Position numbers and translations under genes: made by a program. This document shows positions 1 through 64,000 of a DNA stretch of 64,000 nt, piece after piece. Source of the stretch: an uncultured Bacteroidales bacterium (GTDB lineage: Bacteria; Bacteroidota; Bacteroidia; Bacteroidales; UBA932); assembly GCA_900316245.1 (NCBI GenBank), contig ONCE01000005.1:1-64000 (forward strand), in the 5' to 3' direction. Position 1 is the first letter of the stretch. Every line of letters begins with the position of its first letter. Under the pieces are notes generated by a model. The model was not told the DNA's origin, did no database searches, and saw only the letters and a list, made by a program, of their open reading frames with translations.

Positions 1-98
<98 letters not shown>

Positions 99-101
99 TC
101 G

Positions 102-140
102 AAGACCCCTGAGTCCTATCGGACTTGGGGGTCTTTTTTT
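102..140 (+). terminator. Intrinsic terminator after 5S rRNA
   Basis: AAGACCCC at 102-109 with TGAGTCC pairs with GGACTTGGGGGTCTT, followed by a run of seven T. It closes the rRNA operon. Confidence 0.9.
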
Positions 141-276
141 GAACCGCGCCTACCGGTGCCCACGTTACCCCCACCCCAAACCCCTCCCCTCGGGGGAGGG
201 GCTCGCCGTCAGAAGACGGCGTGCGGGTCTGAAGACCCTGTCGGCCTTCGGCCTCCGGAATGAGTTTCCACCCCTC

Positions 277-358
277 CCGAGCACGAAAACGACTCTCCTG
301 GTGCTCGGAACCCGGTTTTTCCCCCTCCCGAGCACGAAAGTGGGTCTCCTGGTGCTCG
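277..358 (+). repeat. Dimeric 51-bp-period hairpin repeat (copy 1)
   Basis: CCGAGCAC (277-284) pairs with GTGCTCGG (301-308); a second unit CGAGCAC (329-335) pairs with GTGCTCG (352-358). The GAGCACGAAA core starts at 279 and 330, a 51-bp period. The same dimer with the same period occurs in inverse orientation at about 48497-48583. Confidence 0.85.
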
Positions 359-391
359 AAGCCCACCTTCATCCCGACCTTGACCGTCGTC

Positions 392-440
392 ATGGCCGAC
401 CTGATCGGCCATCTCTTCATCCCGGGCCCAGACCCGGGAT
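392..440. repeat. Pair of short palindromes
   Basis: ATGGCCGA/TCGGCCAT (392-399 and 405-412) and ATCCCGGG/CCCGGGAT (419-426 and 433-440) are perfect 8-bp-arm palindromes. They belong to the same general type (GTCATnnCC..GGnnATC) as the palindromes inside atpG, the MATE gene and near 49262-49290. Confidence 0.7.
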
Positions 441-462
441 CTCCCGTCCAAATCTGTTTATT

Positions 463-575
463 GCGCTGGCGGTTAAGTTAATGATTGTGTGAGTGTTAAC
501 TAATTGAACCCCCTGTCATTAATAGGGTGTTCATTCGTTTATTCCATTGTTTGTCAGTCATTTAAGTGCCAGCGC
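463..575 (+). repeat. 113-bp element with terminal inverted repeats (copy 1)
   Basis: The left end GCGCTGGCGGTTAA (463-476) is the inverse of the right end TTAAGTGCCAGCGC (562-575). Inside are GTTAAC and a hairpin GAACCCCCT...AGGGTGTTC. The reverse complement of 48850-48962 aligns with it along its whole length. It carries no open frame of note; it could be a MITE-like element or a structured RNA or DNA element. Confidence 0.8.
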
Positions 576-584
576 CTAATCATG

Positions 585-718
585 AGTGACCGGAAGGGAG
601 AGCCTCCGGAAGGCGTAGCCGCCCATGGCTCGTGAATGGGAGGGGCCCGCCGGCTCTGCCGGTGGGAGGGATAGGACCGAAGGTCCGTACCTTCAGGAGG
701 CTCTCCCTTCCGGTCACT
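585..718. repeat. Long palindromic element A (29-bp arms)
   Basis: The left arm 585-613 (starts AGTGACCGGAAGGGAGAGCC) and right arm 690-718 are complementary at 28 of 29 positions. The interior contains GGGAGGGGCCCGCCGG and GGTGGGAGGG plus small hairpins, resembling elements B (49330-49515) and C (56407-56592), whose arms have different sequences. Confidence 0.8.
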
Positions 719-846
719 TCTCTCCTTATCCCAGGCTCTGCCCCGGGATCTCCCGTCCGGAGCGCCGTAGGCGTGCCACTTTCTGTTCCGAAAAATTCAA
801 TGTGGGGCGGCTGCTTTGCATAATATGCGAATAATTATCCGTCGGT

Positions 847-928
847 GTGTAAAAAAGTGTAAAAAATTGCAAAAAAGTGCAAAATTTTCAAATCGTAATT
901 TTCGGCCCCCTAAAATTTACGATTCGTA
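847..928. promoter_or_regulatory. Phased A-tracts and inverted repeat upstream of susC-like gene
   Basis: A-tracts begin at 851, 861, 871 and 881, exactly one helical turn (10 bp) apart, which predicts intrinsically curved DNA. Next to them AATCGTAATTTT (891-902) is the inverse of AAAATTTACGATT (912-924) with one bulged T. Together they look like a regulatory region for the SusC/SusD operon; the binding protein is unknown. Confidence 0.5.
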
Positions 929-1141
929 AGTAAATTTTTTAGCAACTCTTTTTATAGGATTTTATTAAGCCGAATCTGCTTAACTATTAGCGGATTTTGG
1001 CCTTTTTCGGCGTTTGCAAAAGTGAAATATGTTTTCAATATTTGCATCGGTTAGTTCGTTTTACGACTTTCTTTATAGTAGTGTATCGATACAGAAAATC
1101 CTTTTTGTATCAATATTTATGTTTTTTTAATTTTCATAATT

Positions 1142-4100
1142 ATGAAAAGAATCAGTCTGTTGCTGATGTGCGTATTCGCCACGCTTTCCGTTGGTTTGAA
1201 TGCACAGAACATCACTGTGAAGGGTAAGGTCACAGACCGTGCTTCCGGTGAGCCCATTCCGGGCGCTGCTGTTGTCGTTCAGGGAAATCCCAGCGCTTAT
1301 TCGCTGACGGATGTAGATGGTGCCTACAGCATCACCGTTCCCAGAAACGGTAACCTGGTTGTATCCAATTTGGGTTACAAGACCACCCAGGTTCCGGTCA
1401 ACGGCCTTACCGTCATTGACATCGCCCTTGAGGTAGATGCCGAATTCCTCGAAGAGGTTGTTGTTACCGCACAGGGCCTGACCCGTAAGCAGAGAGCCAT
1501 CGGTTATTCCGCCCAGGTCATCAACGAGGAAAAGCTCACCATGACCCACAGCTCCGATATGGGTAACTCCCTGGCCGGTAAGGTTGCAGGTGCCCAGTTC
1601 TGGGGCGCCGGCGGTGCCACCTTCAACGAAGGTTCCATCGTCCTCCGTGGTGCCACTTCCTACAGCAACGCCAAGGGTAGCGAACCCATCTATGTGGTTG
1701 ACGGTACCATTGCTACCGCTTCTGCCATCAATATGGACGATGTGGAGAGCATCAACATCCTGAAAGGCCCCTCCGCCACCGCCCTGTACGGTTCCCGTGG
1801 CGCCAACGGTGCCGTGATCGTGACCACCAAGAGAGCCCAGGAAGGCAAGACCACCCTGGAATTTTCCCACACCACGGCCGTTGAGACCTACTACAACCAT
1901 ATCAAGATGAACAATCTCTACGGTGGCGGTTCCATGCTTTCCGGCCTTTCTGCCGCTGCCGCCAAGGAAGGGGCCAACGCCCACGACTGGACCTCCCCCG
2001 CCTTCCTGTTCGGTGATGAATGGGGTGAAATGGACCTCGGAGACGGTACCTACTATATGGACTACTATTCCGATGAAAACTGGGGCCCCCGTTTCGATGA
2101 CAAGACCCTGGTGCGTCCCGCTATCTCCTGGGATCCTACTTCCGAGAAATATGGACAGGCCGAACCTTGGTCCTACCGTTTCAAACTGAGTGACCTCACC
2201 CGCCCGGCCTGGTCCAACACCACCAATATCGCCTTCTCCAAGTCCGTCAAGGGAATGAGCACCCGCGTATCCTTCACCAATGTGGACCGTCAGGGTGTTA
2301 TGTACAACTCCAAGGCCATCCGTCGCAGCTTCAGCATCTCCACGCAGTTGAAGCCCACGTCCTGGCTCAATGCAGACATCAGCTACCGCTACCGTTTCCG
2401 TGAGAACCGGAACGCTGCTACGGAAGGTTACAGCGCCGAAGGCAACGTCGTCTGCGACTTCACCCAGTGGGGCCACACGGATGTGAACATCCGCGATTAC
2501 TTTGACTGGGAGCGTCCCGACGGTTCCTGGCGCACCTGGAACATCCACGACATCGACGACCTCACTCCTGAGTTCCACGACAACCCGTATGCTACCCTTG
2601 CCAACTACAACAGCAAGAGCACTTTCAACTACCACCTCATCTCGGCCGATATCTACGCCACCCTGCCTTTCAACATCAAGTTGGGCGCCCGCGTGAACAA
2701 CTATATCAACGCCCGTCAGTATGAGGCCAAGCACGGTACCGGATCCATCAACTGGGATTCCTACTTCCGTACTTACCACGCTCAGGACAACGATTTCACC
2801 GCTCAGGGTTACCTCACCTACGGTGGCCAGTTTGTAGACAACAAACTCTCCATTGAGGCTGCCGCCTTCGCCGAGACCCGCCGCTATGATTACCGTTACC
2901 TGAATTCCAACACCAACGGCGGTCTGTCCCTGAAGGATTACTTCAACCTGAAGGCTTCCTCCAGCACGTACTCCACCAACAACGACGAGACCCATTACAA
3001 GACCCGTTCCTTCTTCGGTACGGCTACCCTCGGATGGGACGACTTCGTATACTTGGACGGTTCCATCCGCTACGACCTGGATTCCCGCCTCCCTGCCGAC
3101 CACAACGGTTACCTCTACGGCGGCGGCTCCCTGTCCTTCATGGTTTCCAAGCTCATCAACGCCCACTGGCTCAACTTCTGGAAAATCCGTGGTTCCGTGG
3201 CCCAGGTAGGTTCTACCATCAGCGCCTATCAGATTTATCCCACCTATACCATCGGCACCAAGAAGAATGGCCAGACCACAATGTACGAGCCTTCTACCCT
3301 GAAGAACCCCAACGTGCTTCCTACCATTTCCACCTCCTTTGAGGTTGGTACCGAATTCAAGATGTTCAACAACCGTTTCTTCGGTGATGTGAACTTCTAC
3401 CGCAAGGACACCCGCAACGACATCATCGACGCCAATGTCCTTCCCCAGTCCGGTTACTCCACCCGCAAAGTCAACGCCGGTCTGGTGCGCAACCAGGGTG
3501 TTGAAATCGTTCTGGGTGGCACGCCGGTCCAGACCAAGGACGTAACCTGGAACCTGAGCGCCAACCTGGCCAAGAACGTGAACAAGCTGATGGAGCTTAC
3601 GGACCCCAACGATCCCAACGAGAAGTACACCATCTACTGGACCAAGTTCTATTATGAGTGGTACAACATGGCCATCGAAGGTCAGCCTATCGGCTCCATC
3701 GTCTCCAACGCCCGTTGGGCCAAGACCGAAGACGGCACCCCTATCCTCCAGAAGGGCAACGCCACTTGGGGAGATGTACGTCCGGTCTATGACCTGGGTT
3801 CCGAGAATACCGTAGGCAATGTACAGCCCAAGTTCACCGGCGGTTTCTCCACCGATATCCGCATCAAGAACTTCACCCTGGGTGCCTCCCTGGACTTCAT
3901 GGTGGGCGGCAGCCTGGTCTCCTGGACCAACATGTGGGGCACCGGTTCCGGTCTGTTCGCTTCCACCGCAAAGGTGAACGACAGAGGTGTCAACGAGCGT
4001 GAGCCCGTAGCCGCCGGCGGTGGTGTCCATATGACCGGTGTCGACAAGGAAGGCAATCCTATGGACGGCTATGTAGATGCCTACCAGTACTATCACTACA

Positions 4101-4381
4101 AGGCCTACTATGACTGCGACTCCTGGGTATACGACCGTTCCTATGTGAAACTCCGCGAGGTTTCCCTCAAGTACGACCTTCCCCAGAAATTCCTTCAGAA
4201 TATGGGTATCGGCATCACCAAGGCCAGCGTAGCCCTGGTTGCCACCAACCCTTGGCTCATCTATTCCGCCATCCCCAACCTGGATCCTTCCGAGATTGCC
4301 GGTGTGGAATATAACTTCCTCGAAGGCGGTCAGGCCATGTCCACCCGCTCCTTCGGTGTTACCATCAACGTCACTTTCTAA
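1142..4381 (+). CDS. SusC-like TonB-dependent outer-membrane receptor
   Basis: 1079-aa outer-membrane transporter predicted to import a glycan or other nutrient with the SusD-like lipoprotein encoded 15 bp downstream. Visible: a signal peptide (residues 1-21, ending LNA before QNITVKG), a carboxypeptidase-regulatory-like beta-sandwich (about 22-100), a TonB-box-like EEVVVTAQG, a plug domain with YVVDG and LYGSRGANGAVIVTTK (about 180-230), and a long barrel ending in Phe (GVTINVTF). Length is normal for the family. Codon use is strongly biased, suggesting high expression. No glycoside hydrolase gene is adjacent, so the substrate cannot be inferred. Confidence 0.95.
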   Translation: MKRISLLLMCVFATLSVGLNAQNITVKGKVTDRASGEPIPGAAVVVQGNPSAYSLTDVDGAYSITVPRNGNLVVSNLGYKTTQVPVNGLTVIDIALEVDAEFLEEVVVTAQGLTRKQRAIGYSAQVINEEKLTMTHSSDMGNSLAGKVAGAQFWGAGGATFNEGSIVLRGATSYSNAKGSEPIYVVDGTIATASAINMDDVESINILKGPSATALYGSRGANGAVIVTTKRAQEGKTTLEFSHTTAVETYYNHIKMNNLYGGGSMLSGLSAAAAKEGANAHDWTSPAFLFGDEWGEMDLGDGTYYMDYYSDENWGPRFDDKTLVRPAISWDPTSEKYGQAEPWSYRFKLSDLTRPAWSNTTNIAFSKSVKGMSTRVSFTNVDRQGVMYNSKAIRRSFSISTQLKPTSWLNADISYRYRFRENRNAATEGYSAEGNVVCDFTQWGHTDVNIRDYFDWERPDGSWRTWNIHDIDDLTPEFHDNPYATLANYNSKSTFNYHLISADIYATLPFNIKLGARVNNYINARQYEAKHGTGSINWDSYFRTYHAQDNDFTAQGYLTYGGQFVDNKLSIEAAAFAETRRYDYRYLNSNTNGGLSLKDYFNLKASSSTYSTNNDETHYKTRSFFGTATLGWDDFVYLDGSIRYDLDSRLPADHNGYLYGGGSLSFMVSKLINAHWLNFWKIRGSVAQVGSTISAYQIYPTYTIGTKKNGQTTMYEPSTLKNPNVLPTISTSFEVGTEFKMFNNRFFGDVNFYRKDTRNDIIDANVLPQSGYSTRKVNAGLVRNQGVEIVLGGTPVQTKDVTWNLSANLAKNVNKLMELTDPNDPNEKYTIYWTKFYYEWYNMAIEGQPIGSIVSNARWAKTEDGTPILQKGNATWGDVRPVYDLGSENTVGNVQPKFTGGFSTDIRIKNFTLGASLDFMVGGSLVSWTNMWGTGSGLFASTAKVNDRGVNEREPVAAGGGVHMTGVDKEGNPMDGYVDAYQYYHYKAYYDCDSWVYDRSYVKLREVSLKYDLPQKFLQNMGIGITKASVALVATNPWLIYSAIPNLDPSEIAGVEYNFLEGGQAMSTRSFGVTINVTF

Positions 4382-4396
4382 ACAGGAGGAATCAAT

Positions 4397-5986
4397 ATGA
4401 AAAAGTTCTATAATATCCTTCTTTCCGTTCTGACGGCTTCCATCCTTGTAACCGCCTGCAACCCGGCAGATTTCGGTGACATCAACAAGGACCCCAATAA
4501 CCCTTCGACGGCTTTCACTAACTACCTGTTCACGTCGGCCTGCACCTATGTCCCGTACTTTGTGCTGGGCAATGCGACCAACGGCTATGACCCCTGGCAG
4601 CAGGAATGGCCCGGCTATCTTTCCGAGTCCAAGAACAACCAGTACGGTCCCCTGGCCACTACCGCTACCTACTCTACGGTAAGCACCATCTACCTCTATG
4701 CCCTCCGTAACCTCCATCAGATCATTGAAATGAACGAGGACGAGGAGCAGAAGGATGGTTCCAACGTAATGGCTTTCGGTTCCAACGACAACCAGATTGC
4801 CGTGGCCAAGACCCTCTCCGCCTTCTACTTCATGTCCGTGACGGACATCGTGGGCCCCATCGTGTTCACCGAGGCCTTCCAGGGCCTGAGCGATGACAAC
4901 TGGACGCCCAAGTACGATGCCCAGGACAAGGTTTACGAAGGCTTGGACTCCATGCTCAAAGAGGCTTATGCCCAGTTCAAGGAGAATGAGGACCTGGATG
5001 GTGCCGCCGACGTCCTCTACGGTGGAGACATCGCCAAGTGGAAGAAATTCAACGCTTCCCTGCGTATGCTCCTGGCTATCAAGATGGCCGATGTGGATCC
5101 GGCCAACGGTAAAGCCCGTTTCGCTGCCGCCTATGCCGACGGAGGTATGGAAAGCGACGAAGACAGCTTCACCTACACCTATGACGACCTCACCTGGAAC
5201 CGCCTCTACTACTGGGTAAGCCCGGATTACTCCGGAGCCGGTTTCAACGCCGTTCCCAACAAGTTCATCGTGGACCAGATGAAGGCTTTCAAGGACAACC
5301 GTATGTTCAAGTACTTCGACATCGAAGGCTATCGCGGCAAGCGCCCCGAGGACAAGTTCCCCCGCGACTCCTACGATTCCTTCTACGGTGTTCCCTTCGG
5401 CCTTGCCACCAATGACGCCGTCAATGCCTGGACCACTGTATGCTGCTCCATCAACAGCAGCCTGATCGGAATGAGCGCTACGGTTCCCGTGATCCCGGCC
5501 GCCCGCGTCATCCTCACCGAGGCTGAAGCTGCATACCGTGGCTGGATTACCGCCGACGCCAAGGCCCTGTATGAGGAAGGCATCGCCACCTCCTTCGATC
5601 AGTGGGGGGCCGATGGTGCCGCCGACTACATCGCCAGCGCCCCCGTCGCCTACAGCGCCGCCAAGGGCCTGGAGCAGATTGCCATCCAGCGCTGGATAGC
5701 ATCCTATATGTCTGACGGTGTGGAAGCCTGGGCCGACTGGCGCAGACTGGATATCCCCAAGCTGCCTGTAGGTCCCGGTGCCGCCGACAGTGGCAATATG
5801 CACTATCCTTACCGTCTGGGCTTCTATGCCGATACGGATGTAAAGTACAACAACGCCAACTACCTGGAGGCTGTCAAGCTTCTGAACGGTGGTAAAGACG
5901 ACGTGAACAGCCGTCTGTGGTGGGATGTGGCCGACAATACGGAAGGCGTGATTCCCGCAGACGAGTGCGTTCCCCCCGTACTTTAA
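4397..5986 (+). CDS. SusD/RagB-like surface lipoprotein
   Basis: 529-aa nutrient-binding lipoprotein that would form the lid on the SusC-like barrel encoded just upstream. A lipoprotein signal peptide ends with the lipobox LVTAC, acylated Cys at residue 21. The mature start, with INKDPNNPS, resembles the SusD-like_2 subgroup. The body is helix-rich with conserved tetratricopeptide-like regions (for example AVAKTLSAFYFMSVTDIVGP). A good ribosome-binding site (AGGAGG) lies before the ATG, and the two genes form an operon. It shares the high-expression codon bias of the SusC gene. Ligand unknown. Confidence 0.93.
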   Translation: MKKFYNILLSVLTASILVTACNPADFGDINKDPNNPSTAFTNYLFTSACTYVPYFVLGNATNGYDPWQQEWPGYLSESKNNQYGPLATTATYSTVSTIYLYALRNLHQIIEMNEDEEQKDGSNVMAFGSNDNQIAVAKTLSAFYFMSVTDIVGPIVFTEAFQGLSDDNWTPKYDAQDKVYEGLDSMLKEAYAQFKENEDLDGAADVLYGGDIAKWKKFNASLRMLLAIKMADVDPANGKARFAAAYADGGMESDEDSFTYTYDDLTWNRLYYWVSPDYSGAGFNAVPNKFIVDQMKAFKDNRMFKYFDIEGYRGKRPEDKFPRDSYDSFYGVPFGLATNDAVNAWTTVCCSINSSLIGMSATVPVIPAARVILTEAEAAYRGWITADAKALYEEGIATSFDQWGADGAADYIASAPVAYSAAKGLEQIAIQRWIASYMSDGVEAWADWRRLDIPKLPVGPGAADSGNMHYPYRLGFYADTDVKYNNANYLEAVKLLNGGKDDVNSRLWWDVADNTEGVIPADECVPPVL

Positions 5987-6047
5987 TTAAAATTAGTTAC
6001 AGAGAATACAGATTAGTTAAACTAAATATTGATATGATCTGTAGCCC

Positions 6048-6082
6048 CCGGAGCGAGTCGTGAGACCCGCTCCGGTTTTTTT
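6048..6082 (+). terminator. Terminator after susCD-like operon
   Basis: CCGGAGCG (6048-6055) pairs with CGCTCCGG (6068-6075), followed by seven T. The T-run reaches the stop codon of the convergent argR gene. Confidence 0.9.
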
Positions 6083-6551
6083 ATCCCAGAGTGGGATAGG
6101 TGGCCCGGCTCAGGATGCCTGGCATGCACTGCTCGAGGGCAGCAAGAACCTGCTTGGGCGTGTAGCCCTGGCGCAGACCCAGAAGCACGGTATCGTCTCC
6201 GGCCAGGGTTCCCAGAATGGAGTCCGTGGGATGCTGGTCCAGATAGGTGGCCACGGCGGCGGCGTAGCCTTCCTGGGTGCGGATGACGGCCAGCGGGAAG
6301 GAGATTTCCAGCCGGATGATGCCGTTGACGACGGACGGGGAGGCTGCCTCGCGCGTTACGGTCTGGGGGAGGCGGTAACCCTCTCCCGGGAGTTTGCGGA
6401 TGTGCAGGGCCTTGAGGTCGCGGGACAGCGTGGCCTGGGTGGTGGCGATGCCGCGCGCGCTCATTCTCTCAATGAGTTCTTCCTGGCTGAAGAGGGTTTC
6501 CTTGCCCACAATCTCCAGCAGGGCCTGCTGGCGGGATTTGATGTTCTGCAT
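6081..6551 (-). CDS. argR: Arginine repressor ArgR
   Basis: 156-aa transcription factor that senses L-arginine and regulates arginine metabolism. The N-terminal winged helix-turn-helix contains ATTQATLSRDLKAL, the characteristic ArgR recognition region. The C-terminal hexamerisation and arginine-binding domain contains GTLAGDDTVLLGLRQG, with the Asp pair that contacts arginine in the family. Length is typical (about 150-160 aa). It is divergent from lysC; the promoter side carries three GAATA half-sites spaced 10 bp apart, suggesting autoregulation. Confidence 0.95.
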   Translation of the reverse strand: MQNIKSRQQALLEIVGKETLFSQEELIERMSARGIATTQATLSRDLKALHIRKLPGEGYRLPQTVTREAASPSVVNGIIRLEISFPLAVIRTQEGYAAAVATYLDQHPTDSILGTLAGDDTVLLGLRQGYTPKQVLAALEQCMPGILSRATYPTLG

Positions 6552-6572
6552 GGTTTGGTTCTTTTAGCGACA

Positions 6573-6610
6573 CAAATATAATGAATAAAACTGAATATTA
6601 GCGAATAAAA
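6573..6610 (-). promoter_or_regulatory. argR promoter and candidate ARG boxes
   Basis: On the minus strand, TATATTTG (6573-6580) is a Bacteroidota -7 box upstream of argR. Directly upstream GAATA occurs at 6583, 6593 and 6603, exactly 10 bp apart (two preceded by T, as in the TGAAT half of known ARG boxes). An inverse ATTTATTC lies at 6653-6660 nearer lysC. Binding by ArgR is inferred. Confidence 0.5.
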
Positions 6611-6712
6611 CAACATTTTATACAAAAATTTCTCAAAAAGTTTGCATATTTCATTTATTCTGTGTTCCTTTGTGCCGGTTAAGTTCAGTAGTGTATTCTT
6701 TTTCTATTCAAG

Positions 6713-8026
6713 ATGAAAGTACTTAAGTTCGGCGGAACCTCTGTTGGAAGCGCGAAGCGTTTCAAGGAGGTGGCACGCCTGATCACCGCCGGAAAGAAGG
6801 ACATCGTGGTCCTGTCGGCCATGTCCGGCACCACCAATACGCTGGTGGAGATAGCCGGCTATCTGTACAGCCGCAACCAGGACGGCGCCAGGGATACCAT
6901 CGCTTCCCTGCATACAAAGTACAACGGCGTCATCAAGGAACTGCTTTCCCAAAAAGAAAGCATCGAGAAGGCGCAGACCTACATCGACGGCGTCTTCAAG
7001 GCCCTCTCGGACATCACCGAGGAGCCCTTCGGCGACATACAGGAGCGGCTCATCCTCTCCAAGGGAGAACTGATGTCCTCCTTCCTGATGACCACCTATC
7101 TGGAAGAGCAGGGCGTGAACGTCCGGCTGCTGCCGGCCCTTTCCTTTATGAGGACGGACGCCCAGGGAGAACCCGATATGGAGGCTATCAAAGGCCTTCT
7201 GGCCCAGCTCCTGGAAAAGGAGAAAGGGGCCGATTTGTACATTACCCAGGGCTACATCTGTATGAACGCCCGCGACGAGGTAGATAACCTCCAGCGCGGC
7301 GGCTCGGACTATTCGGCCTGTATCATAGGCGCAGTAGCGGGGGCCGATGAGATCCAGATCTGGACCGATATCGACGGCCTGCACAACAACGACCCCCGCG
7401 TGGTGGAGAACACCACGGCCGTCCGTCACTTGCATTTTGACGAAGCGGCGGAGCTGGCCTATTTCGGAGCCAAGATCCTGCACCCCACCTGCATCCTCCC
7501 CGCCCGGTATGCCAACATCCCGGTGCGCCTGCTCAATACTATGGAACCGGAGGCTCCGGGCACCCTGATTGACAGTGCTCCGGATTCGGGCGTGATCAAA
7601 GCCGTGGCCGCCAAAGACAACATCGTGGCCATCAAGATCAAGTCTTCCCGGATGCTGCTGGCCCACGGTTTCCTGCGCAAGGTCTTTGAAATCTTCGAGA
7701 CCTACCGCACCCCTATCGATATGATCTGCACCTCGGAGGTGGGCGTGTCCCTGACCATTGACGACACCCGCTACCTGAGCGAGATTGTACACGACCTCAA
7801 GCAGTACGGCACCGTTTCGGTAGACCTGGATATGTGCATCGTGTGCGTGGTGGGCGATATGGACTGGGCCAACTGCGGCTTCGAGTCCAAGGTAATGGGC
7901 GCCCTCAAGGATATTCCGGTGAGAATGGTTTCCTATGGCGGCAGCAACTATAACATTTCCCTCCTGGTCAAGGAGGAGGACAAAGCGGCTACGCTCCGTT
8001 CTTTAAGTAAAACGCTCTTTGGATGA
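6713..8026 (+). CDS. lysC: Aspartate kinase
   Basis: 437-aa monofunctional aspartokinase, catalysing ATP-dependent phosphorylation of L-aspartate, the first step to lysine, diaminopimelate, threonine and methionine. The N-terminus MKVLKFGGTSVGSAKRFKEV is the classical kinase nucleotide-binding start. GGSDYSA and the WTDIDGLHNNDPR region mark the amino-acid kinase fold, and ACT-type regulatory domains occupy about the last 130 residues (from AVAAKDNIVAIKI). It heads the operon lysC-dapA-dapB-ddh-asd and overlaps dapA by 4 bp (ATGA), which suggests a role in diaminopimelate supply. Feedback by lysine is likely but not shown by sequence. Confidence 0.95.
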   Translation: MKVLKFGGTSVGSAKRFKEVARLITAGKKDIVVLSAMSGTTNTLVEIAGYLYSRNQDGARDTIASLHTKYNGVIKELLSQKESIEKAQTYIDGVFKALSDITEEPFGDIQERLILSKGELMSSFLMTTYLEEQGVNVRLLPALSFMRTDAQGEPDMEAIKGLLAQLLEKEKGADLYITQGYICMNARDEVDNLQRGGSDYSACIIGAVAGADEIQIWTDIDGLHNNDPRVVENTTAVRHLHFDEAAELAYFGAKILHPTCILPARYANIPVRLLNTMEPEAPGTLIDSAPDSGVIKAVAAKDNIVAIKIKSSRMLLAHGFLRKVFEIFETYRTPIDMICTSEVGVSLTIDDTRYLSEIVHDLKQYGTVSVDLDMCIVCVVGDMDWANCGFESKVMGALKDIPVRMVSYGGSNYNISLLVKEEDKAATLRSLSKTLFG

Positions 8027-8901
8027 TGGATATTGTGTTAAAAGGCTGTGGAACGGCCATGTTTACCCCTTTCCGCCACGGAAAGGTGGATGTAGCGGCG
8101 CTGATTGCCACTACGGAGCGTCAGGTACAGGCAGGCATTGATTTTCTGGTTCCCCTGGGAACGACGGGAGAGACGCCCACCCTGTCCAACGAAGAGAGGC
8201 TCCTGGTTTTCCATACCGTAAAAGAGCACGCCGCCGGACGCCCGGTGGTGGTGGGCGTGGGCACCAACAGTGTGCACGGCACGCTGGCCAATATGGAAGT
8301 GCTTAAGGAGGCCGATGCCTACCTGGTGGTGGTGCCTTTCTACAACAAGCCCCCGCAGCGCGGCATCTACGCCTATTTCAAAACCCTGGCCGAAGCCACG
8401 GACAAGCCCATCATCCTGTACAATGTTCCGGGACGCACGGGAACCAACTGCGAAGCCGAAACCACCCTGGCCCTGGCCCACGATGTTCCCAATATCGTGG
8501 CCGTGAAAGAGGCCTCCGGCAAGCGGGACCAGATCCAGAAGATCATCGAAGGCGCTCCGGCCGGCTTCAGCGTGCTGTCCGGAAACGACGACGACACCCT
8601 GGCCGTGATGAAAAAGGGCGCCCACGGAGTCATTTCCGTGGCTTCCAACGTGGCCCCCTTGGAGATGGCGCTGTTTGTACACGCCGCCCAGAGCGGGGAC
8701 TGGAAGCGGGCCGAAGAACTGAACGCCCGGATGAGCGACCTGTTCAAGAACCTCTTCGTGGAACCCAACCCCATCCCCGGCAAAGCGGCCATGGCCCAGC
8801 TGGGACTGATGGAAAACAGCCTCCGCCTGCCGCTGGTGACGGCCCTGGAATCCACGGAAGCCCTGATGCAACAAACCCTGAATCAACTGTGGCATGATTA
8901 A
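8023..8901 (+). CDS. dapA: 4-hydroxy-tetrahydrodipicolinate synthase
   Basis: 292-aa TIM-barrel aldolase condensing pyruvate with aspartate semialdehyde. Family motifs: GTTGETPTLSNEE near the N-terminus, VVVPFYNKPPQRGIYAYF, ILYNVPGRTG with the catalytic Tyr, and VAVKEASG with the Schiff-base Lys. Length is standard. The start overlaps the lysC stop (ATGATG at 8023; the second ATG at 8026 is an alternative), and the 3' end overlaps dapB by 8 bp, consistent with translational coupling. Confidence 0.96.
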   Translation: MMDIVLKGCGTAMFTPFRHGKVDVAALIATTERQVQAGIDFLVPLGTTGETPTLSNEERLLVFHTVKEHAAGRPVVVGVGTNSVHGTLANMEVLKEADAYLVVVPFYNKPPQRGIYAYFKTLAEATDKPIILYNVPGRTGTNCEAETTLALAHDVPNIVAVKEASGKRDQIQKIIEGAPAGFSVLSGNDDDTLAVMKKGAHGVISVASNVAPLEMALFVHAAQSGDWKRAEELNARMSDLFKNLFVEPNPIPGKAAMAQLGLMENSLRLPLVTALESTEALMQQTLNQLWHD

Positions 8902-9556
8902 AGTGATTATCAGCGGCTACGGCCGTATGGGACATATGATTGAGAAGGAGCTCCTCAGCCGGGGCATCCAGCTGGTGGAAGCCAGCGAAAACATTACGGC
9001 CACGGATCCCGAAGTGGCCAAAGAATGTGTCTGCATAGATTTCACCACCCCGGACGCTTTCCGGGCCAACTATGCCTTCATCGCCCGGCATTTCAAAGCC
9101 GCAGTGGTGGGTACTACGGGCTGGAATGATATCCAGGCCGATGTCCGCCGCGCCTTCGAAGAAGCAGGCACGCCTCTTATATATGCATCCAACTTCTCCC
9201 TGGGCGTGAATGCCCTTTTTGCGGCTGCCGCTAAAGCATCGGCCCTCCTTAAAGGCGCCGGCTATGAGCCTTCCATTGAGGAAATCCACCATATCCATAA
9301 GCTGGACGCCCCTTCCGGCACCGCCATTACGCTGGGAAACCTGGTGGAGAAGGCCCTGGGAGAAAAGCCCGTCATCTCTTCCGTCCGCGAGGGAGAGGTG
9401 CCCGGCATCCATACGCTTACCCTAAAATCGGACTGTGATGAACTCACGCTTCGGCACGAAGCATTCTCCCGCGAGGGACTGGCCAAAGGAGCGGTGGTGG
9501 CCGCTTTGATGACGGAAGGTCTCCAGGGAGTGCACGAGTTTAGTGAATTGTTGTAA
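8894..9556 (+). CDS. dapB: 4-hydroxy-tetrahydrodipicolinate reductase
   Basis: 220-aa NAD(P)H-dependent reductase. The Rossmann start VIISGYGRMGHMIEKEL, VVGTTGW, the catalytic EIHHIHKLDAPSGTA motif and RHEAFSREGLAKGAV are visible. It is shorter than the 270-aa enterobacterial enzyme, with loops trimmed, but all core motifs are present. It sits between dapA (8-bp overlap) and ddh, so its product can be passed to diaminopimelate dehydrogenase after ring opening. Confidence 0.95.
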   Translation: MIKVIISGYGRMGHMIEKELLSRGIQLVEASENITATDPEVAKECVCIDFTTPDAFRANYAFIARHFKAAVVGTTGWNDIQADVRRAFEEAGTPLIYASNFSLGVNALFAAAAKASALLKGAGYEPSIEEIHHIHKLDAPSGTAITLGNLVEKALGEKPVISSVREGEVPGIHTLTLKSDCDELTLRHEAFSREGLAKGAVVAALMTEGLQGVHEFSELL

Positions 9557-9569
9557 ATTTGTAAGGATT

Positions 9570-10469
9570 ATGGAAAAAATCAGAGTGGCCATCATTGGCT
9601 ACGGAAATATTGGTCAATATGCGCTGGATGCCATTGAAACGGCTCCCGATATGGTTTGCGTGGGTGTAGTCCGCCGCGTTCCCTCCAAGGAAGGCTTTCC
9701 GGAACTGGCTCCTTATAAGGTAGTCTCCGATATCCGGGAACTGGGGAAAGTGGATGTGGCCATCCTCGCCACGCCGTCCCGTCTTTGTGAAGAATATGCC
9801 AAAGAGTATCTGGCCCTGGGCATCAATACGGTGGATTCGTTCGACATCCACACGTCCATCCTGGATTACCGGGCAGCCCTGAAGCCGCTGGCCGAGGCCC
9901 ACAAGGCGGTGGCCATCATATCGGCCGGATGGGATCCCGGCACCGACTCCATTGTGCGTACCCTGATGGAGAGTATGGCTCCCCGCGGCCTCACCTACAC
10001 CAACTTCGGCCCGGGCCGGTCTATGGGCCATTCCGTCTGCGCCCGTTCCAAGGAAGGCGTGAAGGAAGCCCTTTCCATGACCATCCCCACCGGAGAGGGT
10101 ATTCACCGCCGGATGGTGTATGTGGAGCTGGAAGAAGGCGCCTCCCTGGAGAAAGTGACCGAGGCCATCAAGAGTGACCCGTACTTTGCCCACGATGAAA
10201 CCCACGTGATTCCCGTAGAGAGCGTGGACGCCCTCAACGATGTGGCCCACGGGGTGAATCTGGTCCGAAACGGCGTGAGCGGAAAAACGCACAACCAATA
10301 TTTTGAGTTTGATATGAAAATCAACAACCCGGCCCTCACGGCACAGGTGCTCGTGAATGTGGCGCGTGCCTCCATGAAGCAGCAGCCGGGTTGCTATACC
10401 ACCATCGAGATTCCGGTCATCGATATGCTCTACGGAGACCACGAGAAGCTGATCGGAAGCCTGGTTTAA
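9570..10469 (+). CDS. ddh: meso-Diaminopimelate D-dehydrogenase
   Basis: 299-aa NADPH-dependent enzyme converting L-2-amino-6-oxopimelate plus ammonia directly to meso-diaminopimelate, a cell-wall precursor and lysine precursor. The N-terminal Rossmann fold begins IRVAIIGYGNIGQYALDAIE; other family segments are DSFDIHTSI, SAGWDPGTDS and GPGRSMGHSVCARS. The start at 9570 (after GTAAGGATT) is preferred over the in-frame ATG at 9543, which lies inside dapB. Its presence replaces the succinylase steps (dapD, dapC, dapE, dapF). Confidence 0.95.
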   Translation: MEKIRVAIIGYGNIGQYALDAIETAPDMVCVGVVRRVPSKEGFPELAPYKVVSDIRELGKVDVAILATPSRLCEEYAKEYLALGINTVDSFDIHTSILDYRAALKPLAEAHKAVAIISAGWDPGTDSIVRTLMESMAPRGLTYTNFGPGRSMGHSVCARSKEGVKEALSMTIPTGEGIHRRMVYVELEEGASLEKVTEAIKSDPYFAHDETHVIPVESVDALNDVAHGVNLVRNGVSGKTHNQYFEFDMKINNPALTAQVLVNVARASMKQQPGCYTTIEIPVIDMLYGDHEKLIGSLV

Positions 10470-10481
10470 TCCGTATTAGAT

Positions 10482-11498
10482 ATGAGAGTAGCCATTGTAG
10501 GTGCAAGCGGAGCGGTAGGGCAGGAGTTCCTCCGCATTCTGGCCCAGAGGAATTTCCCCCTGGACGACCTCGTCCTCTTCGGGTCCGAGCGTTCTGCGGG
10601 AAGAAAGTACACGTTCCGCGGAAAGGAATACGAAGTGAAACTGCTTCAGCACAACGACGATTTCAAGGACATCGACATCGCCTTCACTTCGGCCGGTGCC
10701 GGAACCTCGAAAGAGTTTGCCGAGGATATTACCAAGTACGGTTGCGTGATGATTGACAACTCTAGCGCCTTCCGGATGGACGAAGACGTTCCTCTGGTAG
10801 TACCCGAATGCAATGCGGAGGATGCCCTCAAAAGGCCCCGCGGCATCATCGCCAACCCCAACTGCACCACCATCCTGATGGTTGTGGTGCTGGAGCCCAT
10901 CGAAAAGCTGAGCCACATCCGCCGCATCCGCGTGAGCTCCTACCAGAGCGCCAGCGGCGCCGGAGCGGCTGCCATGGCCGAACTGGAGCAGCAGTACCGC
11001 GAGATTGTGGAGACCGGCGAGGTAAAGACGGTGGAGAAGTTCCCCCACCAGCTGGCCTACAACGTGATTCCCCAGATTGACAAGATGACGGAGAATGACT
11101 ACACCAAGGAAGAGATGAAGATGTTCAACGAGACGCGCAAGATCCTGCACAGCGACGTCCGTACATCGGCCACCTGCGTGCGCGTTTCTTCCCTTCGTTC
11201 CCATTCGGAGTCGGTCTGGCTGGAGACCGAGAAGCCGCTGGAAGTGGCCGATATCCGGAAAGCCCTGGAAGGCGCTCCCGGCGTAAACCTGGTGGACGAT
11301 CCCCAGAATTATGTGTACCCTATGCCCATCGAATCGGCCGGTAAAGACGATGTCTATGTGGGCCGCATCCGCAAGGACCTGGCCGAGGACAACGGCATCA
11401 CCCTCTGGCTCACCGGAGACCAAATTCGCAAGGGCGCGGCCCTCAACGCCGTCCAAATTGCCGAATACCTGCTGGAAAAGGACGAAACCCTCCGGTAA
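10482..11498 (+). CDS. asd: Aspartate-semialdehyde dehydrogenase
   Basis: 338-aa NADP-dependent reductase of aspartyl phosphate. It has the glycine-rich start [31 protein letters not shown], the active-site Cys in [11 protein letters not shown], and [13 protein letters not shown]. Length is normal. It is last in the lysC-dapA-dapB-ddh-asd operon (12 bp after ddh), giving every step from aspartate to meso-diaminopimelate in one transcription unit. Confidence 0.95.
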
Positions 11499-11524
11499 AA
11501 CTTCCTTTTCTGCTAAATAATTCG

Positions 11525-11532
11525 TAAATTTG
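11525..11532 (+). promoter_or_regulatory. Promoter -7 box for enolase
   Basis: TAAATTTG matches the Bacteroidota TAnnTTTG -7 element about 45 bp upstream of the eno start. Confidence 0.6.
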
Positions 11533-11565
11533 CGCCGCATCCAAGATGTGACGCAAATTTTTTAA

Positions 11566-12885
<1,320 letters not shown>

Positions 12886-12903
12886 GTCTTTAGCGAAGGC
12901 AAT

Positions 12904-12934
12904 AAAAAAGCTCCCGGATCCGGGAGCTTTTTTT
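12904..12934. terminator. Bidirectional terminator between eno and redox operon
   Basis: AAAAAAGCTCCCG GATC CGGGAGCTTTTTTT is symmetrical, with A-run and T-run on the two sides, and lies between two converging genes. Confidence 0.93.
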
Positions 12935-12935
12935 G

Positions 12936-14279
12936 TTAGAGGATGTCCTGCTTCAGGTCGTCAATGTACTTGGCGATGCGTTTTAACTGAGTAGGGATGG
13001 GGATGCTCTGGGGGCAGTGGCTCAGGCACTCGCCGCAATTGATGCAATGGTCGGCCTGGCGTACCGTGGCAACGGCGCGGTCGTAGCTCACGAGGTAAGC
13101 CTTCTTCAGTTTGGCATAATCCTTCTGGGCCGTGCTTTGGGCGTAGGTGCCGTCCGTGATGGCGCGGTTGTAGTGCTGGAAGGTGCCCGGGATGTCAATG
13201 CCCCAGGGGCAGGGCATGCAGTATTTGCAGTCCGTGCAGTTGACCAGCGGATACTCCATCATCTGGGTGGCCATCTGCTCCAGGAACTCCAGTTCCTCCT
13301 CCGTGAGGGGCTTGAAGTGGCCGAAGGTCTCCACGTTCTCCCGGAGCGGATCCATATTGGTCATGCCGGAGAGGACGCACAGGACACGCGGATACGTGGC
13401 GCAGAAGCGAAAGGCCCAGGAGGCCACGCTCTTGTCCGGTTCGCGCTCCTTCATATGGCGGGCAATGCTTTCCGGCACGCGGGCCAGACGGCCGCCCAGC
13501 AGCGGTTCCATAATTACTATGGGCAGGCCGCGCTTGTCCAGTTCGGCGTACAGATAGTCTGCGTTGACGTTTCTCACGCCGTCTGCGTGGGTCCAGTCCA
13601 CATAGTTCATCTCAATCTGCACGAAGTCCCAGATCATTTCTCCGGAATCGAAGAGCTCCATGAAATAGTCGAACTCGTGCTTGGCGCCGTGGAAGGAGAA
13701 GCCCAGGTTGCGGATGCGGCCGGCCTTCTTTTCTTCCAGCAGGAAGGGCAGCAGGCCATTGTCTACATACCGCTTGTTAAAGGCATCCTTTCCGCCGCGG
13801 CCGATGGAGTGCAGCAGATAATAGTCAAAGTAGTCTGTCTTGAGCTGCTTGAAGGAGTCCTTGTACATTTGGATGGAGGCCTCCGGGGAAGCGTCGCTGA
13901 AGTTGGACAGCTTGGTGGCAATGAAATACTTGTCACGAGGATAGCGGCTCAGGGCAATGCCGGCGGCCTTCTCGCTCTGGCCCTGCAGGTAAGCGGGGGA
14001 GGTGTCAAAGTAGTTGATGCCGTGCTCGATGGCGTAGTCCACCATCTCGTTGACGGCCTCCTGGTCAATGACATCCTTGCCGTTGGCATCCTTGACCATA
14101 GGCCAGCGCATGCAGCCAAAACCCAGGGCCGATATCCGGTCTCCGTTCTTGGGGTTTTCCCGCATCAGCATTTCTTCCGGTCCTTCTTCTTTCGTCGGTT
14201 GGGACGAGGATCCTTTGGGACCGCAGGCGGCAGCCAGGGCGGCGGCACCGCTTATCTTGATAAAATCTCTTCGTTTCAT
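12936..14279 (-). CDS. Aldo/keto reductase with C-terminal 4Fe-4S clusters, exported
   Basis: 447-aa predicted oxidoreductase. The N-terminus KRRDFIKISGAAALAAAC looks like a twin-arginine signal with a lipobox-type Cys, so the protein may be an exported lipoprotein. The middle is an aldo/keto-reductase TIM barrel (LGFGCMRWPM, NYFDTSPAYLQGQSE, IATKLSN, DYYLLHS). The C-terminal third has ferredoxin-type Cys groups CTDCKYCMPCPWG and CINCGECLSHC. Substrate unknown. It overlaps the upstream iron-sulfur membrane protein by 4 bp, suggesting the two work together in electron transfer. Confidence 0.88.
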   Translation of the reverse strand: MKRRDFIKISGAAALAAACGPKGSSSQPTKEEGPEEMLMRENPKNGDRISALGFGCMRWPMVKDANGKDVIDQEAVNEMVDYAIEHGINYFDTSPAYLQGQSEKAAGIALSRYPRDKYFIATKLSNFSDASPEASIQMYKDSFKQLKTDYFDYYLLHSIGRGGKDAFNKRYVDNGLLPFLLEEKKAGRIRNLGFSFHGAKHEFDYFMELFDSGEMIWDFVQIEMNYVDWTHADGVRNVNADYLYAELDKRGLPIVIMEPLLGGRLARVPESIARHMKEREPDKSVASWAFRFCATYPRVLCVLSGMTNMDPLRENVETFGHFKPLTEEELEFLEQMATQMMEYPLVNCTDCKYCMPCPWGIDIPGTFQHYNRAITDGTYAQSTAQKDYAKLKKAYLVSYDRAVATVRQADHCINCGECLSHCPQSIPIPTQLKRIAKYIDDLKQDIL

Positions 14280-15781
14280 ACGTGTACCTCCCTTCCGTTA
14301 ATGGTGATGGCGCTGATGGGCCGAACAGGACACAGATATTCGCATTTTCCGCAGCCGATACAGACTTCTTCGGCCACGGCAGGGCGGCGATGATCTCCCT
14401 GCTGGACCATGGAAATGGCGCCGGTAGGGCAGACATTGGCACATTTGCCGCAGGCGCTCTTGCCGGTAGCTTCCAGGCAGAGGTCTACATTGACACCGGC
14501 CGTACCCAGGTGGAAGTTGGTCTTGGTTTCCTTGGTTATGGGCAAGATGGCGCCGGCGGGGCAGAGCTCGGAGCAGCGGGTGCACTCGGGACGGCAGTAG
14601 CCCTTCTCGAAGCTCATCTCCGGCTGCATCAGGCGGTTCAGGTCAGAGGAAGGCCGAAGCACATTGTTGGGGCACTCGGCAATGCAGAGCTGGCAGCCCG
14701 TGCAGCGGCGGTAGAAGTTTCTGGCGCCGAAGCTGCCGGGAGGCGTGATGGGCGTTTCGCGCTTGGGAGCCTGCTTGGGAAGGAGGTCGGTGAAACCGCC
14801 GTCCGTCTTCTTGGCCAGTTCCTGTGCGGCGGCTTCTGCGCTCTTGAGCGCAGCGGCACCCACGGCGATGGCCGTGCCGGCCATAAACGCCCGGCGGCCA
14901 GATGCCCAATCGGTGTCGGGCATGACGTCGTCATTCCGAATCTCTTTCTTCCAGGCGTACTTGTATTTCAGGGCTCCGAACTTGCACTCGTCCAGGCAGT
15001 CGAAGCAGTCCACGCAGCGGGAATAGTCAATATGGGCGCTGTCTTTGGTGATCTCTATGCACTGGGCCTTGCAGTGAAGCTCGCAGGCCTTGCAGTGCTT
15101 GCACTTTTCCGTGTCAATGACGGGACGGAACATCGCAAAGCGGGAGAAGAAGCTCAGCGTGGTGCCCACGGGGCAGATGGCGTTGCAATAGGTGCGGCCG
15201 TGCTTGCGGGCCAGGACCACCAGAACCACCAGCGTTGCCACCGAGATCAGGAGGGAAGAGAGGCTGGTAAGCCATACTTCCTCATTATAGAAGGCGTAGC
15301 TGCCGGCACGCTCGGCCAGTTTGGCGAAGAGGTTGTTGCACCAGAGGTACACCGGCTGCAGGAGGTTCTGCACCATTCTGCCGTAAGCGCTGTACGGAGC
15401 CAGCAAGGTGACCACCACCTGTACACCCACGATAAAGCAGATGACAAAGGCAGCCCACACGCCGTAGCGGAGCCACTTGTTCTCTTTCTTGTACTGGTAA
15501 GGTTTCTTGCTCTTGTGGGTTCCCAGCCAGGAAATGCCGTCCTGGAAGACGCCCAGCGGGCAGATGACGGAACAATACACCCGGCCGAAAACCAGCGTCA
15601 GCAGCACCAGGGCCACCACTACGCCCACATTCAGGGCCAGGAGGGCAGGGAGAAATTGGACCTTGGCCATCCAGCCCAGGTAGCCGTGCAGCGCGCCCGT
15701 GAAATCCAGGAACAGGAGGGTGATCCCCATCCAGAAAATCCATGCTAACGCCACTCTAAGTTTCTTTAGCATAATCCTCAT
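14276..15781 (-). CDS. Membrane-bound polyferredoxin (NapH-like)
   Basis: 501-aa integral-membrane electron-transfer protein. About four or five hydrophobic segments lie in the first 200 residues, with CSVICPLGVFQD and CNAICPVGT motifs like NapH/RnfB-type proteins. Then come ferredoxin clusters CKHCKACELHCKAQC and CVDCFDCLDEC, an internal twin-arginine-like stretch GRRAFMAGTAIAVGAAAL, and more clusters: CTGCQLCIAEC, CTRCSELC, CGKCANVCPTGAI, CIGCGKCEYLC. It looks like a NapH-type membrane part fused to a NapG-type periplasmic polyferredoxin. Partner: the iron-sulfur aldo/keto reductase encoded just downstream. Another ATG lies 9 bp into the gene. Confidence 0.85.
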   Translation of the reverse strand: MRIMLKKLRVALAWIFWMGITLLFLDFTGALHGYLGWMAKVQFLPALLALNVGVVVALVLLTLVFGRVYCSVICPLGVFQDGISWLGTHKSKKPYQYKKENKWLRYGVWAAFVICFIVGVQVVVTLLAPYSAYGRMVQNLLQPVYLWCNNLFAKLAERAGSYAFYNEEVWLTSLSSLLISVATLVVLVVLARKHGRTYCNAICPVGTTLSFFSRFAMFRPVIDTEKCKHCKACELHCKAQCIEITKDSAHIDYSRCVDCFDCLDECKFGALKYKYAWKKEIRNDDVMPDTDWASGRRAFMAGTAIAVGAAALKSAEAAAQELAKKTDGGFTDLLPKQAPKRETPITPPGSFGARNFYRRCTGCQLCIAECPNNVLRPSSDLNRLMQPEMSFEKGYCRPECTRCSELCPAGAILPITKETKTNFHLGTAGVNVDLCLEATGKSACGKCANVCPTGAISMVQQGDHRRPAVAEEVCIGCGKCEYLCPVRPISAITINGREVHV

Positions 15782-15795
15782 TTATTGTTGTGTGT

Positions 15796-15823
15796 CAAAG
15801 ATAGGAAAAAATTGCTATATTTG
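15796..15823. promoter_or_regulatory. Divergent promoters: polyferredoxin (minus) and frr (plus)
   Basis: CAAAGATA at 15796-15803 reads TATCTTTG on the minus strand; TATATTTG at 15816-15823 serves the plus strand. Both are Bacteroidota -7 boxes. Confidence 0.7.
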
Positions 15824-15854
15824 CACTCACGCAAATCAATTAAGGAAGAAACCT

Positions 15855-16421
15855 ATGTTACCGCAAGCGAAAGAAATAGTGGACGCTATGTCCGTCAAGA
15901 TGCAGGACTCAGTAGACTATCTGGAGGAAGACCTCAAGAACTATCGTGTGGGTAAAGCATCGCCCTCCATCCTCAATCCCGTGGTGGTGGACTATTACGG
16001 AACGGCCACTCCGGTGAGCCAGGTGGCTTCCATTACCACTCCGGATGCCAAGACCATCGCCATCCAGCCCTGGGAGCGTTCCATGATTGCCAAAATCGAG
16101 AAGGCCATTCTGGACGCCAACGTGGGCCTGACTCCTTCCAATAACGGAGAAATCATCCGCTGCATGGTCCCGCCGCTCACGGAGGACCGCCGCAAGGAGC
16201 TCATCAAGAAGGCCAAGGCCCAGGGTGAGACCACCAAGGTAACCATCCGCAACGTCCGCCGTGACGGTATCGACCTCCTCAAGAAAGCCCAGAAGAACGA
16301 CGGTCTGAGCGAGGACGGCGAAAAGGAGGGAGAAGACGAACTCCAGAAAGTCACGGACAAGTGGGTCAAGAAGGTAGACGAGCTCATCGCCGCTAAGGAA
16401 AAAGACATTCTTACCGTTTAA
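15855..16421 (+). CDS. frr: Ribosome recycling factor
   Basis: 188-aa factor that, with EF-G, splits post-termination ribosomes. Recognised by the helical N-terminus followed by YRVGKASPSILNPVVVDYYG, TIAIQPWERSMIAKIEKAI and RKELIKKAKAQGETTKVTIR. The start at 15855 (MLPQAKEIVDAM) follows AAGGAAGAAACCT; upstream in-frame codons belong to the promoter region. Length is typical (about 185). It is the first gene before the aromatic amino-acid block. Confidence 0.97.
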   Translation: MLPQAKEIVDAMSVKMQDSVDYLEEDLKNYRVGKASPSILNPVVVDYYGTATPVSQVASITTPDAKTIAIQPWERSMIAKIEKAILDANVGLTPSNNGEIIRCMVPPLTEDRRKELIKKAKAQGETTKVTIRNVRRDGIDLLKKAQKNDGLSEDGEKEGEDELQKVTDKWVKKVDELIAAKEKDILTV

Positions 16422-16452
16422 TGTAGACAAATTTAAGCGCGAGGGAAATAGA

Positions 16453-17298
16453 ATGGTGCGTTTGGCGATTCAAGGTTATATGGGCTGCTTTCACGAACAG
16501 GCAGCCCGTCTTTTTTATGGGGAGATGCCCGGCAAGTCCGGGCAGGCCGGCGTGTCCATAGTAGAGTGCGACACCTTTGAAGGGCTGTACAAGGCTCTGG
16601 AAGAAGGAAGGGCCGATGCTGCCGTGATGGCCATCGAGAATACGGTCTCCGGCGGTCTCCTCCACAACTTTGAACTCCTCCGCAACAACGATGTCAAGGT
16701 CAAGGGAGAAGTCTACATCCGCATTGAGCAGAACCTGATGGCCCTTCCCGGCCAGACCCTCCAGGATATCAAGGAGGTCCGTACCCACTTTATGGCTATC
16801 AACCAGACCCGCCCGTGGTTTGAGAAGAACGCCCCCTGGATCCGGCTCACCGAGAGCGAAGACACCGCCAAGAGCGCCGGGGAAATAGCCAAGAGCGGAG
16901 AAAAGGGTGTGGGCGCCGTAGCATCGGCCCTGGCGGCCCAGCTTTACGGGCTCAATATCCTGGCGCCCGGCATTGAAACCTACAAGCAGAACTTTACCCG
17001 TTTCCTGATTCTGGACCCTACCCTTACCGTGCCCCGGGAGCAGATCAACAAGGCCATCCTCTGTTTCACCCTGCCCCACAAGCCCGGTTCCCTGGCCCAG
17101 ATCCTTACCATCCTCTCGTTCTACGAGATGAATCTTACCCGTATCCAGTCGCTGCCCATCCCGGGCCACGAGTGGCAGTATTTCTTTTACGCAGACATCA
17201 AGTTCTCCAATGTGGAGCGTTATCTTCAGGCCCTTTCGGCCGTGCGTCCCCTCATTGAAGATTTACAGATTCTTGGAGAATATAAAGCAGCATTATAA
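16453..17298 (+). CDS. pheA: Prephenate dehydratase
   Basis: 281-aa enzyme converting prephenate to phenylpyruvate. The periplasmic-binding-like catalytic domain (IQGYMGCFHEQAARLFYGE, AVMAIENTVSGGL, VRTHFMAINQ) is followed by an ACT domain with KPGSLAQILTILSFYEMNLTR, the usual phenylalanine-sensing module (ESRP-like region). It lacks the chorismate mutase domain, which here is fused to DAHP synthase. It sits 31 bp after frr and 8 bp before the aminotransferase. Confidence 0.95.
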   Translation: MVRLAIQGYMGCFHEQAARLFYGEMPGKSGQAGVSIVECDTFEGLYKALEEGRADAAVMAIENTVSGGLLHNFELLRNNDVKVKGEVYIRIEQNLMALPGQTLQDIKEVRTHFMAINQTRPWFEKNAPWIRLTESEDTAKSAGEIAKSGEKGVGAVASALAAQLYGLNILAPGIETYKQNFTRFLILDPTLTVPREQINKAILCFTLPHKPGSLAQILTILSFYEMNLTRIQSLPIPGHEWQYFFYADIKFSNVERYLQALSAVRPLIEDLQILGEYKAAL

Positions 17299-17306
17299 AA
17301 CGAGCT

Positions 17307-18473
17307 ATGATCATCAAACCCGCCAACCGGACCCTGTCGGTCAAAGAGTATTACTTCTCTATCAAGAACAAGGAAATTGCCAAACTCAACGCGGAACGCG
17401 CCGCCAAGGGTTTGGAGCCTGTGATTAACCTGGGCATCGGCTCCCCGGACGGATCTCCTTCCGCCGCTGCCGTCGAGGCCCTCTGCAAGACAGCCCACCA
17501 GCCCGGCACCCACGGCTACCAGAGCTATGTGGGCATTCCCGAGCTACGCCAGGCCATGGCCGACTGGTACGCCAAGTGGTATGGCGTGCAGCTGGATCCC
17601 GCTACGGAAATCCAGCCCTTGATGGGCTCCAAGGAGGGCATCCTCCTGCTGTCCCTGGCTTTCCTCAATCCCGGAGACAAGGTGCTGGTTCCCAACCCGG
17701 GCTATCCCACCTATACCTCTTCTACCCGTATGTGCGAGGCCGAACTGGTAACGTACGACCTGGTGGAGGCCAACGGCTGGTATCCGGATTTCGAGGCCCT
17801 GGAAGCCATGGACCTCAAGGGCGTGAAACTTATGTGGGTCAACTACCCCAATATGCCCACCGGCGCTCCCGCCCGTATGGACGTCTATGAGAAGCTGGTA
17901 GACTTTGCCCGCCGTCACGGCATCCTGCTGGTGAACGACAACCCCTACGGCTTCGTGCTCAACAAGCCCACTTCCATCTTCTCCGTTCCCGGCGCCAAGG
18001 AGTGCTGCCTGGAGATGAACTCCCTGTCCAAGAGCCACAATATGGCCGGCTGGCGTGTGGGTATGATGCTGGGAGACGCCGACACCATCAAGGAACTCCT
18101 GAAGGTGAAGACCCAGATGGATTCCGGTATGTTCCGTGGCATCCAGGAAGCCGCCGTGGCTGCCCTCTATGCCGATGAGAACTGGTACAAGGAACTGAAC
18201 GTAGAATACAAGAAGCGTCAGGCCGTGGCCCGTCGCATTATGGATACCCTGGGCTGCAAGTACGACACCGAGGCCGGCGGCCTCTATGTCTGGGCCCGCG
18301 TTCCGGAAGGAGAAGCCAAGGATTGGAGCGACCGCATCCTCTACAATGCCGGCGTATTCCTGACTCCGGGCTTCATCTTCGGCAGCAACGGAGCCCATCA
18401 CCTCCGCATCTCCCTGTGTGCCAACGTGCCCACCCTGGAGAAAGCCCTGGAAAGAATTCAAAAAGCATTATGA
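17307..18473 (+). CDS. Class I/II PLP-dependent aminotransferase
   Basis: 388-aa fold-type I aminotransferase. Visible: INLGIGSPDGSPS, NPGYPTYTSSTRM, VNYPNMPTGAPA and the PLP-lysine motif SLSKSHNMAGWRVG. Placed between prephenate dehydratase and prephenate dehydrogenase, it most likely transaminates phenylpyruvate and 4-hydroxyphenylpyruvate (or prephenate); an aspartate or LL-diaminopimelate-type activity cannot be excluded from sequence. The stop overlaps the tyrA start (ATGA). Confidence 0.88.
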   Translation: MIIKPANRTLSVKEYYFSIKNKEIAKLNAERAAKGLEPVINLGIGSPDGSPSAAAVEALCKTAHQPGTHGYQSYVGIPELRQAMADWYAKWYGVQLDPATEIQPLMGSKEGILLLSLAFLNPGDKVLVPNPGYPTYTSSTRMCEAELVTYDLVEANGWYPDFEALEAMDLKGVKLMWVNYPNMPTGAPARMDVYEKLVDFARRHGILLVNDNPYGFVLNKPTSIFSVPGAKECCLEMNSLSKSHNMAGWRVGMMLGDADTIKELLKVKTQMDSGMFRGIQEAAVAALYADENWYKELNVEYKKRQAVARRIMDTLGCKYDTEAGGLYVWARVPEGEAKDWSDRILYNAGVFLTPGFIFGSNGAHHLRISLCANVPTLEKALERIQKAL

Positions 18474-19315
18474 GAACATTAGGTGTCATCGGCCTGGGCC
18501 TCATTGGCGGTTCTATGGCCCTGGATTTAAAGCGCCGCGGTTATGCGCAGAAGGTGCTGGGCGTAGAAAACGACCCGGTTAGTGCGCAGGCGGCCCTTAC
18601 CATAGGCCTGGCCGATGAAACAGTCCCCTTTGAAACCTGCGTGGAGAAGGCCGATATCATAGTGGTAGCCGTCCCGGTGGGAACGGCCGTCAAGATGGTG
18701 CCGGAGATTCTGGACAAGATTGGGCCCGAACAGCTGGTCATTGACGTCTGCTCCACCAAGTCCCAGATTTGCCACGCGGTCAAGTACCATCCCAAGCGGC
18801 AGCAGTTTGTGAGCACGCACCCTATGGCCGGTACCGAGTACAGCGGCCCCTGGGCGGCCCAGCCCGGCCTCTTCGACGGCCGCGCGTGCATTTTCGCAGA
18901 CTCCGAGGAATCCTCCCCCAAATCCGTGAAGGCCATCGAGGAACTGTACGGCGTGCTCAATATGCGCCCCATCTATATGAACGCGGAGCAGCACGACGTC
19001 CACACCGCCTATGTGTCCCATATCTCCCACATCACCTCCTTTGCCCTGGCCCTCACCGTACTGGACAAGGAGAAGGACGAAAAGCACATCTTTGACCTGG
19101 CCTCCGGCGGCTTTGCCTCCACCGTGCGCCTGGCCAAGTCCAATGCCAATATGTGGGTCCCCATCCTCACCCAGAACCACGACAATGTGCTCCACGTGAT
19201 GGACACCTATATAGAAAAGATGAAGCAGTTCCGCGACGCCGTAGCCTCCTACGATGAAGAAAAGATCCGCGAGCTCATCGAAGAAGCCAATCGCATAAAA
19301 AGGATCCTCCGATAG
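18470..19315 (+). CDS. tyrA: Prephenate dehydrogenase
   Basis: 281-aa NAD(P)-dependent enzyme of tyrosine synthesis. The Rossmann start RTLGVIGLGLIGGSMALDLK, then DVCSTKSQI, STHPMAGTEYSGPWAA, HDVHTAYVSHISHI and FASTVRLAKSNANMW are typical of TyrA. The start at 18470 overlaps the aminotransferase stop; longer in-frame extensions into that gene have no family similarity. No C-terminal ACT domain is present, so feedback control must lie elsewhere. Confidence 0.94.
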   Translation: MRTLGVIGLGLIGGSMALDLKRRGYAQKVLGVENDPVSAQAALTIGLADETVPFETCVEKADIIVVAVPVGTAVKMVPEILDKIGPEQLVIDVCSTKSQICHAVKYHPKRQQFVSTHPMAGTEYSGPWAAQPGLFDGRACIFADSEESSPKSVKAIEELYGVLNMRPIYMNAEQHDVHTAYVSHISHITSFALALTVLDKEKDEKHIFDLASGGFASTVRLAKSNANMWVPILTQNHDNVLHVMDTYIEKMKQFRDAVASYDEEKIRELIEEANRIKRILR

Positions 19316-19402
19316 GTCGAAGGACGGAGCGAAGCGACCCAGGGGGTCTGGGGGGGTAGCCCCCCGGTATGTGAAACATTTAATTAGACATTTTTGCAAA
19401 AA
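19316..19402. repeat. GC-rich hairpins between tyrA and aroF
   Basis: GGTCG...CGACC (19316-19341) and a G-rich hairpin GGGGGG TAG CCCCCC (about 19351-19365) fill the gap. The phrase GGAGCGAAGCG also occurs in element B (near 49470), so this may be a remnant of a dispersed repeat. It could also act as a weak terminator or stability hairpin. Confidence 0.5.
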
Positions 19403-20494
19403 ATGGCCCACGAATTAGATATCATTCCCGGAACCGAGTGGGGTTTCTTTACCCTGCCCCGTCCCATGTGCATTGCCGGTCCCTGCAGCGCAGAGACCGA
19501 AGAACAAGTGATGGAAACCGCCAAAGGACTGAATGCTTTCGGCATCCACGTTTTCCGTGCCGGTATTTGGAAACCGCGCACCCACCCGGGCTCCTTTGAG
19601 GGCGTGGGCACCCCTGGCCTCAAGTGGCTCAAGAAGGTGAAGGAAACGTATGGAATGAAGGTTTGCACCGAGGTGGCTTCCGAAAAGCACGTGCTGGAAT
19701 GTATCAAGTACGGCGTGGACGTGATCTGGATCGGCGCCCGTACGTCGGCCAACCCTTTCCTGATGCAGGAGATTGCCGATGCCCTGGAAGGCACGGACAT
19801 CCCCGTGCTGGTGAAAAACCCCGTGAATCCGGACCTGGACCTCTGGATCGGAGCCCTGGAGCGCCTGAACCGCGCCGGCCTCCGCAAGCTGGGCGTGATT
19901 CACCGCGGCTTCTCCACATCGGCCCCCATCCCTTACCGCAACGACCCGGGCTGGAAGATTGCCATCGAGCTCCGTACCCGCTATCCCAAGCTGGCTTTCT
20001 TTGCAGACCCTTCCCATATGGCCGGAGACCGCAAGTACCTGCTGGAACTGTCCCAGCGCGCCATGGACCTGGGCCTGGACGGCCTTATGGTGGAAAGCCA
20101 CTGCGACCCTTCCTGCGCCTGGTCCGACGCCAAGCAGCAGTTAACCCCGCACGACCTGCAGACCCTCCTGGAAAGCCTGGTCATCCGTGACAACACCTCC
20201 GAGAACGAGGCATACAAGGAAGGCATCGACGCCCTCCGCACCCGCATCGATGTCCTGGACGAGAACCTCATCAAGCTCCTGGCAGACCGCTGCAAAGTGA
20301 GCGGCCAGATTGGCCAGTACAAGAAAGACCACAACGTGGCCATCCTTCAGGCGGGCCGATGGGAGCAGGTGCTGTCCGATATGATAGAAAAAGGAAAGGC
20401 GCTGGGCCTCTCCGAGGAGTGCGTCAGCGCCATTATGAATGCCATCCACGACGAGTCTGTAAGGGTACAGAACCGCGTGCTGGAAGGGGATTAA
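19403..20494 (+). CDS. aroF: DAHP synthase fused to chorismate mutase
   Basis: 363-aa bifunctional enzyme. The N-terminal about 265 residues are a type I-beta 3-deoxy-7-phosphoheptulonate synthase (IAGPCSAETEEQV, FRAGIWKPRTHPGSF, VWIGARTSANPF-type segment, LVKNPVNPDLDLWIGAL, ADPSHMAGDRKYL, MVESHCDP). The last about 90 are an AroQ chorismate mutase (IDALRTRIDVLDENLIKLLADR). The mutase provides prephenate for the adjacent pheA and tyrA and may sense prephenate to control the synthase. The ATG at 19403 is preferred to a TTG at 19394. It converges with lpxK, overlapping by 4 bp. Confidence 0.95.
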   Translation: MAHELDIIPGTEWGFFTLPRPMCIAGPCSAETEEQVMETAKGLNAFGIHVFRAGIWKPRTHPGSFEGVGTPGLKWLKKVKETYGMKVCTEVASEKHVLECIKYGVDVIWIGARTSANPFLMQEIADALEGTDIPVLVKNPVNPDLDLWIGALERLNRAGLRKLGVIHRGFSTSAPIPYRNDPGWKIAIELRTRYPKLAFFADPSHMAGDRKYLLELSQRAMDLGLDGLMVESHCDPSCAWSDAKQQLTPHDLQTLLESLVIRDNTSENEAYKEGIDALRTRIDVLDENLIKLLADRCKVSGQIGQYKKDHNVAILQAGRWEQVLSDMIEKGKALGLSEECVSAIMNAIHDESVRVQNRVLEGD

Positions 20495-21522
20495 GCGTTT
20501 TCAGGAGCCCCCAGCCTCTCCAGCAGGAAAGCCGTAAAGGCCTCTTCTTCCTCCGGGCTCAGGAAAGTGGCCCGGACCGGAACGTAGAACAGGCGCTGCT
20601 TCACCTTGTCATCTATTTTCTTGACGTCCCGCATCCGCTGGGCGTCTTTTTCTGTGGTCATCAGGCAGGCCGTGGGGTTCTCCTTGATGGCCCCCGCCAG
20701 TTTCTTCATATCTCCGACGGTATACCGGTGATGGTCACTGAACTCCATCCGTTTCACGATCTTATAGGAATCGGACAGGTGGCTTCTGAGCGGGCCGTCG
20801 TTGGCAATGCCGGTTACCAGCACCAGGCGCTGGGAATAGATGTAGTGGGCATCGGCCTCCGGGAATACGGGCTCGGCGCCCGTGTAGCTGACGGAGGTAA
20901 AGAAAAGGGGCTGCTCCGGTCTCAGGGAGAGCTGTTTTCTCCACTGCTCCTTCTCCCACTCGTCCAGGTACGGCGGACATTTGGTGAGGATCACCGCATC
21001 GGCCTTCTTGAGGCGGGAGGGAAGATCCCTCAGGTGCCCCCAGGGCAGGAGGCGGTCTTTATGGATGGGGCGGTTGTAGTCTATCAGTACGATGTTCACC
21101 GTGGCGGCCAGTTTCCGGTATTGGAAGGCGTCGTCCAGGACAACCAGATGGGCGTTTTGCTCTTCTACCAGTTTCTTGCAGCCCCGGATGCGGTTTTTGT
21201 CCACGGCTACCGTGACCGAAGGGAATTTGTGGGCCATCTGGGCGGGCTCGTCTCCGTACACGAAGGCGGAACCGTCTCGGGGAACCAGCTGAAATCCTTT
21301 GCTATGCCGCTTGTAGCCTCGGGACAGGACGGCAATGTTGCGGAAAGCCCAGTTGTCGCTTTGCAGGAGCTGCCGCAGAATCATTTCCGTATGAGGAGTC
21401 TTTCCGGTGCCGCCAACCGTAATGTTACCCACGCAGACGGTGGGAACTTCGGCCTGACAGACCTTCTTGATCTTTTTGTCGTAAGCGAAGTGGCGCAGGG
21501 CCAGGATGAGCCGGTACAGCAT
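20491..21522 (-). CDS. lpxK: Tetraacyldisaccharide 4'-kinase
   Basis: 343-aa lipid A kinase phosphorylating the 4' position of the disaccharide precursor at the inner membrane. The Walker A VGNITVGGTGKTPHTE is at about residues 31-46; other family segments are RGYKR, VVLDDAFQYRKL and LLPWGHLRDLPSRL. Length is normal. The start overlaps the pfkA stop by one base (TAATG), so it is cotranscribed with pfkA. Confidence 0.94.
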   Translation of the reverse strand: MLYRLILALRHFAYDKKIKKVCQAEVPTVCVGNITVGGTGKTPHTEMILRQLLQSDNWAFRNIAVLSRGYKRHSKGFQLVPRDGSAFVYGDEPAQMAHKFPSVTVAVDKNRIRGCKKLVEEQNAHLVVLDDAFQYRKLAATVNIVLIDYNRPIHKDRLLPWGHLRDLPSRLKKADAVILTKCPPYLDEWEKEQWRKQLSLRPEQPLFFTSVSYTGAEPVFPEADAHYIYSQRLVLVTGIANDGPLRSHLSDSYKIVKRMEFSDHHRYTVGDMKKLAGAIKENPTACLMTTEKDAQRMRDVKKIDDKVKQRLFYVPVRATFLSPEEEEAFTAFLLERLGAPENA

Positions 21523-22511
21523 TACATCGAGAGCACGTTGAGGACGGAGATAAGTTCCTGGTTAATGGGTTTGTCGGTCTTGATGGCACGGGAGATGGGG
21601 ACGTACACAATCTCGTCGTTCTTGATGCCGATCATAATATTGCGCTGGCCTTCCTGCAGGGCCTCGATGGCCGCATAACCCAGGCGGGAAGCCAGGATGC
21701 GGTCGTAGGCGCTGGGGGTACCGCCACGCTGCAGGTGACCCAGGATGGTCACGTGGGAATCCAGTTCGGGGTATTCTTTCTTGACACGCTCGGCGTAGTA
21801 CATGGCGCCGCCGTGGCCGGCTTTCTGGGATTCGCTCACCAGCACGATGGCGCTGTTCTTGCTCTTGCGCTTGCCGCGCTCGATGAACTCGGCCAGCTGG
21901 TCCACGTCCGTCTTGCCTTCGGGGATGATGGCGGCCTCTGCGCCGGATGCGATGGCGCTGTTCTGGGCCAGGAAGCCGGCGTCACGGCCCATCACCTCCA
22001 CAAAGAAGATGCGGTCGTGGCTGTTGGCGGTGTCGCGGATCTTGTCCACGCATTCCACAATAGTATTGAGGGCGCTGTCGTAGCCAATGGTGGAGTCTGT
22101 TCCGTAAAGGTCGTTATCGATGGTTCCGGGCAGGCCGATGATGGGAATGTCATACTCCCGGGCAAAGAGCTGGGCGCCGGTGAGGGAGCCGTTGCCGCCA
22201 ATCACGATAAGGGCGTCGATCTTGGCCGATACCATATTCTCGTAGGCCTTCTTGCGGCCTTCCTCCGTCATAAACTCCTGGCAACGGGCCGTCTTGAGGA
22301 TGGTGCCGCCGCGCTGGATGGTGTTGGATACGCTGGAAGAGGTGAACTTCACAAACTCTTTTTCAATGAGTCCCTGGTAACCTCTCATAATGCCCACTAC
22401 GTTGAGATCGTAGAAACGGGCAGAGCGGGTGACGGCACGGATGGCAGCGTTCATTCCCGGAGCGTCTCCTCCGGAAGTGAGAATGCCGATGGTCTTTATA
22501 TTTCTTTCCAT
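21522..22511 (-). CDS. pfkA: 6-phosphofructokinase
   Basis: 329-aa glycolytic kinase. [19 protein letters not shown], the catalytic [30 protein letters not shown] and [20 protein letters not shown] are diagnostic. The motif that separates ATP- from pyrophosphate-dependent enzymes reads GGNGSLTGA: Gly follows, as in ATP-type enzymes, but the usual Asp is Asn. ATP dependence is therefore likely but not certain. Unusual pairing with the lipid A gene lpxK. Confidence 0.95.
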
Positions 22512-22534
22512 AAGCTGTACAAAGAATTAATCCA

Positions 22535-22563
22535 CAAATATAGTCAAATTTTACGTACCTTTG
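22535..22563. promoter_or_regulatory. Divergent promoters: pfkA (minus) and dusB (plus)
   Basis: Minus-strand TATATTTG at 22535-22542; plus-strand TACCTTTG at 22556-22563. The latter ends only 5 bp before the dusB GTG codon. Confidence 0.7.
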
Positions 22564-22567
22564 CATC

Positions 22568-23602
22568 GTGAAAATCGGAAACATAGATTTAGGGGAGCGT
22601 CCGGTTACCCTGGCGCCTATGGAAGACGTCACGGACGCCAGCTTCCGCATCCTTTGCCGGGAAGCGGGCGCCGCTATGGTCACTACCGAGTTCGTGAGCT
22701 CGGACGGCCTGGTGCGGGATGTTTCCAAGACCATCGCCAAGATGCACACCCTGGAGGAAGAGGCTCCGGTGGCCGTGCAAATCTACGGCAGCATCCCCGA
22801 GGCTATGGTAGACGCCGCCAAGATGGCCGACAAGGCCGCAGAACTGGCCGGAGGCCACGGGGCCGACATCGTGGACATCAACTTCGGCTGCCCGGTGAGC
22901 AAGATTGCGGGCCGCGGTGCCGGCAGCGGTATGATGAAGGAGCCCGACAAGATGGTGGCCATCACCAAGGCCATCGTGGAAGCCGTTCCGGACAAGCCCG
23001 TCACCGTCAAGACCCGCCTGGGCTGGGACGACAGCTCCAAAATCATCGTGGAACTGGCCGAAAGGCTGCAGGACGTGGGCATATCGGCCCTGACCATCCA
23101 CGGCCGCACCCGCTGCCAGATGTACAAGGGAGAGGCCGATTGGACCCTCATTGGCGAGGTCAAGAACAACCCCCGGATGCACATTCCCATCATTGGCAAC
23201 GGCGATATCAACTCGGCCCAGAAAGCGAAGGAGGCCTTTGAGCGCTATGGAGTGGACGGAATCATGGTGGGCCGTGCTTCCTTCGGCCATCCCTGGATCT
23301 TCACGGAAATCCGCCACCTGCTGGATACCGGCGAGGAGCTGCCGCCTATGAGCGTCAAAGACCGCGTAGCCCTGGCCAAACGCCACTTCCAGCTGTCGCT
23401 GGACCTCAAGGGCCCCGTTACCGGCGTGTATGAGATGCGCCGCCACCTGAGCTGCTATTTCAAAGGACTCCGCGACTTCAAGGACACCCGCATCAAACTG
23501 GTCACCTCCAAAGACCCGGAAGAAATCTTCGCCACATTGGACTACGTAGCCGCCCGCTGGGGCGCCGAAACCCCTGAAGTGGAAGGGGTCTACGGCATTT
23601 AA
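22568..23602 (+). CDS. dusB: tRNA-dihydrouridine synthase B
   Basis: 344-aa FMN enzyme reducing uridine to dihydrouridine in tRNA. LAPMEDVTDASFRILCR, the catalytic Cys in DINFGCPVSKIAGRGAGSG, VTVKTRLGWDD, IHGRTRCQMYKGEADW and IIGNGDI are typical. The GTG start gives the full first strand (MKIGNIDLGERPVTLAPMED); a later ATG at 22619 would cut it. The -7 box ends 5 bp before the GTG, so the mRNA is probably leaderless. Confidence 0.94.
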   Translation: MKIGNIDLGERPVTLAPMEDVTDASFRILCREAGAAMVTTEFVSSDGLVRDVSKTIAKMHTLEEEAPVAVQIYGSIPEAMVDAAKMADKAAELAGGHGADIVDINFGCPVSKIAGRGAGSGMMKEPDKMVAITKAIVEAVPDKPVTVKTRLGWDDSSKIIVELAERLQDVGISALTIHGRTRCQMYKGEADWTLIGEVKNNPRMHIPIIGNGDINSAQKAKEAFERYGVDGIMVGRASFGHPWIFTEIRHLLDTGEELPPMSVKDRVALAKRHFQLSLDLKGPVTGVYEMRRHLSCYFKGLRDFKDTRIKLVTSKDPEEIFATLDYVAARWGAETPEVEGVYGI

Positions 23603-23628
23603 TATTTGGTAATTTCACTAAAAATACC

Positions 23629-23664
23629 TACCTTTGCGGTCCCTCTGATTGTAGGGGGATCGCA
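23629..23664 (+). promoter_or_regulatory. rplM promoter and leader hairpin
   Basis: TACCTTTG (23629-23636) is the -7 box. The roughly 55-nt leader begins with a GC-rich hairpin (GGTCCCTC...GGGGGATC, about 23638-23662). A ribosomal protein autoregulatory role is possible but unproven. Confidence 0.55.
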
Positions 23665-23696
23665 ACTTTTATGTTAAACCATTAATTATCAAGACA

Positions 23697-24149
23697 GTGG
23701 ACACACTTAGCTACAAGACAGTTTCCCTGAACAAGGCAACTGTGAACAAGGAGTGGATCCTCATTGATGCAACCGATCTCGTGCTCGGTCGCCTGGCTTC
23801 CCGCGTGGCCCTCGTGCTCCGTGGCAAGAACAAGCCCGGCTTCACCCCGCATGTGGATTGTGGTGACAACGTGGTTATCATCAACGCCGAGAAGATTCGT
23901 CTCACCGGCAAGAAGATGACCGACCGCGTCTACACCCGCTACACCGGTTATCCCGGTGGCCAGCGCTTCACCACCCCCCGCGAGATCCTGGCCAACCGTC
24001 CTGAGGAACTCATCCGTCGGTCTGTGAAGGGCATGCTGCCCAAGACCCGTCTTGGTGACAAGCTCATCAACAACCTGTACATCTATGCAGGTCCCGAGCA
24101 CAAGCACCAGGCCCAGAACCCCAAACAAATCAAGTTTAACGAAATCTAA
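23697..24149 (+). CDS. rplM: 50S ribosomal protein L13
   Basis: 150-aa large-subunit protein. MDTLSYKTVSLNKATVNKEW at the start, then VLGRLASRVALVLRGKNKPGFTPHVDCGD-type sequence, and RRSVKGMLPKTRLGDKL match bacterial L13. It starts with GTG, as needed to keep the conserved N-terminus. First gene of the rplM-rpsI pair, 9 bp ahead of rpsI. Confidence 0.97.
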   Translation: MDTLSYKTVSLNKATVNKEWILIDATDLVLGRLASRVALVLRGKNKPGFTPHVDCGDNVVIINAEKIRLTGKKMTDRVYTRYTGYPGGQRFTTPREILANRPEELIRRSVKGMLPKTRLGDKLINNLYIYAGPEHKHQAQNPKQIKFNEI

Positions 24150-24158
24150 ACAGAGCAC

Positions 24159-24548
24159 ATGGAACAGAAACACGCCCTTGGAAGACGTAAATCAGCTGTC
24201 GCTCGTGTTTATGTAGTACCTGGCACGGGCAAGTTCGTTATCAACGACCGCCCCATGGAAGAGTACTTCAAGGAAGGCACTCTCCAGTACATCGCCAACC
24301 AGGCCCTCGAGGTCACCGGTACTGCAGGTCAGTTTGACGTTAAGGTTACCCTCGTAGGTGGTGGTACCAAAGGTCAGGCCGAAGCCGTTCGTCTCGGAAT
24401 CGCCCGCGCTCTTTGCGAGGTGGATAAAGAGGCTTACCGCTCCACGCTGAAGGCCGCCGGCTTCCTCACCCGCGACGCCCGCGAAGTCGAGCGTAAGAAA
24501 CCCGGTCAGCCTGGCGCACGTCGTCGCTTCCAGTTCAGCAAGCGTTAA
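24159..24548 (+). CDS. rpsI: 30S ribosomal protein S9
   Basis: 129-aa small-subunit protein. [17 protein letters not shown] at the N-terminus, [19 protein letters not shown], and the basic C-terminus [18 protein letters not shown] that reaches the P-site tRNA. Normal length; follows rplM as in most bacteria. Confidence 0.98.
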
Positions 24549-24731
24549 TCGCTGCTGCGGAGTTACGTCAGCACGGCTTTGGTATTCATCAAATCCTGAG
24601 ATCCCGGTGAGGATGCGAATCTTCCCGAGCTACGAAAAGGATTGCCGGGCCGCGAAAAAATTTCGGAGACCAGTCAAGGACTGCTACTCCGGATTGATGA
24701 AAGAGTTTAAAACAAAGACAAAAACAAACCC
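24549..24731 (+). promoter_or_regulatory. Structured leader upstream of rpsB
   Basis: A 183-bp gap with no gene. A stem-loop CGGAG-ac-CAGTC-aag-GACTG-cta-CTCCG occupies 24664-24691, and another possible stem CCCGG...CCGGG lies upstream (about 24602-24648). The position and structure fit a candidate autoregulatory leader of the S2/EF-Ts operon. I cannot match it to a named RNA family. Confidence 0.5.
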
Positions 24732-25583
24732 ATGTCTAGAACAAATTTTGAACAGTTGCTTGATGCAGGCACTCACTTCGGACACCTTGCCCGCAAGTGG
24801 AACCCCAAGATGGCACCGTATATCTTTGTAGAGCGTAACGGTATCCACATCATCGACCTGCACAAGACCGTCGTGAAAATCGACGAGGCAGCCGAGGTCC
24901 TCAAGGATATGGCCCGCAGCGGCCGCAAGGTCCTCTTCGTTGCCACCAAGAAGCAGGCAAAAGACGTCGTCGCCGCCAAGGCCGCCGAGGTCAATATGCC
25001 TTCCGTGACCGAGCGTTGGCCGGGTGGTATGCTTACCAACTTCCCCACCATTCGCAAGGCCGTCAAGAAAATGAACACCATCGACAAGATGAAGGAAGAT
25101 GGCACCTTCGAGAAACTCGCCAAGCGTGAGCGCCTCCAGGTAGAGCGTCAGCGGGCCAAGCTGGAGAAGAACCTCGGTTCCATCCGCGACATGTCCCGTC
25201 TGCCCAGCGCCCTCTTCGTGGTAGACGTCCAGAAGGAAGCCAACGCCGTTAAGGAGGCTGTCCGCCTGAACATCCCGGTAATCGCTATGGTTGACACTTG
25301 TTGCGATCCTACCCCCATTGATTATGTGATTCCGGCCAACGACGACGCTACCAAGTCCATCGAGCTCATCATGGATGTGATGTGCAAGGCCATCAATGAA
25401 GGCCTGGAAGAGCGCAAGCTGGAGAAGGAGAAGGAAGGTGAAGCTCCCGTAGCCGAAGAGGCTGTGGCCGAGGCTCCCGCCAAGAAGCTCCGTCCCCGTC
25501 GCGCCACCAAGGCCGAGGCCGTTGAGGCTCCCGCCGAGGAAGCTCCCAAGGCTGAAGAGGCTCCCAAAGCTACCGAAGAGTAA
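24732..25583 (+). CDS. rpsB: 30S ribosomal protein S2
   Basis: 283-aa small-subunit protein. FEQLLDAGTHFGHLARKWNP, IFVERNGIHIIDLHKTV, TERWPGGMLTNFPTIRK, and IPVIAMVDTCCDPTPIDYVI are the S2 signatures. The last about 50 residues are a low-complexity Ala/Glu/Lys/Pro tail, a common extension in this phylum. It forms the usual operon with tsf, 28 bp downstream. Confidence 0.97.
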   Translation: MSRTNFEQLLDAGTHFGHLARKWNPKMAPYIFVERNGIHIIDLHKTVVKIDEAAEVLKDMARSGRKVLFVATKKQAKDVVAAKAAEVNMPSVTERWPGGMLTNFPTIRKAVKKMNTIDKMKEDGTFEKLAKRERLQVERQRAKLEKNLGSIRDMSRLPSALFVVDVQKEANAVKEAVRLNIPVIAMVDTCCDPTPIDYVIPANDDATKSIELIMDVMCKAINEGLEERKLEKEKEGEAPVAEEAVAEAPAKKLRPRRATKAEAVEAPAEEAPKAEEAPKATEE

Positions 25584-25611
25584 TTAACCGTTTAGAAAAA
25601 GGAAAAGAACT

Positions 25612-26610
25612 ATGGCTATCGCATTAGCAGACATCAAGAAGCTGCGTGACATGACCAGCGCCGGTATGATGGATTGCAAGAAGGCCCTCGAAGAAGCCGC
25701 CGGCGACTTCAAGCGTGCCGTTGAAATCCTGCGCGAAAAAGGTAAATCCACTCTGGCCAAGCGTGGTGACAACGAAACCACCCAGGGTGCCGTTCTCAGC
25801 CGTATCAACGGCGGTAAGGCCATCCTCGTGTGCCTGGGTTGCGAAACCGACTTCGTAGCCGCAACGCCCGACTTCAAGGCTCTCGCCGCTTCCATCGCAG
25901 ATGCAGCTATCGCTCAGTTCCCCGCCGACCTCGAGGCCCTCAAGGCTTGCAAGGCCGCTGACGGTTACACTCTGGACGAGAACATCACCAACCAGGCCGG
26001 TAAGACCGGTGAGAAGCACGTCCTGGCTTACTACGGCGCCCTCGAGGCTCCCTTCGTGAGCGAGTACGTACACTTCAACGGCAAGCTGGGCGCCATCGTG
26101 GCTTTCAACAAGCCGGTTCCTGCCGAGATTGCCCGTGGTATCGCCATGCAGGTCGCTTCCATGAACCCTGTGGCCGTGGATGCCGCTTCCGTTCCCGCTG
26201 AGGTTATCGAGTCTGAAAAGACCGTGGCCGAGCAGAAGACCAAGGACGAGCAGGTCCAGAAGGCTGTTGACAACGCCCTCAAGAAGGCCGGTATCAACCC
26301 CGCCCACGTGGACAGCGAAGACCACATCGAATCCAACACCGCCAAGGGCTGGCTCACTTCCGAGCAGGCTCAGCAGGCCCGCGACATCATCGCCAAGGTA
26401 GGTGCCGAGACGCTTGCCTCCCTCGCCTCCAAGGTGCAGATGATTGCCGGTATCGTCAGCGGCCGTATCCAGAAGTTCCTGAAGGAGAACACCCTGATGG
26501 AGCAGGAATACCAGCTGTCCGACGACAAGTCCACCGTGGCCGCCGCCCTCAAGGCTGTGGATCCCGAGGCCAAGGTACTTGGTTTCAAGCGCTTCTCCCT
26601 CTCCGACTAA
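25612..26610 (+). CDS. tsf: Elongation factor Ts
   Basis: 332-aa nucleotide exchange factor for EF-Tu. The N-terminal UBA-like domain has KLRDMTSAGMMDCKKALEEA, followed by the EF-Tu contact GETDFVA-like segment GCETDFVAATPDF and the dimerisation core. The C-terminal region is somewhat longer than the E. coli protein (283 aa), as usual in Bacteroidales. Cotranscribed with rpsB. Confidence 0.97.
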   Translation: MAIALADIKKLRDMTSAGMMDCKKALEEAAGDFKRAVEILREKGKSTLAKRGDNETTQGAVLSRINGGKAILVCLGCETDFVAATPDFKALAASIADAAIAQFPADLEALKACKAADGYTLDENITNQAGKTGEKHVLAYYGALEAPFVSEYVHFNGKLGAIVAFNKPVPAEIARGIAMQVASMNPVAVDAASVPAEVIESEKTVAEQKTKDEQVQKAVDNALKKAGINPAHVDSEDHIESNTAKGWLTSEQAQQARDIIAKVGAETLASLASKVQMIAGIVSGRIQKFLKENTLMEQEYQLSDDKSTVAAALKAVDPEAKVLGFKRFSLSD

Positions 26611-26630
26611 TCCGTCGAATGGTATGAAAT

Positions 26631-26662
26631 AAGCGGCAACCCGAAAGGGCTGCCGCTTTTTT
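26631..26662. terminator. Bidirectional terminator after tsf
   Basis: AAGCGGCAaCCC gaaa GGGcTGCCGCTT followed by T6; flanking GGTATGAAA / TTTCATACC extends the palindrome. It serves tsf and the convergent lipoprotein gene. Confidence 0.9.
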
Positions 26663-26680
26663 CATACCGTTTAAACGGGC

Positions 26681-27079
26681 TTATTTGAAAACGACTCTGT
26701 TGAAGATGATGTTTTCGTCATCGTCCTCAAACTTCATCCTGGATTCGGATACGAAAACGCCGGTGATGGGAGCGACCTCATCATCTACCCAGTGGCTTCC
26801 GAGATCAAGGGTCAAAGTGATGTGGCTGCCGGTAAGGCTGGTCTTGTTGCCGGTAATGATGAAAGTGCCCGTGGCAATAAAGTTACTTCCCTCTTCCGTT
26901 ATTCTGAATTCAGTGGAGGTGGGGAAGGTGAGCGTGTAGGTGTCACCGTACTCTTCGCCAATCCAAGTGGTTCCAACCAGGGATTCAGCATTGTTGATAT
27001 CTTTCCTGCAAGAGGAGGTAAGCGCGATGGCGCTCAGAGTGAGGGCAATGCCCAGAACAATAGAAAGGATCTTTTTCAT
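26681..27079 (-). CDS. Small lipoprotein, lipocalin-like
   Basis: 132-aa predicted lipoprotein of unknown function. The signal peptide ends in the lipobox LTSSC, then a short linker and a beta-rich domain (SLVGTTWIGEEYGDTYTLTF, ATGTFIITGNKTSLTGSHIT, RMKFEDDDENIIFNRVVF) whose layout resembles small Bacteroidales lipocalin-like proteins. It has its own minus-strand -7 box (27112-27119). It is distantly similar in layout to the protein at 30984-31406. Confidence 0.75.
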   Translation of the reverse strand: MKKILSIVLGIALTLSAIALTSSCRKDINNAESLVGTTWIGEEYGDTYTLTFPTSTEFRITEEGSNFIATGTFIITGNKTSLTGSHITLTLDLGSHWVDDEVAPITGVFVSESRMKFEDDDENIIFNRVVFK

Positions 27080-27111
27080 AGTTTTATTTTGTTACGTATT
27101 TCCAATGGTTG

Positions 27112-27119
27112 CAAAGATA
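27112..27119 (-). promoter_or_regulatory. Promoter -7 box for the small lipoprotein
   Basis: TATCTTTG on the minus strand, about 33 bp upstream of the start at 27079. Confidence 0.65.
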
Positions 27120-27131
27120 CTGATAATTTTA

Positions 27132-28226
27132 TTAATAGGTCAGTTTGAATTCGTCTAGATACAGAATAGAGCCGTCACCACCGGTGAAATAGTCTCCCAG
27201 CTCACTGGAGGAGCATACGATGGAGATGTATCTGGGGGTGCGCTCGCTGCGGTAAGTGATGTCAATGTGGAAGGGCTCGTAGGCCTTCATGTCCTTGGTG
27301 AAGATGGCCTTCCCATAGCCAATGATGCCGGGATCCTTCTCTACGTCCAGCAGCCGGTCGGGAGGGCAGATTTCGTAGGGGGCCACCCAGTCGGAGAGGA
27401 TGACGGTCACGCTGGCCTCATCCAGCTGGCCTTTCTTTTCCATATAGGGTTCCTTGACCCAGTCAATGGGCACAGGCTTGTAGCAATAGAAGCCTTCCAG
27501 GGCTTTGGGCCGATTGGTGAAGGGCACGCCCCAGAAAATGTGGGCGCTCTGTTTGGTCAGGTCAATATCTCCGGTGTAACCCACGAAGACAGAACCGGCG
27601 GCCAGTTTTTTAATGGCGCCGAACAGGGCGCTGATGCCGCGGGTCTGGAGTTTGAGTGCTTTCTTTCCCGCTCCGGAAACGGCCAGGAATTCAGTCTCGG
27701 GCATAACCGTGTCATATCCCAGCATCTTGGTAGAAGCGCCGGCCGATGCCCAGACGGCTTTTTCGGCCTCGGAGGCATCCTGGTCATAGAGGGCGTCGTA
27801 CTTGACACCCAGCTTGTCCTTGACTACGCTCCAGTGGTCAAAACCCATATTGTACAGCTGGGGGCCGTCCTTGGGATCCTCTTTGTGCACTTTGGCTTCA
27901 ATGATCCAGGTGTAGGTGTCGTACGTGGTGAGGGTAAGGGTGATAGGGGAGGATAGATTGATCTTGGCCCCTGTCTGGAGCGTGGGTGCGCAAGTGGCCT
28001 CGCTGGTAAACTGGAACTTGGTGAGGGTGAGGGCACTCATATCCGTGTTTTCGGGAACGGTTATGGTAACGGTCCTTTGCGCACGGCTGATGGTGGAAGA
28101 GACTTGCTCCTGTACGTCAAAGGCCAGAATCTCCGCGGGCACTTCCTCGTGCACCAGGTCATTGGCCATCTGGCGGCAGGCAAGGGTGGCTGCGGCAGCC
28201 GCTACAAAAAGGAATAACTTTCTCAT
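27132..28226 (-). CDS. PCMD-domain lipoprotein
   Basis: 364-aa predicted surface lipoprotein. The signal ends with the lipobox-like ATLAC. An N-terminal Ig-like or cadherin-like module (about 30-115, TVTITVPENTDMSALT) is followed by a C-terminal domain (NMGFDHWS..., LKLQTRG, GYTGDIDLTKQSAHIFWG, FHIDITYRSERTPRYISIVCSSS, YLDEFKL) that matches the putative carbohydrate-metabolism (PCMD) type of Bacteroidota surface proteins. It lies 6 bp after the beta-barrel gene and is probably cotranscribed with it. Ligand unknown. Confidence 0.8.
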   Translation of the reverse strand: MRKLFLFVAAAAATLACRQMANDLVHEEVPAEILAFDVQEQVSSTISRAQRTVTITVPENTDMSALTLTKFQFTSEATCAPTLQTGAKINLSSPITLTLTTYDTYTWIIEAKVHKEDPKDGPQLYNMGFDHWSVVKDKLGVKYDALYDQDASEAEKAVWASAGASTKMLGYDTVMPETEFLAVSGAGKKALKLQTRGISALFGAIKKLAAGSVFVGYTGDIDLTKQSAHIFWGVPFTNRPKALEGFYCYKPVPIDWVKEPYMEKKGQLDEASVTVILSDWVAPYEICPPDRLLDVEKDPGIIGYGKAIFTKDMKAYEPFHIDITYRSERTPRYISIVCSSSELGDYFTGGDGSILYLDEFKLTY

Positions 28227-28232
28227 AACGGC

Positions 28233-28976
28233 TTAGAAATGAAAGATGATACCCAGGTTCAAGCCCAGCAGGCTGGGTTTGTAGTTGAAGAAGGCGTGGG
28301 AGAGACTGCTGTCGTGGGCCTGTCCCTGCGTCTGGAGATTCCACTCGTAGCCGCCTTCCAGAAGAGGAAGGGAAAGTTCCACGGACATAAAATCCGTCAC
28401 AAAGACGGAGATGCCCGGATAGAGGCCCAGGCTCACGGAATAGAGGTCTGAATACGTACCCTCTTTGCCGCGCTCCGTATTGGCATAGTCTTTTCCGTAG
28501 CCGAAACCACCGGAGAGGCGGGTCTCGCCAAACAGGGCCACCACCTTGCTGTTGAACAGGGGAATATAGGCACGGTAGGCGATGGCGCCGGTAAAGAGGC
28601 TGTTCACCACGTGTTTGTTGGAGAACTCCAGGGTGGACAGCACCTTGAGGTTGTTGACGTCGGCCGATACATTGCTATAACCCAGACGGACTCCCAGAGC
28701 CATGTTTTTCTGGAAGAACCAGTAGCCGTTGAGAGAGACATCCCAGATGGCGGCGTTGCCGTTCAGGTTGGTAACCAGACCAGCCAGAGACGCTCCCGTA
28801 GTGAGGTTCTCGCCATTGGCATTGAAGCGGTTATAGCCGCCGGCAGCCCCGATGGCTACAGTCCCCTTGGGGATGTAAACGGATTTGGGATTGCCCAGTC
28901 CGCGGTCTATTCTCTTTGCCATCAGCTCGCCGGTGCTCAGGACCACCAACAGGGCCAGGAATAATACTTTTTTCAT
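28233..28976 (-). CDS. Predicted outer-membrane beta-barrel protein
   Basis: 247-aa protein with a signal peptide (MKKVLFLALLVVLSTGELMA), alternating amphipathic strands rich in Tyr, Gly and Asn (GYNRFNANGE, GVRLGYSNVSADVNNL, FGETRLSGGFGYG) and a C-terminal strand ending in Phe (LGLNLGIIFHF), as in barrel-assembly substrates. Function unknown; could be a porin-like or structural barrel (OmpW/OprF-like size). First gene of a two-gene operon with the PCMD lipoprotein; promoter at 29000-29007. Confidence 0.75.
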   Translation of the reverse strand: MKKVLFLALLVVLSTGELMAKRIDRGLGNPKSVYIPKGTVAIGAAGGYNRFNANGENLTTGASLAGLVTNLNGNAAIWDVSLNGYWFFQKNMALGVRLGYSNVSADVNNLKVLSTLEFSNKHVVNSLFTGAIAYRAYIPLFNSKVVALFGETRLSGGFGYGKDYANTERGKEGTYSDLYSVSLGLYPGISVFVTDFMSVELSLPLLEGGYEWNLQTQGQAHDSSLSHAFFNYKPSLLGLNLGIIFHF

Positions 28977-28999
28977 AATCGTATGGGGGTTACACGGTC

Positions 29000-29026
29000 C
29001 AAAGATACGCTTTTTTTGTATATTTG
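29000..29026. promoter_or_regulatory. Divergent promoters flanking 28976 and 29032
   Basis: Minus-strand TATCTTTG at 29000-29007 for the barrel operon; plus-strand TATATTTG at 29019-29026, whose last base is 6 bp before the ATG of the S51/ATP-grasp gene. Confidence 0.7.
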
Positions 29027-29031
29027 TAACA

Positions 29032-30954
29032 ATGACGCTTTACTTAACCGGCAGTCCCACCAGGTTTGGGGAGTCCAGTTTTACCCCAGACAACGGCTTT
29101 CTGGCCGATGTCAGGGCCTCGTTGGCAGAGGTGACGGGACCCGGCAGAAACCCCCGTGTGCTGCTGGTGAGTGCCGCCCCGGACGACAAAGGCTTCACGG
29201 ACTCGGTCAAGAAGGGAATGAGCTATTGCATCCACCGTTCCGGCATCCGGACGGCCTCCGTCACAATGCTGGAGAGGAGCAATGCCGGGAAGGCCGGAGA
29301 GCTGGTAAAGCAGGCCGATTGGATCATCCTCTGCGGAGGCCACGTGCCCACGCAGAACCGGTTCATCCACGAGATAGGCCTGAGGGAACTGCTGAAGGGC
29401 TATGAAGGAGTAGTGATGGGTTGCAGCGCCGGCAGCATGAACTGCGCGGAGGATGTCTACTCCCATCCGGAATTGCCGGGAGAAGCCCGGGACCCGGGCT
29501 ATAAGCGCTGGCTCAAGGGACTGGGGCTCACGGACATCAACCTGGTTCCGCATTTTGAGCAGGTGCGGTACGCGCAGGTGGACGGCCTGCGGCTCTTTGA
29601 AGACATTGCTTTCCCCGACAGCTGGGGCCACAGGTTCTACACCTTCCGCGACGGCGGATACATAAAGGTCAAGGACGGAAGGGCCATCCTGTACGGAGAA
29701 GCGTTTGAGATAACCCGAGGTGCCATGCACCGCATATCGGAAGAAAACAAAACCTGTTGCTTTATGAACGTAGTATTCATCTCTCCCCATTTCCCGCAGA
29801 CCTACTGGCACTTCTGCGCCGGTCTGAGGGCCAACGGTGTCAACGTGCTGGGCATAGCCGACACCAACTACGAGAACCTCCCCTGGGAGCTGCAGCAATG
29901 CCTCTCGGACTACTACAAGGTGCACAGCCTGGAAAACTACGACGAGGTGTACCGCGCCGTGGCCTTCTATGCACACCGATATGGAAAGATAGACTGGATA
30001 GAATCCAACAACGAGTACTGGCTGGAGCAGGACGCCCGCCTGAGGACGGACTTCAACGTCACCACCGGTATCAAGACGGACCGGATAGCCTCCATCCGCA
30101 ACAAGTCCGAGATGAAGAAATACTACGCCGCCGGCGGCATCCCCACGGCCCGCCAGATCAAGGGCTCCGAAGGCCTTGCCAAGGTCCAGGCCTTTATCAA
30201 GAAGGTGGGCTATCCCGTCATTGCCAAGCCGGACAATGGAATGGGGGCCTCCGGTACCTTCAAGCTCAATAATGACCAGGAGCTCAAAGCCTGGTTCAAG
30301 GAGCACGAAAACAACTTTGGCTACTTTGTTTTTGAAGAATTCATCACCGGCCTTCTGGTTAGTTACGACGCCATTTTCAATTCCAAGGGAGAGCCCATTT
30401 TCGAGAACAACACCGTGTTCCCTATGCCCATCATGGACGTGGTGCACGACAACCTGGAAATCTGCTACTGGACCAACAAGACGGTTCCTGCCAAACTCTC
30501 CGCCATTGGCCGCCGTACGGTAAAGGCCTTTGGCGTCACGGGCCGCTTCGTGCATCTGGAGTTCTTCCAGCTGGAGAGCGACCGCCCCGGCCTGGGCAAG
30601 AAGGGAGACTACGTGGGCCTGGAAGTGAATATGCGCCCGCCGGGAGGCTACACCCCCGATATGATGAACTTCGCCCACAGCACCGACGTTTACCAGCTAT
30701 GGGCCGATATGGTTACGTTTGACGAGGCTCGCAAGCCGCAGGGAGAGCAGTACTTCTGCGCCTACGCCGGCCGCCGCGACGGTGTGGCCCACAAACATAG
30801 CCACGAAGAAATCATGAACCGCTACGGTGCCAACATAAGGATGGCCGAAAGGGTTCCCGACGCCCTGTCCGACGATCTCTGCAACTTCGCCTACATAGCC
30901 CGCTTCAAGGAAAAGAAAGACATAGACGCCTTCTTCAAATACGTAACGGAATAA
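29032..30954 (+). CDS. Peptidase S51-like / ATP-grasp fusion protein
   Basis: 640-aa two-domain protein. Residues 1-240 are a peptidase E/cyanophycinase-like (S51, class I amidotransferase-like) domain: VLLVSAAPDDKG, LCGGHVPTQNRF and the nucleophile motif MGCSAGSMN with Ser132. Residues 245-640 are an ATP-grasp ligase: MNVVFISPHFPQTYWHF, YPVIAKPDNGMGASGTFKL and the metal site LEVNMRPPGGYTPDM. The second domain starts with Met245, so internal initiation is possible. Start at 29032 chosen because the promoter -7 box precedes it directly. The domain pair suggests making and cleaving a peptide or amide bond; the substrate is unknown. Confidence 0.85.
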   Translation: MTLYLTGSPTRFGESSFTPDNGFLADVRASLAEVTGPGRNPRVLLVSAAPDDKGFTDSVKKGMSYCIHRSGIRTASVTMLERSNAGKAGELVKQADWIILCGGHVPTQNRFIHEIGLRELLKGYEGVVMGCSAGSMNCAEDVYSHPELPGEARDPGYKRWLKGLGLTDINLVPHFEQVRYAQVDGLRLFEDIAFPDSWGHRFYTFRDGGYIKVKDGRAILYGEAFEITRGAMHRISEENKTCCFMNVVFISPHFPQTYWHFCAGLRANGVNVLGIADTNYENLPWELQQCLSDYYKVHSLENYDEVYRAVAFYAHRYGKIDWIESNNEYWLEQDARLRTDFNVTTGIKTDRIASIRNKSEMKKYYAAGGIPTARQIKGSEGLAKVQAFIKKVGYPVIAKPDNGMGASGTFKLNNDQELKAWFKEHENNFGYFVFEEFITGLLVSYDAIFNSKGEPIFENNTVFPMPIMDVVHDNLEICYWTNKTVPAKLSAIGRRTVKAFGVTGRFVHLEFFQLESDRPGLGKKGDYVGLEVNMRPPGGYTPDMMNFAHSTDVYQLWADMVTFDEARKPQGEQYFCAYAGRRDGVAHKHSHEEIMNRYGANIRMAERVPDALSDDLCNFAYIARFKEKKDIDAFFKYVTE

Positions 30955-30983
30955 TCTCAACGATCAATATTAACACAAGAATT

Positions 30984-33029
<2,046 letters not shown>

Positions 33030-33030
<1 letters not shown>

Positions 33031-33275
33031 TGGACGAAATTCAACTTCATATCCTGAGTCCCGAGGGGACGCTGGTCAAAAAGGCCGTGTCGCTGGTGAC
33101 GCTGCCGGGCGTGGTGAGTCCTTTCACCGTGCTCAAGGACCACGCCGCCCTGGTCACCGCCCTGGTGGAAGGAGACATCCGTTATGTGGCAAATGACAAG
33201 GAGGAACTTCTCCACATCCAGGAAGGTTTTGTGGAAGTGAAAGATAACCAGGTAAAAGTCTGCGTGGAGGTATGA
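33030..33275 (+). CDS. atpC: ATP synthase F1 subunit epsilon (short form)
   Basis: 81-aa protein containing only the N-terminal beta-sandwich (LHILSPEGTLVKKAVSLVTLPG, HAALVTALVEGDIRY). The C-terminal helical hairpin that inhibits ATP hydrolysis in the 130-140-aa enzymes is absent, so regulation by that route is lost. Overlaps atpD (TAATG) and atpB (4 bp). Confidence 0.92.
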
Positions 33276-34312
33276 TCCTCATTTTCCTCATATCGTTATT
33301 GTTGTTACAAGGAGATACACTCGGCCTTGCAGGCCTCGGTATGACAAACGAAGCCGCTGTCATACCGAGCGAAGCGAGCGTATCTCATGAAGAGGAACTT
33401 GATATAGCAGAGATTATCTTCGAGCACATTGGTGACGAGTATGAGTGGCACATCACAGAGTGGAAGGGCAAGGCCATTGCCATTCCGCTACCTTGTATTG
33501 TGATAGAGGACGGTGTGCATATCTTTACGGCGCATCACGCGGTGGATTATGGATATACATTCAATGAGAACGGGAAACTGGTGAATGCCCAGACTGGCAA
33601 GCGGCCCATAGACTTGTCCATTACCAAGAACGTCCTGGCCCTCATGTTTAGCACTTTGCTCCTTCTGGTCATAGTGCTGTGGACGGCCCGCTGGTACAAG
33701 AAACATGATGCCTTGCAGCAGGCCCCCACTGGTCTTGCGGCCGCTATGGAGCCCCTCATCATGATGGTGCATGACATGGCACGAGAGAATATCGGCCCGG
33801 ATTACCGGAAGTTCTCTCCCTACCTTTGCATGGCCTTCCTGTGGATCCTGTTCAACAACTTCCTGGGTATCCTGCCCTTCTTCCCGGGAGGCGCCAACCT
33901 CACGGGTAACATTGCCATTACGTTGGTACTGGCCCTGTTCACCTTCTTTACGGTGAACCTGAACGGTACCAAACATTATTATAAAGAGATTTTTGCCCCG
34001 GATGTTCCGGGCTTCCTTAAACCCATAATGCCGGTGATCGAGGTCTTCAGTACCATTATGAAACCGGTCTCCCTCACCATCCGTCTATTCGCCAATATGC
34101 TGGCGGGCCATATTATGATCCTGTCTATGGTGTGCATCATCTTCATCGTGGCCAAGTACGGCCCGCTCCTGACAGGCAGCATGACGCTCATATCCGTTCT
34201 CTTCGGCGTGTTCCTGGATGCGCTGGAGTGCCTGGTTGCCTTTATCCAGGCCTATGTATTTACCATGCTCAGCTCCATTTATATCGGACTGGCACGGGCT
34301 CATGAAGAATAA
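33272..34312 (+). CDS. atpB: ATP synthase Fo subunit a
   Basis: 346-aa membrane subunit forming the proton half-channels. Core motifs are NNFLGILPFFPGG, KPVSLTIRLFANMLAGH (with the essential Arg) and the last helix AFIQAYVFTMLSSIYIGLA. The N-terminus is a hydrophobic leader, then a periplasmic segment (EIIFEHIGDEYEWHI) usual in Bacteroidales. Residues about 14-38 (DTLGLAGLGMTNEAA then VIPSEASVS) are encoded by a palindromic repeat inserted in frame (33312-33386), an oddity shared with atpG. Confidence 0.96.
   Translation: MILIFLISLLLLQGDTLGLAGLGMTNEAAVIPSEASVSHEEELDIAEIIFEHIGDEYEWHITEWKGKAIAIPLPCIVIEDGVHIFTAHHAVDYGYTFNENGKLVNAQTGKRPIDLSITKNVLALMFSTLLLLVIVLWTARWYKKHDALQQAPTGLAAAMEPLIMMVHDMARENIGPDYRKFSPYLCMAFLWILFNNFLGILPFFPGGANLTGNIAITLVLALFTFFTVNLNGTKHYYKEIFAPDVPGFLKPIMPVIEVFSTIMKPVSLTIRLFANMLAGHIMILSMVCIIFIVAKYGPLLTGSMTLISVLFGVFLDALECLVAFIQAYVFTMLSSIYIGLARAHEE
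33312..33386. repeat. Palindromic repeat inserted in frame in atpB
   Basis: Outer arms GAGATAC (33312-33318) and GTATCTC (33380-33386) enclose perfect 12-bp inner arms CTCGGTATGACA (33335-33346) and TGTCATACCGAG (33358-33369). It encodes residues 14-38 of subunit a. The right half recurs in atpG at 37880-37911. Confidence 0.88.
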
Positions 34313-34331
34313 CTTTTAAACTATTGATATT

Positions 34332-34592
34332 ATGATTCTTTCCGCTATCATTCTTCAAGCTGCCGCAGGTGCAATGCTCGGCAAGGCCGGTGCTGCACTG
34401 GGCGCTGCTATCGCTGCCATTGCTGCCGCCATCGGTATCGGCAAAATTGGCAAATCCACTATGGAAGCCATTGCCCGTCAGCCGGAAAGCGCCGGTAACC
34501 TGCGTACATCCATGATCATTGCCGCCGGTATGGTGGAGGGCGCCGCCCTGTTCGCCATCATCGTGGCCCTGCTTGCCATCCTCATTAAGTAA
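34332..34592 (+). CDS. atpE: ATP synthase Fo subunit c
   Basis: 86-aa hairpin protein of the rotor ring. Two hydrophobic helices (GAALGAAIAAIAAAIGIGKIG and MIIAAGMVEGAALFAIIVALL) are joined by the polar loop ARQPE. The ion-binding Glu lies in GMVEGAALF; the Ser/Thr next to Glu seen in sodium-coupled rings is replaced by Gly, favouring proton coupling. Normal length. Confidence 0.97.
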   Translation: MILSAIILQAAAGAMLGKAGAALGAAIAAIAAAIGIGKIGKSTMEAIARQPESAGNLRTSMIIAAGMVEGAALFAIIVALLAILIK

Positions 34593-34594
34593 GT

Positions 34595-35101
34595 ATGAAC
34601 CTGATTACGCCCGATTTCGGCCTCCTTTTCTGGATGGTCGTTATCTTCGGCCTTGTGTTCTTCCTCCTCGCGAAGTTCGGATTCCCGATCATCACGGACA
34701 TGGTGGATCAGCGCAGTGCCAAGATACAGCAGTCCCTGAAGGATGCCGACGAAATTGAGGCGCGTATGGCGAAGTGGAAGGTCGAGCAGGCCCAGATGCT
34801 GGAGCAGACCCGCCGGGAACAGAGTGCCATCCTCAAGGAGGCAACGGAAACCAAGGCTAAGATTGTGGCCGATGCCAAGCAGCAGGCCAAGGAAGAGGCC
34901 GACAAACTGCTGGCCGAAGCCAAGCTCCAGATAGCGGCCGAAAAGGAGAGCGCCCTTCGCGACGTGCGCAAGGAAATTGCCCTCCTGAGCGTAGAAGTGG
35001 CCCAGAAAGTGCTCCGCCGCGAGCTCTCCGACGAAGGCAGCCAACGCGCCTTCCTGGATAAGCTGGTGGACGAAGCCGGTCAGGCAGATATCCGCTCATG
35101 A
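34595..35101 (+). CDS. atpF: ATP synthase Fo subunit b
   Basis: 168-aa peripheral-stalk subunit. One N-terminal membrane segment (FGLLFWMVVIFGLVFFLLAK) is followed by a long charged coiled coil (residues about 45-130) and a C-terminal delta-contact region. Starts 2 bp after atpE and overlaps atpH by 4 bp. Confidence 0.95.
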   Translation: MNLITPDFGLLFWMVVIFGLVFFLLAKFGFPIITDMVDQRSAKIQQSLKDADEIEARMAKWKVEQAQMLEQTRREQSAILKEATETKAKIVADAKQQAKEEADKLLAEAKLQIAAEKESALRDVRKEIALLSVEVAQKVLRRELSDEGSQRAFLDKLVDEAGQADIRS

Positions 35102-35658
35102 ACCGCAGCATCGTCATAACGCGCTACGCCACCGCGCTGGTGAAGTATTGCCGGGTGACCGGACACGGAGAGATTGTCTGCTCCGAAGCCGAGACCCTGG
35201 AGCGGGCCCTGTTCCAGGTGCCCGAGCTCCGGCGTATGGTTACGGCGGCCGACGACGTGGTGAGCCCCTTTGACAAGAAGAAGCTCCTGCAGACCGCCCT
35301 GGGAAACAAGATGTCGCAGGAACTGAGCCGGTTCCTCACGCTGCTCAATGAAAATAGCCGTATGAGCCTGGTGGAGGACATCCTTCGGAGCTTCATTACC
35401 CTGTACAGGCGCAGCATCGGCATCCGCAAGGCCCATCTCACCACCGTAAGCGAACCTTCCGAGCGCCTGCTTCAGCGCCTGAAGGACCTGGTCCGCCAAA
35501 AGACCGGGGACGATGTGATCTTTGAAGTAGAAGTGGATCCCAACCTCATCGGAGGCTTTGTGCTGGACCTGGACGAGTTCCTGATGGACGCCAGCGTCAA
35601 GCACCAGTTGGACCAGATCCGCGAACAGTTTATTGAAAGAAACAGAAGAATAATCTAA
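35098..35658 (+). CDS. atpH: ATP synthase F1 subunit delta
   Basis: 186-aa OSCP-type stalk subunit. The N-terminal helical bundle begins [15 protein letters not shown], and the C-terminal motif [32 protein letters not shown]-type region ([11 protein letters not shown]) identifies the family. Coupled by overlaps with atpF and atpA. Confidence 0.95.
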
Positions 35659-37241
35659 TGGCAACAAGTCTGAAACCATCGGAAGTGAGCGATATCCTGC
35701 TAGGGCAGCTCCAAGACATGAAAAACGACCTCCAGTTCGAGGAGATCGGCAAAGCCTTGCAGGTGAGTGACGGCGTCGTGCGCATCTACGGCCTGGACCA
35801 TGCCGAAGCCGGCGAACTGCTGGACTGCGGCAACGGCGTGATGGCCGTGGTGATGAACCTGGAGACCGACAACGTGGGCGCCGTGCTGATGGGCCCCACG
35901 GATCAAGTGAAGGAGGGTATGGTGGTGCGCCGTACGGGCCGCATCGCTTCCATTGGCGTGTGCGACAAACTGCTGGGCCGCGTAGTGGACCCGCTGGGTG
36001 CCCCGCTGGACGGCCTGGGCCCGGTAGACGGCGACAAGATTGACATGCCGCTGGAGCGCAAGGCTCCGGGCGTCATCTACCGCCAGCCGGTGAGCGAGCC
36101 CCTTCAGACGGGCCTCAAGGCCATTGACGCGATGATTCCCATCGGCCGCGGTCAGCGTGAGCTCATCATCGGAGACCGTCAGACGGGTAAGACCGCCATT
36201 GCCATTGATACCATCCTTAACCAGCGCCAGGCCTACGAGGCCGGAGACCCGGTGTACTGCATCTATGTGGCCATCGGCCAGAAGGGCTCTACCGTGGCTT
36301 CCATTGTGAAGACCCTGCGGGAGCGTGGCGCCATGGACTATACCGTGGTGGTGGCTGCTACAGCATCCGACCCCGCCGCGCTTCAGTACTATGCTCCTTT
36401 TGCCGGAGCCGCCATCGGCGAGTACTTCCGCGACACGGGCCGCCACGCCCTGGTGGTGTACGACGACCTCTCCAAGCAGGCTGTGGCCTACCGTGAGGTA
36501 TCCCTCATCCTCAAGCGCCCTTCGGGCCGCGAGGCATACCCCGGCGATATCTTCTACCTGCACAGCCGTCTGCTGGAGCGTGCGGCCCGCATCATCGACC
36601 AGCAGGAAGTGGCCCAGCAGATGAACGACCTCCCGGCCGCCCTCAAAGACAAGGTCAAGGGCGGCGGCTCCCTCACCGCCCTGCCCATCATCGAGACGCA
36701 GGCCGGTGACGTATCGGCCTATATCCCCACCAACGTGATTTCCATCACGGACGGCCAGATTTACCTGGAACAGGGCCTCTTCAACCAGGGTGTCCGTCCC
36801 GCCATCAATGTGGGTATTTCCGTGTCCCGTGTGGGTGGCAGCGCCCAGGTCAAGTCCATGAAGAAAGTGGCCGGTACCCTCAAGATCGACCAGGCCCAGT
36901 GGACGGAGCTGGAGGCTTTCTCCAAGTTCTCGTCAGACGTGGACAAGGTTACCGAACTGGCCCTGGATAAAGGCCGAAAGAACAACCAGCTGCTCATCCA
37001 GCCCCAGTACAGCCCTATGCCCGTGGGAGAACAGGTGGCTATCCTCTTCTGCGGAACGCGCGGCCTTATGCGGGATATCGCCATCGATGCCGTGCACGCC
37101 TTCCAGGATGCTTTCCTGGGCCGCCTCCGCGCCACGCACCAGGCCGATGTCCTGGACCCGCTGGGAGCCGGCAAGCTCACTCCTGAGATTGAAAAGATTC
37201 TGACAGATACCGCAGCCTCCGTTATCCTTACCCTCAAGTAA
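35658..37241 (+). CDS. atpA: ATP synthase F1 subunit alpha
   Basis: 527-aa non-catalytic nucleotide-binding subunit. [10 protein letters not shown] at the N-terminus, Walker [32 protein letters not shown], the [24 protein letters not shown] stretch and [15 protein letters not shown] are conserved. Length slightly above 500, as in the phylum. One-base overlaps with atpH and atpG. Confidence 0.98.
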
Positions 37242-38164
37242 TGCCCACGCTGAAGGAAATAAAGGGCCGGATAGGGTCGGTCAAGAGTACGCTGAAGATT
37301 ACTTCGGCGATGAAGCTCGTGTCCAGTGCCAAACTGCGCAAGGCGCAGGTGGCCATCGAGGCTATGAGACCGTACGAGGAGGCCCTGCAGGGCATCCTGG
37401 CTACCTTGGAGATTCCCGGTCAGGCCGGGAACGACGTATGGGGCGCCGGGAATGCCGTGAGGGACGGGTGGGACTCTGAGGAGTCCGTCATGCCCGGCAC
37501 CGATCGGGCATCTTCCGACCGGGCATCCAGGCCCACGGCCCTTGTGGCCATAGCCTCCAATTCCTCCCTTTGTGGCGGCTTCAACGCCAACATCATTGCC
37601 AAGGTGCGCAGTGAGCGCAAGCCCGGGGACGTGATTTATTCGTTGGGCCGAAAGATGGCCGACGCCATGCGCCGTGACGGCTATCCCACCCCCGAGGACC
37701 TGAACGACCTGGTGGAGCATCCGGCCTACGGCCCCGCCGCCGCCCTGGTGGAAAAGTTGGCCCACGAGGTAGAGGAAGGCAAATATAGCCGCGTGCTCCT
37801 GGTCTATACCCATTTCGTCTCTACGGCCCGCCAGGTTCCCGTGGCAGAAGTGCTATTAGGAGGAGATACGCCCACAGACGTTGTCATACCGAGCGAAGCG
37901 AGTGTATCTCCTGATGATGTCCTCATCGAGCCCGGCAAGAAGGAACTGCTGGCGAGCCTCCGTCCCAAGACCCTCAAGCTCAAGCTGTATGCAGCCCTGC
38001 TGGACAGCGTCGCCGCCGAGCACGCCGCCCGTACCGTGGCTATGCAGACGGCCACCGACAACGCCGAGAACCTCCTCTCCGAACTCACCCTCCAGTACAA
38101 CAAGGGCCGTCAGCAGAAGATTACTTCAGAAATTCTGGACCTCGCAGGTGGTCAGACCGAATAG
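37241..38164 (+). CDS. atpG: ATP synthase F1 subunit gamma with two repeat-encoded inserts
   Basis: 307-aa rotor shaft. N-terminal helix KEIKGRIGSVKSTLKITSAM and C-terminal helix AARTVAMQTATDNAENLL are typical, as is SNSSLCGGFN. Two stretches are unlike the family: residues about 57-97 (IPGQAGNDVWGAGNAV... VMPGTDRASSDRASRP), encoded by palindromes at 37411-37530, and residues about 208-224 (DTPTDVVIPSEASVS), encoded by the palindrome at 37862-37911. Both lie in surface loops of the Rossmann-like domain, away from the coiled-coil rotor, so the protein should still work. Confidence 0.95.
   Translation: MPTLKEIKGRIGSVKSTLKITSAMKLVSSAKLRKAQVAIEAMRPYEEALQGILATLEIPGQAGNDVWGAGNAVRDGWDSEESVMPGTDRASSDRASRPTALVAIASNSSLCGGFNANIIAKVRSERKPGDVIYSLGRKMADAMRRDGYPTPEDLNDLVEHPAYGPAAALVEKLAHEVEEGKYSRVLLVYTHFVSTARQVPVAEVLLGGDTPTDVVIPSEASVSPDDVLIEPGKKELLASLRPKTLKLKLYAALLDSVAAEHAARTVAMQTATDNAENLLSELTLQYNKGRQQKITSEILDLAGGQTE
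37411..37530. repeat. Palindromic repeat cluster inserted in frame in atpG
   Basis: Contains ATTCCCGGtcaggCCGGGAA (37412-37431) and ATGCCCGGcaccgatCGGGCAT (37490-37511), then a further partial copy GACCGGGCATCC. The same palindromes occur in the MATE gene (43258-43316) and between genes at about 49262-49290. Adds about 40 residues. Confidence 0.85.
37862..37911. repeat. Second palindromic repeat inserted in frame in atpG
   Basis: Arms GGAGATAC (37862-37869) and GTATCTCC (37904-37911). The right half TGTCATACCGAGCGAAGCGA matches the atpB element exactly over 20 bases; both encode VIPSEASVS. Confidence 0.88.
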
Positions 38165-38171
38165 TTTTTGT

Positions 38172-38199
38172 TATCTTTGTGGTAACACGCCACAAAGAT
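38172..38199 (+). promoter_or_regulatory. Dipeptidase promoter with overlapping perfect palindrome
   Basis: The -7 box TATCTTTG (38172-38179) lies in the left arm of ATCTTTGTGG/CCACAAAGAT (38173-38182 and 38190-38199), a perfect 10-bp-arm palindrome ending 1 bp before the ATG. It may be an operator. Confidence 0.6.
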
Positions 38200-38200
38200 T

Positions 38201-39562
38201 ATGAAAACTTATATCCAAGAAAATAAGCAGCGCTTTTTTGACGAGCTGTTTTCCCTCCTTCGCATTCCCTCCATCAGCGCCAAACCGGAGCATAAGCCGG
38301 ATATGTATATGTGCGCCCAGCGGCTGGTAGACCTTCTGAAAGAAGCCGGGGCCGATGACGCCGATGTATACGAGACCGCCGGCCACCCCGTGGTGTACGG
38401 CTACAAGAATATAGGTGCTCCCAAGACCGTGCTGGTCTACGGCCACTACGATGTCCAGCCCCCGGAGCCCCTGGAGAAATGGCGTACGGACCCCTTCGAG
38501 CCCGTTCTGGCCAAGGATCCCGTTACCGGTGAGGACGCCATCTACGCCCGCGGCGCCAACGACGACAAGGGCCAGCTCTTTATGCACCTGAAGGCCTTCG
38601 AGTTCCTTCTGAAGACCGGTCAGCTGAGGCACAACGTCAAGTTCATCTTCGAAGGGGAAGAGGAGATAGGCAGCGGCTCCCTGCCCGCCTGGGTAGAGGC
38701 CCACAAGGATCTGTTGAAGGCAGATGTCATCCTGGTCTCCGATACCACTATGATCAGCGAGAAGGTGCCGTCCATCAACTGCGGCATGCGCGGTCTGGCG
38801 TATCTGGAAGTAAAGGTGACAGGTCCCAACAAAGACCTCCACTCGGGCCACTACGGCGGCGCGGTGGCCAATCCCATCAACGAACTCTGCGCCCTCATTG
38901 CCTCCCTGCACGATGAAGACGGCCGCGTGGCCATCCCCGGCTTCTACGACGACGTAGTGGAACTGAGCGCAGAAGACCGCGCCCTTCTGAACAAGGCTCC
39001 CTTCGATATGGAAGAATACAAGCAGTTCCTGGATATCAAGGAAGTCAAGGGAGAAAAGGGTTACACCACCCTGGAGCGTACCGCCATCCGTCCCTGCCTG
39101 GATGTCTGCGGCATCTGGGGCGGCTATACGGGAGTAGGAGCCAAGACGGTTCTGCCTTCCGTGGCCTACGCCAAGGTGTCGATGCGCCTGGTTCCCTGGC
39201 AGACTTCGGCCAAAATCACCAAACTCTTCCAGGAGCACCTGCAGCGCATTGCTCCGCCATATGTCAAAGTGGAAGTCACGCCCTTCGAAGGCGGTGACGG
39301 CTTCCTCATCCCCATCAGTTCCCACGCTTACCAGGCGGCCTCCAAGGCCATGGCAGACGTCTACGGCATAGAGCCCGTTCCGGCCCGCGGCGGCGGCTCC
39401 ATCGCCATCCTGGCCGATATGCAGCGCATCCTGGGCATCGATCCGCTGCTGATGGGCTTCGGCCTGGAAAGGGATACCATCCATTCGCCCAACGAGAGTT
39501 ATCTCCTGCGCCAACTCTTTGCCGGAATGGAGTCCATCGTTGGATTTTATAAGTATTATTAG
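38201..39562 (+). CDS. M20-family dipeptidase
   Basis: 453-aa dizinc metallopeptidase. Metal and catalytic motifs in order: VYGHYDVQPPEPLEKW, YARGANDDKGQLFMH, FIFEGEEEIGSGSLPAW, SDTTMISE and DLHSGHYGGAV, followed by the dimerisation domain and the C-terminal RGGGSIAI. No signal peptide, so cytoplasmic. It most resembles the M20 dipeptidase/carnosinase-type subgroup (about 450 aa). Single gene with its own promoter. Confidence 0.92.
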   Translation: MKTYIQENKQRFFDELFSLLRIPSISAKPEHKPDMYMCAQRLVDLLKEAGADDADVYETAGHPVVYGYKNIGAPKTVLVYGHYDVQPPEPLEKWRTDPFEPVLAKDPVTGEDAIYARGANDDKGQLFMHLKAFEFLLKTGQLRHNVKFIFEGEEEIGSGSLPAWVEAHKDLLKADVILVSDTTMISEKVPSINCGMRGLAYLEVKVTGPNKDLHSGHYGGAVANPINELCALIASLHDEDGRVAIPGFYDDVVELSAEDRALLNKAPFDMEEYKQFLDIKEVKGEKGYTTLERTAIRPCLDVCGIWGGYTGVGAKTVLPSVAYAKVSMRLVPWQTSAKITKLFQEHLQRIAPPYVKVEVTPFEGGDGFLIPISSHAYQAASKAMADVYGIEPVPARGGGSIAILADMQRILGIDPLLMGFGLERDTIHSPNESYLLRQLFAGMESIVGFYKYY

Positions 39563-39609
39563 CGGTTTTTAGGAAAAAGTGTTACCTTTATAGACTAAAA
39601 CTGAACAAA

Positions 39610-40530
39610 ATGAAAGAAATCCTTCAGACGCTGGGAACCTGGAAGTTCTGGAAAGAGCTCATAATAATGACGGTAGCCATGCTCATCGCCGCAGCCGCCG
39701 TGTATTATTTCCTGATGCCCAGCAATCTGGTCATCGGTTCCATCACCGGTCTGTCCATGGTGATTTCCGGCCTCTTCGGCCTGGCGGGTTTGACGGTGAA
39801 GGTATCCGTGGTGGTTACCATCATCAACGCCCTCCTTCTGATTATGGCCTGGTTCCTGATTGGCCACGAATTTGGAGCCAAGACGGTTTATACCGCCCTT
39901 ATCCTGGGTCCCTTCATCGAGTTCTGGGAGAAGGTGTTTCCGGTAGAGCGCATTATGGAGCCCGGCTCCACGTCCCTGATGGGAGACCCCTGGTTTGACC
40001 TTCTGTGCTTCGTGCTCATTCTCAGCGCCTCGCAGACCATCCTGTTCAACATCAACGCTTCCACCGGCGGCCTGGATATCCTGGCCAAGATTGTGAACAA
40101 GTACCTGCACTTCGATATTGGCACCTCCGTTTCGGTGGCCGGCGCCCTCATCTGCTGCACCGCCTTCTTCATCAATCCTTTCCGCCTGGTGATCATCGGC
40201 CTCATCGGTACCTGGATCAACGGCCTGGCCCTGGACTATTTCACCGCCAGCCTCAATCGCCGCAAACGCGTGTGCATCATTTCTTCGCGTTACGAGGAAA
40301 TCCGGAAGTACATCATTGAAGATTTGCAGCGTGGCTGCTCCCTGTACAGTGTGACGGGCGGCTACAACGGGCACCAGAACACGGAAATCCAGGCCCTCCT
40401 CACCCAGCAGGAGTTTGCCAACCTGATGAACTATATGAAGCACAACGACATTCACGGTTTCATCACGGCCGGCAATGTGAGCGAGATCTACGGAGACTGG
40501 AACCAGAAGAAAAAGAAGAAAAAACAATAA
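39610..40530 (+). CDS. YitT-family membrane protein
   Basis: 306-aa protein with about five to six hydrophobic segments in the first 215 residues (ELIIMTVAMLIAAAAVYYFL, GSITGLSMVISGLFGLAG, STGGLDILAKIVNKY) and a soluble C-terminal DUF2179-type domain (YEEIRKYIIEDLQRGC, VTGGYNGHQNTEI, GFITAGNVSEIYGDW), ending in a lysine-rich tail. The family is common and poorly understood; transport or regulation has been suggested. No obvious operon partner. Confidence 0.88.
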   Translation: MKEILQTLGTWKFWKELIIMTVAMLIAAAAVYYFLMPSNLVIGSITGLSMVISGLFGLAGLTVKVSVVVTIINALLLIMAWFLIGHEFGAKTVYTALILGPFIEFWEKVFPVERIMEPGSTSLMGDPWFDLLCFVLILSASQTILFNINASTGGLDILAKIVNKYLHFDIGTSVSVAGALICCTAFFINPFRLVIIGLIGTWINGLALDYFTASLNRRKRVCIISSRYEEIRKYIIEDLQRGCSLYSVTGGYNGHQNTEIQALLTQQEFANLMNYMKHNDIHGFITAGNVSEIYGDWNQKKKKKKQ

Positions 40531-40671
40531 TTTTTTTACCGTTTGCCACTTTTGGCACGGTATTGGAATAATGGGGTATCAGACATAAATATTGATACCT
40601 TACTATAAATCCCGCGGCCAATTGTGAAATTCGCCAGCGGGTTTTCTTTTTTTTGTATCTTTGTCGTCGCT
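40531..40671. other. Intergenic hairpins and HAD promoter
   Basis: Two hairpins, ACCGTttGCCA/TGGCACGGT (about 40538-40562) and GGTATC/GATACC (about 40573-40597), then the -7 box TATCTTTG (40656-40663) 8 bp before the next ATG. Confidence 0.6.
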
Positions 40672-41283
40672 ATGATAAAAGCTATTGTATTTGATATAGG
40701 AGGGGTTCTCGTCGGCCTGGATTTGGGCCGATGCGTGGCCGCTTTCCGGGACCGGCTGGGTTTTGCCCGCATCACGGATTTGCTGGACCCCTACCACCAG
40801 AAAGGCATCTACGGAGATATGGAGGAGGGCAAGGTAACGGCCGATGAGTTCCGTGCCTATGTGCTGGCCGCTTCCCGTCCCGGTACCAAGCCGGAAGATG
40901 TGGACTGGTCCATGGGCCAGCTCCTGGCCGGTGTGGACCTCCGTACCGCAGAGGTGGTGAAGGAACTGCGGGAGTGCTATCCGCTTTACCTGCTTTCCAA
41001 CAACAACCCCATCTCCATGCCCTTCTGCCTTAAGGCCCTTAAAGAGGCCGGTCTGGATCCGGATACCACCTTCAAGGAGCAGTTTATTTCCTGCGAGATG
41101 AAGTGCCTCAAGCCTTCGGCCGGTTTCTATCAGGAGGCCGTGCGGCGCATCGGTTTCCCCGCCGGGGAAATCCTGTTCATAGACGACAACGAAGCCAATG
41201 TGGAGGGTGCCCGGGCCGTGGGCCTGCAGGCACGTCTCTTTGTTCCGGGCACCGATATGGGAGCCCTCTTAGCAGACTTGTAA
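40672..41283 (+). CDS. HAD-superfamily phosphatase (subfamily IA)
   Basis: 203-aa cytoplasmic hydrolase. Motif I is FDIGGVLV (nucleophile Asp8), motif II LLSNNN, motif III Lys in CLKPSAGFY and motif IV FIDDNEANV, the arrangement of YihX-type sugar phosphatases. Substrate unknown. The ATG at 40672 follows the promoter -7 box so closely that a leaderless mRNA is likely. Overlaps the transporter gene (TAATG), so a link to a phosphorylated sugar is plausible. Confidence 0.88.
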   Translation: MIKAIVFDIGGVLVGLDLGRCVAAFRDRLGFARITDLLDPYHQKGIYGDMEEGKVTADEFRAYVLAASRPGTKPEDVDWSMGQLLAGVDLRTAEVVKELRECYPLYLLSNNNPISMPFCLKALKEAGLDPDTTFKEQFISCEMKCLKPSAGFYQEAVRRIGFPAGEILFIDDNEANVEGARAVGLQARLFVPGTDMGALLADL

Positions 41284-42635
41284 TGTCCCTCTTTTCCTAT
41301 TTCCGCATCAGTAAACCTTCGGAAACACCCGTTCCGGAAGGGGAGGTGGACGCCTCCTACAGACGCTTCCGTGAGCGTACCTTCTGGGGCGTGACCGTGG
41401 CCTATACCCTGTACTACGTGTGCCGGGGTACCCTGGGCGTGGTCAAGCAGCCGCTCATCGACAGTGGCGTGCTTACGGCCGGGGAACTGGGCCTCATTGG
41501 GTCGGCCTTCTACTTTGTGTATGCGGTAGGAAAGTTTACCAACGGTTTTATTGCAGACTATTGCAACATCCGTCGTTTTATGGCGGCGGGTATTGGCATA
41601 TCGGCCCTTATTAACCTTATTCTGGGTATCCTGGGGCTGCTGGGAACGCCGCTGGGCAAAGGATCCCTCTTTGTCTTTGTGACTTTCCTTCTCCTTTGGG
41701 GCGTGAACGGCTGGGTGCAGTCCATGGGTTCTCCTCCCGGCACCATCAGCCTGTCCCGCTGGTTCCCGCTCAATCAGCGCGGTACCCGGTACAGCATCTT
41801 CAGTTCTACCCCGCAGCTGGGCAAGTCCGTTTCCATGGTGATGACGGGCTTCATCGTGGCGGCCGCAGGCTGGCAGTGGGGCTTCCTGGCGGCGGCTGTG
41901 GCGGGGGTTATCGGCCTGGTCATTTCCCTGGTCTTTGTCTCGGATACGCCCGAGAGCGAGGGCCTTCCCTCCGTGCAGGAACTCTCCGGAGAGCCGGTGC
42001 GGGAGATGGATAAAAAGCCCACGCAGGAGCTCCAGAGATGGGTTTTCCGGCATCCGGGCATTTGGGTTATCGCCATTTCTACGGCTTTCCTTTATATTAC
42101 CCAGCACGCGGTGAGCGACTGGGGCGTCCTCTTCCTTCAGAAGCAGAAAGATTTCTCCCTCAGCAGCGCTGCGCAGGTTATCGGTTATGCCGAAGCCTTC
42201 GGTATCACGGGCAATCTCCTGGCGGGCTGGCTTTCGGACCGGGTGTTCGGCGGCAACCGCGTACGGCCCGTTGTCCTGGCCGGCATTCTGGCCGTGGCCT
42301 CGCTGTTCGGCTTCCTGTTCCTGGAAGGCGGATTCGCTTTGAATATGGTGTTTGTGGCCGTGTTCAGTTTCTCCTTCAGCATTGTGTTCTGCATTGTGGC
42401 GGGCCTGATGGCGCTGGATTTCGTGCCCCGCAAGGCCACGGGTGCGGCCCTGGGCATCGTGGGTATCTCCAGTTATGCCGCAGCCGGTCTGCAGAGCTCG
42501 GTGAGCGGTTTCCTCATCGGCGGCTTCGTGGAGCAGGGCGTCTACAACTTTACCCCCGTATCCATCTTCTGGATCGTGGCCTGCCTGCTGGCTTTCGTGC
42601 TGCCGGTTATCGGCTGGAAATACCTGAGAAAATAG
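41283..42635 (+). CDS. MFS transporter, organophosphate:phosphate antiporter type
   Basis: 450-aa protein with about 12 membrane helices. TLYYVCRGTLGVVKQPLI, the GLIGSAFYFVYAVGKFTNGFIAD segment, and the WGVNGWVQSMGSPPG motif closely resemble GlpT/UhpT/UhpC transporters of sugar or glycerol phosphates. Start at 41283 overlaps the HAD gene stop; a longer frame upstream is an alternate reading of that gene. The 3' end overlaps the convergent MATE gene by 29 bp. Substrate not determinable. Confidence 0.9.
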   Translation: MSLFSYFRISKPSETPVPEGEVDASYRRFRERTFWGVTVAYTLYYVCRGTLGVVKQPLIDSGVLTAGELGLIGSAFYFVYAVGKFTNGFIADYCNIRRFMAAGIGISALINLILGILGLLGTPLGKGSLFVFVTFLLLWGVNGWVQSMGSPPGTISLSRWFPLNQRGTRYSIFSSTPQLGKSVSMVMTGFIVAAAGWQWGFLAAAVAGVIGLVISLVFVSDTPESEGLPSVQELSGEPVREMDKKPTQELQRWVFRHPGIWVIAISTAFLYITQHAVSDWGVLFLQKQKDFSLSSAAQVIGYAEAFGITGNLLAGWLSDRVFGGNRVRPVVLAGILAVASLFGFLFLEGGFALNMVFVAVFSFSFSIVFCIVAGLMALDFVPRKATGAALGIVGISSYAAAGLQSSVSGFLIGGFVEQGVYNFTPVSIFWIVACLLAFVLPVIGWKYLRK

Positions 42636-43968
42636 CTTTCTTGTAACGTACCGTCAAGTACGCCGCCCTTATCGCGAGATGCATAAAGTAGGCGGCCATC
42701 AGCAGGTGGATGGCGGCCTCGGGTGTTGAGGCGTAGCGCTCTCCCGCAAACCATACCGCAAAGAAACCCACGGCGCAGAGCAGCGTGCTGTTGCGGAGGT
42801 CTTTGGAGGCCGTGGCGCCTATGAAGATGCCGTCCCATACAAAGGCCGGGCAGCCGATGAGTGGCATCAGCAGCAGCCAGGGCAGGAATTGCCGGCCGGC
42901 TTCCACCACCACGGTGTCTTCTGTCATCAGGCGAAGGATGGGTGTTCCGCCGGCGCCGTAAGCCAACACAAACAGGCCCGCCATAGCCATCCCCCAGAGG
43001 AAGGTCTGCCGCACGGTGCAGCGGACGCCTTCTTCAGACCCTTCGCCGATGAATTTGCCCGTGAGGGCTTCTCCGGCGTAGGCAAAACCGTCCGTGAAGT
43101 AACTGAAGAACATCAGGAGTTTCATCAGGATGGCACTCACCGCCAGCATCACATCTCCATATCGGGCCGATATAATCGTAAACCCAATGTACACCGCAAT
43201 CATCCCGATGGACCGTAGGAACAGGTCCCGGTTCAGGGCGAACAGCCTGTTTTCAGATGGCCGGTCGGAGCCGGCCATGACGGCCTTTTCGTCATTCCCG
43301 GCTTGACCGGGAATCTTTACCCCGTATCGGCGGCGGGCGACGATGACGCAGTACGTGAAGCCGCTCCACTGGGCCAGGAAAGTGCCCAGGGCAATGCCGG
43401 GGAAGCCCATCAGCATACCCAGCACGATGGAGGCGCCAATGTTGATGCCGTTTACCAGGAGGTCGGCGGTCATAGGCCTTACGGTGTCCTGCATGCCTAT
43501 GAACCAGCCTTTGAAAGCGAAGAGCGAAAGCGTGGCGGGAGCGGCCCAGATGCGGATGTAGAAGTACTGGGTAGCCAGTTTCTGAACTACCGGGCTGCAG
43601 TCAATGAAGAGGAAGGCCAGTTGCACCACCACCCATTGGAGGGCGATGAGGCCGATACCGGAGATAAGCGCAATGCGCAGCGCCCGGTTCAAAATGTCCG
43701 CCGTTTCGTCCGGGCCGGCCTGACCGGCCGCCTTCCGGCCGTAGGCCTGTGCCGTAAGGCCGCCCGTTCCCACCCGCAGGAATCCGAAGTTCCAGTACAG
43801 CAGGTCGAAGAGCATGGCCCCTATGGTGATTCCGCCTATGAGCGCAGCGGCCGAAGTCCCCTGCAGGTGTCCGGCTACGGCCATATCCACCATACCCACA
43901 AGGGGGACGGTGATATTGGCAAAAATGCTGGGAATGGCCAGCCGCAATATCTCGCGGTTCAGATTCAT
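42607..43968 (-). CDS. MATE-family efflux transporter
   Basis: 453-aa protein with about 12 hydrophobic helices in two halves (LRLAIPSIFANITVPLVGMVD, the MDMAVAGHL motif, FDLLYWNFGFLRVGTGGLTAQ). It resembles DinF-type MATE drug/sodium or proton antiporters. The start at 43968 overlaps the rsgA stop (ATGA). Residues about 218-237 (KIPGQAGNDEKAVMAGSDRP) are encoded by a palindromic repeat in the loop between the two halves, an insert not expected in the family. Downstream gene of an rsgA operon. Confidence 0.9.
   Translation of the reverse strand: MNLNREILRLAIPSIFANITVPLVGMVDMAVAGHLQGTSAAALIGGITIGAMLFDLLYWNFGFLRVGTGGLTAQAYGRKAAGQAGPDETADILNRALRIALISGIGLIALQWVVVQLAFLFIDCSPVVQKLATQYFYIRIWAAPATLSLFAFKGWFIGMQDTVRPMTADLLVNGINIGASIVLGMLMGFPGIALGTFLAQWSGFTYCVIVARRRYGVKIPGQAGNDEKAVMAGSDRPSENRLFALNRDLFLRSIGMIAVYIGFTIISARYGDVMLAVSAILMKLLMFFSYFTDGFAYAGEALTGKFIGEGSEEGVRCTVRQTFLWGMAMAGLFVLAYGAGGTPILRLMTEDTVVVEAGRQFLPWLLLMPLIGCPAFVWDGIFIGATASKDLRNSTLLCAVGFFAVWFAGERYASTPEAAIHLLMAAYFMHLAIRAAYLTVRYKKAIFSGISSR
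43258..43316. repeat. Palindromic repeat inserted in frame in MATE gene
   Basis: TGGCCGGtcggaGCCGGCCA (43258-43277) and ATTCCCGGcttgaCCGGGAAT (about 43293-43314), each followed or preceded by TGACG/CGTCA. Same paired layout as in atpG; the shared peptide is IPGQAGND. Confidence 0.85.
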
Positions 43969-44897
43969 CGGAATTTCTTGTCTTCCTCCAGCATACCCAG
44001 GTAGGAGTTGTAGCGCTCCGGGGAGATGAGGCCGGCATCTACCGCCGCCTTGACGGCGCAGCCGGGCTCGTGGGTATGGGTGCAGGGGATGAAGCGGCAA
44101 TCGGCCGATGCCTTGAGCATCTCCGGGAAGTACTTGGCAATCTCTTCCTTTTCCACATCCACCAGGCCGAAGCCGCGGATGCCGGGGGAGTCAATGAGGT
44201 ACCCGCCGCCGCTGAGGGGGTACATCTCGTAGAGGGACGTGGTGTGCTTGCCCTGCAGATGGGCGGCCGAAATCACGCCAATCTTGGGGTCCAGGCTGGG
44301 GTCCAGCGCCTTGATGAGGGAACTCTTGCCCACACCGGACTCTCCGGAGAACAGGTTTACGCGGTCCCGGCAGGCTTCGCGGATTTCCGCTATGCCTTCT
44401 CCGGTTTTGACGGAGGTTTCAATGACCTTGTAGCCGGCACCCTCGTAGATGGCTTTGAAATGGGCTATTTCCTCCGCGGCGGGTTCCCGGTACAGGTCTG
44501 TCTTGGACAGGACGATGGTAGCGGGAATGCCGTAAAGTTCGCAGGTGACCAGGATGCGGTCCAGGAAGGGGAGTTTTACTTCGGGGAAGTACAGGGATAC
44601 CACCAGATAGGCCCGGTCCACGTTGGCGGCAATGATGTGCGCCTGGCGGGAAAGGTTGGTGCTGCGGCGGATTACATAGTTCCGGCGGGGGAGAATCTCG
44701 GTGATGACGGCGCTGTCTCCGTCATCGGCCCATTCATATTTGACTTTATCTCCTACAGCTATGGGGTTGGTGATTTCGCTGGCCTTGAGGCGGACCTTGC
44801 CGCGAAGCACGGACGGGAACACGTCCCACGCCGGTAACTCGGACAGCAGATAATGGCTGCCCGCATTCTTTACTACCGTTGCTTCACCGCATTTCAT
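43965..44897 (-). CDS. rsgA: Ribosome small-subunit GTPase A
   Basis: 310-aa circularly permuted GTPase for late 30S maturation. N-terminal OB fold (AVGDKVKYEW), G4 SKTD, then G1 GESGVGKSSLIKAL, G3 DSPGIRGFG, and a C-terminal zinc motif with FIPCTHTHEPGCAVK. The -7 box ends 6 bp before the ATG, so the mRNA is probably leaderless. Confidence 0.96.
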   Translation of the reverse strand: MKCGEATVVKNAGSHYLLSELPAWDVFPSVLRGKVRLKASEITNPIAVGDKVKYEWADDGDSAVITEILPRRNYVIRRSTNLSRQAHIIAANVDRAYLVVSLYFPEVKLPFLDRILVTCELYGIPATIVLSKTDLYREPAAEEIAHFKAIYEGAGYKVIETSVKTGEGIAEIREACRDRVNLFSGESGVGKSSLIKALDPSLDPKIGVISAAHLQGKHTTSLYEMYPLSGGGYLIDSPGIRGFGLVDVEKEEIAKYFPEMLKASADCRFIPCTHTHEPGCAVKAAVDAGLISPERYNSYLGMLEEDKKFR

Positions 44898-44902
44898 AGG
44901 TG

Positions 44903-44910
44903 CAAAGATA
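44903..44910 (-). promoter_or_regulatory. rsgA promoter -7 box
   Basis: TATCTTTG on the minus strand, separated from the ATG by only CACCT. Confidence 0.75.
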
Positions 44911-44918
44911 GTAAAATC

Positions 44919-47900
44919 TTACCAAGTGAGCGTTACGTCTACGCCGTCCGGGTTGTTGGGGAAGCGGAGGAAGACCGTCTTGCTGCCGGCGTCCCAGTCA
45001 AATTCCCATTTCTGGCCGTTTACGGTAACGACAGCAGGCTTGGCGGGCAGCAGGATGCGGGTTACGTTAAAGGTCTCTGCCGGGCCTTTGCAGACGTAAG
45101 AGAAGCTGTTTTCGTTGCTCTTTTCGTCATAAGCCCGGCTGGCGGCCGCCAGAATCTTGGGGGCCTTTCCGGCCTGGGACAAATCGTAGAACAGTCCTTG
45201 CTGGCCGGGCCTCAGTTTTACTTCCCGGAGCACGGGAAGGTTGGGGTCGTAGAGATCGATGTAACTGTTTTTCAGCACGAGGGGTGTCTTCCGGCTCTCA
45301 TCCAGCACGGCCGCAATGAGGTAGGGGCCGCGCTCCTGGACCAGGGCGTTGGTCACTTTGGTAGGCCCCAACAGGCGCTCCACGGCCTTCAGAAGCGGTT
45401 TTTCTCCCCCTTTGGTCCAAACGAAATCCTTGGGATCCTGCCTCAGGATGCATACGGTTCCCTGGCCAAAGGAGTAGGTCCCGGCTGGCGCAGAGGCGGG
45501 GATGCCCATCAACTCGAACAGATGGTCTGCCGGAGCCGCGTAGTGATTATGGTCGGTATTCCACCATTCCTGCACCTGCTGGAAGGGGTCGCTGTCGGTG
45601 CCGCAGTAGAGCAGTTTTCCGCCGCGGCTGACCCATTCGGCCAGATGCTTGTGCGCTTCCGGGTCCAGCGGTTTCATATTGGCGTAGCTCATCAGGAGCA
45701 GGCGGGTGCCGTCCAGGGCCTTGGGATAGCCCAGGTTCTCGATATGTGAGATGCCCACCGGCGTGCCGCGTTTGAGAAGCGGCATAGCCAGGCCGAAGAA
45801 ATCCGACAGCGTGGAATCCCGCTGGAACATCAGGGAATTGGCCATCAGGACGGAGATATCGGCCTTTCTTTCCGGGGCCTGAGGCATCTGCTGCAGGGCA
45901 TTGGTCATCACCTGCATCATAGTGGCATAGGAAGCCGGAATTTTGGACATCTCGGAGGATCCGGGGCTCACCGGATACAGCCGCTCGTAGATGCGGGCCG
46001 GCCAGGGCATAATCTCATAGTTGGCCACCTGCGGATACAGGAGCTGGGCCGTGAAGGTGGCCTGGTAGTTCTTCCGGTAGTCCTCCCAGTCGCGGACGCC
46101 GTCTTCAATGGGGTCCGTGAGGAGCCACAGACTTCGGCCTGTGGGGGCGGTCATCGAGACCATGCAGCCGTATTCCAGGAAGGCGGTTTCAAACACGCGC
46201 TCTTTGCGGATACCGTTGTAGAAATTGGACACGCGGGAGGTTCCGGTCCACACCTGGGCTATGTAGCCGTCCATGCTTTTCATCGAGGCCAGGGAGGCTT
46301 CGGGGCTTACAATCTGCCACTGGGTATAGTTGATGAGCGAGTGGGTGGGGACGTAACACTTGATGATCCGGCCCAGGCTTCTGCCGTACTCCTTGGCATA
46401 GGTGAAGGCCTCGTCCAGGGCCCGGTAATACAGGTGGTATTTGAGTTTGGAAGTGAGGTACGTGGCTTCCGGAGATTCGTGCTGCGGGCGCCAGGGGGTG
46501 CCGTAGTAGGCTTTCCACTCCCGCTTGAAAGCGTCCGAATAACCGGCAGCTTTCCAGAACTCCGGTTCTTCCAGGAAGATGTGGTCCACGCCGGCGTCGA
46601 TTACCCGCTTTATGATTTGCTCCTTGAAATACTTCAGGTAGTTTTCCGTGGGTACAATGTAGGGAACGGTTTTTCCGTGCCACAGGGTGTCTCCCTTGGC
46701 GTTCATCTGGCCCTCGTCCATATGGGGTTTGCCATCCCATCGGCCCGTAAAATAATCCTGATAGCCGCCCCAGGCTATGCCGGTCATGAAGTGGGTGTCG
46801 TAGCCCCGCTCCTTCCACGAGGCCAGGCGGTCCTCCAGCGTCTCGTTGACGCCGTAAGCCATTACTGCGTCGGCCCTCACGTCGATGGTGGGCTTCCAGG
46901 GCTGGTGGGACTGGAAGGTGGTCTTTACGTCCGGCGGGGCGGCGCCGGCGTAGACGCCCACCTCTGCAATGGCCAGTTCTCCGGTCCACTTTTGGAACCG
47001 GATCCTTACGGCCGTGGCGAGGCGCTGGGGGAAGCGGAGGATGTGGACGCGTCCGGCACGCTCTTCGGTGGCTTCGATGGGGGTCCAGACGCCGTCGTGA
47101 AGCAATTCCATCTGGAAGGCTTCCAGTACGCCGGCCTGCAGTTCGGTCACGGTAACTATGCCCACGGGGGTGCCGGGGGCCAGCGTCACGCTCCACCAGG
47201 GCTCCTTCACCTGCGGGCTGGAGACCCAGGCCGATGAGAAGTTGTCATCGTTGGCAAAGTCCATGATCATCATATCGTCGCTCCACGAGGAGTCGCAGGG
47301 CCGGCCTATGGCCAGGTTGTTCTGCGTGATGGGTGCCGGGGCTTCCGGAACGTCCACGATGTGACCGGTATTCTTCCAGATTTGGCCAATACGGGCCATG
47401 GCGGCAGCGGCATTGTCGTCGATGAGGCCGTCCCGGTTGGGGGCGGCGTTGAGGATGTAAGTGCAGTAGGCGTTGTTGTAGGGGATGATGTTGTCCCGAA
47501 CGATGGCGTCTACGTCCTTCAGCTGGGCGCTGGGGAATTCCTCCTTCCAGAACCAGGTGCGCTGAAGGGGATAGCAGGCCATGGCCGGCAGATGGTTGCT
47601 GGAGGCCGATATCTTTTGCCCGGCGCCCTGCTCATAGCACCGGATGTCGGAATAGAAAAGGGCCTCCTGCGGATACTTGGCGCCGTTGAGGTCCATCACC
47701 AGGCAGTTGGGCTGCAGGCTCTTGACGTAGTCGTAGATTTCCTGGAAAGAGATATCCTCATAGGAAATGCGGCCCCAGGGCGCATCCCAGCCGTCAAACA
47801 TAAGGGTGTTCACCGGGCCGTATCCGGTAAGGATTTCCCTTAACTGCTCCTTGATGAAGGCCGTCTTTTCCGGTGTAAACGGCAGGGTGGGACGGATGCC

Positions 47901-48326
47901 GTGGTGCGTGTCCAGGATGGAGAAGTGATACATCACCTCCATCCCTTCTTTCTGCAGGGATTGGGTCAGTTCCTTGAGCACGTCGCGGTGCAGCGGGGTA
48001 TTCATCACGCTGTAATCCGTGGTGGCCGTATTCCACATGCAGAATCCGGCGTGATGCTTCACCGAAACGCAAATGAACTTGGCGCCGGCACTCTTGGCCA
48101 CTTTGACCCACTGGTCCGTATCCAGTTTGGTGGGATTGAACACCTCCGGGGAGAGCTGAGGGTCGGTCCAGTCGGCCTCCTGGAAAGTGGGAAGGCCAAA
48201 GTGGACGAACATGCCAAACCGCAGATCTACAAACTCCTGCTGCAGCTGGTGCAGGCTTTTGGTCTGGGCCGAAGTGGATATCCATCCGGCCACGATGGCT
48301 ATCAGTACGAGCAGTGTCTTTTTCAT
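44919..48326 (-). CDS. Multidomain glycosidase: GH29-like + F5/8C-like + second putative GH module
   Basis: 1135-aa exported protein (signal peptide MKKTLLVLIAIVAGWISTSA). Residues 22-330 resemble GH29 alpha-L-fucosidases: GMFVHFG, the KHHAGF motif and the probable nucleophile Asp178 in TLMFDGWDAPW. Residues about 340-465 look like an F5/8-type-C galactose-binding module (ELAIAEVGVYAG). Residues about 480-1135 are a second unit: a TIM-barrel-like region with HIFLEEPEFW (near residue 582), then a segment like the beta-galactosidase trimerisation domain (LLMSYANMKPLDPEAHKHL, GGKLLYCGTDSDP). Typical GH29 proteins are about 450-600 aa. Substrates and activity of the C-terminal part are unknown. 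Confidence 0.8.
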   Translation of the reverse strand: MKKTLLVLIAIVAGWISTSAQTKSLHQLQQEFVDLRFGMFVHFGLPTFQEADWTDPQLSPEVFNPTKLDTDQWVKVAKSAGAKFICVSVKHHAGFCMWNTATTDYSVMNTPLHRDVLKELTQSLQKEGMEVMYHFSILDTHHGIRPTLPFTPEKTAFIKEQLREILTGYGPVNTLMFDGWDAPWGRISYEDISFQEIYDYVKSLQPNCLVMDLNGAKYPQEALFYSDIRCYEQGAGQKISASSNHLPAMACYPLQRTWFWKEEFPSAQLKDVDAIVRDNIIPYNNAYCTYILNAAPNRDGLIDDNAAAAMARIGQIWKNTGHIVDVPEAPAPITQNNLAIGRPCDSSWSDDMMIMDFANDDNFSSAWVSSPQVKEPWWSVTLAPGTPVGIVTVTELQAGVLEAFQMELLHDGVWTPIEATEERAGRVHILRFPQRLATAVRIRFQKWTGELAIAEVGVYAGAAPPDVKTTFQSHQPWKPTIDVRADAVMAYGVNETLEDRLASWKERGYDTHFMTGIAWGGYQDYFTGRWDGKPHMDEGQMNAKGDTLWHGKTVPYIVPTENYLKYFKEQIIKRVIDAGVDHIFLEEPEFWKAAGYSDAFKREWKAYYGTPWRPQHESPEATYLTSKLKYHLYYRALDEAFTYAKEYGRSLGRIIKCYVPTHSLINYTQWQIVSPEASLASMKSMDGYIAQVWTGTSRVSNFYNGIRKERVFETAFLEYGCMVSMTAPTGRSLWLLTDPIEDGVRDWEDYRKNYQATFTAQLLYPQVANYEIMPWPARIYERLYPVSPGSSEMSKIPASYATMMQVMTNALQQMPQAPERKADISVLMANSLMFQRDSTLSDFFGLAMPLLKRGTPVGISHIENLGYPKALDGTRLLLMSYANMKPLDPEAHKHLAEWVSRGGKLLYCGTDSDPFQQVQEWWNTDHNHYAAPADHLFELMGIPASAPAGTYSFGQGTVCILRQDPKDFVWTKGGEKPLLKAVERLLGPTKVTNALVQERGPYLIAAVLDESRKTPLVLKNSYIDLYDPNLPVLREVKLRPGQQGLFYDLSQAGKAPKILAAASRAYDEKSNENSFSYVCKGPAETFNVTRILLPAKPAVVTVNGQKWEFDWDAGSKTVFLRFPNNPDGVDVTLTW

Positions 48327-48343
48327 TGTGTGTCAGTTTCCCA

Positions 48344-48351
48344 CAAATATA
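48344..48351 (-). promoter_or_regulatory. Promoter -7 box for the GH29 fusion gene
   Basis: TATATTTG on the minus strand, 18 bp upstream of the ATG. Confidence 0.65.
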
Positions 48352-48496
48352 ATGAATTCCCTCTCCGCAAGCAAAAACCGGCGGTTTCCGTGCTCGGGAA
48401 ACGCCATCCTCCGAATCTCAGACCCTCCATCCTCCGGAAATTATTTTTCGGGACGGGGCCCGAAAAACCAATTTCCTCCGGATTCTAGGTCCCCGC

Positions 48497-48583
48497 GCAC
48501 CAGGAACACCCTTTTCGTGCTCGGGAAGGTGGTTTCGGTGGTTCCGAGCACCAATGGGGCCACTTTCGTGCTCGGGAACCTCT
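48497..48583 (-). repeat. Dimeric 51-bp-period hairpin repeat (copy 2)
   Basis: Read on the minus strand, CCCGAGCACGAAA...GGTGCTCGGAACC occurs twice with a 51-bp period, the same unit and period as 277-358. Confidence 0.85.
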
Positions 48584-48641
48584 CCCCAGGGGCTGCACAT
48601 ACCTGGTATGTACAATACGGGCCGAAGGAGAAACGGGCACC

Positions 48642-48752
48642 GCCGCCGGAATAGGCGATATCCGGCGGCTACAGACTCCGTCTGTTGCCCGCTGTGAGGG
48701 AAAGGTTGGGGAACGGAAGGCACCGCAGCCGGAATAAACGATCTCCGGCTGC
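48642..48752. repeat. Pair of covarying hairpins
   Basis: GCCGCCGG/CCGGCGGC (48642-48669) and GCAGCCGG/CCGGCTGC (48725-48752) share loop and flanks (GGAATA, CGAT, GGCTAC/TGCTAC); the difference between copies is a compensated C-G to A-T pair change. Confidence 0.8.
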
Positions 48753-48849
48753 TACGGAACAACCCCTGCCCGGGCTCCATTAAAGGGCCCATGCAGGGGT
48801 TGCCCGTTGCCCACTTCAGGCAGAGAAAAAAGGAAGTGAAGGAGTTTGG

Positions 48850-48962
48850 GCCTGGCACTTAACACACAATAAATCAACAGAATAGATACATAAACCCCCA
48901 TCTCTAGACAGGGGGTTATAGTGGTTAACTATCACATGATCACTGACTTGAGTGCCAGCACC
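48850..48962 (-). repeat. 113-bp element with terminal inverted repeats (copy 2)
   Basis: Ends CCTGGCACTTAA (48851-48862) and TTGAGTGCCAGCACC (48948-48962) are inverse copies. Its reverse complement aligns with 463-575, sharing the GTTAAC box and the AACCCCCTGTC hairpin start. Confidence 0.8.
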
Positions 48963-48974
48963 TGATAAGAGTAG

Positions 48975-49163
48975 TGGGGGCTAAAGCACAAAAACGGGCA
49001 TAGAAGGCGGAAAGTGTGCTTTAGGCAGGGTCAAGAGGTGGGGGTAAAGCACAAAAACGGGCATAGAAGGCGGAAAGTGTGCTTTAGGCAGGGTTAAGAG
49101 GTGGGGGTAAAGCACAAAAAGTGGCGTAGAAGGCCAAAAGTGTGCTTTAGGCAGGGTTAAGGT
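48975..49163. repeat. Three tandem 63-bp hairpin units
   Basis: TAAAGCACA begins at 48982, 49045 and 49108 (63-bp period). Each unit has TAAAGCACA and TGTGCTTTA, perfect 9-bp arms about 25 bp apart. The first two units are nearly identical, the third diverges in the loop. Units are contiguous with no spacers. Confidence 0.92.
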
Positions 49164-49329
49164 GCGGTAGACGTGCTATTGTTTGTACCGTCTACCACGT
49201 TTTGAGTACCTTTTCGTGGTAGATGGGACATTTTCCGGCACGTCTAACGCACTCTGGACGGGAGATGCCCGGTCGGTGCCGGGCATGACGACAAGGGTCA
49301 GAGCCCGGGATGAGATGGGAAATGACAGG

Positions 49330-49515
49330 GACGGGAAGGCTGTGGGGTTCCGGGGGGCTTGTCCACCCACGGACCAGTATAGGGGGAGGGGCCCTTGGAT
49401 TTTTTGGATCGTAGGGAGAAAGCTTGCTTTCGAGCGAGAATCAAAAAGTTCTGGGAGGGGCCGGAGTGGAGCGAAGCGGAACGGAGTCCCCCCGGAACTC
49501 CACAGCCTTCCCGTC
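49330..49515. repeat. Long palindromic element B (28-bp arms)
   Basis: Arms 49330-49357 (starts GACGGGAAGGCTGTGGGGTT) and 49488-49515 match at 27 of 28 positions. The core (GGGGGAGGGGCCC, GATTTTTTGGAT, GCTTGCTTTCG, TCAAAAAGTTCTGGGAGGGG) is homologous to element C. Confidence 0.88.
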
Positions 49516-49608
49516 TCCACCACGCCCGGGGTGAGGTAGGAAGCGACCGAAGGTCCGTACCGGCCGGGGGCTCTCCCTGGAGGGCGCGGGAACTTACAGG
49601 AGCGGGCT

Positions 49609-50685
49609 CTAGAGGACCTTCTGGAGGAAGGTGGAGAGGTGGTTGGCGTAGTGGACCATACCCATATCGGTGAGGTGGATGCAGTCCACGAAGTCTTCGG
49701 CCTGGGTCATACCCTCGGCGGGGACGTAGTAGATGTTCTTCTCGCCTGCGGCCACGAGCTGCTCGAAGAGGGCTTTCTGGGCGGCGTTCTTCTTGCAGAT
49801 TTCATCGGCTATGGCCTTGTCTACGGCACTGTGGGGGAAGTAAGGGTCTTCCACGAAGAGGATGGGCACGTTGGGGTGCTTGTTCCGCAGGATGCGGTAG
49901 AACTTCTCGCCGCGGGCCTCGATCTTGTCCGGCATGGCGTTGGGGACGTAATCCAGCACGAAGACGGCGGGGTTCTGGACACCGGCCATGAGCTCCGCAA
50001 TCTCCAGATCCAGGAAGGCGTTGCCGCTGAAGCCTAAATTGATAACCGTGCGGTCAAAGCGGCGGGCGATGATGTTGGTGTGGGCCATTCCGGGACGGGA
50101 GGCGCAGCCGCCCTGCAGGATGCTGGTGCCGTACATAACGATGGGACGGTCACTCTTGGGGCTGTTCAGGACGGGCTGCTGAAGGGAATAACCTTCCGGA
50201 ACTCCCAGCTCCAGGGTCTTGATCTCGTCGTACAGGGCCAGGTAGAGCATATACTCACGCTCCACGTGATCCATATTGGCTACCAGTTTGCGTTCCCGCT
50301 CGGTCTTGCCGGCCTTTCCCCACTGGAAACCGGAACCTACCGTCTTCCACTCTCCGTCCAGATAGGCGTAGAGGTCCAGGCCGCCCGTGCCGCAGTCTGT
50401 CATATGCGGCATATTGTTGCCCGTGTTGGTCCACTTGGCGTGGATTTCCGGGGCGTTGGTGCGGAACCGGATGTACAGGCCCGAGGAGTTGGTGCCCAGG
50501 TTCCAGACGGCCTCGCGGGAGACCCCGTGGAGGGATTCGGGAAGGCGGCGGTAGCGGGGGCCATCGGCCTGTGAAAATGCTTTACCATACACCGGGAAGG
50601 CCGATGCGTCTACATAAACCACATCCTGGCTCTGGGCCATCAGGCAGGCGGTCAGGAGGAATAACGATAGCAATAACTTTTTCAT
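49609..50685 (-). CDS. Exported SGNH/GDSL esterase
   Basis: 358-aa secreted hydrolase. Signal peptide (1-19, ends AQSQ), an N-terminal beta-sandwich with the GLDLYAYLDGEW (GxDLY-type) motif, then an SGNH fold: catalytic Ser in YGTSILQGGCASR, block III GFSGNA, and the Asp/His pair in DCIHLTDMGM. This domain pair is common in carbohydrate esterases of Bacteroidota, so deacetylation of a glycan is likely. It is monocistronic; no glycan-locus neighbours except the GH29 fusion across the repeat block. Confidence 0.9.
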   Translation of the reverse strand: MKKLLLSLFLLTACLMAQSQDVVYVDASAFPVYGKAFSQADGPRYRRLPESLHGVSREAVWNLGTNSSGLYIRFRTNAPEIHAKWTNTGNNMPHMTDCGTGGLDLYAYLDGEWKTVGSGFQWGKAGKTERERKLVANMDHVEREYMLYLALYDEIKTLELGVPEGYSLQQPVLNSPKSDRPIVMYGTSILQGGCASRPGMAHTNIIARRFDRTVINLGFSGNAFLDLEIAELMAGVQNPAVFVLDYVPNAMPDKIEARGEKFYRILRNKHPNVPILFVEDPYFPHSAVDKAIADEICKKNAAQKALFEQLVAAGEKNIYYVPAEGMTQAEDFVDCIHLTDMGMVHYANHLSTFLQKVL

Positions 50686-50709
50686 ATAACAAAATTACAA
50701 AAAAATACT

Positions 50710-50717
50710 TAAATTTG
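50710..50717 (+). promoter_or_regulatory. malQ promoter -7 box
   Basis: TAAATTTG, 47 bp before the malQ ATG. Confidence 0.6.
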
Positions 50718-50763
50718 TTAAGCCTCGCCAAAGGTGAGGTGTAACCACAGATAAAAACACAAT

Positions 50764-53196
50764 ATGACCGTAAATATTCAAATACATTACCGCGTATCCC
50801 TGGGGGAGAGCATCCATCTCCGACTGGGTAAGCGACGTATACCTATGGAGCCCACCCTGGGCGGCTTTTGGCAGATTATGCTGAACGGCCGGGACATCCA
50901 CAGCGGTGCTCACTACACCTTCGAGGTGGTACAAGACGGAAAGGTTGTGAAGCGGGAATGGCGCCACCACGTGTTTACAGCGCCGGTTTCGCAAAAGAAC
51001 ATCATCATCCGTTCCTACTGGAAGGCCCGCCCGGAGAACTCCGGCTTTTATGCATCGGCCTTCAGCGATGTCATCTTCCGCCGGCCGGACGGCTGCTCTT
51101 TCCGCCATCCCCGCCGCGAAGGACCCAGCCTGGGCAACGTGTGCTTCCGCCTATCGGCCCCGGAGGTCCGGAGCAATGAGTCGGTGGGTATTGTGGGATC
51201 CGGAAAAGTCCTGGGAGAATGGCAGAAGGTGCACCTGATGAGTGACGGCCAGTTCCCCTGGTGGTTCATCACTATGGACATTGACGAACCTATGGAATAC
51301 AAGTTCGTCATCGCAGATACCAAGACCAAGCAGATCCACCTGTGGGAAGAGGGCCCCAACCATTTCTTCGCAGAGGTTCCGCCCAAAGATACGCAGCTCA
51401 TAGTGGCAGATGTCCAGCCCAAGTTTGCCACCCGTCCCTGGAGAGGCGCCGGCGTTGCCGTTCCGGTGTTCTCCCTCCGCACGGAAGAAAGCTTTGGCGT
51501 GGGAGAGTTCCACGATATCAAGAAACTGGTAGACTGGGCCCAGCAGACCGGCCAGAACGTGATTCAGCTGCTGCCGGTAAATGACACCACTATGACCCAC
51601 GCCTGGCAGGACTGCTATCCCTACAATACCGTCAGTTCCTTTGCCCTGCATCCGCAGTACATCCATTTGCCGGAAGCCGGAGTGCGCGTAGACGCAGCCT
51701 ACAAGGCCAAACAGCAGGAACTGGAAGCCCTTCCGCAGGAAGATTACGAGCTGGTGAACAACACCAAATTGGAACTGCTGAGAAAACTGTACAAGGGCGC
51801 CAAGGGCAAGCAGGTGAAGGCCAGCCCGGCTTTCGGAGCCTTTGTGGAGGCCAACAAGGAATGGCTGCTCCCTTACGCCGTGTTCTCGGTGCTCCGGGAC
51901 AAGTTTGGTACGCCGGACTATTCCTCCTGGGGAGAATGGGCCACCTATAGCCAGGCCAAGGCCGAAGAAGCAGCCAAGAAAAACACCGAAGCAGTGGGCT
52001 TCTACTGCTTTGTCCAATACCTGCTGGACGCCCAGCTCAAGGATGCCGTGAACTATGCCCACCAGCACGGGGTGGCCCTCAAGGGAGACCTCCCCATTGG
52101 CGTGAGCCGCCTGAGTGTAGACACCTGGCAGCATCCGGAACTCTTCCATCTGGACAGTCAGGCCGGCGCCCCGCCGGATGCCTTTACGGAAGACGGCCAG
52201 AACTGGGGCTTCCCCACGTACAACTGGGAGGAGATGGCCAAGGACGGCTACGCCTGGTGGAAAGCCCGCCTGGGCAAGATGGGAGAGTACTTTGACGCCT
52301 TCCGCATAGACCACATCCTGGGCTTCTTCCGCATTTGGGAAATCCCGTCCCAGTACAAGAGCGGACTTATGGGCCACTTCAGCCCGGCCCTCCCGTACTC
52401 TCTTCAGGAACTGAAAAAGAAGGGCTTCAACCCCAAGGTGGGCAAAGGCACGGATGTCCTCTTTGTGGAAGACCCCCGCAAGAAAGGCTACTGGCACCCG
52501 CGCATTTCCGGCGAGAAGACGCAGCTCTTCGAGAACCTGCCGGAAGAACTGAAGAGCGCTTATAAAGAACTCTACACGGATTTCTTCTGGTTCCGCCACA
52601 ACGATTTCTGGAGAGAGAGCGCCATGCGCAAGTTGCCCGCCCTGCTCCGTTCCACGGGTATGCTCTGCTGCGGAGAAGACCTGGGAATGATCCCCGGCTG
52701 CGTGCCCTCCGTAATGGAAGACCTCAATATCCTGAGCCTGGAAATCCAGCGCATGCCCAAGGATCCCGCCCATCCCTTCGGCCAGCCGGAGAACTATCCC
52801 TACTGGTGCGTCTGCGCCACGGGAACGCACGACACTTCACCTCTCCGTGCCTGGTGGGAAGAAGACCGTGCCACCACCCAGCGCTATTACAACGAGGTCC
52901 TGGGCTGCGAGGGAGACGCCCCGTACTTCTGTGAGCCGTGGGTGGCAGACCTCATCATTGCCCAGCATATGAATTCCCCGGCCATGCTGGCCATCCTGCC
53001 CCTGCAGGATTATATGGCCACGGACGGAGAAATCCGCTACCAGGGCAATCCCTCCGACGAGCGCATCAACGTCCCTGCCATTCCGCGTTATTACTGGCGT
53101 TACCGTATGCACTGCACGCTGGAGAGCCTCCTGAAAAACGATTCCTTTAACCGGCACATCCGCACCCTCGTGGAAGCGGCAGGCCGAAACCGATAG
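50764..53196 (+). CDS. malQ: 4-alpha-glucanotransferase (GH77) with two CBM20-like domains
   Basis: 810-aa amylomaltase related to plant DPE2. Two N-terminal starch-binding-like modules (about 1-120 and 125-215; the second has VGIVGSGKVLGEWQ and MEYKFVIAD) precede the GH77 barrel. Catalytic residues are seen in FDAFRIDHILGFFR (nucleophile Asp), CCGEDLGMIPGCV (acid/base Glu) and GTHDTSPLRAWW. No signal peptide, so it acts on cytoplasmic maltodextrins or glycogen. First gene of a run through menG. Confidence 0.95.
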   Translation: MTVNIQIHYRVSLGESIHLRLGKRRIPMEPTLGGFWQIMLNGRDIHSGAHYTFEVVQDGKVVKREWRHHVFTAPVSQKNIIIRSYWKARPENSGFYASAFSDVIFRRPDGCSFRHPRREGPSLGNVCFRLSAPEVRSNESVGIVGSGKVLGEWQKVHLMSDGQFPWWFITMDIDEPMEYKFVIADTKTKQIHLWEEGPNHFFAEVPPKDTQLIVADVQPKFATRPWRGAGVAVPVFSLRTEESFGVGEFHDIKKLVDWAQQTGQNVIQLLPVNDTTMTHAWQDCYPYNTVSSFALHPQYIHLPEAGVRVDAAYKAKQQELEALPQEDYELVNNTKLELLRKLYKGAKGKQVKASPAFGAFVEANKEWLLPYAVFSVLRDKFGTPDYSSWGEWATYSQAKAEEAAKKNTEAVGFYCFVQYLLDAQLKDAVNYAHQHGVALKGDLPIGVSRLSVDTWQHPELFHLDSQAGAPPDAFTEDGQNWGFPTYNWEEMAKDGYAWWKARLGKMGEYFDAFRIDHILGFFRIWEIPSQYKSGLMGHFSPALPYSLQELKKKGFNPKVGKGTDVLFVEDPRKKGYWHPRISGEKTQLFENLPEELKSAYKELYTDFFWFRHNDFWRESAMRKLPALLRSTGMLCCGEDLGMIPGCVPSVMEDLNILSLEIQRMPKDPAHPFGQPENYPYWCVCATGTHDTSPLRAWWEEDRATTQRYYNEVLGCEGDAPYFCEPWVADLIIAQHMNSPAMLAILPLQDYMATDGEIRYQGNPSDERINVPAIPRYYWRYRMHCTLESLLKNDSFNRHIRTLVEAAGRNR

Positions 53197-53198
53197 AT

Positions 53199-53540
53199 AT
53201 GGAAAACGACTGGAAATCCCGCCTGGGCGTGGTTTATTCCACCAATCCGGACTTTCAATACCAGACAGAAGCCCAGCAAGAAGAAGACACGCTCCCGCCT
53301 CAGAAGCAGCGTCTCATCGTTGGAATAGACCGCCGCAACCGGGGCGGCAAGCAAGTCACCCTGATCAGCGGCTTTGTAGGGAAGGCCGATGACCTCAAGG
53401 AACTGGGCCGCGCCCTCAAAACCAAATTGGGGGTAGGCGGAAGCGCCAAAGACGGAGAAATCACCATCCAGGGAGATTTCCGGGATAAGGTGGTATCCAT
53501 TTTGCAGGCGATGGGCTACAATGCCAAGAGAGGCAATTAA
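53199..53540 (+). CDS. SUI1/eIF1-family translation factor (YciH-like)
   Basis: 113-aa protein with a disordered N-terminus and a C-terminal SUI1 domain (RRNRGGKQVTLISGFVG, LGRALKTKLGVGGSAKDGEI, VVSILQAMGYNAKR). Bacterial members are thought to affect start-codon selection; the role is not well settled. Lies 2 bp after malQ. Confidence 0.92.
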   Translation: MENDWKSRLGVVYSTNPDFQYQTEAQQEEDTLPPQKQRLIVGIDRRNRGGKQVTLISGFVGKADDLKELGRALKTKLGVGGSAKDGEITIQGDFRDKVVSILQAMGYNAKRGN

Positions 53541-53543
53541 TCC

Positions 53544-54248
53544 ATGGTAGATTCGTTATTCAAATCCGGGAAACTCCTGCTGGAGACCACCGTTCCCGAG
53601 GCGGCAGCCCCGGCGGCGGAGCCGTCCCCGTGGCTCCTGAACCTGCTGTTGGTGGTGTTTGTGGTGCTGGCTATAGCCACCCTCAAGCGCTTCCTGCAGG
53701 TGCTCCCGTATATGGCAGACAGTTATCTCCGCGTTCGCGGCAGTGCCGCCTTGGAGGGCAGCATCCGCGTAAGCCAAGATCGTAACCTGGTGGCCTTGGT
53801 GCTCACCATCCCGGCCGTGATGCTGGTGTACCGTTACAAGCTGTATTCCCCGGAGTTGTTCCAGGAACTGGATCCCAACTTCCAAGTGGCGGGTGTTTTC
53901 CTGGCTTTGCTGGCGTTTTGCCTGTTGAGGCATTTCCTGTATTTATGGCTCAGGCCGCGTCGCCGTTTTGATACTTTCCGTCAGGCACATCGCGTTGGAT
54001 ATACGTACTTTATTTTCTTGATGTTGGTGCTGCTCGTTACGGTGGGAATCCTGGCTCTCATCGGCCTGGATTACAGCATTGTGCGATTGGTTCTGTACGG
54101 AGAAACGGCCCTTGTATACCTTCTCTTTTTGTCCCGCAGCGCACAAATTTTATCATTATCTTGCAATCATTTGCGAACTTTTTTGTACCTTTGCGCGCTC
54201 GAAATTTTACCTGCGGCCCTGCTGGTAGTTTCGGCAGTAGTATTGTAG
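53544..54248 (+). CDS. DUF4271 membrane protein
   Basis: 234-aa integral membrane protein with about five hydrophobic helices. The first strongly hydrophobic segment is WLLNLLLVVFVVLAIATL, and the last is ILPAALLVVSAVVL. The position directly before hemD is conserved in Bacteroidales and supports the DUF4271 assignment. Function unknown. Its 3' end contains a -7 box (TACCTTTG, 54186-54193) that probably drives hemD. Confidence 0.82.
   Translation: MVDSLFKSGKLLLETTVPEAAAPAAEPSPWLLNLLLVVFVVLAIATLKRFLQVLPYMADSYLRVRGSAALEGSIRVSQDRNLVALVLTIPAVMLVYRYKLYSPELFQELDPNFQVAGVFLALLAFCLLRHFLYLWLRPRRRFDTFRQAHRVGYTYFIFLMLVLLVTVGILALIGLDYSIVRLVLYGETALVYLLFLSRSAQILSLSCNHLRTFLYLCALEILPAALLVVSAVVL
54186..54193 (+). 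promoter_or_regulatory. Internal promoter for hemD
   Basis: TACCTTTG inside the 3' end of the DUF4271 gene, within a local AT-rich patch, 75 bp before the hemD start. Confidence 0.55.
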
Positions 54249-54267
54249 AGAAGAAAGGTTTACAAAA

Positions 54268-55008
54268 ATGAGCATCAAGAAGATCTTGGTTTCCCAGAAC
54301 GCACCCCGCGTTCTTACTCAATATGAGTCTGTTACGGAGAAATTCGGCGCCAACTTCGATTTCCGCCCCTTTTTCAAGATAGAACCTCTGACCTCCCGGG
54401 AATTCCGTGCCCAGCGAATCAACGTGCTGGATTATACGGCCATCATCTTCTCTTCCCGTCACGTCATTGACGCCTTCTTCTCTCTGGCCGAAGAGCTCAG
54501 GGCCAAGATTCCCGAGACCATGAAGTACTTCTGCACCACCGAGGCTGTGGCTATGTACCTGCAGAAGCATATCGTATACCGCAAGCGCAAGATTTTCTAC
54601 GGCACCGGCACCCCCGAGAGCGTAGTGGCCCTCATCGGCCCCAAGCACAAGGGAGAGAAGTTCCTGGTGGCCCAGAGCGATACTTCCAGCAGCGACGCCC
54701 TCACCTCCCTGCTGCAGGCTGGCGGCCTGGATTACAACACCGGTGTGTTCGTGAAATCCGTGAGCCAGGACCTCAAGGACCTCAAGCTGGAAGACTACGA
54801 TATGATTGTCTTCTACAACCCGGCCGATGTCAAGTCCCTCCAGGAAAACTTCCCGGATTTCAAGCAGGGAGACATCAAGATGGTCTCTTACGGCAAATCC
54901 ATTGTGAAGGCAATGGAGGAAGCCGGTCTCCGCATTGACGTGAAAGCCCCGTCTCCCGAGGCTCCGTCCGTGGCCAGCGCCATTGAGCAGTACCTGAGTA
55001 CCCTCTAG
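54268..55008 (+). CDS. hemD: Uroporphyrinogen-III synthase
   Basis: 246-aa HemD-fold protein: two Rossmann-like lobes with ILVSQNAP at the start, IIFSSRHVIDAFF, and the second-lobe motif MIVFYNPADVKSLQENF. It closes hydroxymethylbilane into uroporphyrinogen III for heme or corrinoids. Weakly conserved family, but synteny (DUF4271-hemD-rnpA-yidD) supports the call. No other heme genes are in the window. Confidence 0.88.
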   Translation: MSIKKILVSQNAPRVLTQYESVTEKFGANFDFRPFFKIEPLTSREFRAQRINVLDYTAIIFSSRHVIDAFFSLAEELRAKIPETMKYFCTTEAVAMYLQKHIVYRKRKIFYGTGTPESVVALIGPKHKGEKFLVAQSDTSSSDALTSLLQAGGLDYNTGVFVKSVSQDLKDLKLEDYDMIVFYNPADVKSLQENFPDFKQGDIKMVSYGKSIVKAMEEAGLRIDVKAPSPEAPSVASAIEQYLSTL

Positions 55009-55009
55009 T

Positions 55010-55390
55010 ATGGATGAAAGCCTTCCCAAAACCGAACGCCTCTGCGGCAAGACAGCCGTGGTGGGACTGTTCGAGCACGGGAAAACGCTTGGCTCCGGCT
55101 GCATCCGCTGCAAATATTCAGTAAGGGCCGATGAAGGGCCTTCCCGGATCGTGGTGTCCGTTCCCAAACGCCACTTCAAGCGCGCTGTCAAGCGCAACCT
55201 CCTCAAGCGGCGTCTCCGCGAAGCCTACCGCCACCAGAAAGACCTCCTGGGGCCTTCCGTAGACATCCTGTTCATCTACACCTCCACCGAGGTGCTTCCC
55301 TACGAGACCATTTTCGCCGATATGGCCAATCTCCTCCAGACTGTTTCGGCCCGTGAAATGCAAAATTCTGAAAATCAGAAAGATATATAA
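55010..55390 (+). CDS. rnpA: Ribonuclease P protein component
   Basis: 126-aa basic protein cofactor of RNase P. The RNR motif is seen in [18 protein letters not shown], preceded by [13 protein letters not shown]. Start 1 bp after hemD stop. Not next to rpmH as in many bacteria, but followed by yidD. Confidence 0.95.
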
Positions 55391-55437
55391 TTTCTCCTCC
55401 GCTTTTTTCGGAGGAGGATTTTCGTAAGTCGCTGAAC

Positions 55438-55710
55438 ATGAGTAAATTCTATTCCACGCTCAAATCGATTCTGATTTTCCCCTTTGTACTGCTGATCAAG
55501 TTCTATCAGCTGTGCATCAGCCCGCTTACTCCGCCCAGCTGCCGGTTCACGCCCACGTGTTCGCAGTATGGGCTGGAGGCCTTTAAAAAGCACGGCCCCA
55601 TCAAGGGCCTGTATCTGACCACCCGCCGCATCCTGCGCTGCCACCCGTGGGGTGGAAGCGGCTACGACCCCGTTCCGGAAGAATTCCATTTCTTTAAGAA
55701 AAATGCCTAA
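55438..55710 (+). CDS. yidD: Membrane protein insertion efficiency factor YidD
   Basis: 90-aa small membrane-associated protein aiding YidC-dependent insertion. Typical: [27 protein letters not shown] with three Cys, then [18 protein letters not shown]. Overlaps menG by 8 bp. Confidence 0.96.
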
Positions 55711-56401
55711 GAAAGAGAAAATCCAGCAGATGTTCGATGAGATTGCCCCTTCCTACGACAAGCTCAATCACATCATGTCCCTGAATGTGGACAAGATCTG
55801 GCGCCGCCACGCCCTCAAAGAAATCGTAGACGGAACGCCGCAGCAGATTCTGGATGTGGCCTGCGGTACGGGAGACAGCACCGTTGTCACCGCCAAGGCT
55901 GCGGCAGAAGGCAGCCACGTCATAGGGGCCGATATCTCCGAAGGTATGATGGCCCTGGTTATGGACAAGGCCCGCAAGGCCGGCGTGGAAGACCGCGTGA
56001 GCCTGCAGGTGGCCGATGGGGAGAACCTCCCCTTCGAAGAAGGCACCTTCCACCGCGTAACCTGCGCTTTCGGCATCCGCAACTTTGAGCACAAAGAGCT
56101 GGGCCTCAAAGAATTCCATCGCGTTCTCAAGCCCGGCGGCAAGGCTGTGATCCTGGAACTGTCCCTGCCCCGGAACCGCGTCATCCGCTGGTTCTACGAC
56201 CTCTATTTCCTGCACGTCCTGCCCTGGATCGGCGGCCTCATTTCCGGAGACAAAGCCGCCTACAAATACCTTCCGGCCTCCGTCCACGCCTTCCCGGCCC
56301 CTTCGGCCTTTCTGGCCATGATGCAGGAAGCCGGTTTCCAAAACGTCCGCCAGCGTCCCTTCTCCCTGGGCCTTTGCCGCATGTACGTAGGAGAAAAGTA
56401 A
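55703..56401 (+). CDS. menG: Demethylmenaquinone methyltransferase
   Basis: 232-aa SAM-dependent methyltransferase (UbiE/MenG), last step of menaquinone synthesis. [20 protein letters not shown], the SAM motif [25 protein letters not shown], and [19 protein letters not shown] are diagnostic. The start at 55703 is chosen by the family N-terminus and overlaps yidD. Anaerobic Bacteroidales use menaquinone, fitting the MenG role. Confidence 0.96.
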
Positions 56402-56406
56402 TCTTT

Positions 56407-56592
56407 TCGCCCTCGGAGAAGTATTGCCCTCGGAAACCTTCGCCACCCCCGGCGATAAGGGGGAGGGGCCCGCTGATTTTTGGATATTTTCGGAGGACGC
56501 TTGCTTCCGGAGAAAATGTTCAAAAAGCAGTGGGGGGGACGAAGGGGCGAAGCCCCGGAGGGTTTCAGAGGGTAATACTTCGGAGAGGGCGA
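56407..56592. repeat. Long palindromic element C (32-bp arms)
   Basis: Arms 56407-56438 (starts TCGCCCTCGGAGAAGTATTG) and 56561-56592 match at 27 of 32 positions. The core (AGGGGGAGGGGCCC, GATTTTTGGAT, GCTTGCTTCCG, TTCAAAAAGCAGTGGGGGGG) is homologous to element B, and total length is the same (186 bp), but arms differ in sequence. Confidence 0.88.
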
Positions 56593-56611
56593 AACATATA
56601 AATCTTTTTCT

Positions 56612-56619
56612 TATCTTTG
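56612..56619 (+). promoter_or_regulatory. Promoter -7 box for the DUF2723 gene
   Basis: TATCTTTG, 26 bp before the ATG at 56645, immediately after element C. Confidence 0.7.
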
Positions 56620-56644
56620 TAATTCTTAGTTAGAATTGCAAAGA

Positions 56645-59600
56645 ATGGATAACAAGACCTTTAAGAAGTGGAATTGGATAGTGAGTCTGGCCGTGCTGGC
56701 CATTTCCTGCTTTACCTATCTGTCCACCATTGAGCCCACGGCGTCGTTCTGGGACTGCGGTGAGTTCATTGCCTCTTCATACAAACTGGAAGTGGGTCAC
56801 CCCCCGGGAAACCCTGTGTTCCAGCTTTTTGCCCGTTTCTTCAGCATTCCCGTGGACGCTTCCCACGCCGCCGTGGCCATCAATGCCATGAACGCCATCC
56901 TGAGCGCCCTCACCATCTTCTTCCTCTACTTCACCATCGTGTTCTTTGCCAAGCGGGTGGTGAAGAACCCCATCGCCATCTTCGGCTCTGCCGCCGTGGG
57001 CGCCCTGGCTTACTGCTTCAGCGACACCTTCTGGTTCAGCGCCGTCGAGGGAGAGGTTTACGCCATGTCTTCCCTGTTCACCGCCCTGGTTTTCTGGGCC
57101 ATGTGCCAATGGTACGACAAGGCCGATGAGCCCCACGCCAACCGCTGGATCGTGCTCATTGCCTTCCTGATGGGCCTGAGCATAGGCGTGCACCTGCTGA
57201 ATCTCCTCACCATTCCGGCCTTCGTGTTTATGTACTACTACCGGAAGAACGAGGACAAGAAACTGCCTTTCAAGACACTGGCGGGCATCTTTGCCATCGG
57301 CATCGTGATCGAGTTCGTGGTGGTGTACCTCTTTATCCCGTACTTCCCCAAGACGGCCGCCTGGTTTGACCGCATCTTCGTGAACGGATTCGGCCTGCCT
57401 TATAACTCCGGTGCGCTGTTCTTCCTGGTGGGTGTGCTGGCCCTTTGCTTCTGGGGGCTGTTTGTCACCCTGAAGAAGGAAAAGGTGTTCCTCAATACGG
57501 TCCTGCTTTGCGTGACTACGCTGGCCATAGGCTTCTCGATGTTCTCCATCGTGGTGATCCGCTCCAGCGTCAAGACCCCTACCAACGAGTACCAGCCCGA
57601 TAACCCCTACACCCTGGTGCGTTACCTCAGCCGTGAGCAGTACGGCTCCACGCCGCTGCTGTACGGCCAGTACTTCGGTGCCCCCTACGACATCAAGAGC
57701 GGCAGTTACTGGGCCCCGCTGAACGGCAAGTACGTCAAGGCCACCGCCCCGGCAGACGCCGAGTACACCCCGGAGGGCAAGATGCTCTTCCCCCGTATGT
57801 GGTCCAACGCCGACCAGCGCTACATAGACTTCTACCAGCTCTATACCCAAGGCAAGGGCACCCGCATCCGCGGAGCCCAGCACCGCAAGCCCACGATGGG
57901 CGCCAACCTGGCGTATTTCTTTGACTATCAGCTTAACTGGATGTACTGGCGTTACTTTATGTGGAACTTTGTGGGCCGCCAGAACGACATCCACAGCCCC
58001 GTTCCCGGCAACGTGTTCAACGGCAACTGGGAAAGCGGCATAGGCTTCCTGGACAGAATCCGTCTGGGAGACCAGTCCAACGCCCCCGCTCCGCTGCGGG
58101 ACAACAAGGGCAAGAACCACTACTTCTTCCTGCCGCTGCTGCTGGGCCTGCTGGGCCTGGTGTTCCAGTTTGACCGGGACAAGCGCGGCAGCTGGCTGGT
58201 GTTCCTGATGTTCTTTATGACGGGTATCGCCATTGTGCTGTACCTGAACCAGCCGCCTTACCAGGTACGTGAACGGGACTACGCCTATGCGGGTTCTTTC
58301 TATATGTTTGCCATCTGGATAGGCCTGGGCGTGGCCGCCCTGTACCAGTGGATCACGGAGAACGCCAAGAAGGCCGATCCCAAGGTGGTAGCCACGGCAG
58401 CATCGGCCCTTTGCCTCTGCGTGCCCGCCCTGATGGCCGCCCAGAACTGGGACGACCACGACCGTTCCCACCGTTACACCGCTCCGGAGATGGCCGCCAA
58501 CTACCTGAATTCGGTAGGGGAGAACGGCCTGCTCATCACCCACGGAGACAACGATACCTTCCCGCTGTGGTATGCCCAGGAGATTGAGAGCGTCCGCACG
58601 GATGTGCGCGTGGTCAATACCTCCCTGCTGGGCACCGACTGGTACATCGACCAGATGAAGTGGGCCTGCAACGAGAGCAAGCCGCTCCCGCTCACCGTCC
58701 CGGCCAGCCAGTACCTGTACGGTACCAACGAGTTTGTGTACATTGCCTACGACGACGGCTCTCCTATGATGATCAAGGACGTGATGGACGTGTTCAAGGA
58801 TCCCAAGATGAAAGTGGCCCTGGAAGACGGCACCAAGCTGGATTTCATCTGCGCCCGCAACATCGTGGTTCCGGTGAACAAGGAGAACTGCCTCAAGTAC
58901 GGCATTGTTCCGGAGAAGTTTGCAGACGAGATTCCGGACCAGATTATGCTCACTATGTCCAAGGACAAGAGCTACCTCTCCAAGCCGGAGCTCTTTATGC
59001 TGGATCTGCTGTCCAACTACAACTGGGACCGTCCCATCAGCGTACTCAGCCAGGGCGGAGACCTCAATATCGGCATCAAGGACTATCTGCTGTATGACGG
59101 CTATTCCTACCGCTTCACGCCCATCCGGAACAAGCCCGCTACCACGGACGCCGGCAAGGTGGATGCCCTGGAACTGTACAACCGCATCAAGAACGATTAC
59201 AAGTGGGATGCCCTGAGCCGTACGGACTGGTTTGTAGACTACCAGAATCTGTACACCTTCCTGGGTGTGCTGAGCCATCGTCAGCTGTTCCTCACCGTGG
59301 CCAACGCCCTCATCGACGCCGGTGAGCCGGAGAAGGCCCTGGAGATCCAGGACCTCTGCCAGACCGTGTTCCCGGAGGAGAATTTCCCGCTGGAAACCAT
59401 CTCGGTGGGCTTCTCCGGCAACGACTATATGGTGGCCCAGATGATCGAGAACTACTACCACCTGGGAGCGGTGGACAAAGCCCGCGACCTGGCCCTGCGC
59501 TTTGCAGAGGAACTGCTGGATACTTCGGCCTTCTATCTGGGCTGGGGCAATCTGGGGGCCGATGAATTTGAAACCGCCAGCCGCATCCTCCTGTACGTGG

Positions 59601-59743
59601 CCGATGTCTGCAAGGACTACGGCGACAAGGAACTGGGCAGCGCTATGGTAGACGAGCTGGAGCAGCTGCTGCAAGCCGCCTCCGGCTCCACCCCCTACGA
59701 CATCGAGCACGTAGAAGATTCCCTGAACGTTCAACAACCTTAA
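56645..59743 (+). CDS. DUF2723 multi-pass membrane protein (GT-C-like)
   Basis: 1032-aa protein. The first about 560 residues hold roughly a dozen hydrophobic helices, beginning with VSLAVLAISCFTYLSTIEPT; FWDCGEFIASSYKLEVGHPPGNP early in the chain carries acidic residues in the place where GT-C glycosyltransferases have their catalytic loop. The rest is soluble. The DUF2723 family is conserved in Bacteroidota and is thought to be a lipid-phosphosugar-dependent protein glycosyltransferase; that is family knowledge, not shown here. Start at 56645 rather than TTG at 56636. Confidence 0.85.
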   Translation: MDNKTFKKWNWIVSLAVLAISCFTYLSTIEPTASFWDCGEFIASSYKLEVGHPPGNPVFQLFARFFSIPVDASHAAVAINAMNAILSALTIFFLYFTIVFFAKRVVKNPIAIFGSAAVGALAYCFSDTFWFSAVEGEVYAMSSLFTALVFWAMCQWYDKADEPHANRWIVLIAFLMGLSIGVHLLNLLTIPAFVFMYYYRKNEDKKLPFKTLAGIFAIGIVIEFVVVYLFIPYFPKTAAWFDRIFVNGFGLPYNSGALFFLVGVLALCFWGLFVTLKKEKVFLNTVLLCVTTLAIGFSMFSIVVIRSSVKTPTNEYQPDNPYTLVRYLSREQYGSTPLLYGQYFGAPYDIKSGSYWAPLNGKYVKATAPADAEYTPEGKMLFPRMWSNADQRYIDFYQLYTQGKGTRIRGAQHRKPTMGANLAYFFDYQLNWMYWRYFMWNFVGRQNDIHSPVPGNVFNGNWESGIGFLDRIRLGDQSNAPAPLRDNKGKNHYFFLPLLLGLLGLVFQFDRDKRGSWLVFLMFFMTGIAIVLYLNQPPYQVRERDYAYAGSFYMFAIWIGLGVAALYQWITENAKKADPKVVATAASALCLCVPALMAAQNWDDHDRSHRYTAPEMAANYLNSVGENGLLITHGDNDTFPLWYAQEIESVRTDVRVVNTSLLGTDWYIDQMKWACNESKPLPLTVPASQYLYGTNEFVYIAYDDGSPMMIKDVMDVFKDPKMKVALEDGTKLDFICARNIVVPVNKENCLKYGIVPEKFADEIPDQIMLTMSKDKSYLSKPELFMLDLLSNYNWDRPISVLSQGGDLNIGIKDYLLYDGYSYRFTPIRNKPATTDAGKVDALELYNRIKNDYKWDALSRTDWFVDYQNLYTFLGVLSHRQLFLTVANALIDAGEPEKALEIQDLCQTVFPEENFPLETISVGFSGNDYMVAQMIENYYHLGAVDKARDLALRFAEELLDTSAFYLGWGNLGADEFETASRILLYVADVCKDYGDKELGSAMVDELEQLLQAASGSTPYDIEHVEDSLNVQQP

Positions 59744-59754
59744 GCGTATATAAA

Positions 59755-62199
59755 ATGAAGAAAAAGCTTTTACTGGTGGCGTCTCTGGCATTCTGCCTGA
59801 GCGCATTGGCCCAGCCCGGCCCCGGTGGCCGCGGGCCCCGTCCCTCTTCCGACAAGGATGCTCCCAAGGAGGAGTCCAAGAAGGAAGCTCCTGTGAACCT
59901 GGATTTCAAACAGGGTCTGTTCTCCGTAGCCCAGAACGAAAAAGACTGGTACCTGGAGATTCCGGACAGCATCCTGGGCCGCCGCTTCCTGGCCATCACC
60001 CGTTACGTAAGCAACACCCCCGGTGCTTCTGAGTACGGCGGCGAGGAAGTGAACGAGGCCATGCTCTACTGGGAGAAAGCCGTGAACGGCAATCTTCTGT
60101 TAAGGGCCGATGTCCTGAGCATCTATGCCGACAAGGACCAGGTGATTGACAAAGCCGTAAAGGTGAGTTCCGAGAATCCCATCGTGGCCTCTTTCAAGCC
60201 CGAGAAGAACAGCACCGCCGGCACCACCCGCATCAAGGCCAACAGCCTGTTCGAGGGTGACAACCAGGTGATTTCCTTCAGCAGCGCCAGCAAGCGCCAG
60301 TACAACCTGGGCGGTATCAAGGGAGATGCCAGCTTTATCCAGAGCATGCGCACCTATCCCATCAATACCGAGGTAACCGTTACCAAGACCTATAGCTACA
60401 ACCAGCCCCAGGGCGGTCCCGGTGCCGGTCCGGCCCGTTCCTCCTCCCTGCCCGCCGGCCGTGAGGCCGGTGTGGTGACCGTGGTTCTGAACACCTCTAT
60501 GATCCTCCTCCCGGAGACCCCTATGCAGCAGCGTTACTTTGACCCCCGCGTGGGTTACTTCGCCAACGGCTACAGCCTGTTCTCCGATGAGCAGCAGGGC
60601 GTGGAGCGCGTGCGCTTCATCACCCGCTGGCGCCTGGAAGCCCGTCCCGAGGACGTGGAGAAGCAGAAGAGGGGAGAGCTGGTGGAGCCCGTCAAGCCCA
60701 TCGTCTACTACATTGACCCCGCTACCCCCAAGCAGTGGCGTCCCTATCTGATTGCCGGTGTCAACGACTGGCAGAAGGCCTTCGAGCAGGCCGGTTGGAA
60801 GAACGCCATCCGGGCCGAAGAATGGCCGGAGAACGCCGAAGAACTGGGTATGAGCCTGGAGGACGCCCGTTTCTCCGTGATCCGTTACCTGGCTTCCCCC
60901 ACCGCCAACGCTTACGGCCCCAACGTGCACGACCCTCGCAGCGGTGAAATCATCGAGAGCCACATTGGCTGGTATCACAACGTGATGACCCTGGTACACG
61001 ACTGGTACCAGATCCAGGCCGGCGCCATCGATCCCCGCGCCCGCGCTTTCAAATATTCCGATGAACTGATGGGAGACCTCATCCGCTTTGTCTCCTCCCA
61101 CGAGGTAGGCCATACCCTGGGTCTGCGCCACAACAAGGGTTCATCCAGCTTCACTCCCGTTGAGAAACTCCGTGACAAGGCCTGGGTAGAGGAGCACGGC
61201 CACACCGTGTCCATTATGGACTACGCCCGCTTCAACTACGTAGCCCAGCCCGAGGACAACATCACCAAGGACGGTATCTATCCCCGTATCAACACCTACG
61301 ACAAGTGGGCCATCGAGTACGGTTACAAGCCCACTGAGTTCAAGACTCCCAAGGAGGACCACCTCTACTGGAACAAGGTCATCATCGACCGCCTGAACGC
61401 CCAGCCCGAACTCTGGTTCGGCGGCGAAGGTTACGACCAGGATCCCCGCGCCCAGAGCGAAGACCTGGGTGACGACGCCGTGGCCGCCAGCGAGTACGGT
61501 ATCAAGAACCTCCAGCGCATCGTTGGTCAGCTGCCCGAGTGGAACAAGGAAGAGGCCAATATGTACACCAACCTGGACCGTATGTTCAGCGCCCTCACTT
61601 CCCAGTACAACCGTTACGTGGGCCACGTGGCTATGTCCGTAGGCGGCCGTTTCGTGACCAACCTGAGCGTTGAGCAGGCCGGCGCCACCTATGCCCCCGT
61701 TCCCAAGGCCCAGCAGAAGCGCGCCCTGAGCTTCATCAACCAGCGCGTGTTCACCCGTCCCTCCTGGATTGTGGAGCAGCCGTATATCTTCAACCTCACC
61801 GACAAGCCGGATTCCTATCTGTATCCGTTCATCAACAACGTGATCAGCTCCAGCTCCCTGCTGAGCCTCGAGCGTATGGACCGTATGGACCAGTTTGCCC
61901 AGGCCGATGCCGCCAACTATAGCCCGGAAGACTATCTCTCCGACCTGCACGATATGGTGTTTACCGAACTGGAGAAGGGCGGCAAGGTAGACAGCTACCG
62001 CCGCTACCTGCAGAACCGCTTTGTGACCACCGCCCTGGAAGTGGTGAAGGGAGACCGTTCCAAGTCTTCTCCCAGCCGCGCCCTGGTGATGGGTGAACTC
62101 CTGAACATCCAGAAGAAGGCCGCCAAGGTCAAGGGCACCGATGCCACCGCCGCCCACTGGCAGGCCATAGCCCAGCAGATCCAGAATGCATTGGACTAA
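59755..62199 (+). CDS. Exported zinc-dependent metalloprotease (DUF5117/DUF5118 type)
   Basis: 814-aa secreted protease. Signal peptide MKKKLLLVASLAFCLSALAQ, a charged linker (PGPGGRGPRPSSDKDAPKEE), a beta-rich N-terminal region, and a metzincin-like site HEVGHTLGLRH (His449, Glu450, His453, His459), with SIMDYARFNY about 60 residues later as a Met-turn. Length and motif match the large Bacteroidota family of unknown substrate. Strong codon bias suggests high expression. It is 11 bp after the DUF2723 gene, so cotranscribed. Confidence 0.9.
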   Translation: MKKKLLLVASLAFCLSALAQPGPGGRGPRPSSDKDAPKEESKKEAPVNLDFKQGLFSVAQNEKDWYLEIPDSILGRRFLAITRYVSNTPGASEYGGEEVNEAMLYWEKAVNGNLLLRADVLSIYADKDQVIDKAVKVSSENPIVASFKPEKNSTAGTTRIKANSLFEGDNQVISFSSASKRQYNLGGIKGDASFIQSMRTYPINTEVTVTKTYSYNQPQGGPGAGPARSSSLPAGREAGVVTVVLNTSMILLPETPMQQRYFDPRVGYFANGYSLFSDEQQGVERVRFITRWRLEARPEDVEKQKRGELVEPVKPIVYYIDPATPKQWRPYLIAGVNDWQKAFEQAGWKNAIRAEEWPENAEELGMSLEDARFSVIRYLASPTANAYGPNVHDPRSGEIIESHIGWYHNVMTLVHDWYQIQAGAIDPRARAFKYSDELMGDLIRFVSSHEVGHTLGLRHNKGSSSFTPVEKLRDKAWVEEHGHTVSIMDYARFNYVAQPEDNITKDGIYPRINTYDKWAIEYGYKPTEFKTPKEDHLYWNKVIIDRLNAQPELWFGGEGYDQDPRAQSEDLGDDAVAASEYGIKNLQRIVGQLPEWNKEEANMYTNLDRMFSALTSQYNRYVGHVAMSVGGRFVTNLSVEQAGATYAPVPKAQQKRALSFINQRVFTRPSWIVEQPYIFNLTDKPDSYLYPFINNVISSSSLLSLERMDRMDQFAQADAANYSPEDYLSDLHDMVFTELEKGGKVDSYRRYLQNRFVTTALEVVKGDRSKSSPSRALVMGELLNIQKKAAKVKGTDATAAHWQAIAQQIQNALD

Positions 62200-62221
62200 T
62201 TGGAAATAACTGCTTTACGCA

Positions 62222-62279
62222 AAGAGGGGTGCACCGTGAAGTGCACCCCTCTTCTTATATATCGCTGGAAACCAGCGAT
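62222..62279. terminator. Convergent hairpins between protease gene and pgk
   Basis: AAGAGGGGTGCAC/GTGCACCCCTCTT (62222-62253) and ATCGCTGG aaa CCAGCGAT (62261-62279). Only short T-runs, so one or both are terminators for the two converging genes. Confidence 0.75.
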
Positions 62280-62288
62280 GTGGGTTTT

Positions 62289-63542
62289 TTACTCCTGGAT
62301 GGCTGCGATGCCGGGGAGGACTTTGCCCTCGATGGCCTCGAGCATGGCGCCGCCGCCGGTGGAGACGTAGCTCACCTTGTCGGCGTAGCCCATCTGGGTC
62401 ACGGCTGCTACGGAGTCACCACCGCCTACCAGGGTGTATGCACCGTTCTTGGTAGCTTCTGCCAGGTCCTCAGCAATCTGGAGGGTACCCTTGGCGAAGT
62501 TGGGCAGCTCGAACACACCCACGGGACCGTTCCAGAGGATGGTCTTGGAAGCGAGGATGATCTTCTTCCAGTTCTCCAGCGTGGCGGGAGCGGCATCCAT
62601 ACCCTCCCAGTCGTCTGCGATGTTGTTGGTATCGAAAATCTTGCGGGGAGTATCGTTGTCAAAAGCCTGACCGGCAACGGTCTGGATGGACAGGGATACA
62701 TTCACGCCCTTCTCCTTGGCTTCCTTCAGGATCTCGAGGGCATCCGGAATGAGGTCGTCCTCGTGCAGGGACAGGCCGATCTTGCCGCCCTGGGCCTTGA
62801 TGAAGGTATAACCCATACCGCCACCGATGATGAGGTTGTCCACCTTGCCCACCAGGTTCTTCAGAACGGCGAGCTTGGAACTTACCTTGGAACCGCCGAT
62901 GATAGCGGTGAGGGGACGCTGGGCGTTCTTGAGCACGTTGTCGATGGCCTTGATTTCACCTTCCATCAGGTAACCGAACATCTTGTCATTGGGGAAGTAC
63001 TCGGCAATGAGGGCGGTGGAGGCGTGAGCGCGGTGAGCCGTACCGAAAGCGTCGTTGATGTAGCAGTCGGCGTAGGAGGCGAGGGTCTTCACGAATTCCT
63101 TCTGGGAAGCCTTCACAACAGCCTTGGCGGCCTTCTTCTCCTCCTCGGAGGCATCCTCGGCCAGGCCACGGGGCTTGCCTTCTTCCTCGGCGTAGAAGCG
63201 GAGGTTCTCGAGCAGGAGCACCTCACCGGGCTTCAGGGCATCGGCCTGGGGCTTAGCCTTCTGGCAGTCCTCGGCAAACTGGACGGGAACGCCCAGGCAT
63301 TCGCTTACGCGACCAACGATGTGCTTGAGGGAGAACTTGGGATCCACCTTCTTGGGGCGGCCCAGGTGGGACATGATGATGAGGGAACCACCTTCGGCCA
63401 GGACCTTCTTGAGGGTGGGCATAGCGCGGACGATGCGGGTGTCGTCAGTGATTTCGAAGTTCTCGTTGAGCGGAACGTTGAAGTCTACGCGAACGATGGC
63501 CTTCTTGCCTTTGAAATCGTACTTGTCAATAAACTGTTGCAT
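62289..63542 (-). CDS. pgk: Phosphoglycerate kinase
   Basis: 417-aa glycolytic enzyme. [20 protein letters not shown] with the substrate-binding Arg and Asp, [38 protein letters not shown] and the nucleotide site GGGDSVAAV are present. The start at 63542 ([13 protein letters not shown]) is chosen by family alignment; the upstream extension lies in the promoter. Single gene. Confidence 0.97.
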
Positions 63543-63574
63543 AGATATAATGATTGTAATTTGTTTCCAGTCTG

Positions 63575-63592
63575 CAAATTTAGCTATCTTTG
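63575..63592. promoter_or_regulatory. Back-to-back promoters: pgk (minus) and methyltransferase (plus)
   Basis: Minus-strand TAAATTTG (63575-63582) and plus-strand TATCTTTG (63585-63592) are 2 bp apart. Two RNA polymerases could hardly bind at once. Confidence 0.65.
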
Positions 63593-63610
63593 CAGAAAAT
63601 ATCAAACGAT

Positions 63611-64000
63611 ATGCCCATCGAATTCCCTGCCGCTTATTGGAAAGACTATGAACTCCTGGACTCCGGTAACGGAGAGAAACTGGAGCGCTTTGGCAAGTAC
63701 GTGCTGCGCCGTCCGGAGCCCAAGGCTCTGTGGACGCCCTCTATGCCGGAGGCCGATTGGAAGCGCCTTCTGCACGTTACCTTCCAGCCCGGAGCCGGAT
63801 TTGGCAAGGCCGGAAAGGAGGACAGCGGCACCTGGAACAAGGCCAAAAAGATGGAGGACCAGTGGAGCATCGTTTACAACGGCGCCCCCGATGAGGAAAC
63901 CCACGCCGCCAGCGACCTCCACCTGAACCTGCGCCTGGGCCTCACCAGCTTCAAGCACGTGGGCGTGTTCCCGGAGCAGGCCCCCAACTGGGAATTCATA
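63611..64000 (+). CDS. SAM-dependent methyltransferase, partial (5' 130 codons)
   Basis: An open frame from ATG 63611 to the window edge. The start ([20 protein letters not shown], then [10 protein letters not shown] and ALW) and the segment [10 protein letters not shown], then [21 protein letters not shown], resemble the N-terminus of Bacteroidota class I methyltransferases related to RlmI (23S rRNA cytosine methylation). The catalytic domain lies beyond the window, so the function is provisional. Confidence 0.75.

Follow-up and report, generated by a model that had tools for sequence, protein, structure and literature searches.

Putative translated REP-type palindromes in three loops of AtpB and AtpG of a Bacteroidales clade, with apparent turnover of repeat families

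Palindromic repeats inside protein genes have been described in several systems. As characterised in the available portion of Di Nocera et al. 2013 (PMC3733652), CGTC-tagged REPs, which are listed in Bacteroidetes, are mostly intergenic with some copies in genes. They have an unpaired CGTC (or TGTC, CCTC) head, an 8-9 bp stem starting with AT, a 4-5 nt loop and a 3-nt tail that is mostly CCA; head-to-head dimers predominate, and an associated transposase is not reported in that portion, which also places RPE-4 and RPE-6 in CGTC families. The Rickettsia palindromic elements (RPEs) are, according to the available text of the review PMC10969869, repeats of ∼150 bp found in frame inside unrelated genes, where they can modify the product; the same text calls the extent of their contribution to new or modified proteins unexplored. 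Nematomorpha mitochondria carry coding inverted repeats in protein genes, including complex I genes (PMC6649704, available part), and PARCELs are coding palindromes that are proposed to move both inside a genome and from one genome to another (PMC2996958, available part).

The window analysed here is a stretch of 64,000 nt from a Bacteroidales MAG of 2.24 Mb, which belongs to a clade of gut and rumen bacteria. Three inserts lie in its genes for ATP synthase subunits (Table 1). The first-pass annotation had described them as three palindromic repeats inserted in atpB and atpG, and its coordinates, frame, stop-free reading and common peptide VIPSEASVS proved exact on re-reading. They are copies of dispersed repeats, but they belong to two REP families: insert 2 is CGTC-tagged and the other two are TGTC-tagged. 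Insert 1 has the ends GAGATAC...GTATCTC and is positioned directly after the hydrophobic leader of AtpB. Insert 2, in AtpG loop 1 (37411-37528), consists of a head-to-head pair of CGTC-tagged REPs and a partial third. Insert 3, in AtpG loop 2, is 50 nt long (37862-37911, GGAGATAC...GTATCTCC), and its 8-nt complementary feet flank one REP. atpB at 33359 and atpG at 37883 share the 20-mer GTCATACCGAGCGAAGCGAG without a mismatch, and both copies read VIPSEASVS, as AtpB residues 30-38 and AtpG residues 215-223. In the AlphaFold model of gamma, pLDDT is low at 57-99 and 207-232 and elsewhere mostly >90; both gamma inserts fall within these two low-confidence stretches and thus at predicted disordered positions. 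The placement proposed at first, after the leader of subunit a and in loops of gamma, is borne out by these stretches and by the empty-site alignment given below.

Table 1. Repeat units in the window and the ATP synthase genes that carry the inserts
Feature	Coordinates	Strand	Remarks
atpB, F0 subunit a, 346 aa	33272..34312	+	PF00119, 5e-58; host of insert 1
Insert 1, 75-nt head-to-head pair of TGTC-tagged REPs	33312..33386	+	in frame, encodes DTLGLAGLGMTNEAAVIPSEASVS
Left REP of the atpB pair	33312..33346	- (reverse orientation)	inverted repeat I16
Right REP of the atpB pair, TGTCATACCGAGCGAAGCGAGCGTATCTC, family T1	33358..33386	+	
atpG, F1 subunit gamma, 307 aa	37241..38164	+	PF00231, 9e-77; host of inserts 2 and 3
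CGTC-tagged REP, AtpG loop 1	37411..37436	- (reverse orientation)	encodes IPGQAGND
CGTC-tagged REP, CGTCATGCCCGGCACCGATCGGGCATC, AtpG loop 1	37486..37512	+	encodes VMPGTDRAS
Partial third REP tail, TTCCGACCGGGCATCC	37513..37528	+	read from sequence
Left foot of insert 3, GGAGATAC	37862..37869	+	complementary to right end of insert 3
T1 REP, 30 nt, AtpG loop 2	37882..37911	+	VIPSEASVS on its GTC frame
CGTC REP pair inside MATE-family transporter gene (42607-44100, -)	43257..43314	-	encodes KIPGQAGNDEKAVMAGSDRPS; second intragenic case in the window
CGTC-tagged REP	388..412	+	outside called genes
CGTC-tagged REP	49265..49290	-	outside called genes

Both families recur in the genome. The T1 20-mer gave 21 matches with up to three mismatches versus none for the reversed pattern, and this TGTC-tagged family has 18 copies with ≤1 mismatch. 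The CGTC-tagged unit has 40 copies versus none reversed, and CGTC-type hairpins numbered 14 in a 464-kb sample versus none in shuffled or reversed sequence. Units are ∼27-30 nt long, tagged TGTC or CGTC, and stand singly or as head-to-head pairs, the latter in atpB, AtpG loop 1 and the MATE gene. The head is CGTC in the loop 1 copy at 37486-37512 and TGTC in T1. CGTC copies have an 8-bp stem starting with AT and a loop of 5-6 nt; in AtpG loop 2 the T-type units likewise have AT at their start but form just 4-5 contiguous pairs. The tail is CTC in 18/18 T1 copies, and among 30 CGTC copies of this genome it is CTC (15), CTT (5), CCC (4), CTA (2), CTG (2), CCG (1) or CCA (1). A T1-like partner lies within 80 nt of four of the 18 T1 copies (L003, L012, L014 and L018); another copy, L007, is preceded by a CGTC-type unit. 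T1 itself is patchy: 119 genomes drawn from the family include eight others of the same genus, and 0/8 of these carry the 20-mer within one mismatch. Long-arm hairpins of this genome were rejected as an explanation of its intragenic copies, as 26 of the 28 found lie outside called genes, and element W of relatives was rejected as the source of the window inserts with 0 copies in this genome.

Judged by open reading frame and homology, 17 of the 18 T1 copies (≤1 mismatch) are in frame in genes, and the hosts include MnmE, LigA, DnaX, CysS, FakA and TruB. Under a strict coding test the count is 11/18 for T1 and 12/30 for fetched CGTC copies of this genome, and 11/30 for fetched T1 copies (of 59 matches in all) from ten other clade genomes, which leaves many copies without a clear place inside a gene; the fractions given here are based on the fetched copies and on the 464-kb sample. 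The genome-wide search suggested by the first-pass annotation thus recovers recurring copies, mostly in frame in genes for the TGTC family and less clearly so for the CGTC family. A preference of T1 for genes was rejected: random insertion with a frame filter would already put ∼80% of copies in genes, and 17/18 does not exceed this significantly (P about 0.11). Five of the six T1 frames are open, and their usage of 12, 2, 0, 3 and 0 (chi-square p 7e-6) fits selection on the peptide.

Copies from other genera behaved differently in the strict test. It scored 0/30 as coding; these 30 copies, mostly of the ATTCC variant, were taken from 151 matches in five genomes, and the codon model behind the test was trained on this genome and may undercount genes of other genera. 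By this one strict rule the difference was significant against 11/18 in this genome (p 1.4e-6) and against 11/30 in the ten other clade genomes (p 3e-4), while in the comparison of 17/18 with 0/30 (Fisher 4e-12) one count was aided by homology and the other was strict. For none of the 30 copies does the best-scoring frame stay open for more than 50 codons in both directions; for five (L222, L223, L225, L229 and L240) it does so in one.

The first-pass annotation had concerned the inserts of this one genome; beyond it, the same sites are occupied clade-wide with family turnover. Palindrome signatures were present at the AtpB site in 33/46, in AtpG loop 1 in 26/52 and in AtpG loop 2 in 35/51 clade sequences, and in 16/612 control segments; the loop signatures had been selected visually on these very loops, which makes the rates descriptive, palindromes outside the list may be present even where no signature was seen, and the counts omit L086 (AtpB, mis-trimmed) and L101 (AtpG loop 2, empty), take contigs without the gene as NA and tally among 'others' L109, which yet lies inside the clade on the tree. 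Across 52 clade loci, 46 hairpins were found in AtpB and AtpG versus 11 in the six other atp genes, a 9.9-fold higher rate per base (p 2e-15), and 42 of the 46 lie in the three loops. With TGTC variants pooled and mixed loops given one label, the AtpA tree implies at least 24 family changes at the AtpB site, 18 in AtpG loop 1 and 23 in AtpG loop 2. In the last of these, 16/16 REP heads detected by a scan for forward GTCAT heads only were in the same frame, and beyond 13/16 of these REPs the loop continues for another 8-14 nt. At the AtpB site L070 carries an element (+15 codons), and so does L073 (+33 codons). The site is empty in the close relatives L065, L067 and L069, where the leader joins mature AtpB directly and no insert residues are seen, so the comparison with relatives lacking the element came out as first proposed. 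The three sites are hot spots with family turnover. In CysS and FakA, too, different REP families stand at one loop and in one frame in related genomes, with CGTC units in the sister genome (of L055) where this genome has T1; in FakA the element is not a pure addition but stands in for linker of almost the same length.

The first-pass annotation had offered two views of the inserts, selfish DNA that is tolerated or raw material for new loops. Most likely, they are translated REP elements which permissive loops tolerate and which are exchanged, at the same position, for those of another family. REP-type palindrome copies in coding sequence would become a stretch of the protein on translation and would persist because their loops are flexible; both translation and tolerance we infer. 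The units would spread by a REP-type mobility process, selection would remove out-of-frame and structurally harmful arrivals, and a loop that holds a palindrome would tend to have it replaced in place by another family. Such replacement would be possible because the units share their size (29-30 nt) and ends (GTCAT...ATCTC), keeping the frame. On this reading, the loop residues of AtpB and AtpG in the clade would largely be written by mobile DNA. Only tentatively do we go further and propose that the REPs form a standing loop-rewriting system, in which resident palindromes are overwritten in frame when units that match in size and ends undergo templated exchange. Read in this way across permissive loops of core proteins such as AtpB, AtpG, CysS and FakA, REPs of the clade would act as protein cassettes that can be swapped for one another, while the copies of this family sampled in other genera are extragenic.

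Lineage-specific gamma loops, as in chloroplasts and mycobacteria, adjust coupling or prevent ATP from being hydrolysed wastefully, and the palindrome peptides in gamma and subunit a might be kept for the same reason. Both the frequent signatures in the same three loops and the lower hairpin rate of the six other atp genes would agree with such an adaptive role. We consider it unlikely, since the family and length of a loop change among close relatives, the AtpB site has 6-8 codons and no element in L065, L067, L069, L087 and L092, the same families occur in unrelated proteins, and no conserved loop motif was seen by eye.

All three inserts had at first been described as palindromic. Compared with shuffles, the single-strand DNA fold of the atpB element shows a clear excess (z -5.8) and that of atpG 37411-37530 a moderate one (z -2.6), but atpG 37862-37911 folds no better than shuffles (z -0.9); insert 3 is recognised by its sequence and not by hairpin stability. 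The strong fold in atpB, and the near-perfect inverted arms of element W in relatives, which differ between loci, would suit a role at the DNA or RNA level (mRNA hairpins, gyrase or nucleoid sites) with an incidental coding context. This role is quite improbable given the insignificant fold of insert 3, the strong codon-frame bias, which points to the peptide, and the absence of any Rfam match at E <= 0.1 in 30900-38300, on which a known structured RNA was also rejected.

Splicing from the mRNA or ribosome bypass would be a convenient silent removal from essential host genes; it is very improbable, because the T1 copies within genes are all (17/17) in frame and free of stops, with a preferred frame, none of which splicing or bypass would need, and the Rfam result also counts against it. 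The window and the compared relatives are MAG contigs, but we give almost no credence to an assembly artefact or ordinary inherited loop residues, as separately assembled MAGs have in-frame palindromes at the same sites, copies are dispersed within the same genome and close relatives have an empty AtpB site.

Spread of the tolerated REP elements by a RAYT was rejected as a candidate: Y1-transposase candidates exist, but none of the three (L052-L054, 3-kb loci) has a T1 copy beside it, and the Y1_Tnp loci hold one weak CGTC-like match (4 mismatches, L052). The L053 protein scored 31.7 bits against NF047646, under the cut-off of 80, and the L054 protein had no NCBIfam match. With a TGTC/CGTC tag and no T1 beside the Y1 candidates, the units do not group with GTAG REPs and their RAYTs. 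As in MITEs, complementary ends are present; no target duplication is evident at the single AtpB empty/occupied comparison.

In an essential, structurally known enzyme, a few same loops hold different palindrome families in dozens of species. The empty site and decayed forms alongside provide a natural series for measuring gain, switching, decay and functional effect, and the contrast with the fetched copies of other genera raises the question of what lets REPs of this clade live in genes.

A search of the open-access literature found no similar case in print for Bacteroidales; 'ATP synthase' and 'atpG' are absent from the main text of PMC3733652, and its available portion mentions no switching of families between species at a given protein loop. 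The inserts share with the CGTC REPs described in that portion a CGTC/TGTC head, an AT stem base, head-to-head pairs and some intragenic copies, and the CGTC copies share the 8-bp stem; unlike those REPs, they have CTC-like tails, with CCA in 1/30, and in T1 the stem is both short and interrupted. The inverted repeats of Nematomorpha mitochondria are likewise palindromes inside protein genes, but as described in the available part of PMC6649704 both arms encode conserved regions, whereas here dispersed repeats lie in variable loops. PARCELs, as described in the available part of PMC2996958, resemble our inserts in being palindromic coding elements and differ by their 25-residue motifs in tandem arrays and their association with membrane-targeted proteins. 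The parallel with Rickettsia elements, drawn in the first-pass annotation for a core enzyme of a Bacteroidales, is supported by the genome-wide repeat families and in-frame positions: in-frame insertion in unrelated genes is found here (17/18 T1 copies; 11/18 strict). By the description available in PMC10969869, RPEs differ in length (∼150 bp, against a unit of ∼30 nt or a 75-nt pair here) and in host phylum. In-frame REPs are already known in Rickettsia and others, and within the literature searched recurrent switching in the loops of a core enzyme appears as a variant not described before.

The three inserts lie in an operon of gene order atpD-C-B-E-F-H-A-G, in which we named the ORFs and Pfam confirms AtpB and AtpG. 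The window sits on contig C13 (90,954 bp) of a MAG totalling 2,242,306 bp in 35 contigs. Compared by AtpA, the closest relatives with a name are MAGs of uncultured Bacteroidales; ruminant names are common among them, and L055 comes nearest with 97% protein identity. The first-pass annotation had claimed palindromic repeats in frame inside atpB and atpG, and the positions of all three were borne out, each insert being in frame and stop-free. The atpB element consists of two TGTC-tagged units, 35 and 29 nt long, head-to-head across an 11-nt spacer, and encodes DTLGLAGLGMTNEAAVIPSEASVS immediately behind the hydrophobic leader. Insert 2 is also a head-to-head pair; its units are CGTC-tagged (IPGQAGND ... 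VMPGTDRAS), a 49-nt spacer separates them, and part of a third unit is present. Insert 3 is a single 30-nt unit of T1, the TGTC-tagged REP family, preceded by a complementary 8-nt foot. Single-stranded DNA fold z was −5.8, −2.6 and −0.9 for inserts 1, 2 and 3, so insert 3 was recognised by sequence and not as a hairpin. An AlphaFold prediction for AtpG (mean pLDDT 86.8; 42 rows) has its low-confidence stretches from helix 4–56 to strand 100–104 and from strand 198–206 to helix 233–306, and they fall in the two insert loops.

Coordinates of the inserts and of further features
Feature	Locus	Position	Strand	Remark
Insert 1	window	33312-33386		atpB
Insert 2	window	37411-37528		atpG, loop 1
Insert 3	window	37862-37911		atpG, loop 2
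CGTC pair	window	43257-43314		within MATE-family transporter gene
PLP protein	L011	671-1522	-	alanine racemase N-terminal domain
FabF-like synthase	L005	505-1992	+	extra residues between its two domains
Hairpin	window	585-718		intergenic
Hairpin	L147	12561-12689		intergenic

AtpG was aligned from 79 of 80 loci and AtpB from 74 of 80; the relatives vary strongly at the AtpB post-leader stretch and the two AtpG loops. Signatures of eight palindrome families, chosen by eye out of the very loops scored, were found in the clade set (window and L055–L106) at 33/46 AtpB sites and in 26/52 and 35/51 AtpG loops. The same signatures were found at 1, 1 and 0 of 28 sites in L107–L134, and in 16/612 control segments drawn at random from AtpA, D, F and H. 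A signature-free search of L055–L106 detected 46 hairpins in AtpB and AtpG versus 11 in the six other atp genes, a 9.9-fold density per base (p 2e-15), and 42 of the 46 fell within the three loops. L107–L134 gave one hairpin in AtpB and three in AtpG. The 16 forward REP heads that were detected in AtpG loop 2 share one codon frame, and 13 of them end 8–14 nt short of the loop end regardless of family. The minimum number of family changes, counted on a 54-row tree of AtpA DNA that was made by a quick method and has 13 weak branches among its 51 inner ones, was 24 at the AtpB site and 18 and 23 at the AtpG loops.

The AtpB site is empty (FLISLFLLQ-EINVSEIIF) in L065, L067 and L069. Their relative L070 has 15 additional codons there with a TGTC unit, and its tree sister L073 (support 93) has 33 with CGTC units; the first insert bases are common to both. 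Across six related genomes, one and the same loop of CysS, and likewise of FakA, is filled either by a CGTC or T unit or by a linker, plain or decayed. Both sites are filled by CGTC units in the sister genome, to which L055 belongs, and by T1 in the own genome. T1 GTCATACCGAGCGAAGCGAGTGTATCTCC and the CysS CGTC unit GTCATACCCGACTCCGATCGGGTATCTCC are each 29 nt with identical ends. The length of the FakA loop is nearly unchanged across the compared genomes, indicating that the unit replaces the linker. This suggests that same-sized units are exchanged at a resident site, although the exchange is inferred, not observed. The CysS loop DNA of L247 and L248 is nearly identical, yet on the AtpA tree the two species do not pair as sisters; a cysS segment may have been exchanged between them.

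Another palindrome family, Element W, was seen in L155–L184 and in the AtpB/AtpG loops of L062, L063, L067, L075, L076, L084, L085, L093, L104 and L105, with 76 copies spread over 9 of 10 genomes. Its conserved core of ~33 bp is flanked by near-perfect inverted arms that differ between loci (16–30 bp in 29 of 30 copies). By our test 18 of 30 fetched copies were coding, and 17 of those kept to a single frame in each orientation (SASLRDPVRANAPE type or GAFARTGSRSDAEE type). Behind the AtpB leader of the sister species L104 and L105 the arms are identical and the core is inverted, so that one insertion encodes two different peptides; it is possibly an in-frame invertible segment.

The T1 20-mer had 21 matches in the own genome (≤3 mismatches) and the backwards-read 20-mer none; the CGTC unit had 40, versus 0 in the control. 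A 464-kb sample, made up of the window and 20 stretches and 92.5% coding according to our own caller, held 14 CGTC-type hairpins, 7 of them inside called genes; neither shuffled nor reversed sequence gave any. Among them is the pair within the MATE-family transporter gene of the window. T1 copies (≤1 mismatch) lay inside an open frame in 17 of 18 cases. Their hosts, named by HMM hits, are MnmE, LigA (C-terminal end), a FabF-like synthase, FakA/YloV (between the Dak2 and middle domains), DnaX (two copies), CysS, a phosphoglycolate-phosphatase-like HAD protein, a ComEA-like protein, a XerC-like recombinase, TruB, a PG_1098/THUMP-like protein (two copies), an alpha-2-macroglobulin-like protein, a family-2 glycosyltransferase, AtpB and AtpG. 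The L011 copy lies just upstream of the PLP-protein ORF. That protein has an internal Pro/Gly-rich stretch, palindrome-derived by its look. In the FabF-like synthase the ~95 extra residues consist of GDPKNQFPETST-type repeats in tandem and then a T1 unit. The two intergenic hairpins have 29–30 bp locus-specific arms and an alike G+C-rich core of ~70 nt.

The T1 unit is open in five of its six frames, and use was uneven (VIPSEASVS 12, DTLASLGMT 3, CHTERSERI 2, the two others 0; chi-square p 7e-6). The 17/18 count was no significant excess over the ~80% expected from random insertion plus a frame filter (P ~0.11). Therefore it shows tolerance, and preference for genes is not proven by the count. 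In a strict coding test, which undercounts copies in arrays or near gene ends (AtpB itself, MnmE and LigA fail), 11/18 T1 and 12/30 fetched CGTC copies of the own genome passed, as did 11/30 copies fetched from ten further genomes of the clade (59 matches) and 0/30 T-type copies fetched from 151 matches in five genomes of other genera. Among 119 genomes drawn from the family, the T1 pattern (≤1 mismatch) was present in 7, the own genome included, and in 0 of 8 others of the same genus.

Three Y1-transposase candidates were found in the own genome, one matching the RAYT model with a score below its cut-off; no T1 copy is near any of them. CGTC REPs are reported not to be associated with transposase genes (PMC3733652). 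The open-access literature searched contained neither family switching within fixed loops of a core enzyme nor a clade-specific intragenic habit of such repeats. Intragenic REPs and Rickettsia elements are already described in PMC3733652 and PMC10969869, and the general kind of phenomenon is therefore known.
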